Below, piece after piece: positions 1 through 45,422 of a stretch of 45,422 bases of DNA. The notes beneath the pieces are model-generated. The model was not told the origin of the DNA and searched no databases. It was given only the letters and a program-made list of their open reading frames with translations. Source of the stretch: a virus; IMG/VR virus record IMGVR_UViG_3300042483_000182, positions 1-45,422 of that record; one strand, written 5' to 3'. A program made the position numbers and the translations under genes. The stretch's first letter is position 1. The number at the start of each line of letters is the position of its first letter.

Positions 1-206
1 TGCGGCTCAAGGTCCACAAACATTTGATAGGTATATTCAGTGGACTTAACGAGAGCGTATCTAGCAAACGTATCCTCAGCTATATTCATAGCGCGGTATT
101 TGATTATGTAAGGAACATACTCTCCACCAGTTTCCCCCTGCAGTTCGAGCAGAGGCTTAGCAAAGAGAACCATACCCTTGTGATTGATTCTAATGTCAGT
201 AGACAA
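1..206 (-). CDS. Hypothetical protein, 3' end cut by the window edge
   Basis: The frame is open from the start to the left edge, giving 68 codons with no stop, so only the N-terminal part is visible. I chose the TTG at 206 because GAGGAG lies seven bases before it, the same arrangement as in the next genes upstream. The first residues read MSTDIRINHKG. The start overlaps the last bases of the preceding gene by 11 bp. No family was recognised. It belongs to the leftward array of small genes. Confidence 0.6.
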   Translation of the reverse strand, partial: MSTDIRINHKGMVLFAKPLLELQGETGGEYVPYIIKYRAMNIAEDTFARYALVKSTEYTYQMFVDLEP

Positions 207-441
207 TATTTGGCTCCTCACCAAGATTAAGATGACTCACCACTGGTCCAGCAACTCGAATAAGTTGATTATCAGTCACAGGGTACTCTTTTCCATCTTC
301 CGAAGCAACCATAACTACACGCTCAATATTAAAGCCATAACCACTCGTAACGATACGAACAACCTTATAGACGTCAGCGGTGTGTATGTCAGGGCTGTTT
401 TTAAAGACAGCGTAATCCCCAAGCTGTAAATCAGTAGACAA
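196..441 (-). CDS. Hypothetical 81-residue protein
   Basis: Start taken as TTG at 441, seven bases after a GAGAAGAG ribosome site; an ATG 18 bases further upstream would add MEKSLT but has no ribosome site. The protein begins MSTDLQLGDYAVFKN and has alternating hydrophobic residues, so a small beta-rich, possibly SH3-like fold is plausible. It ends in GEEPNIVY, which is the next gene's ribosome site and start region read in another frame. Function unknown. Its start overlaps the end of the upstream gene by 11 bp, so translation is probably coupled. Confidence 0.65.
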   Translation of the reverse strand: MSTDLQLGDYAVFKNSPDIHTADVYKVVRIVTSGYGFNIERVVMVASEDGKEYPVTDNQLIRVAGPVVSHLNLGEEPNIVY

Positions 442-727
442 TGTCAGGCTCTTCTCCATTATTTAGGGACGTCGACAAACCTACACCATTACAGGCGTCA
501 TACCAAACTTTGATTACGCGAAGCTTCACAGGATTCGCTAACGAGTTAAAAACATCTTTGTCACGCTTAGTCTTCAAAGCCGAAAGCATGTAAGGCAGAA
601 AAGAAAACGTAATCTCCCCACCACTCATAGCTAGCGAACGCGTCATACCAAAGTTCAGCTCAATGTCCTCTTTGTAGTTCTTAGCCACAAAAGGAAACCC
701 ACCAACTCGAAACTCAAGATCTGCCAT
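431..727 (-). CDS. Hypothetical 98-residue protein
   Basis: The start ATG at 727 is preceded by GGAAG with a six-base spacer. A frame extension to 769 exists but would overlap the cupin gene much further and has no better ribosome site. The product begins MADLEFRVGGFPFVAKNY and ends NNGEEPDIVY, again the read-through of the next gene's initiation region. No domain was recognised. Near its 3' end it carries one copy of the GACGTCGAC motif, read here as Leu-Ser-Thr-Ser. Confidence 0.65.
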   Translation of the reverse strand: MADLEFRVGGFPFVAKNYKEDIELNFGMTRSLAMSGGEITFSFLPYMLSALKTKRDKDVFNSLANPVKLRVIKVWYDACNGVGLSTSLNNGEEPDIVY

Positions 728-1049
728 AGTCATCTTCCAATCTTTCAATGTCTTCTTCATGGTACACACCTTTTATGATTTCCGCAACATATCCAACATC
801 ACTCCCATCATTGATTAGTCTATGAACCATACCGACGTCGACGATATAGGTTTTGCCAACCACCAAATCATACATACCAGCGCCTATGCGAGCTGACAGC
901 CCGCCAGTAATCGGACGCCACTCTTCCGAACGAAGAGCGTGAGTTTGCAGCGACAGGCGCTTTCCAGGAAGCACCTTGAGAATCTTCATGGTAACTTCAG
1001 GGCTACTGTAAACAATCATGTAGCCGCCCCAAGGTCTCTCAATAAACAA
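714..1049 (-). CDS. Mannose-6-phosphate isomerase type II cupin domain protein
   Basis: A 111-residue stand-alone cupin matching the C-terminal domain of bifunctional mannose-1-phosphate guanylyltransferase/phosphomannose isomerases. Seen: PWGGY near residue 5, VLPGKRLSLQTHALRSEEW at about 25-43 (the metal-binding and substrate motif), and EEDIERLEDDYGR at the end, which is diagnostic of the family. The usual N-terminal nucleotidyltransferase domain is absent. The family interconverts fructose-6-phosphate and mannose-6-phosphate; activity of this short form is inferred. The start is TTG at 1049, seven bases after GAGGAG. It may act with the phosphomannomutase-like HAD protein at 7947-8684 in mannose metabolism. 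Confidence 0.88.
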   Translation of the reverse strand: MFIERPWGGYMIVYSSPEVTMKILKVLPGKRLSLQTHALRSEEWRPITGGLSARIGAGMYDLVVGKTYIVDVGMVHRLINDGSDVGYVAEIIKGVYHEEDIERLEDDYGRS

Positions 1050-1263
1050 TGTCCGGCTCCTCTTTGTTAAAAACTCTAGGACTCAGCATACAGTCAATCG
1101 CGAAGATGTGGTAGAGCTTTCCATCATCATCTGTAGCGACATTACGAACGCGGTCCTCGTTGAACCCCTTATAGATAGCTCCATCGCAAACCTTGCACCT
1201 AGGCCAAGGGATAGTCTCTATACCGATACTAGAACCAATAGCGTGCTCAGCAATCCTAGACAA
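1039..1263 (-). CDS. Small putative zinc-binding protein
   Basis: A 74-residue product from a TTG start at 1263 that sits seven bases after AGAGGAG. It contains CKVCDGAIYKG at about 23-33 and a later His/Cys pair (LYHIFAIDC), a plausible CxxC...HxxxxC zinc site. It ends NKEEPDIVY, the overlap with the cupin gene's initiation region. Neighbouring genes in the array carry similar small Cys clusters. The molecular role is unknown; DNA, RNA or protein binding are all possible. Confidence 0.65.
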   Translation of the reverse strand: MSRIAEHAIGSSIGIETIPWPRCKVCDGAIYKGFNEDRVRNVATDDDGKLYHIFAIDCMLSPRVFNKEEPDIVY

Positions 1264-1531
1264 TCTCTGGCTCCTCTCCATCACGCTCCGTTGACTTGCT
1301 CATCCACTCAGTAACCAAAGCAACCGCCTCACTAGCAGACATACCGTCAATCACGTCCACGTCCTCCTCCTCCAGTTGCTCGCACAGAGCCTCCAAAGAC
1401 AACATGAACTGTTGGTTAGGATCCTTTTCCTTAAGGATTACCATCATAGTTTTTACAGGAAGATCTAGATACTTAGGGACGTCGACGATTCGATCCCCAA
1501 TCTTCAACGACACTGTTTCTTTAGTAGACAA
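1256..1531 (-). CDS. Hypothetical 91-residue acidic protein
   Basis: TTG start at 1531, seven bases after GAGGAG, giving MSTKETVSLKIGDRIVDVPK. The remainder is helical and acidic (CEQLEEEDVDVIDGMSASEA). The layout, a short beta N-terminus followed by an acidic helical tail, faintly recalls phage tail assembly chaperones, but it lies in an early small-gene array rather than beside tail genes, so I do not assign that. A GACGTCGAC motif is read in this gene as Ile-Val-Asp-Val-Pro. It ends DGEEPEIV. Confidence 0.65.
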   Translation of the reverse strand: MSTKETVSLKIGDRIVDVPKYLDLPVKTMMVILKEKDPNQQFMLSLEALCEQLEEEDVDVIDGMSASEAVALVTEWMSKSTERDGEEPEIV

Positions 1532-1739
1532 CGTCTGGCTCCTCACCATTGTTTTCCGGAATATAAAAGGTGTTCACTACAACAGGACCACCTATGTATT
1601 TATCGTAGCACTCATCCGAGCAAATTGCATCTTCAGCCCCGCCCTCCACGACACTATCTGCAGCACTGAACTCACGCGCACACTCTCCGCAATACGCGAT
1701 TCCGTTGTCCCAGTCCGCCTCCATACTTCTCCAGCCCAT
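1521..1739 (-). CDS. Small zinc-finger-like protein
   Basis: A 72-residue protein with CGECAREF at about 17-24 and CSDECYDKY at about 40-48, giving a CxxC...CxxxC pattern typical of a treble-clef or TRASH-like zinc site. It begins at ATG 1739, whose A overlaps the stop of the preceding gene (TAATG), with GAAGAAGAGGAAG upstream as ribosome site. It ends NNGEEPDVVY. Function unknown. Confidence 0.65.
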   Translation of the reverse strand: MGWRSMEADWDNGIAYCGECAREFSAADSVVEGGAEDAICSDECYDKYIGGPVVVNTFYIPENNGEEPDVVY

Positions 1740-1894
1740 TAGTAAATCACTTCCTCTTCTTCACGGTTGAAGCACTCAGGGCTAGAGAAAGTATTCTCAG
1801 CAGAGTATCGGCCACAACCACACACACAGCGCGGAGTATTTACAGCCTCGCGGAGGATCTCCTCTAGAGACTTCTTACTATACGTTGCGCTCAC
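1739..1894 (-). CDS. Small Cys-rich protein, 51 residues
   Basis: GTG start at 1894 within the last codons of the preceding gene; AAAGG lies about ten bases upstream. The product begins MSATYSKKSLEEILREAV and contains CVCGCGRYSAENTFSSPECF at about 23-42, a probable zinc finger of the CxC...C class. It ends NREEEEVIY, related to the GEEPDIVY tails seen downstream. The 16-bp overlap with the upstream gene and the TAATG junction to the next indicate a translationally coupled array. Confidence 0.6.
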   Translation of the reverse strand: MSATYSKKSLEEILREAVNTPRCVCGCGRYSAENTFSSPECFNREEEEVIY

Positions 1895-2018
1895 AGCGAC
1901 TCAACCTTTCTTCCTTACGTTGACGTTTTGCTTGTTCATACAGGCGCTTTTGCTGCATCAAACGCTCAAGCTTTATTTGCTTAGCGACGCGCTCACACTC
2001 TTTTTGAAAGTCGTTCAT
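1878..2018 (-). CDS. Small highly charged helical protein, 46 residues
   Basis: ATG at 2018 opens a 46-codon frame, MNDFQKECERVAKQIKLERL onward, rich in Lys/Arg/Glu/Gln and almost certainly a single helix or coiled coil. It ends RCERNV and overlaps the next gene. No strong ribosome site is seen. A GGGACGTCGACGA motif lies just upstream, between this gene and the preceding one. Charge pattern and position in the array favour a real gene, but coding evidence is modest. Confidence 0.5.
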   Translation of the reverse strand: MNDFQKECERVAKQIKLERLMQQKRLYEQAKRQRKEERLSRCERNV

Positions 2019-2055
2019 ATATACATCTTAGGGACGTCGACGACATTTTGTCAAG

Positions 2056-2286
2056 TCAGAGTTCAGAAAGTTTTTCGTAGACCCAAGAGAGAACTTCTAC
2101 CGCCACCGAATCTCCGGCAGCATCCTTCTCCCCAATCAGCTCTCGGAGCTTCTCAAAGAACTCAACGCGCTGACGGTCTTCACCGAGTTGCTCGGCTCTT
2201 CTAACTTGGTCCACAGCGTAGGCTTCTAGTTTTTCTAGTTCGAAGTCAATGTCTTCTAGCCCCGCGGGAGAGTGCGGATCTTTCAT
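2056..2286 (-). CDS. Hypothetical acidic helical protein, 76 residues
   Basis: ATG at 2286 with no ribosome site, but TACAAT lies exactly six bases upstream, so the mRNA is probably leaderless. The protein is strongly helical (LEDIDFELEKLEAYAVDQ; EFFEKLRELIGEKD; VLSWVYEKLSEL), with heptad-like leucines suggesting a coiled coil. No family was recognised. It is the first coding gene after tRNA-Thr and may head the leftward transcript of the small-gene array. Confidence 0.7.
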   Translation of the reverse strand: MKDPHSPAGLEDIDFELEKLEAYAVDQVRRAEQLGEDRQRVEFFEKLRELIGEKDAAGDSVAVEVLSWVYEKLSEL

Positions 2287-2292
2287 ACTTCT

Positions 2293-2298
2293 ATTGTA
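2293..2298 (-). promoter_or_regulatory. -10 element of a leaderless promoter
   Basis: TACAAT on the minus strand ends six bases before the ATG at 2286, placing the expected transcription start at the start codon. No -35 match is visible; that position falls in the 3' part of tRNA-Thr. Confidence 0.45.
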
Positions 2299-2305
2299 AC
2301 TTATC

Positions 2306-2380
2306 TGGAGCCCCCAGTGAATTCCGAGATCACAACCTCCGCTTTACAAGAGCGGCGCTCTACCGTTGAGCTATAAGGGC
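2306..2380 (-). tRNA. tRNA-Thr (anticodon TGT)
   Basis: The 75-base RNA folds into a full cloverleaf: acceptor GCCCTTA/TGGGGGC (two G-U pairs), D stem GCTC/GAGC, anticodon stem CCGCT/AGCGG with loop CTTGTAA, variable AGGTT, T arm GTGAT/TTCAC. CCA is encoded. Anticodon TGT reads ACA threonine codons. The T loop is CTCGGAA, so the usual T54 and A58 are C and G, and the innermost T-stem pair is a T-T mismatch. These deviations may reflect phage-specific decay or adaptation. Confidence 0.88.
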
Positions 2381-2410
2381 AGTTTGCCAGATGAATCCTT
2401 ACTGGCGTGT

Positions 2411-2425
2411 CCGGAACCGTTCCGG
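2411..2425. repeat. 15-bp inverted repeat upstream of tRNA-Thr
   Basis: CCGGAAC-C-GTTCCGG is a perfect 7-bp inverted repeat around one base, about 30 bp upstream of the tRNA. It could be an operator for a dimeric regulator. The loop is too short for a normal terminator and no T-run follows. Confidence 0.4.
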
Positions 2426-2481
2426 CAAGGCGCATAGAAGAACCACCAAATAGCGCCTGATTCGAGATTATTCTAGCACAC

Positions 2482-2625
2482 CTAGTCAGTCAACCTTTGC
2501 AGAACATCAAGCTGTGCTTCAATAAGATCTAGTTTCTCACGGAGCACTTTCAAAGTAATCTCCACAATCTCAATCTTCTCTCCAAGGATTTCCCTCTGGA
2601 CGTCGACGTTTTCGTTTTCTGACAT
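2482..2625 (-). CDS. Small coiled-coil protein, 47 residues
   Basis: ATG at 2625 opens MSENENVDVQREILGEK and continues as an uninterrupted amphipathic helix (IVEITLKVLREKLDLIEAQL) with leucine/isoleucine heptads, ending RLTD. It directly follows the WhiB gene, six bases downstream. A GACGTCGAC motif is read here as Asn-Val-Asp-Val. Likely a small dimerising coiled coil; role unknown. Confidence 0.6.
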   Translation of the reverse strand: MSENENVDVQREILGEKIEIVEITLKVLREKLDLIEAQLDVLQRLTD

Positions 2626-2630
2626 AAGCC

Positions 2631-3161
2631 CTAGATTCCTTGCCTTCCTTGAGTCCAGTCAATCTTTCTACCAGAGGCTACAGCCTCTTTCACTCTACGC
2701 AACCTACCAGAGATTATGTCTTTAGATGTACCAAGCAGCTTTCCGATCTCGCTCAATGAGAGGTCTGGATTATTGATTCGCGCCTGAAGTATGTCAAAGG
2801 TCTCCAGAGGCATACCTTCCCGTTGCTCTTCTAGGGCCTGCTTGTATAGGTGAATGCTTGCCTCCAAAGCCATTCTTGGCCGGTCAGCGTTTACGGCCCT
2901 GGCCACTACCAATGCATGACCTTTCGGCTTGTCAGTGCCCCTGGCAACTCGGCGTCTCTCCCTCTCCGTTAGACCACCCCAGACTCCAACTTCATCAAGC
3001 ATTGTCAGCCCCATGTCTCGACACTCCTTTTGAACAGGGCATCTCATGCAAATAGACTTTGCATAACGCAGGGTCTCGCGGTCATAGGCACCATCATCAT
3101 CTGGAAAGAAGACGTCCAAATCTTTTTCGTCTTTGCAGACTCCTTGAGTCATATCAAACAT
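2631..3161 (-). CDS. WhiB-family regulator fused to a WhiA-like helix-turn-helix
   Basis: A 176-residue protein. The N-terminal WhiB domain (about 1-75) has its four iron-sulfur cysteines in C9, CMRC (38 and 41) and C47, followed by the turn GVWGGLTERERRR. WhiB proteins bind a [4Fe-4S] cluster and the sigma factor sigma-A. The C-terminal part (about 118-165) reads FDILQARINNPDLSLSEIGK then TSKDIISGRLRRVKEAV, closely resembling the helix-turn-helix of WhiA (family pattern R..NP..SL.ELG.L, then K..V..RLRR). In hosts WhiA and WhiB are separate proteins acting at the same promoters. The fusion is inferred from motifs. A second in-frame ATG lies at 3152. Confidence 0.85.
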   Translation of the reverse strand: MFDMTQGVCKDEKDLDVFFPDDDGAYDRETLRYAKSICMRCPVQKECRDMGLTMLDEVGVWGGLTERERRRVARGTDKPKGHALVVARAVNADRPRMALEASIHLYKQALEEQREGMPLETFDILQARINNPDLSLSEIGKLLGTSKDIISGRLRRVKEAVASGRKIDWTQGRQGI

Positions 3162-3407
3162 TTATTTCTTAACCTTCTTTTTCTCCGCGATGCGAACTTT
3201 CTCGATATAGCGATCTGCCCACTTAGTGAAACTAACGACTAGGGTAATAACTATCCCAGCCGCCACAAAAAGCAGGAAGATCTGAATCTCAAGGACCTGG
3301 GTAGCTGCATAAACAAATAGCCCAAGCAGCCCAAAAAGAGCAGCGCCAAGCACAACGTAAACAGTTGTCATCCACGAACGTGCGACATAGTATTTCCAGT
3401 CTCTCAC
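3162..3407 (-). CDS. Small membrane protein, two predicted helices
   Basis: GTG at 3407 overlaps the stop of the preceding gene (GTGA). The 81-residue product has two hydrophobic segments, about 14-36 (TTVYVVLGAALFGLLGLFVY) and about 40-60 (IQIFLLFVAAGIVITLVVSF), then a basic tail ending EKKKVKK. This predicts a hairpin in the inner membrane with a cytoplasmic C-terminus. Holin-like in size, but it lies in an early cluster beside a WhiB gene, so no function is assigned. Confidence 0.65.
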   Translation of the reverse strand: MRDWKYYVARSWMTTVYVVLGAALFGLLGLFVYAATQVLEIQIFLLFVAAGIVITLVVSFTKWADRYIEKVRIAEKKKVKK

Positions 3408-3649
3408 TCGTTCTCTCCGTCTCTATCAAACTCAACCTTGTCCGAAAACGCAATCTCGTCAATCAAGTCATTTAGGTCGTTGACTGACATTGACCCCTTA
3501 AGGACGTCGACCATCTCAGACATCTTACGCTCTAGGATAGTCAGCGTGCGCTCGCGCTCAACCTTAGTCGCGTGACAGATGGGGCAACCCATGTCGTCAG
3601 CAGGGTCCCAGCTCCAACCATGTACTTCACACTCACTACTTAGTGCCAT
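3404..3649 (-). CDS. Small putative zinc-binding protein
   Basis: An 81-residue protein with CEVHGWSWDPADDMGCPICH at about 7-26: two cysteine/histidine clusters (CxxH and CxxCH) that would form one zinc site. The C-terminal half is helical (ILERKMSEMVDVLKG). Start ATG at 3649 overlaps the end of the upstream gene by 14 bp. A GACGTCGAC motif is read here as Met-Val-Asp-Val. Function unknown. Confidence 0.65.
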   Translation of the reverse strand: MALSSECEVHGWSWDPADDMGCPICHATKVERERTLTILERKMSEMVDVLKGSMSVNDLNDLIDEIAFSDKVEFDRDGENE

Positions 3650-4085
3650 TAACTCTCTCCTTATAGTCTTTCAGAATCCAGCTCGAGCTGTTCTTCTTGT
3701 CTTCCCCACCTACGCCAAAAACGAAGTGAAGTCTTTCCGACTCTACCACCATCTCAGGGATATTCTCAAGCGTCCTATCCCCGCCATTGGCAAAGATAAC
3801 CTCGTCCTCAGGGTAAAGCTCGAGAACCTGCTTAATCGCGTCTATTGCTGTACCATCTGCGTCATCAAACTCAATAACGACGTCGACAGACTTGAACTCC
3901 TCAATGATGCCGCCACGCTCGTCAAAGGGCATGAAAGGCTCACCTTTCTTGCGAGCCAACCAAGCGTCCGAGTTGACTCCAACAATAAGGACGTCGCCCA
4001 ACCCACGCGCGGCTCGGATGTACGAGATGTGACCGGAGTGCACAGGGTCGAACCCTCCGGTCACCAGAACAATCTTTTTAGGCAA
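3636..4085 (-). CDS. Cytidylyltransferase-fold nucleotidyltransferase
   Basis: The product has the nucleotidyltransferase signature TGGFDPVHSGH at about residues 8-18, followed by GDVLIVGVNSDAWLARKKG, as in RfaE/HldE C-terminal domains and related sugar- or glycerol-phosphate nucleotidyltransferases. A later NGGDR motif fits the family. It probably joins CTP or ATP to a sugar phosphate; the substrate cannot be read. I start it at TTG 4085, just before the signature. The longer frame to 4238 is rejected because its first 50 codons overlap the real zinc-ribbon gene at 4078-4248 in another frame. Confidence 0.78.
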   Translation of the reverse strand: MPKKIVLVTGGFDPVHSGHISYIRAARGLGDVLIVGVNSDAWLARKKGEPFMPFDERGGIIEEFKSVDVVIEFDDADGTAIDAIKQVLELYPEDEVIFANGGDRTLENIPEMVVESERLHFVFGVGGEDKKNSSSWILKDYKERVNGTK

Positions 4086-4248
4086 TGTTAAGTTCCTTCT
4101 TAACGAACTGCCAGAAGTCCTCCATGTCCTCGATATAGATTTCATCGCTGACTTCCTGGACGTCGCCACTTCGCTTTTCGCGGAAGTAGTGCATTGAGCA
4201 CATCCCCCGCCCAAAAACCTTTTTCTCGCAACTGTCAATCTTGCACAC
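4078..4248 (-). CDS. Small zinc-ribbon protein
   Basis: GTG at 4248 directly overlaps the preceding stop (TAGTG), with AGGAGAG upstream as ribosome site. The 56-residue product reads CKIDSCEKKVFGRGMCSMHY at about 2-21, the C....C.......G.C..HY pattern common at the N-terminus of phage HNH proteins and small DNA-binding zinc ribbons, then an acidic helix (IYIEDMEDFWQFVKKEL). No HNH catalytic residues follow, so it is a stand-alone ribbon. Its stop overlaps the next gene's TTG. Confidence 0.65.
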   Translation of the reverse strand: MCKIDSCEKKVFGRGMCSMHYFREKRSGDVQEVSDEIYIEDMEDFWQFVKKELNIA

Positions 4249-4571
4249 TACTTCTGCTCTCCTAGCATCTCTAGTATCTGTCTTTTCAGGTCCGATAGCG
4301 CAATGTCTCCACGCATCGGAGGGTTTTTCATCATCTTGTCAATCAGGTCCAGAATCTCTTCTGTTTCCGATAGTTTCCTTATGGACGTCGACAAATCGGT
4401 CTCGAAGACCTCATCATTCGACATGGACTTACCACAGTTGCATACATACTTGGCTCCACCTTGCGGAGTCTTGTAGAAGGTGTGAATGTGCTCATCCAGA
4501 GAATACTCTTCAGTATCCTTAGCTTTCAGCGGATTGTACTTGCTGAACAGTTCAAAGAAATCTTTACTCAT
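4248..4571 (-). CDS. Hypothetical protein with a CxC zinc-like motif
   Basis: A 107-residue product with HIHTFYKT and YVCNCGKSM at about residues 29-52, a possible His/Cys metal site, then helical segments (EEILDLIDKMMKN; DLKRQILEMLGEQK). ATG at 4571 is the first codon after a strong promoter and has no ribosome site, so the transcript is probably leaderless. It seems to head the leftward operon running down to about 3162 or further. A GACGTCGAC motif is read here as Leu-Ser-Thr-Ser. Confidence 0.7.
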   Translation of the reverse strand: MSKDFFELFSKYNPLKAKDTEEYSLDEHIHTFYKTPQGGAKYVCNCGKSMSNDEVFETDLSTSIRKLSETEEILDLIDKMMKNPPMRGDIALSDLKRQILEMLGEQK

Positions 4572-4577
4572 ATCTAC

Positions 4578-4607
4578 ATCTTACATCCCCCCAAAGAAAT
4601 ATGTCAA
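4578..4607 (-). promoter_or_regulatory. Leftward promoter, leaderless
   Basis: Minus strand: TTGACA, 18-base spacer containing a G-run, TAAGAT, then six bases to the ATG at 4571. A perfect -35 with a good -10, correctly placed to start transcription at the start codon. The most convincing promoter in the left region; it drives the leftward small-gene array. Confidence 0.7.
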
Positions 4608-4713
4608 ATCAGCACGAACGCGCGGATCTAGCTCCGACACAACTTATCACGAAGCTTCGTTCAAACTTCTACCGGACGTCGAGATTTTATTATATAAAGT
4701 ATCATATTGTACA

Positions 4714-4742
4714 GAAAAGGCCCCCCGAAGGGAGCCTCTTTT
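4714..4742. terminator. Bidirectional rho-independent terminator
   Basis: GC-rich hairpin GGCCCCCC-GAA-GGGAGCC flanked by AAAAG and CTCTTTT, so it has a U-run in either direction. On the minus strand it ends the GIY-YIG transcript. Positions 4608-4713 between it and the promoter hold no gene; they contain an AT-rich TATAAT-like stretch and a partial GGACGTCGAG motif near 4674. Confidence 0.75.
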
Positions 4743-4790
4743 GTGCGTGTAAACTTAAACCTAAACTATTTATAATCTTATACGGTTTTA

Positions 4791-5480
4791 CTAGCTGAGC
4801 CTGTCATATATGTTTTTTACACTAGTTGGATACCACTTACCACCATTAGATGTAGGTACGCTATCCTTATTTAAACCCGCGGCTATTTTACCAAAACTAG
4901 TACCAGACCTACGCTCCGCTAAAATCCTATCCTTTACCTCTTTAGGCGTTTTATCCTTGGGGCCAACATCCATCCCCCACACCAACCCGCTATCCCTAAG
5001 GCTTTGATGTCTACCTTTAGCTTTTTCACTCATTAACTTGATCTGCTCTTCAGTGAAGACATGCTTAGGCCTGCTCATAGTCCTATCCCTCTGAGCCGCC
5101 CTCTTTTCCGGAGTCCAGTAGGCCCTAATCTTTTCTATAGACTCACTAGTGTGAGACCCGCCAACAAAACCATCTCCGCCATCAGTGACATTAAGTAGAC
5201 TAGAATCTTTTACTCGATAGTCGCTAATATGAGAAGCCTCTAAGACGCAGGCTTCATCCCAGGATAGGCCAGACTCTAGTATCACATACCCAATAGAGAA
5301 TCCATCTGACTCATGTCTGTTTATCCATTTGTAGACCGGAAGATGTTTTACCTTATTGCCGTTTCTAGCCGAGCTAAGGTGGGCAGCAAATCTTTTATCA
5401 GCATTCTCATATTTACTAATCCCAATGTAACGAATCCTATCAGGCTCTTTAGTTGAGAATAAACCATATACGCAGCTCAT
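4791..5480 (-). CDS. GIY-YIG homing endonuclease with a recombinase-type C-terminal domain
   Basis: A 229-residue protein. Its N-terminal GIY-YIG nuclease domain (about 1-95) shows VYGLFSTKEPDRIRYIGISK, with a later Arg/Glu-rich core and NVTDGGDG. The middle (about 105-160) contains NUMOD3-like repeats, HTSESIEKIRAYW and FTEEQIKLMSEKAKGRH, which bind DNA in homing endonucleases. The last 62 residues (GLVWGMDVGPKDKTPKEVKD onward) are about 61% identical (38/62 by eye) to the C-terminus of the serine recombinase at 23698-24351. It is a free-standing selfish endonuclease, followed by a terminator and more AT-rich than its neighbours. ATG at 5480 appears leaderless. Confidence 0.88.
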   Translation of the reverse strand: MSCVYGLFSTKEPDRIRYIGISKYENADKRFAAHLSSARNGNKVKHLPVYKWINRHESDGFSIGYVILESGLSWDEACVLEASHISDYRVKDSSLLNVTDGGDGFVGGSHTSESIEKIRAYWTPEKRAAQRDRTMSRPKHVFTEEQIKLMSEKAKGRHQSLRDSGLVWGMDVGPKDKTPKEVKDRILAERRSGTSFGKIAAGLNKDSVPTSNGGKWYPTSVKNIYDRLS

Positions 5481-5486
5481 AACTCT

Positions 5487-5492
5487 AGTATA
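5487..5492 (-). promoter_or_regulatory. -10 element of a leaderless promoter
   Basis: TATACT on the minus strand lies six bases before the ATG at 5480; no ribosome site and no clear -35. Confidence 0.4.
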
Positions 5493-5517
5493 TCTTAACT
5501 TTATATGACTGACTTAT

Positions 5518-5787
5518 TTAGCCTAATACAGCGAAGACATCTTCTTCTGCAAGGACTAGGTATTCCTTAGATCCAAGGGTCAGGGTAGTGCCAGCGTACT
5601 TCGAGTAGATTACGGTGTCGCCTACAGCGATGTCCTCTACCTTACTGCCGATGGCAACTACTTCACCCTGCTGCGGCTTCTCCTGCGCTACGTCTGGAAT
5701 GATTAGTCCAGAGGCAGTTGTCTGCTCTGCATCTTTCTGCAGGATGGCAACTCGGTTGCCGATTGGCTTAATCTTGATCTGACTCAT
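5518..5787 (-). CDS. groES: GroES-like co-chaperonin (Cpn10)
   Basis: An 89-residue protein close to the usual Cpn10 length. It has the family opening IKIKPIGNRVAILQ, a mobile loop region (EQTTASGLIIPDVAQEKPQQ), GEVVAIGSKV, the VGDTVIYSKYAGT strand and the C-terminal YLVLAEEDVFAVL. GroES caps the GroEL folding chamber; a phage copy probably retunes the host GroEL for virion proteins, as T4 gp31 does. No GroEL is present in the window, so it must pair with the host's. It overlaps the preceding gene by 20 bp. Confidence 0.92.
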   Translation of the reverse strand: MSQIKIKPIGNRVAILQKDAEQTTASGLIIPDVAQEKPQQGEVVAIGSKVEDIAVGDTVIYSKYAGTTLTLGSKEYLVLAEEDVFAVLG

Positions 5788-6112
5788 TGAGTTCTTCTTT
5801 CTTATCTTTTAACTTCTGCTTGTATTCAGCAGCAAGGTTCTGTACGGTTTGGTTCTTGTAGTGGACTGTCTTTACTCGGTCCAGCTTGAAGCTTCGCATC
5901 TGCTCAGCCCCCTTCTTTCCGCCCCACACATCTAACCACTCGGTTGTCGGAGTGACAATGTATTGGACAAATCTATAACGCCCACGCTCCCCGCGTATCT
6001 TCAGCTCGGTTCCCTTGCTGACGTTCCTCCCGTTGATCTGCATCTCCAGGATGTACTTCCAGCTGTCGTTAGGGCGAGGTCCTTCAGGACCCTTGCTCTT
6101 TTTCCTACCCAC
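5768..6112 (-). CDS. Conserved actinophage-type protein of unknown function
   Basis: A 114-residue basic protein from a GTG start at 6112 (TAGTG junction, GAGG upstream). A central beta-rich segment (YILEMQINGRNVSKGTELKI; RYRFVQYIVTPT) is followed by WLDVWGGKKGAEQMRSFKLD and RVKTVH, a block I recall from hypothetical proteins of actinophages. The charged tail (KQKLKDKKEELNESDQD) overlaps the GroES start. Function unknown. Confidence 0.7.
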   Translation of the reverse strand: MGRKKSKGPEGPRPNDSWKYILEMQINGRNVSKGTELKIRGERGRYRFVQYIVTPTTEWLDVWGGKKGAEQMRSFKLDRVKTVHYKNQTVQNLAAEYKQKLKDKKEELNESDQD

Positions 6113-6720
6113 TATACCTCATTCCCCCAAACGCTCCAACCTTCCATTGGACGTCTGGCAAACATCTCCAGCTTTGTAGCGTCTGGGTATAGACGCTCAA
6201 TCCTGCGGTGGACCTCGTCCGGCTTCCGCGAATGCTCCATCTTAGCAGCAAGAATAGTATGAGGCACACCCTCATCTGAAATAGGCAGCGGTCTGCCTTT
6301 AGGAATGTTCGAAGCAACCAGCACGTACTCGGCTGTTGGCTTCACTACGCTTGGGCGAACACCCTGCGCCCCGATTGGAGTAACTCCATCCGCCCTGGTC
6401 TTAATCCAGGTGAACGCTACCCCACGATAAGTTAGCCCCCAATGCCGGAGAAGATCGATGGCAAAGTCCAAGCGAGGAGAGGTAACCCACATAAAAACCA
6501 CTCCAGGCTTTTCCAAAATGCCCTTGATGTCCATTGCCATCAGATCTTCGTCCGACATAGTCGGATAGAACTTCGCAGCTGCACCCATCTTATCCTGGGC
6601 ACCATAATAAGACCAGGGTGGATCCATAAGGATAACCTGGTACTTAGAGTCTGGAAGTTCGGTCACGACTACTTCTGGTGAATCATTAGGTCTAGGCCAT
6701 TGTCTGGGTGGTATGACCAC
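6112..6720 (-). CDS. MT-A70 family DNA N6-adenine methyltransferase
   Basis: A 202-residue protein with the catalytic motif DPPW at about residues 33-36 (VILMDPPWSYYG). Other family elements are PGVVFMWVTSPRLDFAIDLL, a TWIKT segment, EYVLVASN, and the C-terminal S-adenosylmethionine region around HSRKPDEVHRRIERLYP and LEMFARRP. It methylates adenine N6 in DNA, probably to protect phage DNA or alter gene expression. No cognate restriction enzyme is beside it. The GTG at 6720 has GAGG upstream but overlaps the lipoprotein gene by 52 bp; a GTG at 6666 is an alternative start. Confidence 0.9.
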   Translation of the reverse strand: MVIPPRQWPRPNDSPEVVVTELPDSKYQVILMDPPWSYYGAQDKMGAAAKFYPTMSDEDLMAMDIKGILEKPGVVFMWVTSPRLDFAIDLLRHWGLTYRGVAFTWIKTRADGVTPIGAQGVRPSVVKPTAEYVLVASNIPKGRPLPISDEGVPHTILAAKMEHSRKPDEVHRRIERLYPDATKLEMFARRPMEGWSVWGNEV

Positions 6721-7040
6721 TCAGCCTCAAAGCCGTCCCAGTCACCAGTCTGCTTACCGTCAAGAGCACGAGTAGTCTCGATACTGTTGATGATAAACTC
6801 AGGCATCTTGATACGCTGCGACTGAACTACGCAGACGATATCATCGATGTTGGCACCAGTGTATTCGTCTTCACCCATCATGTCTAGGGACAGGGTCTTA
6901 CCTTCGTCACCAATCCGAAAACCGTCAGACAGGTTGCACTCTTCAGAAACCTTCTGAAGTGTGGTAGGCCCTGCAGCGCATCCGGAAAGTGTTGCTGCCA
7001 ATAGGCCAGCGATGCCAAAAATGGCAAGTGTCTTTTTCAT
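6669..7040 (-). CDS. Phage-encoded lipoprotein
   Basis: A 123-residue protein with a classical lipoprotein signal: MKKTLAIFGIAGLLAATLSG then Cys21 (lipobox LSGC). The mature part has two further cysteines (EECNLSD and DIVCVVQ) that may form a disulfide, and a compact hydrophilic fold resembling small bacterial lipoproteins that bind or shield surfaces. In phages such proteins often block superinfection; that is inference. It has its own promoter (TGCTATGAT, minus strand near 7067-7075) and AGAAG before the ATG. Confidence 0.8.
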   Translation of the reverse strand: MKKTLAIFGIAGLLAATLSGCAAGPTTLQKVSEECNLSDGFRIGDEGKTLSLDMMGEDEYTGANIDDIVCVVQSQRIKMPEFIINSIETTRALDGKQTGDWDGFEAEWSYHPDNGLDLMIHQK

Positions 7041-7082
7041 ACGTCTTCTATCATTGAGGGGACATGCTTATCATAGCACACA

Positions 7083-7110
7083 AAATAAAAACCTCATCCG
7101 AAGATGAGGC
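7083..7110 (-). terminator. Rho-independent terminator after tmRNA
   Basis: Minus strand: CCTCATC-TTCG-GATGAGG followed by TTTTTATTTTG. The hairpin is perfect with a UUCG loop. It ends the tmRNA transcript. Confidence 0.8.
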
Positions 7111-7131
7111 TTTATCCCCAGGCATCGAGCC

Positions 7132-7173
7132 GACCGTCCGGACGGCCATTACCTGTTCGACCGCCTAACGGTC
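7132..7173. repeat. Two inverted repeats between tmRNA and its terminator
   Basis: GACCGTCCGGACGGCC (7132-7147, one mismatch) and GACCG-CCTAA-CGGTC (7159-7173) would form hairpins in the tmRNA 3' trailer. They may guide 3' processing. A tRNA was tested by eye and does not fit. Confidence 0.4.
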
Positions 7174-7180
7174 TGGTTAG

Positions 7181-7520
7181 TGGAGATGGGGGCATCCGAG
7201 AGCCCCGTCCGCTAAATATTTAATCGTTCTTCTACAAGCTTAGGCAGTTTATATTTCCAGGACCGAACTGCCACATCCTGTGGTGCTGGGGTTTAACGTC
7301 CACAGCATCGACGTACTACAGGTTGTTCTACTTATTTAGAACCTGACTGCCCAGCTAGAACTACTGCTTTGTCAGGGGCCTTAGCGGAGTAGCGAGGCTA
7401 CGCTGCTAGTGCGAATGCGGAACGTGAGTTTGCATTTAGGGGTTTGCCACACTTAAGAGTGCGTGGCCGTCTCTGCTTGCTTCACCGACTTCAGATTTAA
7501 CGTCGAAACCTGTCATCCCC
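7181..7520 (-). ncRNA. ssrA: tmRNA (ssrA), tag ANSRSAFALAA
   Basis: The 5' end GGGGATGACAGGTTTCGACG is the classical tmRNA opening, and its first seven bases pair with CATCTCC at the 3' end to form the acceptor. The tag frame runs 7433-7398: GCA AAC TCA CGT and so on to GCA GCG TAG, giving ANSRSAFALAA, which ends in the ALAA recognised by ClpXP. Mature length is about 340 bases; CCA is not encoded (CTA follows the discriminator). tmRNA rescues stalled ribosomes. The T-loop region shows CTCGGA, as in tRNA-Thr. This fills most of the gene-free stretch 7041-7541. Confidence 0.95.
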
Positions 7521-7541
7521 GTGAACACTATTCAGTTGTAA

Positions 7542-7937
7542 TTAAAGTGTAGCAGATTTTTGCGCATCGCGCCAGCTGAGGATGTGTTCTTCTTTACATG
7601 TAAAGCAGCGGCAACCATTCTCAAACTTTTCTGCTGTACCACAAGCGAGAAGGGCAGCTTCGCCATTCTTGCTGTTCTGGAGAGCAGTCTTGTCTTCGTG
7701 ACACGACTCACACAGAACTTGGCAGTCCTTAAGCTCTTTCTTACGAACCTCTTCGCTACGAGACCAGATGTCTCGAGGATTGAAGGTCTTGTTGTCTTGG
7801 TCCTTGTGATCAACTTCAAGGTTCCGAGTAGAGCCACACTTGACGCACTTACCGCCCTTGGACTCAATCCACTCGCGTTTGCGTTTAGTTACAAAGGCGA
7901 GCTGGTAGTCGCGTTTCTTTTTTCCTGTATAGCCCAT
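7542..7937 (-). CDS. HNH endonuclease
   Basis: A 131-residue protein with a zinc-stabilised HNH core: CVKCGS at about 31-36, LEVDHKD (catalytic His) at about 41-47, and CQVLCESCHEDKT at about 72-84. A second Cys pair, CRCFTCKEEH, lies near the C-terminus. The N-terminus is basic (MGYTGKKKRDYQ). It is probably a homing endonuclease inserted next to tmRNA, since structured RNA loci are frequent targets, though no specific element boundary is visible. ATG at 7937 appears leaderless. Confidence 0.88.
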   Translation of the reverse strand: MGYTGKKKRDYQLAFVTKRKREWIESKGGKCVKCGSTRNLEVDHKDQDNKTFNPRDIWSRSEEVRKKELKDCQVLCESCHEDKTALQNSKNGEAALLACGTAEKFENGCRCFTCKEEHILSWRDAQKSATL

Positions 7938-7943
7938 GCTTCT

Positions 7944-7949
7944 ATTTTA
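7944..7949 (-). promoter_or_regulatory. -10 element of a leaderless promoter
   Basis: TAAAAT on the minus strand, six bases before the ATG at 7937; no ribosome site. Confidence 0.4.
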
Positions 7950-8684
7950 CAGCAGATTACGAATTAGGACTAGCGTCTCTTCCGGGCTAAACACATGCTG
8001 AAAGTCTACTCCAGTACCTATAACAGGGAAGTCGTTGCCGCCAGGCTCAAGCCGATCTCCAACAAACAGAATACTGTCTGGGGATATGTGAGTACGCTTG
8101 CAGAGCTCATAGATTCCATAGCTTTTATCGATACCAAGCCTAGTAATGTCTATGCTAGTAGACCCACCTGACCGCACATCGAACTCAGGCAGCATTGAAG
8201 CTACGGTTCTCCTCAGCTGATCACGCCTAGATTTATCAGGATCCCAGGCTTCTTTCTCTTCCAACGGGGCATCTTGCCCTAGAGCGGAGAATGTTATCTG
8301 AGAGCCGCGATTGTCGATTACCTCGCCATATGGATTGTCCGGCCACACCCCAAGCAATGCAGCAGACACGTGCAACACACTAATAATTCTCTCAGCCTGA
8401 GCTGGAGTAAAGTCTTCCGAGTATACAGTACGCCAACGACCAAAGTGGCGCTTGAGGTAACGAGCACCGCTTGTCGGCATTAGGTGTAGGTTTCGGAGGT
8501 TAGCACCGGCAGGAAGCTTACTAACTACCTGAGACATAATCTGCTGCTCGGTACCGCCGCTAATGATGCACACCTGCGTGATATCTAGAAGACTCTTAAG
8601 AGCCTTAGCCATCTCGCACGAAATAGGACCCTTGCTAGGTGCAAGGGTCCCATCGAGATCGAAAGCAATGAGCTTAAGACCCAT
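7947..8684 (-). CDS. HAD-IIB phosphatase, phosphomannomutase-like
   Basis: A 245-residue HAD protein: motif I AFDLDGTLAP at about 7-16, motif II IISGG at about 40, and motif III/IV as GIDKSYGI plus FVGDRLEPGGNDFPV near 212-227. The combination SIDITRLGIDKSYGI and GD..EPGGNDFPV matches eukaryotic-type phosphomannomutases and sucrose-phosphate-phosphatase relatives. It could interconvert mannose-6-phosphate and mannose-1-phosphate or simply dephosphorylate a sugar phosphate. A phage copy fits with the mannose isomerase cupin at 714-1049. Start ATG 8684 overlaps the stop of the small basic gene upstream. Confidence 0.85.
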   Translation of the reverse strand: MGLKLIAFDLDGTLAPSKGPISCEMAKALKSLLDITQVCIISGGTEQQIMSQVVSKLPAGANLRNLHLMPTSGARYLKRHFGRWRTVYSEDFTPAQAERIISVLHVSAALLGVWPDNPYGEVIDNRGSQITFSALGQDAPLEEKEAWDPDKSRRDQLRRTVASMLPEFDVRSGGSTSIDITRLGIDKSYGIYELCKRTHISPDSILFVGDRLEPGGNDFPVIGTGVDFQHVFSPEETLVLIRNLL

Positions 8685-8818
8685 TAGTCGCGAGTAACCA
8701 GTCGGCGCTTGATTGCGTCAAAAATCTTTGGACGCTTCTTAGCAGCCTTACCGTTCGTGCGTGAGTCGTTACGAGCTGGACCGGACTTCTGTCCGCCTCC
8801 GCCTTTACCTTTTGCCAT
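8684..8818 (-). CDS. Small basic Gly/Lys-rich protein, 44 residues
   Basis: ATG at 8818 with CAGGAG five bases upstream. The product MAKGKGGGGQKSGPARNDSR onward is strongly basic and disordered, ending IKRRLVTRD. Such peptides usually bind nucleic acid. Its stop overlaps the next ATG (TAATG), so it is coupled to the HAD gene. Confidence 0.65.
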   Translation of the reverse strand: MAKGKGGGGQKSGPARNDSRTNGKAAKKRPKIFDAIKRRLVTRD

Positions 8819-8872
8819 TTGGGCTCCTGTCTTCAGAACTACATTCTAACACAAAGATTAGCAAAAATTAGT

Positions 8873-8901
8873 TTGCAATTTATCATTACACCTATTATTA
8901 T
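8873..8901 (+). promoter_or_regulatory. Rightward promoter
   Basis: TTGCAA, 17-base spacer, TATTAT, followed by a short leader with the ribosome site AGGAG before the ATG at 8927. Good spacing and context in a divergent intergenic region (8819-8926). Confidence 0.6.
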
Positions 8902-8926
8902 GTAAGTACCAGATAAAAGGAGCAAC

Positions 8927-9403
8927 ATGAACGAAGAGATCTTCGAATACTACGCGATACAGATGGAGCCACTGCTTCCGCTAGCTAGAAAAGCCTACGG
9001 CTCTAGAACAACCAAGTCGCCGCAGCATGACGCTTCCCGCGAGTACACTCGACTCCTAGTCGAGTTCTACCGCAAGGGCGGGAGCCTAATACAGATGGCA
9101 AAGCGTCTGGACGTAACCTACCCTGGCATCCGCAGAAGAATTTTGACCGATGAAATTCCAGCAGAGCCAAAAGGTAAGAACAGCAAGTCCTCACCGCATG
9201 AAGTGGTAGAAGCCGCAGTACGAGTTAAGTTGGCTCACCTAGAGGATGGGTCAGCCGCATACCACGACCAGATCCGCCATGAGTACGAGGTCAACAAGAT
9301 ATCCCTAGCGAAGCTTGCTAAGGAGCTCGGGCTTAGCTCAGCCAACCCACTCTACTATGCAGTGACTCGATCAAGACTCAATAGTCGACAAGACGCCCTG
9401 TAA
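8927..9403 (+). CDS. Helix-turn-helix DNA-binding regulator
   Basis: A 158-residue protein with two helix-turn-helix-like segments: GSLIQMAKRLDVTYPGIRRR (about 52-71) and ISLAKLAKELGLSSANPLYY (about 125-144). The two similar halves suggest an internal duplication. It is the only rightward gene in the leftward 2-15 kb region, with its own promoter and terminator, as expected for an immunity repressor or a switch regulator. Targets are unknown. AAAGGAGCAACATG provides a clear ribosome site. Confidence 0.75.
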   Translation: MNEEIFEYYAIQMEPLLPLARKAYGSRTTKSPQHDASREYTRLLVEFYRKGGSLIQMAKRLDVTYPGIRRRILTDEIPAEPKGKNSKSSPHEVVEAAVRVKLAHLEDGSAAYHDQIRHEYEVNKISLAKLAKELGLSSANPLYYAVTRSRLNSRQDAL

Positions 9404-9407
9404 AAGA

Positions 9408-9436
9408 ATACCCCCTCGAAAGAGGGGGTATCTTTT
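9408..9436. terminator. Bidirectional rho-independent terminator
   Basis: Perfect 10-bp hairpin ATACCCCCTC-GAAA-GAGGGGGTAT with TCTTTTT on the right and AAAAG on the left. It separates the convergent genes ending at 9403 and 9445. Confidence 0.85.
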
Positions 9437-9444
9437 TACTCAGT

Positions 9445-9711
9445 TTAGAGTTCTGATGCAGCCTTGTTCTTAGCAACCTCTGCTTCAGCAGACGATGCAA
9501 AAGCAACGTTGATTTCGTCTTCGTCAAGAACACCGTCTACAACGTAGGCACGTGCTAGAGACTCAGCAACTTCCATGACACCAACAAATGCGGCGACAAG
9601 GGCTGACTGCCAGAGTTCGACTCCGGCGATTGAACCAGCGGCTAGAACACCGCTAACTTTTAGGATCACAAGAGCAATAGTTCTCTTGAAAATCTTCTTT
9701 GCAATTTCCAT
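9445..9711 (-). CDS. Small membrane protein, possible holin
   Basis: An 88-residue protein with a basic N-terminus (MEIAKKIFKRT), hydrophobic stretches at about 11-28 and 33-47, and an acidic C-terminus including DGVLDEDEINVAF. The size and one-to-two helix layout fit a holin or another phage membrane protein. No endolysin lies beside it, so the role is open. GGGAG precedes the ATG. Confidence 0.65.
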   Translation of the reverse strand: MEIAKKIFKRTIALVILKVSGVLAAGSIAGVELWQSALVAAFVGVMEVAESLARAYVVDGVLDEDEINVAFASSAEAEVAKNKAASEL

Positions 9712-9763
9712 TTGGATCTCCCAGGGGTAGGTTAATGAATAACCCTCTCCCAGGTCTAATCCA

Positions 9764-9769
9764 ATTATA
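9764..9769 (-). promoter_or_regulatory. Promoter -10 for the membrane protein gene
   Basis: Perfect TATAAT on the minus strand, directly preceded by TG, with no clear -35. The leader of about 45 bases contains a GGTTA-TTCAT-TAACC hairpin and the ribosome site. Confidence 0.5.
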
Positions 9770-9776
9770 CATCAGA

Positions 9777-10103
9777 TTATGTATGACGACGAGACGGTAT
9801 GATTGGCGTGATACGAAGACCGCGACGAATCTTTGAGCGATCAATCTCAGTGGTTCCGCCCCAGATTCCTTCAAGTTCAGGACGCTTCATAGCGTAGGCA
9901 CGACACGCGTGCATGTACTCACAGCCACCGCATATCTTCTTAGCTTCACGCTCGTAGGTGTATCGCCCGCGAGCCTTCTTCATCGAGCCCTCCGGAGCAT
10001 CTTCCGAGAAAAATGCTTCAGGGTTAGACTCTGTGCAAGGAGGCGGACCATACAGCTCGAAGTCTGGGTAGTCTTCTTCTGGCTGGAATACAAAAATTGT
10101 CAT
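9777..10103 (-). CDS. WhiB-family transcriptional regulator
   Basis: A 108-residue protein with the four WhiB cysteines: C23 (PPPCTES), C58 and C61 (CGGC), C67 (HACRAY), followed by the glycine turn GIWGGTTEIDR and a basic C-terminal patch (KIRRGLRITPIIPSRR) that would contact DNA. WhiB proteins carry a [4Fe-4S] cluster and bind sigma factor region 4. The gap between C23 and C58 is longer than in typical host WhiBs. It follows the FmdB-like gene in a two-gene leftward unit. Confidence 0.9.
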   Translation of the reverse strand: MTIFVFQPEEDYPDFELYGPPPCTESNPEAFFSEDAPEGSMKKARGRYTYEREAKKICGGCEYMHACRAYAMKRPELEGIWGGTTEIDRSKIRRGLRITPIIPSRRHT

Positions 10104-10123
10104 GCGTCTCTGTCTCTTTCGTT

Positions 10124-10315
10124 CTACACGAAGGGCTTGTTAGTGCTGAATCCGCCACCCTTAAAACTAATTGGTGGTGCAGTAAACACTCTCTGAAGTT
10201 TACCAGAGCAACCCTCGCTAACGCAAGTCAGCTGCTTCTGGTCCTCGGACATGCTGCGTTCTTCGCTGTATTTGTGCTCGCTATTTTCAGAGCATTTGTA
10301 TTCATAGGTAGGCAT
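10124..10315 (-). CDS. FmdB-type zinc ribbon protein
   Basis: Starts at MPTYEYKCSEN (ATG 10315), the characteristic FmdB opening; a frame extension to 10333 adds six residues with no support. Zinc ligands are Cys at about 8 and the pair CVSEGC. The remainder has the usual LQRVFTAPPISFKGGGF tail. FmdB family members are putative regulators of unknown target. TATGAT lies six bases before the ATG, implying a leaderless transcript that also covers the WhiB gene. Confidence 0.85.
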   Translation of the reverse strand: MPTYEYKCSENSEHKYSEERSMSEDQKQLTCVSEGCSGKLQRVFTAPPISFKGGGFSTNKPFV

Positions 10316-10321
10316 ATCACA

Positions 10322-10327
10322 ATCATA
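10322..10327 (-). promoter_or_regulatory. -10 element of a leaderless promoter
   Basis: TATGAT on the minus strand, six bases before the ATG at 10315. No ribosome site and no convincing -35; the nrd terminator lies immediately upstream. Confidence 0.45.
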
Positions 10328-10337
10328 CCGCATAAAG

Positions 10338-10362
10338 GAAAACCCCTCCCGAGGGAGAGGTT
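10338..10362 (-). terminator. Terminator of the nrd operon
   Basis: Minus strand: AACCTCTCCC-TC-GGGAGGGGTT followed by TTCCTTT. A strong hairpin six bases after the stop of the Cys-rich peptide frame that follows nrdF. Confidence 0.75.
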
Positions 10363-10367
10363 CTCAT

Positions 10368-10414
10368 TTACTTATTAGAGCAGCAAGAGCAGCTACCGCA
10401 CTCACAACCAAACA

Positions 10415-10415
<1 letters not shown>
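10368..10415 (-). CDS. Possible 15-residue cysteine-rich peptide after nrdF
   Basis: GTG at 10415 overlaps the nrdF stop (TAGTG). The frame reads MFGCECGSCSCCSNK and stops just before the terminator. Five of 15 residues are cysteine. Four other genes in this window begin at the same TAGTG junction, and the frame exactly fills the gap before the terminator, which supports it. A redox or metal-delivery role for ribonucleotide reductase is speculation. Confidence 0.4.
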
Positions 10416-13503
<3,088 letters not shown>

Positions 13504-13889
13504 TCCATCTTCCTTTTAACTTCGAGTACATCGTCAGGAGTTCCAAATATTTCTATTCGATGCAGCAATGGAACTCCCGTTTTTGCTGAAACGATTTCTG
13601 CGGCTTTACAGTAATGCTCGCCAAAGTTTGTGTTACCCAACCCCACAACACCTTTGATGTGGGATCTATTTTGTGGAACATTGAGAAACTTAACTACTTG
13701 CCTAGGAACAGAGTGGGGTTCACTCCCACCACCGTATGTCGGTACAAATAGTATGTAATCAATGTCCACTAAAGTTGGTGCCTCATCGTCCCATCTAATA
13801 GGAATTCTAGTCGATGGTAGGTCCAGTTTTTCAATAAACCGATGAGTGTTGCCAGAATAGTTGGAGAAATATACAATCTCCATGATTAA

Positions 13890-14111
13890 CTATTCGGCCA
13901 GTGATGAAATCTTGTCTGGACGAAATCCACTCCAGTGGGTGTCACCTGAAATAACAACAGGAGCAGCCGCATACCCTAGCTCACGAACCATGTCCATAGC
14001 CTCAGAGTCTTGACTTAGGTCAACTACTTCAAATGGCGTTCCGTTCTTTGTAAGCATACGCTTGGTGCTATCGCATTGGACACAGGCTGGGAGAGTATAA
14101 ACGGTTACCAT
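13890..14111 (-). CDS. nrdH: NrdH glutaredoxin-like electron donor
   Basis: A 73-residue thioredoxin-fold protein with the active site CVQC at about 10-13 (family CxxC), APVVISGDTHWSGFRPDKIS near 49-68 including the cis-Pro and the WSGFRPD signature of NrdH. It reduces NrdE using host thioredoxin reductase. First gene of the nrdHIEF operon; AGAAAG precedes the ATG. TATACT near 14136 is the best -10 candidate, with direct GATTTTT repeats just upstream. Confidence 0.94.
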   Translation of the reverse strand: MVTVYTLPACVQCDSTKRMLTKNGTPFEVVDLSQDSEAMDMVRELGYAAAPVVISGDTHWSGFRPDKISSLAE

Positions 14112-14178
14112 TAGAGATCTTTCTAGATGAGGGAGGGTGGGGTATTCCAGTATAAGTCAAAAATCAAAAATCGATTTT

Positions 14179-14409
14179 CTACTTGAATGATGATACCGCA
14201 TCTACTATGTCTTTGCAAATCGGGCAGACTTTTAGCTTCTGAGGGTCGCGGTGAGGTATAAAAACTTTACCACACAAGGCAACTACAGGGGTTCCCATTA
14301 CGTAGCCCTCGGTGACCTTTGCCGCCTCCGCATAATGAGCCATAGGATCATCATCTTTTTCATCAACATCTAGGTCAACATCTGGCTTCTCAAGCACGTC
14401 TACGGACAC
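14179..14409 (-). CDS. DUF3039 family protein
   Basis: A 76-residue protein with the actinobacterial DUF3039 pattern: MAHYAEAAKV, then GTPVVALCGKVFIPHRDPQK at about 39-58 and VCPICKDIVD. Cys and CPxC residues suggest a zinc site. GTG at 14409 overlaps the preceding stop (TAGTG), with AAGGA upstream. Role unknown; the family occurs mainly in Actinobacteria and their phages, supporting the host inference. Confidence 0.85.
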   Translation of the reverse strand: MSVDVLEKPDVDLDVDEKDDDPMAHYAEAAKVTEGYVMGTPVVALCGKVFIPHRDPQKLKVCPICKDIVDAVSSFK

Positions 14410-15353
14410 TAAATTTCCTTCAAACTTTCTAAAACTGCTTCCAGTTTAATTTTACCAAGATACGAGGCCACATCTTTATACCCATAGGATACCACAACAT
14501 CATCACCGCATACCACCAAACCAGCCGCAAACTCAATGTCGGCATCAGAAAGCTTAAACTTATCAGAGAGGTGAGTCAGTGTTCCGTTGTCGCTGTACCG
14601 AGCGAATCTGTGAAAATAACTTCTTTTAGTTTTAGTCACCAGCCCAAACTTTCTAGGAGAATAGTTGGTCTCTTCCCAGGTCACAACCTCATGCACGATT
14701 GCCAAGTTATAGTCGCCCATGCTCCACAAAGCACTACCCCCACGAATCTTATTCAATAAAGACTCGTCCTTGTCTCTTCTATATATCTTACCTACCTCAG
14801 ACTTATACACGGATGCGCCACTATATACATAGTCGCAGTCGTCTGGTTTTTTATAGAACGGCATCCAGTTCTTCTCGATCGGCTGCAGATCACCCTCAGT
14901 GTGGAGTTTCAATAGCACAGCTTTAGTGCCGTCTAGCTTGTATTTAGCAATCCTAGGGATGTCGTCACTAATATACGGCTCACGCATTACAGAAAGAATA
15001 TGCCAAGCGCCGTCTTGCCAATACAAGCGACCATCCTCCGGCCCACGCAAAAACCGACCGCATTCGGAAAAATCAATCTCTTCTAGGGTGGAGCTGTCTA
15101 TTTGCCAATTTTTGTCGAGGCTGGCCATAAACATCCTATTTTTAACCCTATTTCCAATAGTGGCAACCGCATCCCCAGTCTGAGGGTCGAAAAAATAGTT
15201 ACTGGACCTAAATAAAATCACATACCCATGTTCCGGCGAATAGGCCACGGACGGGTTAAAAGCAGACCAACGTTTGTCATTTTCGTCTACAAACCTAAGA
15301 ACGCGCCAAGTTTCGCCTCCAAGGTCGGAAAATGAGGTGTTTTTGCTTGACAT
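14409..15353 (-). CDS. GH130-like five-bladed propeller glycosidase/phosphorylase
   Basis: A 314-residue protein resembling family GH130: WSAFNPSVAYSPEHGYVILF near the start, RGPEDGRLYWQDGAWHIL near 108-125 (the ED.R catalytic-acid motif, usually EDPR), IEKNWMPFYK near 165 (family KN..LFP) and GGSALW, then the closing strand DIEFAAGLVVCGDDVVVSYG. GH130 enzymes cleave or, in reverse, build beta-mannosides using mannose-1-phosphate. It is paralogous to 21799-22818 and lies on the other side of the fibre module. Substrate unproven. The promoter is close to the ATG. Confidence 0.8.
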   Translation of the reverse strand: MSSKNTSFSDLGGETWRVLRFVDENDKRWSAFNPSVAYSPEHGYVILFRSSNYFFDPQTGDAVATIGNRVKNRMFMASLDKNWQIDSSTLEEIDFSECGRFLRGPEDGRLYWQDGAWHILSVMREPYISDDIPRIAKYKLDGTKAVLLKLHTEGDLQPIEKNWMPFYKKPDDCDYVYSGASVYKSEVGKIYRRDKDESLLNKIRGGSALWSMGDYNLAIVHEVVTWEETNYSPRKFGLVTKTKRSYFHRFARYSDNGTLTHLSDKFKLSDADIEFAAGLVVCGDDVVVSYGYKDVASYLGKIKLEAVLESLKEI

Positions 15354-15363
15354 AGATACTTTT

Positions 15364-15391
15364 ATTGTACCCGATAAAACTTACCATGCAA
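15364..15391 (-). promoter_or_regulatory. Leftward promoter for the GH130-like gene
   Basis: Minus strand: TTGCAT, 16-base spacer, TACAAT, then ten bases to the ATG at 15353. The predicted leader is about three bases, so initiation is probably leaderless. Confidence 0.55.
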
Positions 15392-15438
15392 TAATTAAGG
15401 TAAAATAAGAGAAGCGTTATCTCCCACTAAGGACGTCA

Positions 15439-15798
15439 ATGAGCTGCTCAATTTCTGGTGTTTACAACATATCCTGTGATCAAGGTGCCACTTTCTCGCG
15501 AGTCATCACTTGGACCGACTCAGCACGCTCGCCATACAACATTACCGGCTATACCGCTAGAATGCACGTTAGATCCAATGTTACCGCTAATACCACCGCT
15601 ATCACGCTCACAACAGAAAACAGCCGAATCACACTAGGCGGCGCAGCTGGAACCGTGACCCTAACTATTGCCGCAACAGACACAGCGAACTTAACTGCAG
15701 GTCTTTATGTATACGACCTAGAACTCGTCTCTTCGGCTAACGTTGTAACCCGTCTTATTGAAGGTAACTTTAACGTTAAGGCCGAGGTGACGCGCTAG
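15439..15798 (+). CDS. Fibre-associated beta-sandwich protein
   Basis: A 119-residue beta-rich protein: [20 protein letters not shown], then [14 protein letters not shown] and repeated Thr-rich strands ending [14 protein letters not shown]. The pattern QGATF...ITW.D....P.N.TGY.A.M..R is typical of small baseplate/fibre-anchoring domains found upstream of tail fibres. It is coupled to the collagen-like fibre gene by a TAGTG overlap, so it probably attaches or nucleates that fibre. AAGGA precedes the ATG. Confidence 0.72.
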
Positions 15799-18700
15799 TG
15801 GCTGTAGAGTTTGAAGACACAAATAGAAAAGTAATAATCAACCAGCGTGACCAGAACAAGGTCATAGTTCAAGATGTCATAAACAAGGTTGAAGTTGGCA
15901 TAGGCGGCCCGCAAGGACAAGAAGGTGCTCAGGGGACTCAAGGAGTTCAAGGCACTAAGGGCAATCAAGGAGCCACAGGTACTCAAGGCGCAGTTGGAAC
16001 ACAGGGCATACTCGGTACAACTGGAGCACAAGGTGTAATAGGCTCTACCGGTGCTCAAGGCACAACAGGTATTCAAGGCTCACAAGGTGTGACCGGCTCC
16101 ACAGGTGTACAGGGTGCAGCAGGGCAAACTGGATCGCAAGGCACCGTTGGAGCTCAGGGTGTGACCGGAACGCAGGGCACAACTGGCTCACAAGGTATTA
16201 CAGGTGTTCAGGGTCAAATAGGTTCACAGGGCAACACTGGCGATACCGGTGCACAGGGTGTAACAGGTTCTACAGGTGTACAGGGTGTAACAGGTTCTAC
16301 AGGTTTGCAAGGTGTTACGGGCGCACAGGGGACGACTGGCACAACAGGTTCTCAGGGAACTACAGGTTTTGTAGGCTCGCAAGGTATAACAGGCTCACAA
16401 GGCACAACGGGCGCAACAGGCTCACAGGGTGTGACCGGAACCACTGGCTCTACTGGTGTACAAGGTGTCACAGGCTCACAAGGAATTACAGGAGATGTAG
16501 GCGCTCAAGGAACCACAGGTTCAACTGGTGTTCAGGGTGCGGTTGGCACAACTGGAGCTCAGGGAGTAGTCGGCTCCCAGGGCACAACAGGAATCCAGGG
16601 TTTTAATGGTGCACAAGGCACAACAGGTATCCAAGGCAACACGGGCATCCAAGGAACGCAAGGCACAACAGGTACACAAGGCACAACAGGTCCAACTGGC
16701 GATACAGGTCTGCCTGGTGAAACAGGCCCACAAGGTGCAACTGGACAAGGATTTGATTTTCGAGGTCCATACACTCCAGGAGCAACTTACAACGAGTACT
16801 TTGTAGTAACTTACAATGGTTCTACCTACATCTGCCGCGATAATGGTGTTGTTAATGTTGTACCAGGCTCTAGCCCGGCTTGGGATTTATTTACAGAAAA
16901 GGGTTCAACTGGTGCTCAAGGTACAACAGGCGCACAAGGAACACTAGGGGAGACCGGAGCGCAGGGGATTACAGGAGCTACCGGCAATACTGGTTCTCAG
17001 GGTACAACTGGCACCACGGGTTCCACTGGTATCCAAGGCACCACGGGTACGCAAGGCCTTACGGGAGACGTCGGTTCTCAGGGTGTGACAGGTTCAACTG
17101 GCGTCCAAGGAGCACTGGGCACCACTGGTGCGCAAGGTGCAGTAGGTTCAACTGGTATTCAAGGTATAACAGGGACCACTGGTGCTCAAGGCACAATCGG
17201 TACAACTGGAGCTCAAGGAACTACAGGAGCACAAGGCACGACGGGGACCACCGGCGACACGGGTATTCAGGGTGCAGTAGGTACAACGGGCTCAACGGGC
17301 GCACAAGGAACCACCGGTACGCAAGGAACAGTCGGAGCCACGGGAGCTCAAGGAACAATAGGCTCTACTGGAATCCAGGGTATTACTGGAGGGACTGGCT
17401 CACAAGGTGTTCAGGGTATTCAGGGTCTTTCGATTCAAGGTCTTCAGGGTGTAGACGGAACTCCAGGTGCCGGTGGATCTCAGGGATACTACGGCTCTTT
17501 CTTTGACACTACAGACCAACGAATAGTCACACCGTCCGTGGCTCAAGCAGTTACAATAAACTCAGTTTATCCAAACGGTTACAGTGGAATTTCAGTTCTT
17601 GATGGTAGCGAAATAACTATTGCTAATCCAGGAACCTACACAATGACGGTTATTGCAAGGGTATCTAATGACGCAAACTCCGTTCAAGAAGCAACGTTCT
17701 GGCTAAAACTAAACAACAACGACTACCCGAACTCTGCAACTACAGTCACCTTGCAGCCTCGCAAATCTTCAAGTGAGCCATCTTTCCAGTTAATGACTCT
17801 TACTTTTACTGGAACTTCAACTAGTGCCAATGACTACGTTCAAATTTATTGGCATGGCACAAATACAAGTTTGTCCTTAGAGCATAGTGCTGCAGGGACA
17901 TCACCGACTCACCCAGTAACTCCTTCAGTAATCGTTAGTATCACTCAGGTTATGTACACCCAGCTCGGCCCTCAGGGTACGACCGGTACTCAAGGTTTGA
18001 CAGGCGTTCAGGGCACCACAGGTGTGACCGGAACTCAAGGAACAACTGGAACTACAGGCTCACAAGGAACCATTGGAAGTCAGGGCACAATTGGTGCTAC
18101 TGGTGCTCAGGGTACGACTGGCTCCACAGGTATCCAAGGTGCTGTAGGTTCAACGGGTTCTCAAGGAACTATTGGAAGCCAAGGAACTTCAGGTACAAAT
18201 GGCGCGCAAGGAACAATCGGTGCAACGGGAAGCCAAGGCACAACCGGCTCTACTGGAGAGACAGGCACGCAGGGTACAACTGGAACGCAAGGTGTCACGG
18301 GTACACAAGGAACCACCGGCACAACGGGAGCACAGGGAACTACTGGAACTCAAGGAACTACTGGTGTTCAAGGTCTGACTGGCTCATTCGGCGGTGCAAC
18401 ATTTGAGTACGAGTTTGACAATGGAACTACAGACCCAGCAACTCTTGACACAGGAACATTCAGACTAAACAACGCCGACCCAACTCTGGCAAACGTTATG
18501 TACATCTCGTTCAATGACGACCTTGGCGTAAACATATACAACTTCCTACAAACAATCGACGACTCTACATCTCAAATCAAGGGTACGTTTAAAGCTACAA
18601 AAAAGACTGACACTAACGAGTTTGCTTTCTTTAACATCACAGGAAGCCACGTTCACGACGACGACCATTTCAATGTTCCAATTTCTTTTGTTAGCGGAAA

Positions 18701-21230
18701 TACATTTACTCCAGCTGACACAGAGGTATTCTACCTAACATTCCAGCGAACCGGTGACATTGGTGACACTGGTGCGCAAGGAACAACTGGTACGCAGGGT
18801 GTTCAGGGTGTGCTAGGTTCTACAGGTATTCAGGGAACCACGGGTGCAACCGGGCCACAGGGCACGACCGGACCGCAGGGTATTCAAGGCGGTGTCGGAA
18901 CTCAAGGCACTACAGGTTCTACCGGTGTGCAAGGTCTGACCGGTTCGACCGGAAGTCAGGGAACAACGGGTACGACAGGCATACAGGGAACAACCGGCTC
19001 CACTGGCATCCAGGGAACTACGGGAGCAACCGGAAGTCAAGGTACAACTGGTACGACCGGTGCTACAGGGTCTACTGGTATTCAGGGAGCAATTGGTTCA
19101 CAAGGCACAACTGGAACAACGGGTGCCACAGGCATTCAGGGTATATCGGGAACTAATGGTTCTCAAGGAACTACGGGAGCAACAGGTTCTACAGGTGCTA
19201 CAGGTTCTCAAGGTCTTACCGGCTCTACAGGCATTCAAGGAACGACGGGGGCTACTGGTGTTCAAGGAACAACAGGCGCGACCGGGTCTCAGGGTATTAC
19301 AGGCTCAACAGGAGCGACAGGTTCAACTGGTGTTCAGGGTGCCACCGGTACCACAGGCTTACAGGGTGTAACTGGCGCAACGGGAGCCACTGGTTCGCAG
19401 GGCACGACTGGAACAACTGGTAACACTGGTGCAACCGGTGCTCAAGGAGTTCAAGGTTTACTAGGTATTCAAGGCACAACTGGTGCGACCGGCGCGCAAG
19501 GAACCCTGGGAACAACTGGAGCACAGGGCACGACTGGTGCTACAGGCTCACAAGGTATCACTGGTTCCACTGGTGCGACAGGTTCTACTGGTATTCAAGG
19601 AACAACAGGCGCAACTGGCTCACAAGGAACTACAGGCGCGACTGGAACAACAGGCGCAACTGGCTCACAAGGAACTACCGGAACTACCGGTTCTCAAGGT
19701 GTTCAGGGCACACTAGGTGCGCAAGGCACGACCGGCACTACTGGACTTCAGGGGCTAACTGGAGCTACAGGTAGTACAGGAGCCACTGGTTCGCAGGGCA
19801 CGACTGGAACGCAGGGTACAACAGGTATTCAGGGAACAACAGGTTCAACTGGAGCGACAGGTATTCAAGGAACAACTGGTACAACCGGTGCTACCGGTTC
19901 TCAAGGAACTACGGGAACAACGGGTGCTACTGGTGCTCAGGGGACTGTAGGCACAACCGGTGCTCAGGGTACGACTGGCGCAACAGGCGCTCAGGGTATT
20001 ATAGGCTCTACTGGTGCTACGGGTTCTACAGGTGCCCAGGGAACTACGGGAGCAACTGGTTCAACAGGTGCGCAAGGTATTACTGGTACGACCGGTGCGA
20101 CAGGTTCTCAGGGTACAACTGGAACTACAGGTAATACAGGAGCGACGGGCTTACAAGGTATTACTGGTTCGACCGGTATTCAGGGCTCAACAGGTGCTAC
20201 TGGTATTCAAGGTTCAGTAGGTGCGCAAGGAACGACTGGCTCTACAGGTATTCAAGGTGCCACAGGCATACAGGGAACCACGGGAACCACTGGTGCCCAA
20301 GGAACCACGGGAGCAACCGGCGCGCAGGGCACCACAGGGGCCACCGGAACTCAAGGTATTACAGGTTCTACAGGTATTCAGGGAACCACGGGTGCGACGG
20401 GGTCTCAGGGTGTTACGGGCTCTACAGGTACTCAGGGTATTACGGGTACGGGAATTCAGGGTACTACTGGTGCACAAGGGACAACTGGAGCAACGTATTC
20501 ACTTCCGACAGCAACCTCCACAACACTAGGAGGAATTGAGCTATTTTCCGATACAACACAGTCTGTTGCAGCCAGTGCAGTCACTTCCACTGCATCAAGA
20601 ACATACGGAATACAGTTAAACGCAACAGGTCAAGCAGTTGTCAACGTCCCATGGGTAGATACTGACACTAACACCTTTCCAACCACTTGGGCGTGGACTT
20701 CCGGAGCGGGGTCTGGTCCTACTGCTAATATTACTGGCACATCAGCCACTATCTCAGTAGCAGCAATTCCTTCGGCATCAAATACAGCGTCTGGAATCGT
20801 GACTACAGCTGCACAAACGTTTGCCGGAACTAAAACTTTTACCAGCAACATTTATGCAAATGACTCAGGTTGGATAACTACATCTTCTGCAGGTGTTCCT
20901 CTTACCGCATCAACTGGCTGGTCGCTCACTAGCTTCAGTGTCCGTCGCTTAAACGGCATGGTTAATGGAATCATTACAGTTAGCCGTACTGGTGCAAACA
21001 TTACAGTACCTGCCACAGGTAACATTACTAACTCACAGATTGCATTTTTCTCAAGCGGTTGGTATGGCTCAACCGCCGCAAGCGGAATGGTTCTCACAAA
21101 CGGTTCTGGTCCACTAATTGGTGGCTTTGTAGATGTTAGCGGAAATATTACTATTAGTGCGGCATCCTCTGGTGCAACAATCTCAACTGGAGATACTTTT
21201 AGCTTTACCATCTGGGAGATGCTGGATTAG
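15798..21230 (+). CDS. Collagen-like tail fibre protein with globular insertions
   Basis: An 1810-residue protein made mostly of Gly-X-Y triplets ([13 protein letters not shown] style) that would form a long triple helix. Triplet blocks are broken by globular domains at about 315-369 ([20 protein letters not shown], like a small carbohydrate-binding module), about 560-720 (C1q/TNF-like beta sandwich) and about 865-985 (beta-rich). A C-terminal domain of about 240 residues (from about 1567, [11 protein letters not shown] on) probably folds as the receptor-binding head or trimerisation unit. There is a short non-collagenous N-terminus ([20 protein letters not shown]). GTG start overlaps the upstream stop. 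The X/Y positions are rich in Thr, Ser and Gln. Confidence 0.93.
15910..20490 (+). repeat. Degenerate 9-bp tandem repeat DNA encoding Gly-X-Y
   Basis: Long tracts of GGTNNNCAAGGNACNACNGG-type 9- and 18-base units, interrupted near 16743-16905, 17490-17970 and 18385-18760 by unique sequence. Synonymous third positions vary freely, showing selection on protein. The tracts are prone to slippage and recombination, so length variants between isolates are likely. Confidence 0.85.
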
Positions 21231-21238
21231 GTAAACTA

Positions 21239-21252
21239 ACTAGACGTCTAGT
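21239..21252. repeat. Perfect 14-bp palindrome at a convergent junction
   Basis: ACTAGACGTCTAGT lies over the stop of the TPR gene, eight bases after the fibre gene stop. It has no loop or T-run and is not a normal terminator. Confidence 0.5.
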
Positions 21253-21812
21253 CTATCTAAATTATCTTTAGAGGCTTTTCTATAAATCTCCGGGCAATCC
21301 TTGTCGGCAGCAAGTTTTCTAAGTGCAGCCAAGCTTTCTGACTTACGGCCAATCCACCACGCGGCAACCGCTTTTTGGAATGTTGCCGAATACCAGTCGT
21401 AATAGCCGACACTCACAGGCAATTCAAACACCTGTCTGTTGTGCGTTAGCGAAAGGCTAGCAAACGTGTAGCTCTCCTGCCATTGACCAGCAAGTTCATA
21501 AAAAACAGATAATGCCCAGTAAGCTTCCGGACGAGTAGGTAGATACTCCACGGCCTGAAGTAGGCTATTGCTAACGGTAAGCCCACGACCCGTCTGCCTA
21601 TCAATACAAGATGCGACTTTGACAAGAGCCGCATACGTCAAGTCCATGTGAGTCTTGTATCCGTACTCAGCCGCACGCAGATAGAAACTGACAGCAGATG
21701 CAGTTTGACCGAGCTTTTCATACTCCACTGCCAAAGCAAGATTTTTTTCAGGATTGTAGGAGTCTTTAGATAGCTCTACCGTTAGAAATTCGATTCTTTT
21801 ATTTGGATTCAT
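21240..21812 (-). CDS. TPR-like repeat protein
   Basis: A 190-residue all-helical protein with tetratricopeptide character: NLALAVEYEKLGQTASAVSF (about 24-43), then PTRPEAYWALSVFYELAGQW (about 92-111), and AVAAWWIGRKSESLAALRKL near 150-169. TPRs bind partner proteins and accompany glycosyltransferases in several glycan clusters. It overlaps the GH130-like gene upstream by 14 bp, so the two are co-expressed and may act together. Confidence 0.75.
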   Translation of the reverse strand: MNPNKRIEFLTVELSKDSYNPEKNLALAVEYEKLGQTASAVSFYLRAAEYGYKTHMDLTYAALVKVASCIDRQTGRGLTVSNSLLQAVEYLPTRPEAYWALSVFYELAGQWQESYTFASLSLTHNRQVFELPVSVGYYDWYSATFQKAVAAWWIGRKSESLAALRKLAADKDCPEIYRKASKDNLDRLDV

Positions 21813-22818
21813 ACTCTAAGGCCTCGCTAACTAAGTCATCAACCACACTAGATGGCATTCTTAGGACAAAAGCGGCATTGTCTTGAAATCCAAAACTAAC
21901 AAGCAAGTCGCCTTTATAGATTGCAGCGCCAGCAACAAACTCAATATCTCCCCCAAGAAAGACAAGCGGCATCTGAGACATGCCAATCAGCTTAAAGTCT
22001 TGATCCCAGACAACCAACCTATGCCTGTAGATGCCATCCTTTTGGTTTAGGTAGTTTCTTTCTAGGTCCACTTCATGCGTGAAAGCAATGTAGTAATCCC
22101 CCCACCTAACCACATGAGAACCGCCACGCTGGTCTTTTTCTGGAGCAAAAGATTCAACTAGAGCAACCTGGGCACAACCGGCCGGCTCTTCTGGCCAAGT
22201 ACGCACAACTTCAGTCGGTGACGTCCACTTTACAAAGTGGAAAGGCTTATCAAGAATCGGCATCCAGTTTTTCTCGCAGTACGAGTTGTCTTCTCCAGGG
22301 GCAGGAATGCGTAGACGGGACACTTCTTTAACTGTCCAAGCATCTTCGTCGATCTCAATCTCGCTCAGTTCCATGCGACCCTGGCCATTAGTAGTTGTAT
22401 CGCGCCGAACTCCGATTGCGTACCATCTGCCTTCCCACTTAACTAGGCGGCAGTCTTCTTCCCCAGCAAACTCCCAGAGAGGCGGAACGTCAAGTTTAGA
22501 AGTGTCAATGAGACCGAAGTCGGCCATTGAGAGATTCTCATCTAACTTACAGATGTAGTTAGTAGTACGTAGGTTCTGATCCGCTTCCGGATGCAGGTAA
22601 GCAAGTGGACCCCATCGACTAGGGAATCGCTGGTCATTTTCAGAATGATAGAGAGTGTAGTTAACGTGACGCAGGTTTACGTAGATTTCATCCTCGTCGG
22701 TAACAAAGACCGAAGGATTCATAAGTCCAGTCCCAGCGGTCAACCCCTGAGAAATAACAAGAGGACTAAGTTGCCCGCCACTGGCTACAGATTTTTGCAC
22801 AAGATTGTTGTTCGTCAT
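21799..22818 (-). CDS. GH130-like propeller protein, paralogue of 14409-15353
   Basis: A 339-residue protein. Shared landmarks with its paralogue: NPSVFVTDEDEIYVNLRHVN, AGEEDCRLVKWEGRWYAIGV (ED.R catalytic-acid motif), CEKNWMPILDKPFHFVKW, GGSHVVRWGDYYIAFTHEVD and the closing DIEFVAGAAIYKGDLLVSFG. GH130 enzymes act on mannosides by hydrolysis or phosphorolysis. I start at ATG 22818 because TAGAAT lies seven bases upstream and the longer frame to 22926 runs over the divergent intergenic region and next gene. Co-transcribed with the TPR gene. Confidence 0.8.
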   Translation of the reverse strand: MTNNNLVQKSVASGGQLSPLVISQGLTAGTGLMNPSVFVTDEDEIYVNLRHVNYTLYHSENDQRFPSRWGPLAYLHPEADQNLRTTNYICKLDENLSMADFGLIDTSKLDVPPLWEFAGEEDCRLVKWEGRWYAIGVRRDTTTNGQGRMELSEIEIDEDAWTVKEVSRLRIPAPGEDNSYCEKNWMPILDKPFHFVKWTSPTEVVRTWPEEPAGCAQVALVESFAPEKDQRGGSHVVRWGDYYIAFTHEVDLERNYLNQKDGIYRHRLVVWDQDFKLIGMSQMPLVFLGGDIEFVAGAAIYKGDLLVSFGFQDNAAFVLRMPSSVVDDLVSEALEYESK

Positions 22819-22825
22819 TAGACCA

Positions 22826-22831
22826 ATTCTA
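22826..22831 (-). promoter_or_regulatory. Extended -10 of a leaderless promoter
   Basis: TGCTAGAAT on the minus strand (TGn plus TAGAAT), seven bases before the ATG at 22818; no ribosome site. Confidence 0.5.
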
Positions 22832-22881
22832 GCACTTTTGCTAGGCCTTAGTGTAGACTTATTCAAAGTGATAGGAACATA

Positions 22882-23145
22882 ATGACAACTAATAATCAAA
22901 AACTTTACCGCGTTGACTGGAAGCAATCGACCGACATAATCCCAGGGCAGTTCTTTGACGAGTACTCGTACGTCGCAGCTAAGTCAGAAACAGAGGCAAT
23001 CAAAGACCTCTATGGAACTGATTTCAAAGTCAGGGAAGCGACGATTGAAGAGATGGAAGCCTACGTTCGAGGATATGAGGACGGCTATGACTCAGGCATC
23101 CTAACTGAGAGAATCAGAATTGCAGAAACCTCCGAAGAGGTCTAA
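22882..23145 (+). CDS. Hypothetical 87-residue protein
   Basis: Begins MTTNNQKLYRVDWKQSTDII with AGGA before the ATG. Contains EYSYVAAKSETEAIKDLYGT and an acidic helix (EEMEAYVRGYEDGYDSGI), a layout common in small phage proteins that pair a YxVxA strand with a helix. Function unknown. The stop is two bases before the dNMP kinase GTG, so the two are coupled. Confidence 0.7.
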   Translation: MTTNNQKLYRVDWKQSTDIIPGQFFDEYSYVAAKSETEAIKDLYGTDFKVREATIEEMEAYVRGYEDGYDSGILTERIRIAETSEEV

Positions 23146-23147
23146 AG

Positions 23148-23690
23148 GTGATTATTGGACTAAGCGGATACGCGCGCTCAGGCAAAGACACTATTGCTGA
23201 TTATCTAGTCGAGCATCACGGATTTATCAAACTATCATTTGCTGCTCCGATGCGCGAAGCACTCTACAAACTAAACCCAGAGATTACGGATATGACTGGA
23301 TTAGTTTATGGTTTTAGACAGGCCGTAAATCTATTTGGCTGGGACGATATGAAGACATACTTCCCCACCTACCGAGGGCTCATGCAACGTATGGGCACGG
23401 AGGTTGGCCGAGAGATGTTTGGCGAAAACTTTTGGGTGGAGCAGGCATTGAAGCAGGTAACCGAAGGGTCTAACTTCGTATTGTCTGACGTTAGATATCA
23501 AAACGAGGCCAACTCGGTTCAAGCAGTCGGCGGAGAGGTTTGGAGAGTAGAGCGCCCAGGGGTAAAAGCTGCCAACGACCACACCTCTGAGCACGACCTA
23601 GACGACTACAAGTTTGATCACCGCATTATGAACTATGGGCCCGTAGAGGATCTCTATCAAACAGTAACAACTATTCTTACTGACCTATAA
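23148..23690 (+). CDS. Deoxynucleoside monophosphate kinase
   Basis: A 180-residue P-loop kinase: GLSGYARSGKDTIADYL at about 4-20 is the Walker A loop (GxxxxGKDT). FIKLSFAAPMREALY, LMQRMGTEVGREMFGENFWV and FVLSDVRYQNEA match phage dNMP kinases of the T4 gp1 type. It phosphorylates dNMPs, supporting dNTP supply alongside the nrd operon; related enzymes also accept modified nucleotides. GTG start at 23148 directly follows the upstream stop. Confidence 0.88.
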   Translation: MIIGLSGYARSGKDTIADYLVEHHGFIKLSFAAPMREALYKLNPEITDMTGLVYGFRQAVNLFGWDDMKTYFPTYRGLMQRMGTEVGREMFGENFWVEQALKQVTEGSNFVLSDVRYQNEANSVQAVGGEVWRVERPGVKAANDHTSEHDLDDYKFDHRIMNYGPVEDLYQTVTTILTDL

Positions 23691-23691
23691 T
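23686..23691 (+). promoter_or_regulatory. -10 element of a leaderless promoter
   Basis: Perfect TATAAT six bases before the GTG start of the recombinase, overlapping the end of the dNMP kinase gene. No ribosome site. Confidence 0.5.
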
Positions 23692-23697
23692 TAATAC

Positions 23698-24351
23698 GTG
23701 GACATAGAACCTACAGACTTAGCAATACTTTACGCACGCGTATCTACCCAACTACAGGTAAACGACGGCGTATCCCTTGACGTCCAAGAACGTCAACTGC
23801 AGCAGGCAGCCGAGATGGCTGGCTACACAAACATTGAACTTGTCCGAGAAGAAGGCCGCTCTGGAAAAAATATTAGCGGACGTCCAGCACTTACAGACGC
23901 ACTAAAAAGATTAGATGCCGGAGAAGCTAAAGCACTATTTGTTACCCGCATTGATCGTCTAGCTCGCTCAACACAAGACTTCCTTAGCGTTGTAGACCGA
24001 GCCAACAAGAACGGTTGGCGTCTTGTGATGCTAGATCTAAACCTAGACACTTCTAGTTACCAAGGTCGCTTCGTAGTCACAATCATGTCAGCCCTAGCTG
24101 AGATGGAACGTGGGATCATTGCCGAGCGTCAGAAGGACGTACACAAAGACCGACGTGCACGCGGGGTAGTCTGGGGGGTTGACATGGGACCAAAGAATAA
24201 GACCCCAGAAGAGATCAAACAGCGCGTTACTGCTGAACGATCTTCCGGGGCCTCATACCGCAAGATTGCAGACGGACTAAACCGAGATCAAGTGCCTACT
24301 CAGAATGGTCGTCAGTGGTATCCGACAACTGTTCGGAATCTTTTACTTTAG
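23698..24351 (+). CDS. Serine recombinase, resolvase/invertase family
   Basis: A 217-residue recombinase. Catalytic region: LYARVSTQLQ with the nucleophile Ser at about 16, EGRSGKNISGRPAL, FVTRIDRLARSTQDFL with the essential arginines, and LAEMERGIIAERQK on the E helix. The C-terminus (GVVWGVDMGPKNKTPEEIKQ; SGASYRKIADGLNRDQVPT) is the DNA-binding helix-turn-helix, shared with the GIY-YIG protein at 4791-5480. It is too short for a large serine integrase, so resolution, inversion or a small transposable element is more likely. No cognate site was found. Confidence 0.9.
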   Translation: MDIEPTDLAILYARVSTQLQVNDGVSLDVQERQLQQAAEMAGYTNIELVREEGRSGKNISGRPALTDALKRLDAGEAKALFVTRIDRLARSTQDFLSVVDRANKNGWRLVMLDLNLDTSSYQGRFVVTIMSALAEMERGIIAERQKDVHKDRRARGVVWGVDMGPKNKTPEEIKQRVTAERSSGASYRKIADGLNRDQVPTQNGRQWYPTTVRNLLL

Positions 24352-25087
24352 TAGACATCTCATGTCTAAGCTGGACATCTTGAGCAAACCGACCACTGAA
24401 CTGATAGTCACCGGCGTGGACCACATTTACCCACGGAGCGGCATAAACTTTACCGCCCATCTCGCGCCATTTACGGCAGAAGTGGTAGTCCTCGGATAGC
24501 AAAATCCCATCCTCTGTAATACTGGTAGCAAAGAACTCGGTAACCATCCGATCAAAGTCAAACTGACCGTTGGAACCATTCAAAGCATACTTAGGACAGA
24601 GCGGCTCCATCTCTTCAAACACACTTCGCTTAATCAACATTAGACCGGTAGCAACTTCTGTAACCTCAACCGGCTCATTCAGTTTAATGGTAGATGTTCC
24701 AGGAAGAAGATTCATTGCAAAAATACCAGAGTAGTCAGCTAGGTTTTCTTTCCCAGCCAGCGCAGCGGCACGGACACCGTCCCAGTTAATGTTTTTCATA
24801 GGATAAATCCCACCAATAACATCGGCCTCAATTTCAATCATTGCCACGACATCTGCAACATTAAAGCCCTCATCGGCATCGATAAAGAAGAGGTAGTCAG
24901 CGTCACTGTCTAAAAACTCCTTGACCAGATTATTTCTGGCCCTTGTGATAAGACTCTCATTGTAGATTTTAGAGAATGATATCTGATAACCTTTTCGAGC
25001 AAGCTCAAAGGTAAGGTTGATAACGCTGTCCATGTAGATGCCTTTACAGTTCCCACCGTACATAGGTGTTGCAATGCGTATATGCAT
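24296..25087 (-). CDS. Glycosyltransferase, GT-A fold
   Basis: A 263-residue protein starting MHIRIATPMYGGNC at ATG 25087 (AGGA eight bases before). Features: SLITRARNNLVKEFLDSDAD at about 47-66, YLFFIDADEGF (the DxD-type metal and sugar-nucleotide motif) and a later SEDYHFCRKWREMGG, as in phage and bacterial family-2-like transferases. The longer frame to 25168 reads through the terminator and is rejected. Its 3' end overlaps the recombinase gene on the opposite strand by 56 bp. The acceptor is unknown. Confidence 0.85.
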   Translation of the reverse strand: MHIRIATPMYGGNCKGIYMDSVINLTFELARKGYQISFSKIYNESLITRARNNLVKEFLDSDADYLFFIDADEGFNVADVVAMIEIEADVIGGIYPMKNINWDGVRAAALAGKENLADYSGIFAMNLLPGTSTIKLNEPVEVTEVATGLMLIKRSVFEEMEPLCPKYALNGSNGQFDFDRMVTEFFATSITEDGILLSEDYHFCRKWREMGGKVYAAPWVNVVHAGDYQFSGRFAQDVQLRHEMSTKVKDSEQLSDTTDDHSE

Positions 25088-25100
25088 AAAAATCCTAACT

Positions 25101-25138
25101 AAAAAGAAGGGGCCGGGAAGGGAGACTACCCGGCCCCA
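25101..25138 (-). terminator. Rho-independent terminator of the primase gene
   Basis: Minus strand: GGGGCCGGG, loop, CCCGGCCCC, then TTCTTTTTAG. The stem is 9 bp, all G-C. Just upstream CTATCG-CACAAT-CGATAG (25173-25190) is a second small hairpin. Confidence 0.8.
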
Positions 25139-25211
25139 TTGTGCCTCTCTCCCAAGGAGCACAATCACATTCTATCGCACAATCGATAGAAAGTGTTAAA
25201 TATTTACTTTT

Positions 25212-27836
25212 TTAGTTAGCGAGTCTGCTAGCCAAGTTCCAGTCGATACCATTCGACTCAACAGCACGAGGAGCCATCACATACTCTTTCAGCTCAGCGC
25301 GAGAGCCCTGACCCATAATGGTTAGACCTCGGTCAGATAGCTTACGGTGGAATGCAATCTGAGTCATAGGACGCTCACCACGTTCATCAGACCAAACTCG
25401 ATACACCGCATAGACTTCTTTAACTCGAGTAGTCGCACCCTCAACCTGCTTCATTTCTTCGTTCAAGAACATACCAAGACGGTCTTCGTTCTTGCGGTAC
25501 ATGTCAGCAGCTTCAGCTACGGCAGTACACCAACCTAGAGGATCACGGGCAGAAGAACCTAGATACTTGATCGCGCCCTCAACGGCCCAAGCAAGCACGG
25601 CTGGCAGACCACCTTCAGGGTCAAACAAGTATGCCTTCAGGTCTGGATCGGAAGATTCAGGAACCTTGCTCCATGGAATCGGACGAATACGACGCCACAT
25701 AGCATCATCAGTGATCATAGGGCGGTGGTTAGTGGTAACCCACAGCTTAGCCTGGGCCTTGAATGTAAACGGCTTCTCGCCAGGCGAACGCGCCGAGATT
25801 TCAGATGAACCAGTCAACTTCTTAATAGAGTTTTCCTTGATGCGCTCAGACTCTGGCAACTCGTCAACCCAAACCATACGCTTACCACGAAGTTCGGCCC
25901 AGTGATATAGGTCGGTGCTGCTGGTAGCTCCACCATTGTCAGCAAGGATGCTTGAATCCAGCGGCCACGAATACTGCTGAGTTCCGAGAGCCTTAACGAT
26001 TGCTTCAACAAATGTGTTCTTACCAGAGCCCGGAGGACCGTAGACCAAGAACATAAGGTCCTGATTATTTAGACCGGTGAGTGTGTAGCCAACAGCGCGC
26101 TGAATCCAATCCTGAAGCTCTTTGTCAGCACCGGTAGCAAAGTCTAGGAACTGCTCCCAGCGGACATTACGCATTCCAGGGGTATAGGCAACAGGGGTGC
26201 GCTTCGTGATATGCAAGTCTGGACGTCCACGCAAAAGCTCACCGGTGCGTAGGTTAATAACACCATTGGCCACACCAAGAAGATACTCGTCGCCGTCCCA
26301 TTCTTCTACAGGGACCACAACACGAGGGTCGGAGTTTGCGCTTTCGATTGCAGAGTTCAGGCGTGAGTTTGACTTAGCCTGATTAGCCCACTTCAAGACT
26401 TCATTCTTTTTATCTTGGTCGTCGTATTTGGCAACCTCAGTGGCAATAATAGTTGGAACACGCTTAGCAACCTCACGCATACCGAGGTCCTCGGCATCTG
26501 GACGCCAGTAGCTGCCGTCCCAGATAAACCAACCGATACCTGGAGTGTATCGAATTGAGGACCCAAACGAGTCTACGATTCGACGACCGTTACCGATATC
26601 AGAGAGCGAACGCCTACCAGGCGAGCCACCCTCATGCTCAGAGATAGCGTCTGGGTCCTTGGGAACGTCAACGTTACCACTGCTGAACGCATCGGCAATT
26701 GAAACACCGCTGTGGGCGGCGTCGGCCATAGCCGCGCCAATAGTGCCGTACACAACTTCGGAGTGGCGTTCGTTGCCTTCGGAATCTTTAACCTTAGGGG
26801 CTGGATTAGATGGGGTAGATCTGGTCTCCTCTTGGTTACGCTTAGCCCAATCCTGAGCACCCGGCCAAATCAAATCGCCAACTGGGTTATTAGCAACAAA
26901 ATCAATAGCACGTCGAACGTGCATCAGTAGGCCACCCTGGCCCTCAAGCTCTAGCGGTGGACGAACCTTCTCGTGGTTGAAGCGAATCATAAGAGTCTCT
27001 ACTGCAAGCTTTCCAGCCTCAGAGTCCACGCCCATCTTGTTCGCAATTGCACATGCTAGCTTGTAGATGTCTACAGCACGAGAGCCTTCTTCAATACCTT
27101 CTTCAAGAAACTTGTTAATATCAACGCGCTCGTCGCCAGAGTTCAGATCCCCGAGCCAGCTCCAGTCACCTTGACCAAGGCTTGTCCCACCACGGCCACG
27201 GCTGCTACGCTTACGGATTGCATTTAAAAGTTCTTCGGGGGCCTCAGCCATACGCATTTCCCATGGAGATTGTCCAGGTGCCCAGTCATATGTAACACCA
27301 GACCCGTGACGAGACGGCGACACCATAACGTAGCCGTTGTACTTAATGTCGATACCGTTCAAACCATAAGACTTTAGGTTTCCCATAAACTGGTCGCCGT
27401 CTTCGACCCTGAAGTACAGGTGACGTCCACGGTTTTGAGAACCCTGATAGCTATACAAACCAGTCAGCGCTTCTACAGTCTTTGGAAGAGTTATCCCAAG
27501 TAGCTCTTCAAACTTCTCAAACGACTCGATACCGCCAGAGCGCGGGTCAATGTCGACAACGATAAATCCAGAACCCTGGCAGTAAACACCAATGTTGTTT
27601 TCAGGATTGCGATCCCACCAAGACTCTACGATTTCTATCTCATCCGTAGCGCGGTTATTCCAATCGCCAATCTGGGGGTGCTTACCAATGTCCTTTGGCT
27701 CAGCGTGCTGACCATTACAGGTACAGCGACCTCCATCTGTAATACCGAAGCAAGGGAGAATCTTCCATCCCTGCTTGGCGTACCAAACAGACCCTTTTGC
27801 TAGTCGTTCAGCGTGCGTCGTTTTGGGAGATGACAT
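25212..27836 (-). CDS. Primase-polymerase/SF3 helicase fusion
   Basis: An 874-residue protein. The N-terminal AEP primase-polymerase domain (about 1-210) has NNIGVYCQGSGFIVVDIDPR (hhDhD) and RGRHLYFRV with IDIKYNGYVMVSPSRHGSG. A D5-N-like linker leads to the superfamily 3 helicase: Walker A VYGPPGSGKNTF, Walker B KRMVWVDELPE and motif C KLWVTTNHRPMI, all at about 600-700. It primes and unwinds DNA at the phage replication origin. There is CxC (GRCTCNG) near the N-terminus. AAAGG precedes the ATG. Confidence 0.92.
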   Translation of the reverse strand: MSSPKTTHAERLAKGSVWYAKQGWKILPCFGITDGGRCTCNGQHAEPKDIGKHPQIGDWNNRATDEIEIVESWWDRNPENNIGVYCQGSGFIVVDIDPRSGGIESFEKFEELLGITLPKTVEALTGLYSYQGSQNRGRHLYFRVEDGDQFMGNLKSYGLNGIDIKYNGYVMVSPSRHGSGVTYDWAPGQSPWEMRMAEAPEELLNAIRKRSSRGRGGTSLGQGDWSWLGDLNSGDERVDINKFLEEGIEEGSRAVDIYKLACAIANKMGVDSEAGKLAVETLMIRFNHEKVRPPLELEGQGGLLMHVRRAIDFVANNPVGDLIWPGAQDWAKRNQEETRSTPSNPAPKVKDSEGNERHSEVVYGTIGAAMADAAHSGVSIADAFSSGNVDVPKDPDAISEHEGGSPGRRSLSDIGNGRRIVDSFGSSIRYTPGIGWFIWDGSYWRPDAEDLGMREVAKRVPTIIATEVAKYDDQDKKNEVLKWANQAKSNSRLNSAIESANSDPRVVVPVEEWDGDEYLLGVANGVINLRTGELLRGRPDLHITKRTPVAYTPGMRNVRWEQFLDFATGADKELQDWIQRAVGYTLTGLNNQDLMFLVYGPPGSGKNTFVEAIVKALGTQQYSWPLDSSILADNGGATSSTDLYHWAELRGKRMVWVDELPESERIKENSIKKLTGSSEISARSPGEKPFTFKAQAKLWVTTNHRPMITDDAMWRRIRPIPWSKVPESSDPDLKAYLFDPEGGLPAVLAWAVEGAIKYLGSSARDPLGWCTAVAEAADMYRKNEDRLGMFLNEEMKQVEGATTRVKEVYAVYRVWSDERGERPMTQIAFHRKLSDRGLTIMGQGSRAELKEYVMAPRAVESNGIDWNLASRLAN

Positions 27837-27872
27837 ACGTATAAACCTTTCTGTAGTGTTATCAAAGACGAT

Positions 27873-27951
27873 AATACACCCTAGGCGCTAAAAATCAAAA
27901 TTGAATACAGCATCTGAGTGTCTTGAAGTGTAGCACGCCTAGGGCTAATCA
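27873..27951. promoter_or_regulatory. Divergent promoters sharing a CGCCTAGGG operator
   Basis: CGCCTAGGG occurs as an inverted pair at 27879-27887 (minus) and 27936-27944 (plus). Each sits inside a promoter-like spacer. Leftward: TTGATT-16-TATTAT. Rightward: TTGAAG-17-TAATCA (27923-27951). The two copies end one to two bases before the -10. This suggests one regulator controlling both the primase gene and the rightward genes. The region 27837-28012 holds no gene. Confidence 0.55.
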
Positions 27952-28012
27952 CTAAGTACAGGCTGTTGTACAATTATACATAGCCCGTGAAAACCCCATT
28001 GGATTCCCTATC

Positions 28013-28345
28013 ATGCCACTTGAGCTCATCTTTACAGTATCAGCTGTAGTCACCGCCATCGGCGTTATCGTCGGTGGCATTGTTGCAATCTACAGAATAG
28101 CACAGACTATTAGCAAATCTATTGGATTGGATGCAAAAGGTAGAACCATTTCTGAACGACTAGACCGGGTAGAGCACCAACTCTGGGAAAACGGCGGTAG
28201 CTCTCTAGCCGACAGAGTCAATACAATTGAAGAGCATGCAATCAAAACAAGCACTGAATTAGAAATCATAAAAAACTTCTTAATCCCAGCTCAAACTAGT
28301 ACAATACAACCAGCTAGAAAAACTAGAGCAAAAAAAGCTAGTTAA
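28013..28345 (+). CDS. Membrane-anchored coiled-coil protein
   Basis: A 110-residue protein with one N-terminal membrane helix (about 5-27, LIFTVSAVVTAIGVIVGGIV), a helical coiled-coil region (ISERLDRVEHQLWENG; TSTELEIIKNFL) and a basic Ala/Lys tail. The tail would lie in the cytoplasm. Similar small proteins in phages act as holin-like or membrane-tethering factors. No ribosome site is clear before the ATG. Confidence 0.7.
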   Translation: MPLELIFTVSAVVTAIGVIVGGIVAIYRIAQTISKSIGLDAKGRTISERLDRVEHQLWENGGSSLADRVNTIEEHAIKTSTELEIIKNFLIPAQTSTIQPARKTRAKKAS

Positions 28346-28348
28346 TTC

Positions 28349-28378
28349 TTAGCAAAATGGCGTTTTATACGCTAAGAT
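28349..28378 (+). promoter_or_regulatory. Rightward promoter candidate
   Basis: TTAGCA, 18-base spacer, TAAGAT, followed by a leader with AAGGAG before the ATG at 28417. Confidence 0.45.
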
Positions 28379-28416
28379 GATTTAAAGACACAAATGACGA
28401 ATGAAGGAGTTACAAC

Positions 28417-28683
28417 ATGTCACTGTCCGACAAGCTTCAAAAAGCTACTCAAATGGCAAAAGTATCGCTATGTAAAGTTGGCATATTGCTGTCTACCGAC
28501 ATACTTAATCCAAAAGATAAAGAACAGCTAGCAGCAATTCTAGCGGTCTCGATGGGTGACCCTAAACGAGTACCGAACTCTATGTTGGCAAAAGTCCTCC
28601 GAGAAGAGGGTCACGACATCTCAAATAGCGCAGTAGACCGCCACCGTCGCGGAGACTGCAGCTGCGCCCGAAAGGTTATGTAA
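28417..28683 (+). CDS. Small helix-turn-helix protein
   Basis: An 88-residue protein with PNSMLAKVLREEGHDISNSA (about 52-71), a helix-turn-helix, and VDRHRRGDCSCARKVM at the end, where the CxC pair may bind metal. The RHRRGDC ending recurs in small actinophage DNA-binding proteins as I recall them. It overlaps the metallophosphoesterase gene by one base (TAATG), suggesting a shared function. Clear AAGGAG ribosome site. Confidence 0.72.
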   Translation: MSLSDKLQKATQMAKVSLCKVGILLSTDILNPKDKEQLAAILAVSMGDPKRVPNSMLAKVLREEGHDISNSAVDRHRRGDCSCARKVM

Positions 28684-29882
28684 TGGGTTTATCAGATAAA
28701 CTAGAAGATTTAGCCAATCCAGGCAAATCTGGATCAGATTTCAAAGCACTTAATACCCCAGAGAACTGGCGTTCAAAGATGGACGTCGACGACATCTCTG
28801 GAGGTTTTATCGTTTCTCAGCCTCGCCCAGCCGGCGAGCCTCAAGACGCTCGTCAGATTCTTGAGGACTTTGACCTCAACCCTGACGACTGGAATGTCAC
28901 TTCAATCCGCCGCGGTAAGTGGCAGAAGTACGACGGCGAGTACCTGGAGTCGCTGCGAGTAAACGTAGTGCCAAACCGAGTCGCATACGCGGACCGACTA
29001 GACGCCGAGAAACTAATTGACGAAATCAAGAAGTGGCGTCCAGAGCGTGGCATTAAAGTAGCCAACGGTACTGGATCATTCCTAGCCGCCCCAGCTGATC
29101 AGCAGATCGGTAAGAAGGCAGGTGGACAAGGCACTCAGCAATCGATTGACCGCATCCTAGCCCTGACTGACGCATCAGTACAAAAATTTAAAGACTACCA
29201 AAAGATGGGTCTAAATCTAGGGTCGATCACCCTAGCACTTCCAGGAGACCACGTTGAAGGTAACGTGTCACAGAATGGACGTCTACAAGGTCTAGCCGCA
29301 TCAGACCTAGGCCTCACTGAGCAGGTCCGTGTTGCACGTCGACTTCTTATGGCTCAGATTAAAGCTTTCGCTCCACTAGCAGAGCGTATGGTTGTTCCGG
29401 TCATTAACGGGAACCACGACGAAGTAACACGTCAGGTTGCTGCCGATCCCGCTGATGGCTGGAACGTCGAAATTGCTGCAGCAGTGCAAGACGCCTGCGC
29501 AGAGAACCCTGCGCTACAGCACGTAGAGTTCAGGTTCCCAGCCTCTGGTCACCAGACTCTAGTTGTAGACATTGAAGGCACACACCTCGGGCTATTCCAC
29601 GGCCACCAGGCGAACCAGAACAATGTACTGAAGTATCTATCGGGCCAGGCTGCCGGTCAGACCGCACTCGGTAACGCAGACGTCTGGGTGTCCGGACACT
29701 TCCACAACTTCCGCACAATGGATATCGGTGACCGTCTATGGTGTCAGTGCCCTACAACGGATCCTGGCTCAGAGTGGTTCCGTGACCGTGCAGGTCTCGA
29801 GTCTAAGCCGGGTCTACTGACTATGGTACTAGGCAGAGACTTCGACCCAAGAGAGTTTATTAGCGTACTGCCAGTAAAATAG
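28683..29882 (+). CDS. Calcineurin-like metallophosphoesterase
   Basis: A 399-residue protein with the two-metal phosphoesterase motifs in order: ADQQIG (variant of DxH, His replaced by Gln) at about 138, GDHVEGN at about 189, GNHDE at about 242, LFHGHQ at about 302 and SGHFHN at about 338. The N-terminal 120 residues look like a DNA-binding or oligomerisation region. It may be a DNA nuclease of the SbcD/Mre11 type or a nucleotide phosphatase; an SbcC partner is not nearby. A GACGTCGACGA copy is read here as Met-Asp-Val-Asp-Asp. Confidence 0.88.
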   Translation: MGLSDKLEDLANPGKSGSDFKALNTPENWRSKMDVDDISGGFIVSQPRPAGEPQDARQILEDFDLNPDDWNVTSIRRGKWQKYDGEYLESLRVNVVPNRVAYADRLDAEKLIDEIKKWRPERGIKVANGTGSFLAAPADQQIGKKAGGQGTQQSIDRILALTDASVQKFKDYQKMGLNLGSITLALPGDHVEGNVSQNGRLQGLAASDLGLTEQVRVARRLLMAQIKAFAPLAERMVVPVINGNHDEVTRQVAADPADGWNVEIAAAVQDACAENPALQHVEFRFPASGHQTLVVDIEGTHLGLFHGHQANQNNVLKYLSGQAAGQTALGNADVWVSGHFHNFRTMDIGDRLWCQCPTTDPGSEWFRDRAGLESKPGLLTMVLGRDFDPREFISVLPVK

Positions 29883-29883
29883 T

Positions 29884-30708
29884 ATGAAAAAAACTAGCAA
29901 AATGTATATCCCGATCTGGGACCAGGTCCTGAAGAATGGGATCCGTATCGATGACCAGCTAACTAAAGCCGGGATCGAGTTCCTAATCTGGGACCTAAAC
30001 CCAGTTCCTCAAAAACGAACTAACTGGGTTCCGGCAGAGAAAGTTTGGTATTACGGACACTTCTACAACTCACTAGAAGATTTTGCTAAGACCGATCACG
30101 GCATCTTTATTTTCAATGCTGGAGATGCCTACAGTGACCAGCACGCCGAGTTTGTCAGACTTCTAGAAGACCAGATGACAGCAGACGAAGACATCTGGGT
30201 GATGTCACCACGTATGGTAAATGACGCCAGCGAGGGGATGTTCTCGCTAATTCAAATGTCCAAAAGCCACGAGAACATGGGGTTAATGTCATTCATTAAC
30301 GGTATCTATGTTGCGATGAATCGAGAAGCTGCATTAGATATTCTGGAATACTACCGCTGGCTTCTAGCGAACGACTACATGGACTTTTCAAAGATGGTAA
30401 CCGGCCACTGCCTAGACAAGGTTTGCGGTGCCTGGGCAATCTACAACAATAAAAAGGTATACCGCAAATGGGACTTTTTTATGAGAACAGAAATCAGCAC
30501 CTCGTACGCCTTAGAAACTGCAGCCAGTGACTGCAAAAACATTAAAGACAGATTTGCAGAATATCTAGAATATCTAGGAAAAGACTCTGCACCACTAAAA
30601 GTAATATACGAAGCAATCGAAGACAAAGCCAACTACCACTTCCGCACAGAGTACCCGATTGAAAAAATATACGCCAACTTGAAGAACATCGAGGATCTAG
30701 ATTACTAA
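29884..30708 (+). CDS. Glycosyltransferase-like protein
   Basis: A 274-residue protein with MKKTSKMYIPIWDQVLKNGI at the start, HGIFIFNAGDAYSDQHAEFV at about 72-91 (a DxxD-like sugar-nucleotide site) and FINGIYVAMNREAALDILEY near 138-157, reminiscent of GT-A transferases. Confidence in the family is moderate. Its stop overlaps the next ATG (TAATG), linking it to the TagD-like cytidylyltransferase, which would supply an activated donor. Confidence 0.6.
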   Translation: MKKTSKMYIPIWDQVLKNGIRIDDQLTKAGIEFLIWDLNPVPQKRTNWVPAEKVWYYGHFYNSLEDFAKTDHGIFIFNAGDAYSDQHAEFVRLLEDQMTADEDIWVMSPRMVNDASEGMFSLIQMSKSHENMGLMSFINGIYVAMNREAALDILEYYRWLLANDYMDFSKMVTGHCLDKVCGAWAIYNNKKVYRKWDFFMRTEISTSYALETAASDCKNIKDRFAEYLEYLGKDSAPLKVIYEAIEDKANYHFRTEYPIEKIYANLKNIEDLDY

Positions 30709-31136
30709 TGAATACTCCAGTTGTTTACACAGGAGGCACATTCGATCTCCCGCACCCAGGGCACTATCGACTCTTAGAACGAGCTGCAGACTTTGGCAAG
30801 GTTGTGGTAGCCCTAAACACAGACGAGTTTATCTACAACTACAAGGGAAAATACCCAGTTCTGACCTACAACGAACGCGAAGAGATTCTAATGGCCTGTA
30901 AATGGGTAGACCGCGTGATCCCAAACTTTGGCGGGGAGGACTCAACTATTTCGATTGATATGGTAAAGCCAGACTACATTATTATTGGGTCCGACTGGGC
31001 ACGTAGAGACTACTACAAGCAAATGGGGTTTACTCAAGACTGGCTTGACGAGCGCGGGATTGGACTCATCTACGTGCCGTACACAAAAGGCATAAGTAGT
31101 ACCGACATTAAGAAACGTATGAAGGATCTAGACTAA
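30708..31136 (+). CDS. TagD-like glycerol-3-phosphate cytidylyltransferase
   Basis: A 142-residue nucleotidyltransferase of typical TagD size: YTGGTFDLPHPGHYRLLERA at about 7-26 (GTFD..H.GH), ALNTDEFIYNYKGK, TYNEREEILMACKWVDRVI and YIPYTKGISSTDIKKR (ISST) near the end. It makes CDP-glycerol or a related CDP-alditol from CTP. Together with the preceding gene it suggests transfer of a glycerol- or alditol-phosphate. It ends facing the WhiB gene with a 4-bp overlap and a TAGACT/AGTCTA hairpin. Confidence 0.88.
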   Translation: MNTPVVYTGGTFDLPHPGHYRLLERAADFGKVVVALNTDEFIYNYKGKYPVLTYNEREEILMACKWVDRVIPNFGGEDSTISIDMVKPDYIIIGSDWARRDYYKQMGFTQDWLDERGIGLIYVPYTKGISSTDIKKRMKDLD

Positions 31137-31675
31137 AAAAGTCTACCATCCAAGTCTTCTTCTAGCTCAGCAGCCTCTGCTGCAGCAATAGCTTCTAACT
31201 CTTTACGAAGTTTCTTTTCCGCAATCATAGATTTATAAGCATTTACAGCATTAGCACTAGTGCGACTTCTCCAAGTAAATCCGCAGTCAGTACAACTGAC
31301 AAGTCTAACTGTAGTCCAACGACCACCGTCCGGGTTCTCAGCAATCACTGGCTCAAGCTTTTTAGCTGTAGCACCGCAAAAAAGACACTGAGGGTAGCGG
31401 TCCCTGCGAATCTCAGCTCCGTCTGCATTTACAGATAAAGTACGACGAATCTCGTGCTCGTCTTTGCCTCCCCATATCCCCCAGATCTGGCTATTCTCTA
31501 GAGCCCACTTGATGCAATCTTTACGAACGGGGCAGAGGGCGCAGATACTCCGAGCAACTGCTTTTTCCTTAGGATCTTCGGAAAAGAAAAATTCTACCTT
31601 TTCCATATTTTTATTTTTAGCGCACTCTGCATCAGACTGCCAATCCATGTCCTTGCTAGGAACCCATTCAACCAT
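31133..31675 (-). CDS. WhiB-family regulator with C-terminal zinc ribbon
   Basis: A 180-residue protein. The WhiB domain has C18 (DAECAKN), C45 and C48 (CALC), C54 (KDCIKW) and the turn WGIWGGKDEHEIRR. A second, non-WhiB domain follows with CLFCGATAKK at about 97 and CTDCGFTWRSR at about 129, a four-Cys zinc ribbon like those of RNA-polymerase-associated factors. The tail is a charged helix. Family proteins bind [4Fe-4S] and sigma factor; the added ribbon is unusual. Its ATG overlaps the preceding gene. Confidence 0.87.
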   Translation of the reverse strand: MVEWVPSKDMDWQSDAECAKNKNMEKVEFFFSEDPKEKAVARSICALCPVRKDCIKWALENSQIWGIWGGKDEHEIRRTLSVNADGAEIRRDRYPQCLFCGATAKKLEPVIAENPDGGRWTTVRLVSCTDCGFTWRSRTSANAVNAYKSMIAEKKLRKELEAIAAAEAAELEEDLDGRLF

Positions 31676-32054
31676 TAAGCTCTACCCACGTAATTTCTAG
31701 TATTTCATCAACAACATCACCAGAATCAGTTTCTCCAAACTCATTACAGACCGTGAGAAAGATCTCACCGTCAATATATCCACCAAAACCATGAGTAATC
31801 AACCCAGCATCTGCCAGCCGGTAGCCCTCACCAAGAGATATAGCTATACCATCTCTCTGCAGCGAAGACGCTAGAGCGCGTTTCACAACATCAATCTCAA
31901 CGTCTACATGCTCAAAAGTGTAGAACATAATTGAAGAAGGTCTGAAGGGGACAAACCCTTCTCCAGACCATTCTACCCATAGGCCCTCGCCTACTCTAGA
32001 ATCCTTCAATTCACGCTCCTGATATACCTCTATTTTACAAGTTTTTCTGCCCAT
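31668..32054 (-). CDS. Hypothetical protein, possibly dUTPase/dCTP-deaminase fold
   Basis: A 128-residue protein from ATG 32054 (MGRKTCKIEVYQE). The segment ADAGLITHGFGGYIDGEIFL then TVCNEFGE recalls the dUTPase/dCTP-deaminase motif (G.ID..Y.GEI.V...N). The match is partial and the catalytic set is not visible, so function is open. It is the first gene of a leftward pair with WhiB. Confidence 0.6.
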   Translation of the reverse strand: MGRKTCKIEVYQERELKDSRVGEGLWVEWSGEGFVPFRPSSIMFYTFEHVDVEIDVVKRALASSLQRDGIAISLGEGYRLADAGLITHGFGGYIDGEIFLTVCNEFGETDSGDVVDEILEITWVELNG

Positions 32055-32111
32055 AATTACAATAAAACCAAGCCACAAAATTAAAACATAGGAGATTATA
32101 GGGGATGGATT

Positions 32112-32144
32112 TTCGTAGTAAAATTACTGTATACGTACTACGAA
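32112..32144. repeat. Inverted repeat in a divergent control region
   Basis: TTCGTAGTA (32112-32120) and TACTACGAA (32136-32144) are perfect 9-bp inverted arms 15 bases apart. They lie between the divergent genes starting at 32054 and 32157, upstream of the latter's ribosome site AGGA. A dimeric repressor or activator site is likely. Confidence 0.55.
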
Positions 32145-32156
32145 TAGGAATACACA

Positions 32157-32324
32157 ATGTCAGACAACACTGAACTTTTCAACAACGTTCTAGCAGTCAC
32201 CCGCGATCAACTAAGCAAGTCCATGGGACTAAATGCGGAACTTGAAGCACTGCTCATGGTGGAGCGCAATAAGGTGGCTGAGCTAGAAAAGCAACTTGAA
32301 GAAGCTAAAAAAGAAAAGAAGTAG
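32157..32324 (+). CDS. Small helical protein, 55 residues
   Basis: ATG at 32157, ribosome site AGGA upstream. The product begins MSDNTELFNNVLAVTRDQLS and ends as a Lys/Glu-rich helix (VAELEKQLEEAKKEKK), a coiled coil. It is followed two bases later by the next gene. Function unknown. Confidence 0.65.
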   Translation: MSDNTELFNNVLAVTRDQLSKSMGLNAELEALLMVERNKVAELEKQLEEAKKEKK

Positions 32325-32326
32325 TC

Positions 32327-32797
32327 ATGTACGAAGTTAAAGATGGTGCCAGAACTTTACAGTTCAACGGCACTCTTCTAGGCAAGTCTACTTCGTGGCG
32401 CAGGGGCTCAACCAGATGGATTGAGTTTGAACTTTACAAAACCGAGAGCGGCTCATACATCCTTTCTAGGATTGGAGTCTCTACGGTATTTCATGGAGCC
32501 GCATGCTCACTTGTGAAGCGATACGGACTTAGCGAAGCACACTACTCCTCGCTAAGGAACGACGCCATCCCCTGTGAGGAGTGCGGCCCAACCGAAGAAG
32601 CAGATCTGATCTTCCCAGAAAAGCACCGCTACTGGGCACAGGTCTCGGATGAACCGGAAGCAGTTTTGGATGCCCTATACAAGTTTGATGACGGTGGCGC
32701 ACGCTACCTTACCAATGTCGCCCAGCGACTACTAGAAGCAGCTGCAGACAAAGATAAGTCAATAGACTCAATCTACAGAGTTGAAGTTATCCCCTAA
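32327..32797 (+). CDS. Hypothetical 156-residue protein
   Basis: N-terminal strands MYEVKDGARTLQFNGTLLGK and RWIEFELYKTESGSYILSRI suggest a beta domain that could bind nucleotide or nucleic acid. CEECG near residue 83 gives a possible metal site with an earlier Cys. The second half is helical (AVLDALYKFDDGGARYLTNV). I recognise no family. Confidence 0.65.
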   Translation: MYEVKDGARTLQFNGTLLGKSTSWRRGSTRWIEFELYKTESGSYILSRIGVSTVFHGAACSLVKRYGLSEAHYSSLRNDAIPCEECGPTEEADLIFPEKHRYWAQVSDEPEAVLDALYKFDDGGARYLTNVAQRLLEAAADKDKSIDSIYRVEVIP

Positions 32798-32815
32798 CCA
32801 TGATAAGGTGTGCTT

Positions 32816-33073
32816 ATGAATGAAGAAACCCCTCTACCAGATAACATACCTCCTGCTAATTTTCCAATAGTAACTAACCTCGAGATGGCTGCAACAGACC
32901 TACACGAGATGTTTCTCTCGCTTCTGTGGGCCGGCTTCACCGAAAAACAAGCCCTACACATTGTAGGTATGTCAGTGGCTGGCGGTATGCTGTCTCCATA
33001 CATAACAAATAGCCGAGAAAATAAAGATTTCGTAGAGAACATGGATTTTGACGACGACGAAGACAACTTCTAA
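32816..33073 (+). CDS. Hypothetical 85-residue protein
   Basis: ATG at 32816 with AAGG nine bases upstream; a GTG two codons earlier is less likely. Contains TDLHEMFLSLLWAGFTEKQA and LHIVGMSVAGG, one amphipathic to hydrophobic helix, and an acidic tail DFDDDEDNF. The layout fits a small helper or regulatory peptide; function unknown. Confidence 0.65.
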   Translation: MNEETPLPDNIPPANFPIVTNLEMAATDLHEMFLSLLWAGFTEKQALHIVGMSVAGGMLSPYITNSRENKDFVENMDFDDDEDNF

Positions 33074-33079
33074 ATAGCA

Positions 33080-33108
33080 TTGCTTTAGCACACTAGTTGT
33101 GTTACCAT
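33080..33108 (+). promoter_or_regulatory. Promoter of the replication operon
   Basis: TTGCTT, 17-base spacer, TACCAT with the extended -10 TGT before it. It lies 30 bp upstream of the polymerase ATG. Confidence 0.5.
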
Positions 33109-33137
33109 TACAAAGACAAACGACAAAAGGATTAGAT

Positions 33138-34955
33138 ATGGCATCCGGCTTATCTGACGTAAAACTAAATCTAGTTAATAGCGTCAAAACCGCTGAAGAG
33201 TTTATTAGCTGGCTAGGCGAGCGTCGACCATACAACGCAATTGCAATCGACACTGAAACAGGCGAACTTCCAGGGCACCCACGCGGCGACGCCCTATCTC
33301 CTTGGCATGGACGTCTACGCTTAGTTCAGGTAGGTGACGGACAGACCGGTTGGTCCATCCCCTGGGACGAGTGGAACGGGGTTTTCTACGAAGCCATGAG
33401 CAAGTTTGATGGATTGATTGTCTGTCACAATATTGCCTTCGAGGCCCGCTGGTTTGATGTGCAATCCCGCTGGGACATGCCTTGGCACCGGGCGCACGAC
33501 ACCATGATTATGGCTCAGCTTATCGATCCACTGGGGTCAGGCGCGCTAAAACGTCTCACCGCACGGTATGTTGATGCACAGGCTGCCCAGCTCCAATCAG
33601 TACTAGACCAGGAACTAGCTAAAAACGGCTGGACCTGGGGAACTGTGCCTATTAACTTTGAACCTTACTGGGCCTATGGTGCCCTCGACACTGTCCTAAC
33701 TATGCGTCTATTTGAGCAGTTCTGGGAGAAGTGCGGTCCGGGTCAGCCTTATTCTCAGGCGTACGAGCTAGAGATGGCTACCCGAAAGATTGTTACCCGT
33801 ATGGAGATCAACGGCGCTAGGCTAGATCTAGACTACTCTCAGAAGAAGTACGACGAGCTGGTGAACTACACTGAACAGGTAAAGGAGTGGGGCAAGTCGC
33901 ATTACGGCATGTCCATAACCAGTAATATCCAGCTAGTCAAGATCTTTGAGAGCCTCGGGGCTGAAATCACAGAGTTCACCCCATCAGGGCAGAAGTCTGC
34001 CTCTGCCGACCAGCTAAAAATCTTCCTACAAGAGGGTAACGCAGAAATCAAGCAGCTGGCTGACGTTGTGCTCAAACAGAGAAAAGCTGACAAACTAGCC
34101 AACACATATTTCAAGAACTTCATTAATGACAATGTAAATGGTTTTGTACACCCATCTGTAAAGACAATGGGTGCCCGCACCGGTCGCATGTCCATCCAGA
34201 ACCCAGCCCTACAGACTCTTCCAAAGGGAGACGACACAGTGCGCCGCGCGTTCTTGCCTAAAGATGACGACCACGTAATCATCACCTCGGACCTTGACCA
34301 GGTTGAGTTCCGTATGTTCGCATCGCTATCTAAGGATCCAAACCTAATCAGCCTATTTAACTTAGCTGACGCTACTGGCTCTGACCCGTTCACCGAGATC
34401 GGCCGCGAGATCTATCAAGACCCAACAATGCAGAAGTCAGACAAGCGTCGTGGACTTATCAAGGGCGTGGTCTACGGTCGTCTCTATGGAGCAGGTGTAG
34501 AAAAGCAAGCCGTTACTGCTGGTGTAGCCAAGGATCAGATGCAGGCAGTGTCAGACGCATTCGACCTACGATTCCCAGGCATGACCCTGTTCCAGAAGCA
34601 GGTCGAAGACGTGGGTATGCGCCGACTACGCGCAGAAGGTCAGGGCTACGTAAATACTTGGACTGGACGTCGCTTACCTTGTGACGAAGACCGAGTGTAT
34701 ACTCTGGTTAACTACCTAATCCAAGGAGGTGCTGCAGAAGTGTTTAAGTCAAACCTAATCAAACTAGACAAGGCAGATCTAACTGAACTACTTATTGTGC
34801 CCGTACACGACGAAATCGTACTAAACGCACCTCGCGAAGATGCGGCCGAGATCCAACAGATCGTACGCGAGTGTATGACCACCCGCGATGGCTGGTCAGT
34901 GCCTCTTACCGCTGATGTTGACGGACCTCTAGAGAACTGGGGAGCAAAGTACTAA
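33138..34955 (+). CDS. DNA polymerase I (family A) with 3'-5' exonuclease
   Basis: A 605-residue polymerase. The exonuclease domain shows AIAIDTETGELPG (Exo I) and LIVCHNIAFEARWFD (Exo II). Polymerase motif A is TSDLDQVEFRMFA, motif B is RRGLIKGVVYGRLYGAG and motif C is VPVHDEIVLNA, so all catalytic Asp/Lys/Tyr elements are present. There is no 5'-3' exonuclease domain. Start ATG 33138 with AAAGGA upstream; the longer frame from 33099 has no ribosome site. It heads the replication operon. Confidence 0.95.
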   Translation: MASGLSDVKLNLVNSVKTAEEFISWLGERRPYNAIAIDTETGELPGHPRGDALSPWHGRLRLVQVGDGQTGWSIPWDEWNGVFYEAMSKFDGLIVCHNIAFEARWFDVQSRWDMPWHRAHDTMIMAQLIDPLGSGALKRLTARYVDAQAAQLQSVLDQELAKNGWTWGTVPINFEPYWAYGALDTVLTMRLFEQFWEKCGPGQPYSQAYELEMATRKIVTRMEINGARLDLDYSQKKYDELVNYTEQVKEWGKSHYGMSITSNIQLVKIFESLGAEITEFTPSGQKSASADQLKIFLQEGNAEIKQLADVVLKQRKADKLANTYFKNFINDNVNGFVHPSVKTMGARTGRMSIQNPALQTLPKGDDTVRRAFLPKDDDHVIITSDLDQVEFRMFASLSKDPNLISLFNLADATGSDPFTEIGREIYQDPTMQKSDKRRGLIKGVVYGRLYGAGVEKQAVTAGVAKDQMQAVSDAFDLRFPGMTLFQKQVEDVGMRRLRAEGQGYVNTWTGRRLPCDEDRVYTLVNYLIQGGAAEVFKSNLIKLDKADLTELLIVPVHDEIVLNAPREDAAEIQQIVRECMTTRDGWSVPLTADVDGPLENWGAKY

Positions 34956-35419
34956 TGCGACACATTTTAGCAGTAGACCCAGGAAAAGCCACCGGCATGT
35001 GCTACTTCACGTGGGACGGTAAAGAGGACCCAACGATGCTTTGGTCCGGAGAGTATCAGCAGCACGAGTACGCTCAGCCTATTCGAGACGCTTTCAGATT
35101 CTCCCAGTCGCACGGGGTAAAGCTTGAAGTTGTGTGCGAGCGATTCACCATCAACGCTCAGACCGTTCGCAACTCGCAGGCTCCGTATTCGCTGGAGCAG
35201 ATTGGAATCCTAAAGCAGATTATTATGGACAATGGACGATCTCCCGAAGAAATCTTTTTCCAATCTCCAGCCGACGCAAAAGCAATGTTCACTAATGAAA
35301 AGATTAGAATCCTTGATTACTGGCATCGCGGAGGCGAGGGGCACGCACTTGACAGCATCCGACATGGCCTGCTAAGATTGGTCAAAAGTGGCTGGAAACC
35401 ACTAAAACTTTTAAAATAG
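34955..35419 (+). CDS. RuvC-like Holliday junction resolvase
   Basis: A 154-residue protein with the RNase H fold of RuvC: AVDPGKATGMCYFTW (first Asp at 7), VVCERFTINAQT (Glu at about 62) and EGHALDSIRHGLLRL (Asp near 136). It cleaves four-way junctions or branched replication intermediates. ATG overlaps the polymerase stop (TAATG). Confidence 0.88.
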   Translation: MRHILAVDPGKATGMCYFTWDGKEDPTMLWSGEYQQHEYAQPIRDAFRFSQSHGVKLEVVCERFTINAQTVRNSQAPYSLEQIGILKQIIMDNGRSPEEIFFQSPADAKAMFTNEKIRILDYWHRGGEGHALDSIRHGLLRLVKSGWKPLKLLK

Positions 35420-35497
35420 TCGAGATACTATAGCTTTTTGCTAATAATATTTCCTAAAATGTGATAGTATCTATTTAGAGACGAAAGGAACAACAAC

Positions 35498-37309
35498 ATG
35501 GCAGTAGGAGTAGAGCTGGACGAAACCGGCAAATACATCTTTATTAACGCTGACTGGCGTTACAAAGAACTGTGCAAAAGCCTACCTGGCTCGTCTTATG
35601 ACGGAAAATCCCAACTTTGGAAGGTCCCAGCGTCGTGGACATCCTGTCTAGCTTTACGCTCAACGTTTAAAGAAGACCTAGTTCTAGGCGATGCCCTTAC
35701 CGCATGGGCCAGCGCAGAACGCACCAACCGAGTAGACCCAAGCAACGCTCTTCGCGACCTAGAGATTCTTCCAGACGGAGAAGGCGATGAAGACCTATTC
35801 CCTCACCAACGCGCTGGAGTTAAGTACCTAGCAACCGCACGCCGCGCTCTACTAGCCGATGAGCCCGGTCTTGGCAAGACTGCCCAGGCTATCCGCGCCC
35901 TTAAAAAAATTCAGGACGATGGCGGAGAACCATTTCCAGCACTAGTCGTTTGCCCTAACACTTTGAAAAAGAACTGGAAGCGCGAGTTTGAGAAGTGGTG
36001 GCCAGGCGTACGCGTCCAGGTTATCAAGGGAACCGCTACTCAGCGTCGTAAGCAGTTTGAAGAAGAAGCCGATGTTTACGCAATAAACTGGGAATCTCTA
36101 CGCTCACACTCTCGACTATCGCCTTATGGCTCTATTGCACTAGCACGCTGCTCAGCCTGCGGTGGATTAGACGACCGCGTAACCGAGACCCGCTGCGAGG
36201 TACACCCGCGAGAACTTAACAATATTGACTTTAAGGCCGTCATTGCTGACGAGATGCACCGCTCAAAGGACCCTAAGTCTAAGCAGAGCCGCGCTCTATG
36301 GGCCGCCACCGGAGACGCAGACATTCGCTTTGCATTGACCGGTACCCCTATTGCAAATGACGTGCTTGATATGTGGGCAATCCTGCACTGGCTTTCGCCA
36401 GAAGAGTGGCCTAGCAAGACTAAGTGGATTGACCGCATGGTAAACACGATGCTCAACGCTTTCGGTGGCATGATGGTTCTAGGACTAAAGCCGCATATGG
36501 AAGCAGAGTTCCACGCAACTGTAAACCCACGCATGCGCCGCATGCTTAAGTCACGCGTACTTCCTTGGCTACCTGAGATGATGTTTGAACGTCGCGACGT
36601 CGAGATGTCAGCAAAGCAGGCAAAAGCTTACAAGGACATGCGCGACAACATGATTGCAGAGCTTGAAGGTGGCGGTGGGGCAGTGGTGGCACCAAGCGTT
36701 CTAACTCAGACAACTCGTCTACACCAGTTTGCTAGCTCTTTTGCAGAAATCACTGTAGACGAAACTACTGGAGAAGAGGTTGTGCTATTAGCAGAGCCAT
36801 CGTGTAAAGTAGATGCTCTAATGGATGATATTAAGAGCGGCGACTTTGGAGACGACTCAGTAGCGGTAGCCGCTGTGTCCCGTCAGCTAATCGAACTTCT
36901 TAGCGCACGTTTGACCAAGGAGGGAATTGCTCACGGCCTAATCACTGGTGCCCAGAATGAGGACCAGCGTCAGAAGGCCATTGACGACTTCCAGTCTGGC
37001 AAGACCAAGTGGATCCTGTTCACGGTGCAGGCTGGTGGTGTAGGTGTGACCCTTACCGCCGGACGTCGCCTAGTGATGCTTCAGCGCCCGTGGTCGCTAG
37101 TTGACCACAAACAAGCTCTAGACCGTATTCACCGAATCGGTTCTGAGATCCACGACTCTGTGATTATCATGGACTACGTGACCGAAGGTACCATTGAAGA
37201 ACGTGTTCTTCAGGTACTGGAAACAAAGGCAGACAACTTCGAGCAGATTGTCAAAGACAAAGATAAACTGTTAGAGTTGCTAAAAGACGATAAGGCTGGT
37301 AAGCTCTAA
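35498..37309 (+). CDS. SNF2-family DNA helicase/translocase
   Basis: A 603-residue SF2 enzyme: Walker A LADEPGLGKTAQAI near 129, Walker B VIADEMHRSKDPKSKQSRAL (DEMH) near 248, motif III ALTGTPIAND, motif V FTVQAGGVGVTLTAG and motif VI QALDRIHRIG. A short N-terminal region (about 1-90) resembles a HARP/substrate-recognition segment as in SMARCAL1-like annealing helicases (WRYKELCKSLPG; YDGKSQLWKVPAS). It probably remodels forks in phage replication or recombination. Extended -10 TGATAGTAT lies near 35463-35471. Confidence 0.92.
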   Translation: MAVGVELDETGKYIFINADWRYKELCKSLPGSSYDGKSQLWKVPASWTSCLALRSTFKEDLVLGDALTAWASAERTNRVDPSNALRDLEILPDGEGDEDLFPHQRAGVKYLATARRALLADEPGLGKTAQAIRALKKIQDDGGEPFPALVVCPNTLKKNWKREFEKWWPGVRVQVIKGTATQRRKQFEEEADVYAINWESLRSHSRLSPYGSIALARCSACGGLDDRVTETRCEVHPRELNNIDFKAVIADEMHRSKDPKSKQSRALWAATGDADIRFALTGTPIANDVLDMWAILHWLSPEEWPSKTKWIDRMVNTMLNAFGGMMVLGLKPHMEAEFHATVNPRMRRMLKSRVLPWLPEMMFERRDVEMSAKQAKAYKDMRDNMIAELEGGGGAVVAPSVLTQTTRLHQFASSFAEITVDETTGEEVVLLAEPSCKVDALMDDIKSGDFGDDSVAVAAVSRQLIELLSARLTKEGIAHGLITGAQNEDQRQKAIDDFQSGKTKWILFTVQAGGVGVTLTAGRRLVMLQRPWSLVDHKQALDRIHRIGSEIHDSVIIMDYVTEGTIEERVLQVLETKADNFEQIVKDKDKLLELLKDDKAGKL

Positions 37310-37311
37310 AT

Positions 37312-38277
37312 ATGAACGACGAAACGACACCAGAAGTAAAAACACCTTACACACTCTCCAACTCGGAAATCCAGGTGTTTAAGGATTGCCGACGTAAGTG
37401 GTGGCTCAACTACTACCGACGTCTACAGCCAAAGCAGACTCAGTTTACTGGAGCCCTAGCTCTTGGTTCCCGCATCCACGAGGCTCTAGACCGTTACTAC
37501 TCGTCTGATGGCGAAATCGGTTTGCTAGAGGCTCACGCTACACTTGTAGCCGAAGACATGGCTAAGCTAGTCGCTGACTACCGCGACACCACGGACCTAG
37601 AGTCTGAGGCAGAGCTAGGTCGCATCATGCTTGAAGGCTACCTCGAGTGGATGGACGAAGAAGGTATTGACTCTAACCTAGAGAAGATCTCTAACGAAGA
37701 GATTATCCAGATGCCACTCTTCGATGGAGAAGTTATTCTTCAGGGTAAGCTAGACATGCGTGTCCGCCGCAAGAACGATGGCGTACGCATGTTCCGCGAC
37801 TTCAAGACTGTGGGTGGCTCGTTCTCGGACTTTGCCAACCAGGCTCAGATGAACGAGCAGATCCTTACCTACATGCTCCTAGAGTCTGCACAGAACAAGG
37901 AACCCGGCGAACGCTCCGAGGGCGGCATCTTTACCATGCTAAAAAAGGTAAAGCGTACAGCTAACGCACGTCCACCGTTCTACGAACAAATCGAAGTTCG
38001 TCACAATATTTTCACAATGCGCTCGTTTTGGCAGCGTATTCATGGTACGATTAGTGATCTGATGAACGTCAAGAAAGCTCTTGACGTAGGTTCAGACCCA
38101 AACTTTGTGGCTTACCCAAGCCCAAACAAAGACTGCAAATGGAAGTGTCAGTTCTATACTATCTGTCCGATGATTGACGACGGTAGCGCGGCTGAGGCGG
38201 CTATTGAGCAGCTGTATGTGGTATCCGACCCATACGGTTACTACGGTAAAGACGAAGAGAAGAAAGGAACAGAGTAA
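37312..38277 (+). CDS. Cas4/RecB-like PD-(D/E)XK exonuclease
   Basis: A 321-residue nuclease: SNSEIQVFKDCRRKWWLNYY at about 16-35 (first Fe-S Cys), ALGSRIHEALDRYY near 52, EVILQGKLDMRVRR and RMFRDFKTVGG (D...DxK active site) near 140-172, and the C-terminal cluster CKWKCQFYTIC supplying the other three cysteines of a 4Fe-4S cluster. It makes single-strand ends for recombination and is coupled to the ATPase gene downstream. Confidence 0.9.
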   Translation: MNDETTPEVKTPYTLSNSEIQVFKDCRRKWWLNYYRRLQPKQTQFTGALALGSRIHEALDRYYSSDGEIGLLEAHATLVAEDMAKLVADYRDTTDLESEAELGRIMLEGYLEWMDEEGIDSNLEKISNEEIIQMPLFDGEVILQGKLDMRVRRKNDGVRMFRDFKTVGGSFSDFANQAQMNEQILTYMLLESAQNKEPGERSEGGIFTMLKKVKRTANARPPFYEQIEVRHNIFTMRSFWQRIHGTISDLMNVKKALDVGSDPNFVAYPSPNKDCKWKCQFYTICPMIDDGSAAEAAIEQLYVVSDPYGYYGKDEEKKGTE

Positions 38278-38279
38278 GC

Positions 38280-39053
38280 ATGTCAGATGTACAGCGTTCT
38301 CTAACCCTTATGGTCTATGGCGAGTCAAAGGTTGGTAAATCAACTTTTGCTGTCACAGCTCCATATCCCCGACTAATGCTAGACGTGGAAGGCGGCCACC
38401 GCTTCCTCCCAATCAACGTTCGGTATTGGGACCCAATGCGCGAAGAGCCACCAGTGGCTGACGGCACATGGGACACAGTAGTTGTGCAAGTTCGCGACTA
38501 CGATGTTGTTTTGAAGGCATTCCAGTGGCTTCAGAGCGGCAAGCACCAGTTCAAGTCACTAATCATTGACTCCATCTCGGAGCTTCAGGTTAAGTGTATG
38601 GACAACATTGCAGGCACCGAGCAGATGAAGATGCAGCAGTGGGGCGAGCTACTTCGCCACATGGGCGCGCTTCTACGCGACCTACGCGACCTAACGATGC
38701 ACCCAACCCAGCCTCTCGAGGCAGTTGTGCTCACCGCTATGGCCAAGCGCGGTCAGGATGACCTCATGCACCCCTACCTACAGGGTCAGCTTGCGGTCCA
38801 GGCCCCGTACTTCTACGATGTACTTGGATACATCTCTAACGAGACTATTCCAAACCCAGATCCAACTCAACTGCCTTACCGAGCACGTCGTATGTATGTG
38901 GAGCGTACCGACAAGGTAGAAGCAGGAGAGCGTGTTCAGGGTCGCCTAGGTGCGATTGTTGAGCAGGAAAACCTTGGTGTAGAGCGCATGCTTGACATCA
39001 TCTTCGGTGAAAAGACCGAAACCAAAAAGAAGTCTACCCAGGCTTCGGCATAA
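38280..39053 (+). CDS. Sak4-like RecA-family ATPase
   Basis: A 257-residue P-loop ATPase: LMVYGESKVGKSTFAVTAPY at about 10-29 (Walker A), RLMLDVEGGHRFLPI, SLIIDSISELQVKCMD (Walker B) near 95 and EAVVLTAMAKRG. These match phage Sak4-type single-strand annealing/recombination proteins, shorter than RecA. It sits between the Cas4-like nuclease and the SSB-like protein, a standard phage recombination trio. Confidence 0.88.
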   Translation: MSDVQRSLTLMVYGESKVGKSTFAVTAPYPRLMLDVEGGHRFLPINVRYWDPMREEPPVADGTWDTVVVQVRDYDVVLKAFQWLQSGKHQFKSLIIDSISELQVKCMDNIAGTEQMKMQQWGELLRHMGALLRDLRDLTMHPTQPLEAVVLTAMAKRGQDDLMHPYLQGQLAVQAPYFYDVLGYISNETIPNPDPTQLPYRARRMYVERTDKVEAGERVQGRLGAIVEQENLGVERMLDIIFGEKTETKKKSTQASA

Positions 39054-39086
39054 CCCCCTCTAGAATAGGAAAAATAAAAAACAGCT

Positions 39087-39668
39087 ATGAGTTCTCTTAA
39101 CTGGGCCGATTTAGTAAAAGATGCCGGCGAGGCCACCGGCAATTTCGAACCACTACCAGACGGTGACTACGACCTAAAGGTTGTAGAAGCACCAGCAGGT
39201 ACCACAAGCACGGGTAAAACCATGTTTAAGCTCAAGGCACAGGTCGTTAGCGGCCCGTACGCCAACCGCTTCATCTGGGACAACATCACCATCTCCCCTG
39301 AGAACAAGAATGCCCTAGGTATTTTCTTCTCAAAGATGAGTGCACTGGGTATCCCTCGTGAGTTCTTCACAAACAACAACCCATCAAACGCGCAGATCGA
39401 AGCAAGCCTAGCGGGCCGCACGTTCCGCGCACAGATCGCTTCTGAGCTCTACCAGGGAGCAAAGAAGAACAAGATCAGCCGCTACTACAGCGGTACCGGT
39501 GCTACCCCTGTAACACCAGCAACGCCATATGAGATGCCAGCTCCGGCTGCCGCAGCTCCGGCTCCAGCCCCGGCTCCAGCCCCAGCTCCAGCTCCAGTAG
39601 CTGCTGCTCCGGCTCCAGCCCCGGCTCCGGCTCCGGCTCCTGCAGCACCAGCTGACGCTCCGTTCTAA
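39087..39668 (+). CDS. Single-strand DNA-binding-like protein with Pro/Ala tail
   Basis: A 193-residue protein. The N-terminal 140 residues (FEPLPDGDYDLKVVEAPAGT; RFIWDNITISPENKNALGIF) form an OB-like fold as in DUF669-type phage single-strand binding proteins. The C-terminus is a Pro/Ala-rich linker (APAPAPAPAPAP) ending ADAPF, which resembles the acidic DxPF tip that SSB uses to recruit partners. It closes the recombination/replication operon just before a terminator. Confidence 0.8.
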   Translation: MSSLNWADLVKDAGEATGNFEPLPDGDYDLKVVEAPAGTTSTGKTMFKLKAQVVSGPYANRFIWDNITISPENKNALGIFFSKMSALGIPREFFTNNNPSNAQIEASLAGRTFRAQIASELYQGAKKNKISRYYSGTGATPVTPATPYEMPAPAAAAPAPAPAPAPAPAPVAAAPAPAPAPAPAPAAPADAPF

Positions 39669-39688
39669 CCCCAGACCGGAAGCAAATA

Positions 39689-39716
39689 GGGGGCATCGTG
39701 AAAACGGTGCCCCCTT
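39689..39716 (+). terminator. Rho-independent terminator of the replication operon
   Basis: GGGGGCATCGT-GAAA-ACGGTGCCCCC followed by TTACTC. Strong stem but only a short T-run. Confidence 0.65.
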
Positions 39717-39733
39717 ACTCAAGAAAGAAAAAT

Positions 39734-40756
39734 ATGGCAAAGATATATTTAACAGGCATGACAGCCCCTCAGGCTTCACAAAGATCTAACACGCGCAACT
39801 TTGCATTCGCTGGAGCGCTGCACAAAGCCCTAACTACTGCAGGACATGACGTAACTTGGGCAGACCCAAGCCTAGACGTCTCTCAAGATTTTTTTGACCA
39901 GTACGACTCCGTATTGGTGGGCATAGGCCCAATCACTAGCTTGTCGGCTAACCGAGTCTATGGTGCCCTAAATATTGTAGGGCTACTCTGGGGATCAGAC
40001 AAGCTCAGGCTTTTTGTTGACGCACCGGGTATGGCCCAGATGTGCGCCAGCTTGAAGTCTATAGACAAAACACCAACCGCCTTGATGAAGGAGTTCTACT
40101 CCTACAGAAAAGGATACAAAGAGGTAGTCTCAAATGTCGCACTGTCGGCACGAATTGCGACAGCTGTCAATAACTTGGCTACAAAAGAGTGGCCTCAAAC
40201 AATCTACCCAGGCCTACCGTGGAAGACGGATGAACAAGCCAGAGAAAAGATAACTGTAGACGTCCCTAAATTTAGCGGAATCTCTTTGGATGCACACCTG
40301 ATTTCTGAAGAGACTGCCCACGGCGAGAGATTCGATAAATGGGTAGTGGACTCATTTGCCACTAGAGATACTAAAAAACTAGTTGAAACTCTTCGCTACC
40401 AGACAGACCCAATGAAATGGAATAAAGGGGAGACTGACGATCAGGTTTACGGTCAGATGCTTCAGTCTGCTGGAGCAATCATAACCACCCATAAAAACGA
40501 TGGTAGCTGGTGGAGCTACCGATATGCTCAGGCTCTGAACGCAGGCGTCCCAATCTATACGTCCTGGAAAGAAACAACAGTTCTAGGAGAGCCATGGTCA
40601 CACTTGGCACACACCATTGAAGACTTCACTGACTTACAGAAGGCAGAACTATCTGCCAGACAAAAGGCAGAATATCTAAACAACACCCCAAATAAACAAG
40701 AATCTATCAAATACCTAGAGAGCCTACTTAACATCTCTCAGGTGGAAGGAAAATAA
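39734..40756 (+). CDS. Glycosyltransferase-like protein, GT-B fold
   Basis: A 340-residue protein starting MAKIYLTGMTAPQASQRS at ATG 39734; a longer frame from 39698 runs through the terminator hairpin and is rejected. It alternates strands and helices and has the late motif SYRYAQALNAGVPIYTSW near 270-287, like the donor-binding C-terminal half of GT-B enzymes. Family is inferred from layout, not a definite match. Given the adjacent replication operon, DNA could be the acceptor, but surface glycans or protein are equally possible. Confidence 0.6.
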   Translation: MAKIYLTGMTAPQASQRSNTRNFAFAGALHKALTTAGHDVTWADPSLDVSQDFFDQYDSVLVGIGPITSLSANRVYGALNIVGLLWGSDKLRLFVDAPGMAQMCASLKSIDKTPTALMKEFYSYRKGYKEVVSNVALSARIATAVNNLATKEWPQTIYPGLPWKTDEQAREKITVDVPKFSGISLDAHLISEETAHGERFDKWVVDSFATRDTKKLVETLRYQTDPMKWNKGETDDQVYGQMLQSAGAIITTHKNDGSWWSYRYAQALNAGVPIYTSWKETTVLGEPWSHLAHTIEDFTDLQKAELSARQKAEYLNNTPNKQESIKYLESLLNISQVEGK

Positions 40757-41178
40757 TGCGTAAAATCAACTACGAATGGGTCAAGGAGCAGTTTGCAGAC
40801 GCAAAGATCCGAGTCGGTACAGGAAAAGCCGTACTAAAGATGCTTAAAACCTGGGAAGAGATTGAGATGGATCCAGCCCAATCTAAAGACGTTCTAGATA
40901 TCCTATCTAAGGTCGGTTTAGGCCACTCCCTAATCGAAGTAAACAAAGACGAGGTCTGGGTACCGGCCCGGCGCGGTCAGATAGTTGTTGGCGACGTAGT
41001 TCGAGTTGCTCACAATGCCTTTGATATGACAGAAGTTGGCCACCTGCACAACGGCCGCAAGGGTATCGTGGTGGCTATTCGATCCGGAGACATCATCTTC
41101 AAATCAACAGACGAAAAAGAACCTAAGCTTGACGGAACTCACTACACCCCAGAGAAGCTAGAGAAGAGGATTCGTTAA
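40756..41178 (+). CDS. Hypothetical protein with an SH3/KOW-like C-terminal domain
   Basis: A 140-residue protein. The first half is helical (VKEQFADAKIRVGTGKAVLK). The second half, RRGQIVVGDVVRVAHNAF then NGRKGIVVAIRSGDIIFKS, has the beta pattern of KOW/SH3-like RNA- or protein-binding domains. I recall related proteins in actinophages but with no assigned function. TAATG junction with the preceding gene. Confidence 0.68.
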   Translation: MRKINYEWVKEQFADAKIRVGTGKAVLKMLKTWEEIEMDPAQSKDVLDILSKVGLGHSLIEVNKDEVWVPARRGQIVVGDVVRVAHNAFDMTEVGHLHNGRKGIVVAIRSGDIIFKSTDEKEPKLDGTHYTPEKLEKRIR

Positions 41179-41393
41179 TGACACGTGTCAAACTAGACAT
41201 TGTAGTCTTCGGTGACACTCACTCGGAAGTTCTAAGAAAGATAAAAAACTCTTTGATGAACTACCTAGAGATTGACGAGAGCTTTATCGGAGACATCTCG
41301 GAGTATGTCGACATGGAGGTAGAAATCTCTAACGCGGATCTTGAAGACGGGTATGACTACAAAGCCACAGCATACTGCAAACTCAAGAGGTAG
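41178..41393 (+). CDS. Hypothetical 71-residue protein
   Basis: Begins MTRVKLDIVVFGDTHSEVLR and ends with strands VDMEVEISNADLEDGYDYKA. The beta-alpha-beta layout recalls ferredoxin-like or ACT folds. Coupled to the preceding gene by overlap; function unknown. A terminator follows. Confidence 0.68.
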   Translation: MTRVKLDIVVFGDTHSEVLRKIKNSLMNYLEIDESFIGDISEYVDMEVEISNADLEDGYDYKATAYCKLKR

Positions 41394-41403
41394 TCGGTTC
41401 ACT

Positions 41404-41439
41404 AAAATAGGCTGAAAATTTATCTTTTCAGTCTATTTT
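41404..41439. terminator. Bidirectional terminator
   Basis: AAAATAGGCTGAAAA/TTTTCAGTCTATTTTT, a 15-bp stem with a single G-T mismatch, T-run on the right and A-run on the left. It separates the rightward operon from the leftward tail genes. Confidence 0.8.
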
Positions 41440-44400
41440 TATTCGTTCTCTAATCTAGCAATACGAGCGGCTAAGTCCCTAACTACGGCCTGTAGTGCAA
41501 CTACATAGGTGCTGTAGTGGATACCCTGAATGTCTCCGTCTGGACCATAGTCCACAAAGTGGGTAAGCCCGGCATCATGTAGGTCTTCAGCAATCATACC
41601 TAGCTCAATAGGGGCGTCATTTCCAAACTGCTCGACGGCTTTGATATATCTAAACTGTTTAGGTTCTACTGACAAAACAGAGTTTATGTCAATGTTTGCC
41701 GAAACAATGTCCTGCTTCTTGGTGCGGCTTGAAGATGCGTAACCCATGACTCCAGCGGACGAGATCCACATGGCTCGACGGGTGGTTGTGATGTCGTTGG
41801 CATAGGTGTCGTTTGAGTCAAGTAGACCACCAAATACAACAGTCCCGCTGCCAGCACCATTTAAGTTTAGGTTTGCTCCAACCCCGTTATTGAGGGCCTC
41901 AATTTCATTGTTATCAATTCTAAGGTTGAGGCCGTTGCTTTCTCCAATTTGGAAGTTGTGTTCAGTAGAAGAAGCACTCAGGTCTACAGCAGGAGTCAGT
42001 CGAATCTTATTTGCAGTAATGTTATCTGCAGTTACAGCACCATTTAAGTCAATCATAAGACCATTCAGGGCAATACGAGGTGATTTATCGTCTTCGTCAA
42101 TGTAGGCAATGATTGATGACTTTTGAGTATTTACAACAATCTCAGACGAATCTAAACGTTCAAATAGGGCAGACATCTCTACACCAGAAGCACCGTAAGA
42201 CGAGACTACGTCAATGTAGCTTCTTGTCCTTGTGTAGACCCCATTTGCATATAGCGTAGTTGGATCAGGAAATTGAAGAACAGCAGAACTAATGTTTAGA
42301 TAGTGCAGGTCTGGATCTGTAAACGCAGAAGTGTCAGGTGCATAGGCGACGGTTCCCAGACCCATATACGTGTTTATATTAGCTGGAGCTCTGTAGGAAT
42401 AAGCATAGGTTTTAGACGAGAACCCAATGTAGTCCAAACCATTTAAATTAAATGTGTTTGAATCAAGATTTAGATCAATCCAGTATGTTCCAAGTACGCT
42501 AGCAGACACGCTGGACGGAGCACTAGCTGATGTCTTCCAGTCATAGTTTGAAAGTGCCCCTATAGTGTCTCCATAAAATGGAGTACTAACAGTGCTAAAA
42601 CTAAAACTGTCATACACAAGGTAGAGGTTGTTTCCGGAGTAGGACGTAGCTTTAGTAGCAGAGACTGCTATACCAGTACCAACACTAGAAAACGTAAGTT
42701 TGTAGGCCCAGTTAGGGATTTTAATTTTGATTGTATTTTCCGCGGCCAGACCAGCAGGATCATTGGCTTTATACTCGGTATAGAGTTTGCTGCTGTCGAT
42801 TACTACAGGATAAGGATTCGACATCGGGGTAATTGTCTGGTTTGCCTCGCCAAAAGAGGTATCCAGCAATCTATTCATTAGAGAAGACGGATTATTAGTG
42901 TAGTAGTAATTACCGCCTGCGGCCCATATCGCAGTAGTTTTAGTGTCTACAACGTTGGCTAGAGGGACATCAACAGCACCAAAAGTTATGTATATGTCCT
43001 CCAGGTTAAGTGCTCCCGCTATAACCTTAGACACAAAGTAGGCCCTATCTTCGCCGTCACCGTCTTTTAGAGCAGATAGCGTCAAAGTCTCTGTAGTATT
43101 GATGCCACCAGCTTGAGACACAGTTAGGCTAAACCCTGGAGACGTGTTATCAACAGCAGTAACAACATAAATTCTAGATAGCTCTGAAGGCGTATAAGAC
43201 CCTGTAGCTATTAAATCCTCTCCGCTACTAGGGCTAGTTCCTACAAAACTCAGATATACATAGTCACCAATAGCAATTCCATCGTTGCTCGGTGCTTGAT
43301 CTACGGTTACAGTGATCGAACCTGAAGTGGCATTCGCTGTCACAGCGGTTGCAGTTATTGGATTCATATCCGCGGCTATAAACGCGTCAAATCCAAAGTA
43401 AATAGGAAGCAGCGAGGATGTGTACTTTTTATTTAAAATCTCGCTGTAGTCAATGGTTCCAATTAGATAGTCATCCCCGGCAGTGGTGGTCCACTCATGG
43501 TGGATACCGTACGTACTTTGCATAGCATATGCAGCTGTAAAAGACCCTCGACTGAGCAATACGTCAGGATCTACCGCCGCGGTGCGAACAACGTTTCCAT
43601 TACATGCAGCACTGGTCAGGGTTCTACTGGTTCCAGAGGTGTAAGTAATTGTAGAAGTAGCCACCCCAGTCAGCACTACTTCATTGTCATTATTTAGGGC
43701 AGTGTATCCAACTGTCGTAACATCATTAACATCAACTTGATCACCAATAACAAACCCATGGCCAGAACCAACCGTAAGAGTTACGGTAGTCCCGCTCTGT
43801 ACGGCATTAGTTATAGCTTTTGTTTGGGCATAACTTGTGAGATTCGCAAGATCCCAGGAAGTCGTGCTACCTACACGCACAGAAGATGAGTTTATATACT
43901 CAAAGCTTGGGTTGTACATAAAGTTGACTTCTGGTGACGACACATAAGAGACGCCTCTATTAGAAAAGTATCCGTAGTCGAACTCGGCTTTGCCGTAGTC
44001 ACGAAGGTAGAGGCCGGCAACGTCATCATAGTAAATTTTGATGGTTCCAGCAGTTTCAGTTGTTGCAACATCTGCTGCACCGCTAGCATTGTAAGAACCT
44101 ACACTATAGCTAATAGTCTCATAGGTTGTCTCTGAAATAGTAACTAGCGATGTTTGAGAAGACTCCAGAGCGGTGTATGTAGCATCATCAAAACTAACAA
44201 TAAGGGGGTCGCCAACACTGTACGTATGGCCAGAGATTGTTAGAGTGACCTTGTTAGACTCAAGTTTTACAGCAGTGAAATTGGTTTCGATGTCTTCATA
44301 AGACTTAAACAGGGAGACGTAGGTGCCGCTGACAGCGTCGACATCGGTAGGTCCGTGATCAAAACTTTCTAGGAAGGTGCCATGCAGAGTAGTAGTGCCA

Positions 44401-44723
44401 AACGTGCGATCAACCAACGGGTTGGAGATATTCCAGTAGCCAATAGTTCCCGACAGTGCATTGATGTCACCGCGAACGTAGACGTTACCAAACTCGGCGT
44501 TTCCAGATCCGTCGATACGCCAGCCATCCGCCCCCGGCGCGTAGTTGTCGCTTTGAATTGCCTTGTCTAGGATCTGAACTTCTTCAGACAGAGTGCTGGC
44601 GTCGATAGCCTCAGCCGAGATAGACGTACTAAAGTTTCTTAGGCGTGCTTCGCCAAGCTCCTGGGAGATCGATCCTAGGTAACCAGATAGGCTTTTAGTT
44701 CTAGCAATACGTCTACTTGCCAA
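41439..44723 (-). CDS. Tail spike/fibre protein with C-terminal S74 peptidase chaperone
   Basis: A 1094-residue protein. The N-terminus is basic (ASRRIARTKSLSGYLGSI) and probably joins the tail. The central part is long and beta-rich with repeated Ser/Thr/Gly strands (fibre body). The last 100 residues hold the peptidase S74 intramolecular chaperone: SSRTKKQDI near 998 (Ser/Lys dyad), then LGMIAEDLHDAGLTHFVDYG and YSTYVVALQAVVRDLAARIA. S74 proteins trimerise fibres and then cleave themselves off. TTG start with GGTGG upstream overlaps the preceding gene by 11 bp. Confidence 0.9.
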   Translation of the reverse strand: MASRRIARTKSLSGYLGSISQELGEARLRNFSTSISAEAIDASTLSEEVQILDKAIQSDNYAPGADGWRIDGSGNAEFGNVYVRGDINALSGTIGYWNISNPLVDRTFGTTTLHGTFLESFDHGPTDVDAVSGTYVSLFKSYEDIETNFTAVKLESNKVTLTISGHTYSVGDPLIVSFDDATYTALESSQTSLVTISETTYETISYSVGSYNASGAADVATTETAGTIKIYYDDVAGLYLRDYGKAEFDYGYFSNRGVSYVSSPEVNFMYNPSFEYINSSSVRVGSTTSWDLANLTSYAQTKAITNAVQSGTTVTLTVGSGHGFVIGDQVDVNDVTTVGYTALNNDNEVVLTGVATSTITYTSGTSRTLTSAACNGNVVRTAAVDPDVLLSRGSFTAAYAMQSTYGIHHEWTTTAGDDYLIGTIDYSEILNKKYTSSLLPIYFGFDAFIAADMNPITATAVTANATSGSITVTVDQAPSNDGIAIGDYVYLSFVGTSPSSGEDLIATGSYTPSELSRIYVVTAVDNTSPGFSLTVSQAGGINTTETLTLSALKDGDGEDRAYFVSKVIAGALNLEDIYITFGAVDVPLANVVDTKTTAIWAAGGNYYYTNNPSSLMNRLLDTSFGEANQTITPMSNPYPVVIDSSKLYTEYKANDPAGLAAENTIKIKIPNWAYKLTFSSVGTGIAVSATKATSYSGNNLYLVYDSFSFSTVSTPFYGDTIGALSNYDWKTSASAPSSVSASVLGTYWIDLNLDSNTFNLNGLDYIGFSSKTYAYSYRAPANINTYMGLGTVAYAPDTSAFTDPDLHYLNISSAVLQFPDPTTLYANGVYTRTRSYIDVVSSYGASGVEMSALFERLDSSEIVVNTQKSSIIAYIDEDDKSPRIALNGLMIDLNGAVTADNITANKIRLTPAVDLSASSTEHNFQIGESNGLNLRIDNNEIEALNNGVGANLNLNGAGSGTVVFGGLLDSNDTYANDITTTRRAMWISSAGVMGYASSSRTKKQDIVSANIDINSVLSVEPKQFRYIKAVEQFGNDAPIELGMIAEDLHDAGLTHFVDYGPDGDIQGIHYSTYVVALQAVVRDLAARIARLENE

Positions 44724-45422
44724 CCTTGTCCACCTGCCATTCAGCTATTAGGGTTAGATCAATCATTTCCGGGAACGCAGGGCTGTTTGGCACAGCCACG
44801 CGAATACCATCAATCTTTCTAACGATTACATCTTTTCTAGGCTCCAAAGTGCTGTACATACGCTGCTGGACAAAGTTGTCACGAATGACAACTGAACACC
44901 AATCGCCCGGATTAAACGTACCGATTTCTGGATTTAAAGAACCATTTACACTAATTATAATGTCACCTGAAGGAGGCTTAGTTTCGTTCAAGAATCTTTC
45001 AGAAGTAAGTTGTAAATCCTTTTCAGCATCATAGTTACCCCAATCATCAGTATTGACGGCATTGATGCCTTTAACTGGCCACTCTACTTTTTCAACTTTA
45101 TCAATCAAAGGCCAACCATCATTCAATAGATCAGTAGATGCCGACGCAGAGTATCGAGCACTTGCTGAGCCACCGACATCATCATTATTTCCAACAACAA
45201 ACACCCGAGTCGCAGAGTTAGTTGTGTTCTCAGAGAAGCTGACGTTTTGAATGTTACCGGGGTACTCAAACACAATCCGGTCTGCCCCAAACGCCGAAGG
45301 CGGGGCATAGGTGCCAGGAGATAGTTGTTTATCAGGAAGCGTATCTAGGTAGTCCTGCAGAATTTCTGGGATGCGAGGAATCAAAACAAAAGTGCGTTTA
45401 AACTTCTTTTTGTCTCCATACC
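44713..45422 (-). CDS. Minor tail protein, 5' end cut by the window edge
   Basis: The frame stays open to the right edge, reading YGDKKKFKRTFVLIPRIPEI before the apparent TTG at 45384, so the real start lies outside. The visible 236 residues include beta-rich segments and a conserved-looking core (FNPGDWCSVVIRDNFVQQRM; IVRKIDGIRVAVPN) typical of siphovirus baseplate/minor tail proteins. It precedes the S74 fibre gene, consistent with tail-tip assembly. Confidence 0.8.
   Translation of the reverse strand, partial: YGDKKKFKRTFVLIPRIPEILQDYLDTLPDKQLSPGTYAPPSAFGADRIVFEYPGNIQNVSFSENTTNSATRVFVVGNNDDVGGSASARYSASASTDLLNDGWPLIDKVEKVEWPVKGINAVNTDDWGNYDAEKDLQLTSERFLNETKPPSGDIIISVNGSLNPEIGTFNPGDWCSVVIRDNFVQQRMYSTLEPRKDVIVRKIDGIRVAVPNSPAFPEMIDLTLIAEWQVDKVGK

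Follow-up and report, generated by a model that had tools for sequence, protein, structure and literature searches.

An expanded T loop in the tmRNA of a probable actinophage and in other viral contigs

Few elements of tRNA and tmRNA are as strongly conserved as the T loop. In tmRNA, a canonical T loop closed by a G53-C61 pair is usual without being defining, and an encoded CCA is dispensable where a CCA-adding enzyme acts. The canonical one-piece form (RF00023) has a 7-nt UUCRANY loop, and, apart from the expanded loop described below, the permuted two-piece forms in this analysis (RF04321, RF01849 and RF01850) mostly carry UUCRANY as well, or GGCRGUA in Alphaproteobacteria, which depart from the canonical tmRNA T loop. 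As the alphaproteobacterial loop demonstrates, a T loop other than the canonical one can be tolerated in tmRNA, yet this loop is still 7 nt long, has no inserted pair and is chromosomal.

Here, we analyzed a 45.4 kb virus record (45,422 nucleotides; this whole stretch of DNA is called the window below). It contains a complete one-piece phage tmRNA gene (ssrA) on the minus strand, running from 7520 down to 7178 (343 nt as matched), which matched the Rfam covariance model RF00023 with 98.1 bits (cut-off 47, E 3.1e-37) over the full model (positions 1-374). An earlier note had proposed a complete tmRNA at 7181-7520 without giving a strand; both the assignment and the ends were right, 7181 being the discriminator base (A). 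The 5' strand of the acceptor stem (GGGGATG, 7514-7520, minus strand) pairs with the 3' strand (CATCTCC, 7182-7188, minus strand; counted in the structure alignment of the relatives) over all 7 bp, including G3-U70, the identity pair for alanine, which is kept in 12 of 12 relatives. The tag frame ANSRSAFALAA with its stop (7398-7433, minus strand) opens with the resume codon GCA, runs from GCA to GCG (7433-7401) and ends at TAG (7400-7398), which agrees with the clean tag that had been proposed; its tag family is common to Streptomyces phage Wakanda (ANSRNAFALAA). CCA is indeed not encoded, as had also been noted: ACTA is found at 7181-7178 after the acceptor, with CTA (7180-7178) in place of CCA. 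The same region was present at 99.7-99.99% identity in two more IMG/VR contigs of 59.5 and 53.3 kb (L042/L131 and L081/L130), and given three near-identical records, a single-assembly or sequencing error was rejected as the cause of the odd T arm described below.

The window gene resembles the canonical one-piece tmRNA in its G3-U70 acceptor, GGUUUCGACG D region, tag frame and four pseudoknots. We aligned 12 related phage tmRNAs and wrote the acceptor, H2, tag hairpin, PK1-PK4 and T arm of the window as one structure. Among these relatives, the structure paired in 82.8% of cells, compared with 37-41% when the 3' partners were slid; 31 pairs changed on both sides, and the covariation score was reached by 0 of 500 shuffles. 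All helices of PK1-PK4 form in the window tmRNA (all on the minus strand). PK1 (7446-7467, outer stem GCCACGC/GTGTGGC) was the weakest helix in relatives, with 56% of cells paired, and the two helices of PK2 (7325-7376, CCTGAC/GTCAGG and GTTCTA/TAGAAC) were paired in 88% and 97% of cells, those of PK3 (7284-7314, ACGTC/GACGT and TGCTG/CAGCA) in 80% and 64%, and those of PK4 (7243-7280, CAGGA/TCCTG and GGCAGTT/AACTGCC) in 62% and 71%. The earlier note had held that rejection of the 3' half by a covariance model, or loss of the pseudoknots, would speak against a tmRNA; the full-model match and the covariation of PK1-PK4 leave the assignment standing. It should be noted that PK1 and PK3/PK4 pair poorly in distant relatives, which counts against our best explanation; PK3 is replaced in L170, L022 and L029, and PK3/PK4 in part of the family.

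The T arm is different. Related actinophage tmRNAs (Wakanda and L122; L021, L022, L029 and L098) share the tag family and much of the body with the window, but they have the canonical 7-nt T loop, whereas the loop is 8 nt long in the window and 6 nt long in L032 (CCGGC-UUCGAU-GCCGG); the T arm of relatives is CGGGG-UUCAAUU-CCCCG or similar. The window T arm (7189-7206, minus strand) reads GGGGC-UCUCGGAU-GCCCC. Its stem GGGGC/GCCCC was paired in 100% of cells in relatives, and the stems covary across phages. In place of UUCRANY and G53-C61, the loop (7194-7201, minus strand) has the form U-X-UCR-X'-A-N, with X-X' being C-G, and is closed by C53-G61. The deviation of the T arm from consensus, mentioned only in passing in the earlier note, is real and is not a blemish: it represents a recurrent and covarying loop class. 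We define this expanded-T-loop tmRNA class (U-X-UCR-X'-A-N) by a complementary X-X', a 5-bp T stem and Y53-R61, for which the window shows C-G, GGGGC/GCCCC and C53-G61, respectively. With intron-containing tmRNAs, which have a group I intron in the T loop (PMC11915505), the window shares the T loop as a hot spot; the window tmRNA itself is without an intron, as there was no intron match in the window and the T arm is continuous.

The expanded loop was found in many other viral contigs. L170 has a T arm identical to that of the window and a different body, and comparison of L170 with L022 and L029 showed that the T arm switches within one family while the body stays. Scanning IMG/VR revealed 41 contigs with a UCUCGGA T arm before a tmRNA acceptor. 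Most of these had a perfect 5-bp stem, the sequence of which varied from phage to phage. The gene was one-piece, with the 5' acceptor strand upstream, in some contigs and permuted, with the 5' strand downstream, in others, and Rfam confirmed examples of both layouts. The class count was based on 184 rows, one locus per contig, from scans that covered X/X' as A-U, {G,U}/{A,C} and {A,C}/{A,C,G} and left out C-U, G-G, G-U, U-G and U-U. In total, 124 viral contigs had an expanded-loop tmRNA with a T stem and a 7-bp acceptor partner, forming 47 clusters at 75% identity (X-X': 59 A-U, 36 C-G and 29 U-A). The gene was one-piece in 60 of them, as in the window, and permuted in the other 64, of which L172, L164, L235 and L298 pass the Rfam cut-offs. 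A further 16 rows had a 5-bp T stem and no partner in the examined DNA, several of them at contig ends; for two of these (L155 and L302), the acceptor partner was found by a wider search. No tmRNA was present in the remaining 44 rows, among which were all 16 rows that had a mismatched X/X' and every one of the 6 that had G-C. X-X' was never among the seven mismatch types tested. Three clusters mixed X-X' types (L151 with eight A-U members; L140 and L166 with L314, L324 and L358; L377 with L340). The expanded-loop permuted tmRNA of L302 (1482 and ~67 nt downstream of it) has a 5' piece with an enlarged insert before the D-loop GG.

Across 54 distinct T arms, the stem and X-X' were paired in 99.7% of cells and 0 of 500 shuffles reached the covariation score; X-X' was AU in 25, CG in 19 and UA in 10 with no exception, but these arms had been chosen for complementary X-X', so that the test against mismatches is the 184-row count. 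Similarly, the search patterns themselves account in part for the conserved U, UC and A of the expanded loop. The closing pair was C-G or U-A in nearly all expanded T arms, the reverse of the G53-C61 that an older comparative study of tmRNA called conserved (PMC1168896). A scan with the 5' end only (GGGGNTGAAAGGATTCGAC), in which the T loop was unconditioned, gave 36 contigs with 34 resolved T arms (2 were unresolved or spurious): 26 had UAUCRUAN, 1 had UCUCGGAU, 5 had 6-nt loops and 2 were canonical, and all 27 expanded loops were complementary. Thus, C-G becomes A-U at the same two places. Because only C-G, A-U or U-A was seen and none of the tested mismatch types, X and X' most likely base-pair. 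Nearest-neighbour folding did not predict this pairing (probability 0.01-0.12), and the register of the loop is ambiguous, as another reading is an extra U together with a 54-58 pair that is C-G or A-U instead of U-A; the U-A type, which contains UUCGAA, is also readable as a canonical loop with one extra U. In addition, the phage tmRNAs L024, L028, L032, L040, L043, L060, L071, L076, L085 and L088 had a T loop of 6 nt, UUCRAU, with U-A or C-G as the closing pair. These 6-nt loops are possibly a step between canonical and expanded loops.

How often the loop was expanded appeared to depend on the D region. Among the matches listed for GGTTTCGACG, 111 T arms were resolved and 3 of them, all from the window phage, were expanded, whereas in the GGATTCGAC scan the fraction was 27 of 34 (Fisher p 1e-19, related contigs counted apart). 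The D-region pattern GGGATCGAC occurred in nine contigs from few lineages, and all nine were of the UCUCGGAU class.

With regard to bacteria, the UCUCGGAU scan of genome_contigs, with one genome per species for 84,980 species, gave 7 loci, one of which was a tmRNA (L177). The contig with L177, from a Nitrosospira MAG, is 32,682 bases long, as is the viral contig of L166, and the MAG has a second tmRNA whose loop is canonical. All three pair types were searched in 274 genomes of the class of G091, with 5 matches and none with a T stem by eye, and a length-tolerant pattern found no expanded loop among the matches listed in 142 genomes of the class of G086. Class names are inferred here; Actinobacteria, Cyanobacteria and Bacteroidota were covered by the UCUCGGAU scan only, and A-U and U-A only in the classes of G091 and G086. 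Among the matches listed, T arms in the class of G086 were mostly CCGGG-GGCRGUA-CCCGG, non-canonical and chromosomal, and one genome of this class (G129) had an 8-nt GGGCAGAA T loop. Judging from this distribution, we infer that the expanded loop is a phage-specific alternative solution for the elbow, used in both one-piece and permuted genes. BLAST revealed no named phage with the expanded loop. The cultured Synechococcus phage BUCT-ZZ01 (ON615601.1, L395 1317-1613) has an unannotated permuted tmRNA with the tag ANDETFSMALAA; it was considered as a named carrier and rejected, its T loop being canonical. Tags of other phages were picked by a score favouring AA ends and were left out of the evidence. 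Such a loop was not mentioned in the tmRNA literature searched, which mostly excluded subscription papers.

The loop also affects detection. ARAGORN reported neither a tmRNA nor a tRNA in the window, and it misses the tmRNA because of the T arm with its 8-nt UCUCGGAU loop. On loci cut to the tmRNA and flanks (18 C-G loci being re-fetched stretches of the same contigs), it found 2 of 113 C-G and A-U loci, 15 of 29 U-A loci, 93 of 99 with 7-nt loops and 5 of 10 with 6-nt loops. The earlier note had called phage tmRNAs uncommon, in agreement with a survey in which they were known in 402 of 18,146 phages, given as 2.3% (PMC9004378). That survey used ARAGORN, and the main search behind a 2025 tmRNA database relied on ARAGORN and Rfind (PMC11915505). 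Censuses based on ARAGORN overlook the C-G and A-U classes and therefore undercount phage tmRNAs.

The window phage is probably an actinophage. An actinobacterial host is suggested by a WhiB-domain gene, an Actinobacteria marker (2631-3161, minus strand; PF02467 1.2e-18, phrog_472), and by a ribonucleotide reductase small subunit closest to those of mycobacteriophages such as PegLeg (76% identity). The WhiB domain is joined with a WhiA C-terminal-type HTH in one protein. SmpB was found in none of 48 viral records with an expanded-loop tmRNA (the search control was positive in 10 of 14 genomes, all bacterial), and therefore host SmpB should be used. The suggestion that the phage tmRNA may replace host ribosome rescue is thus not supported; nor was anything found that times it to late infection, as had also been suggested. 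We consider it probable that the window RNA is a working phage tmRNA with an expanded T loop of phage-specific design. X-X', with the flanking U and A, would close a three-base apex (U55-C56-R57), and the UCR apex could still dock on G18-G19 of the D loop, which would keep the elbow on a slightly longer stalk. Host AlaRS would charge the tmRNA, and host SmpB and EF-Tu would bind it. The charged tmRNA would then enter stalled ribosomes and add ANSRSAFALAA, the AFALAA end of which should direct the tagged product to ClpXP or other proteases of the host.

Why the loop changed can be addressed only tentatively. A broad proposal, to which we give roughly one chance in four, is that phages have repeatedly swapped the near-universal tmRNA T loop for a base-pair-expanded loop that protects the RNA gene while rescue is kept: either the DNA would no longer be cut or invaded by homing endonucleases, introns or integrases that target the canonical loop, or the RNA would no longer be read by host defence, and the tRNA-Thr of the window may be on the same path.

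An explanation confined to homing, somewhat less likely than this proposal, is that tmRNA T-loop DNA is a landing or cutting site for mobile elements and the expanded loop an uncuttable allele; a free-standing endonuclease encoded next to it would cut the canonical T-arm alleles of co-infecting phages, and the uncuttable allele would travel with it. Intronless homing beside tRNA genes is known for T4 SegB (PMC2988022), which the window resembles in having an endonuclease gene beside an RNA gene; group I introns interrupt the T loop of tmRNAs from 21 phyla (PMC11915505). A 131-aa HNH endonuclease gene, possibly a homing endonuclease, lies 21 nt upstream of the window tmRNA (7542-7937, minus strand; phrog_4234 1.9e-27). 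In the family, only L170 also has the expanded loop; a homologue with 41% identity lies near its tmRNA, and no HNH homologue was found in the examined loci of 10 canonical or 6-nt relatives. GIY-YIG-type genes are located within 64 nt of the tmRNA in L135, L139, L145, L274, L289 and L328 (Pfam supports 5 of the 6). Within 1.5 kb, Pfam SegE had 5 members in the expanded set and 1 in the comparison set, and HNH_3 had 5 and at most 1 (146 ORFs each; lists of 183 and 206 ORFs were cut to their first 150, four long ORFs of 1.6-2.4 kb per set were left out, and the sets cover the first part of 48 and 54 clusters). Endonuclease counts were taken from Pfam scans, as regex matches were too weak for counting. 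However, the enrichment among immediate neighbours was weak (8 of 48 vs 3 of 54 clusters, p 0.11, with two of the eight inferred from Pfam member counts and the sets covering 46 of 48 and 50 of 54); a looser count of ten vs three gave p 0.03. Moreover, some of the comparison set may be prophage or bacterial DNA (one neighbour is SmpB), so that phage type is a confounder; L095 and L060 have such neighbours yet 7-nt or 6-nt loops; and a single fixed loop design would not be expected from escape alone. The association with homing endonucleases as a cause is suggestive, but not statistically firm.

A little less likely still is that a host RNA-targeting defence or a host factor recognizes the canonical T arm and that the expanded loop escapes it. 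Immunity by tRNA cleavage is common, and there are phage tRNA variants that evade it. The T arm of tRNA is contacted by Cas12a3 (PMC12851939), and the variable loop of tRNA-Tyr is where Septu cleaves (PMC13096335). The only tRNA detected in the window phage, tRNA-Thr(UGU) (2309-2380, minus strand; RF00005 51.2 bits, missed by ARAGORN), is also altered in its T loop (GUGA-UCUCGGAA-U-UCAC), which fits the altered loop of the tmRNA or reads as a 7-nt loop with C54-G58. It was the only strict tRNA-like match of the expanded-loop type among the loci collected (4.1 Mb, both strands). Four candidates came from a relaxed scan; one of them, L263 5150, is a tRNA whose loop can be read as normal. The strict and relaxed scans did not support the idea that all tRNAs of expanded-loop phages carry the loop. 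Against the immunity explanation, the alteration concerns one tRNA only, and no strict match came from the other tRNA-rich phages that have expanded tmRNAs. We know of no such defence in this system, and to our knowledge none of the tRNA-acting defences reads the T loop. Cas12a3 contacts the backbone of the T arm and not the loop bases (PMC12851939).

It is improbable that the phage RNA is an inhibitor, blocking rescue by competing for SmpB with the tmRNA of the host. Inhibition of tmRNA is described for the TLD-only RNA of phage DS6A or a similar molecule (PMC4131195, PMC11915505); unlike the DS6A RNA, the window RNA keeps its tag, stop and pseudoknots under covariation. A decaying tmRNA or attP remnant with a drifting T arm, for which the covariance score (modest for a tmRNA) and the ARAGORN miss might speak, is very improbable given that both acceptor strands are present and that 124 contigs share the loop class, with covariation in the stems and in the loop pair, and a pseudogene was rejected on the basis of this class and the covariation among the 12 relatives.

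That 47 phage tmRNA clusters in both layouts carry a covarying alternative shows that rebuilding the elbow need not cost the gene. The expanded class opens two questions, namely the share of the T loop in trans-translation and whether phage structural RNAs are altered against mobile nucleases or immunity. Some other genes of the window may be mentioned. Between the tRNA and the tmRNA, there is a homing-endonuclease-like gene with a recombinase-like C-terminal match (4791-5480, minus strand). An MT-A70 adenine methyltransferase-like gene (6112-6720) and a cytidylyltransferase-like gene (3636-4238) are also on the minus strand. On the plus strand, a 1810-codon ORF (15798-21230), whose DNA repeats units of the GGTTCAACTGG type, looks like a collagen-like phage fibre.
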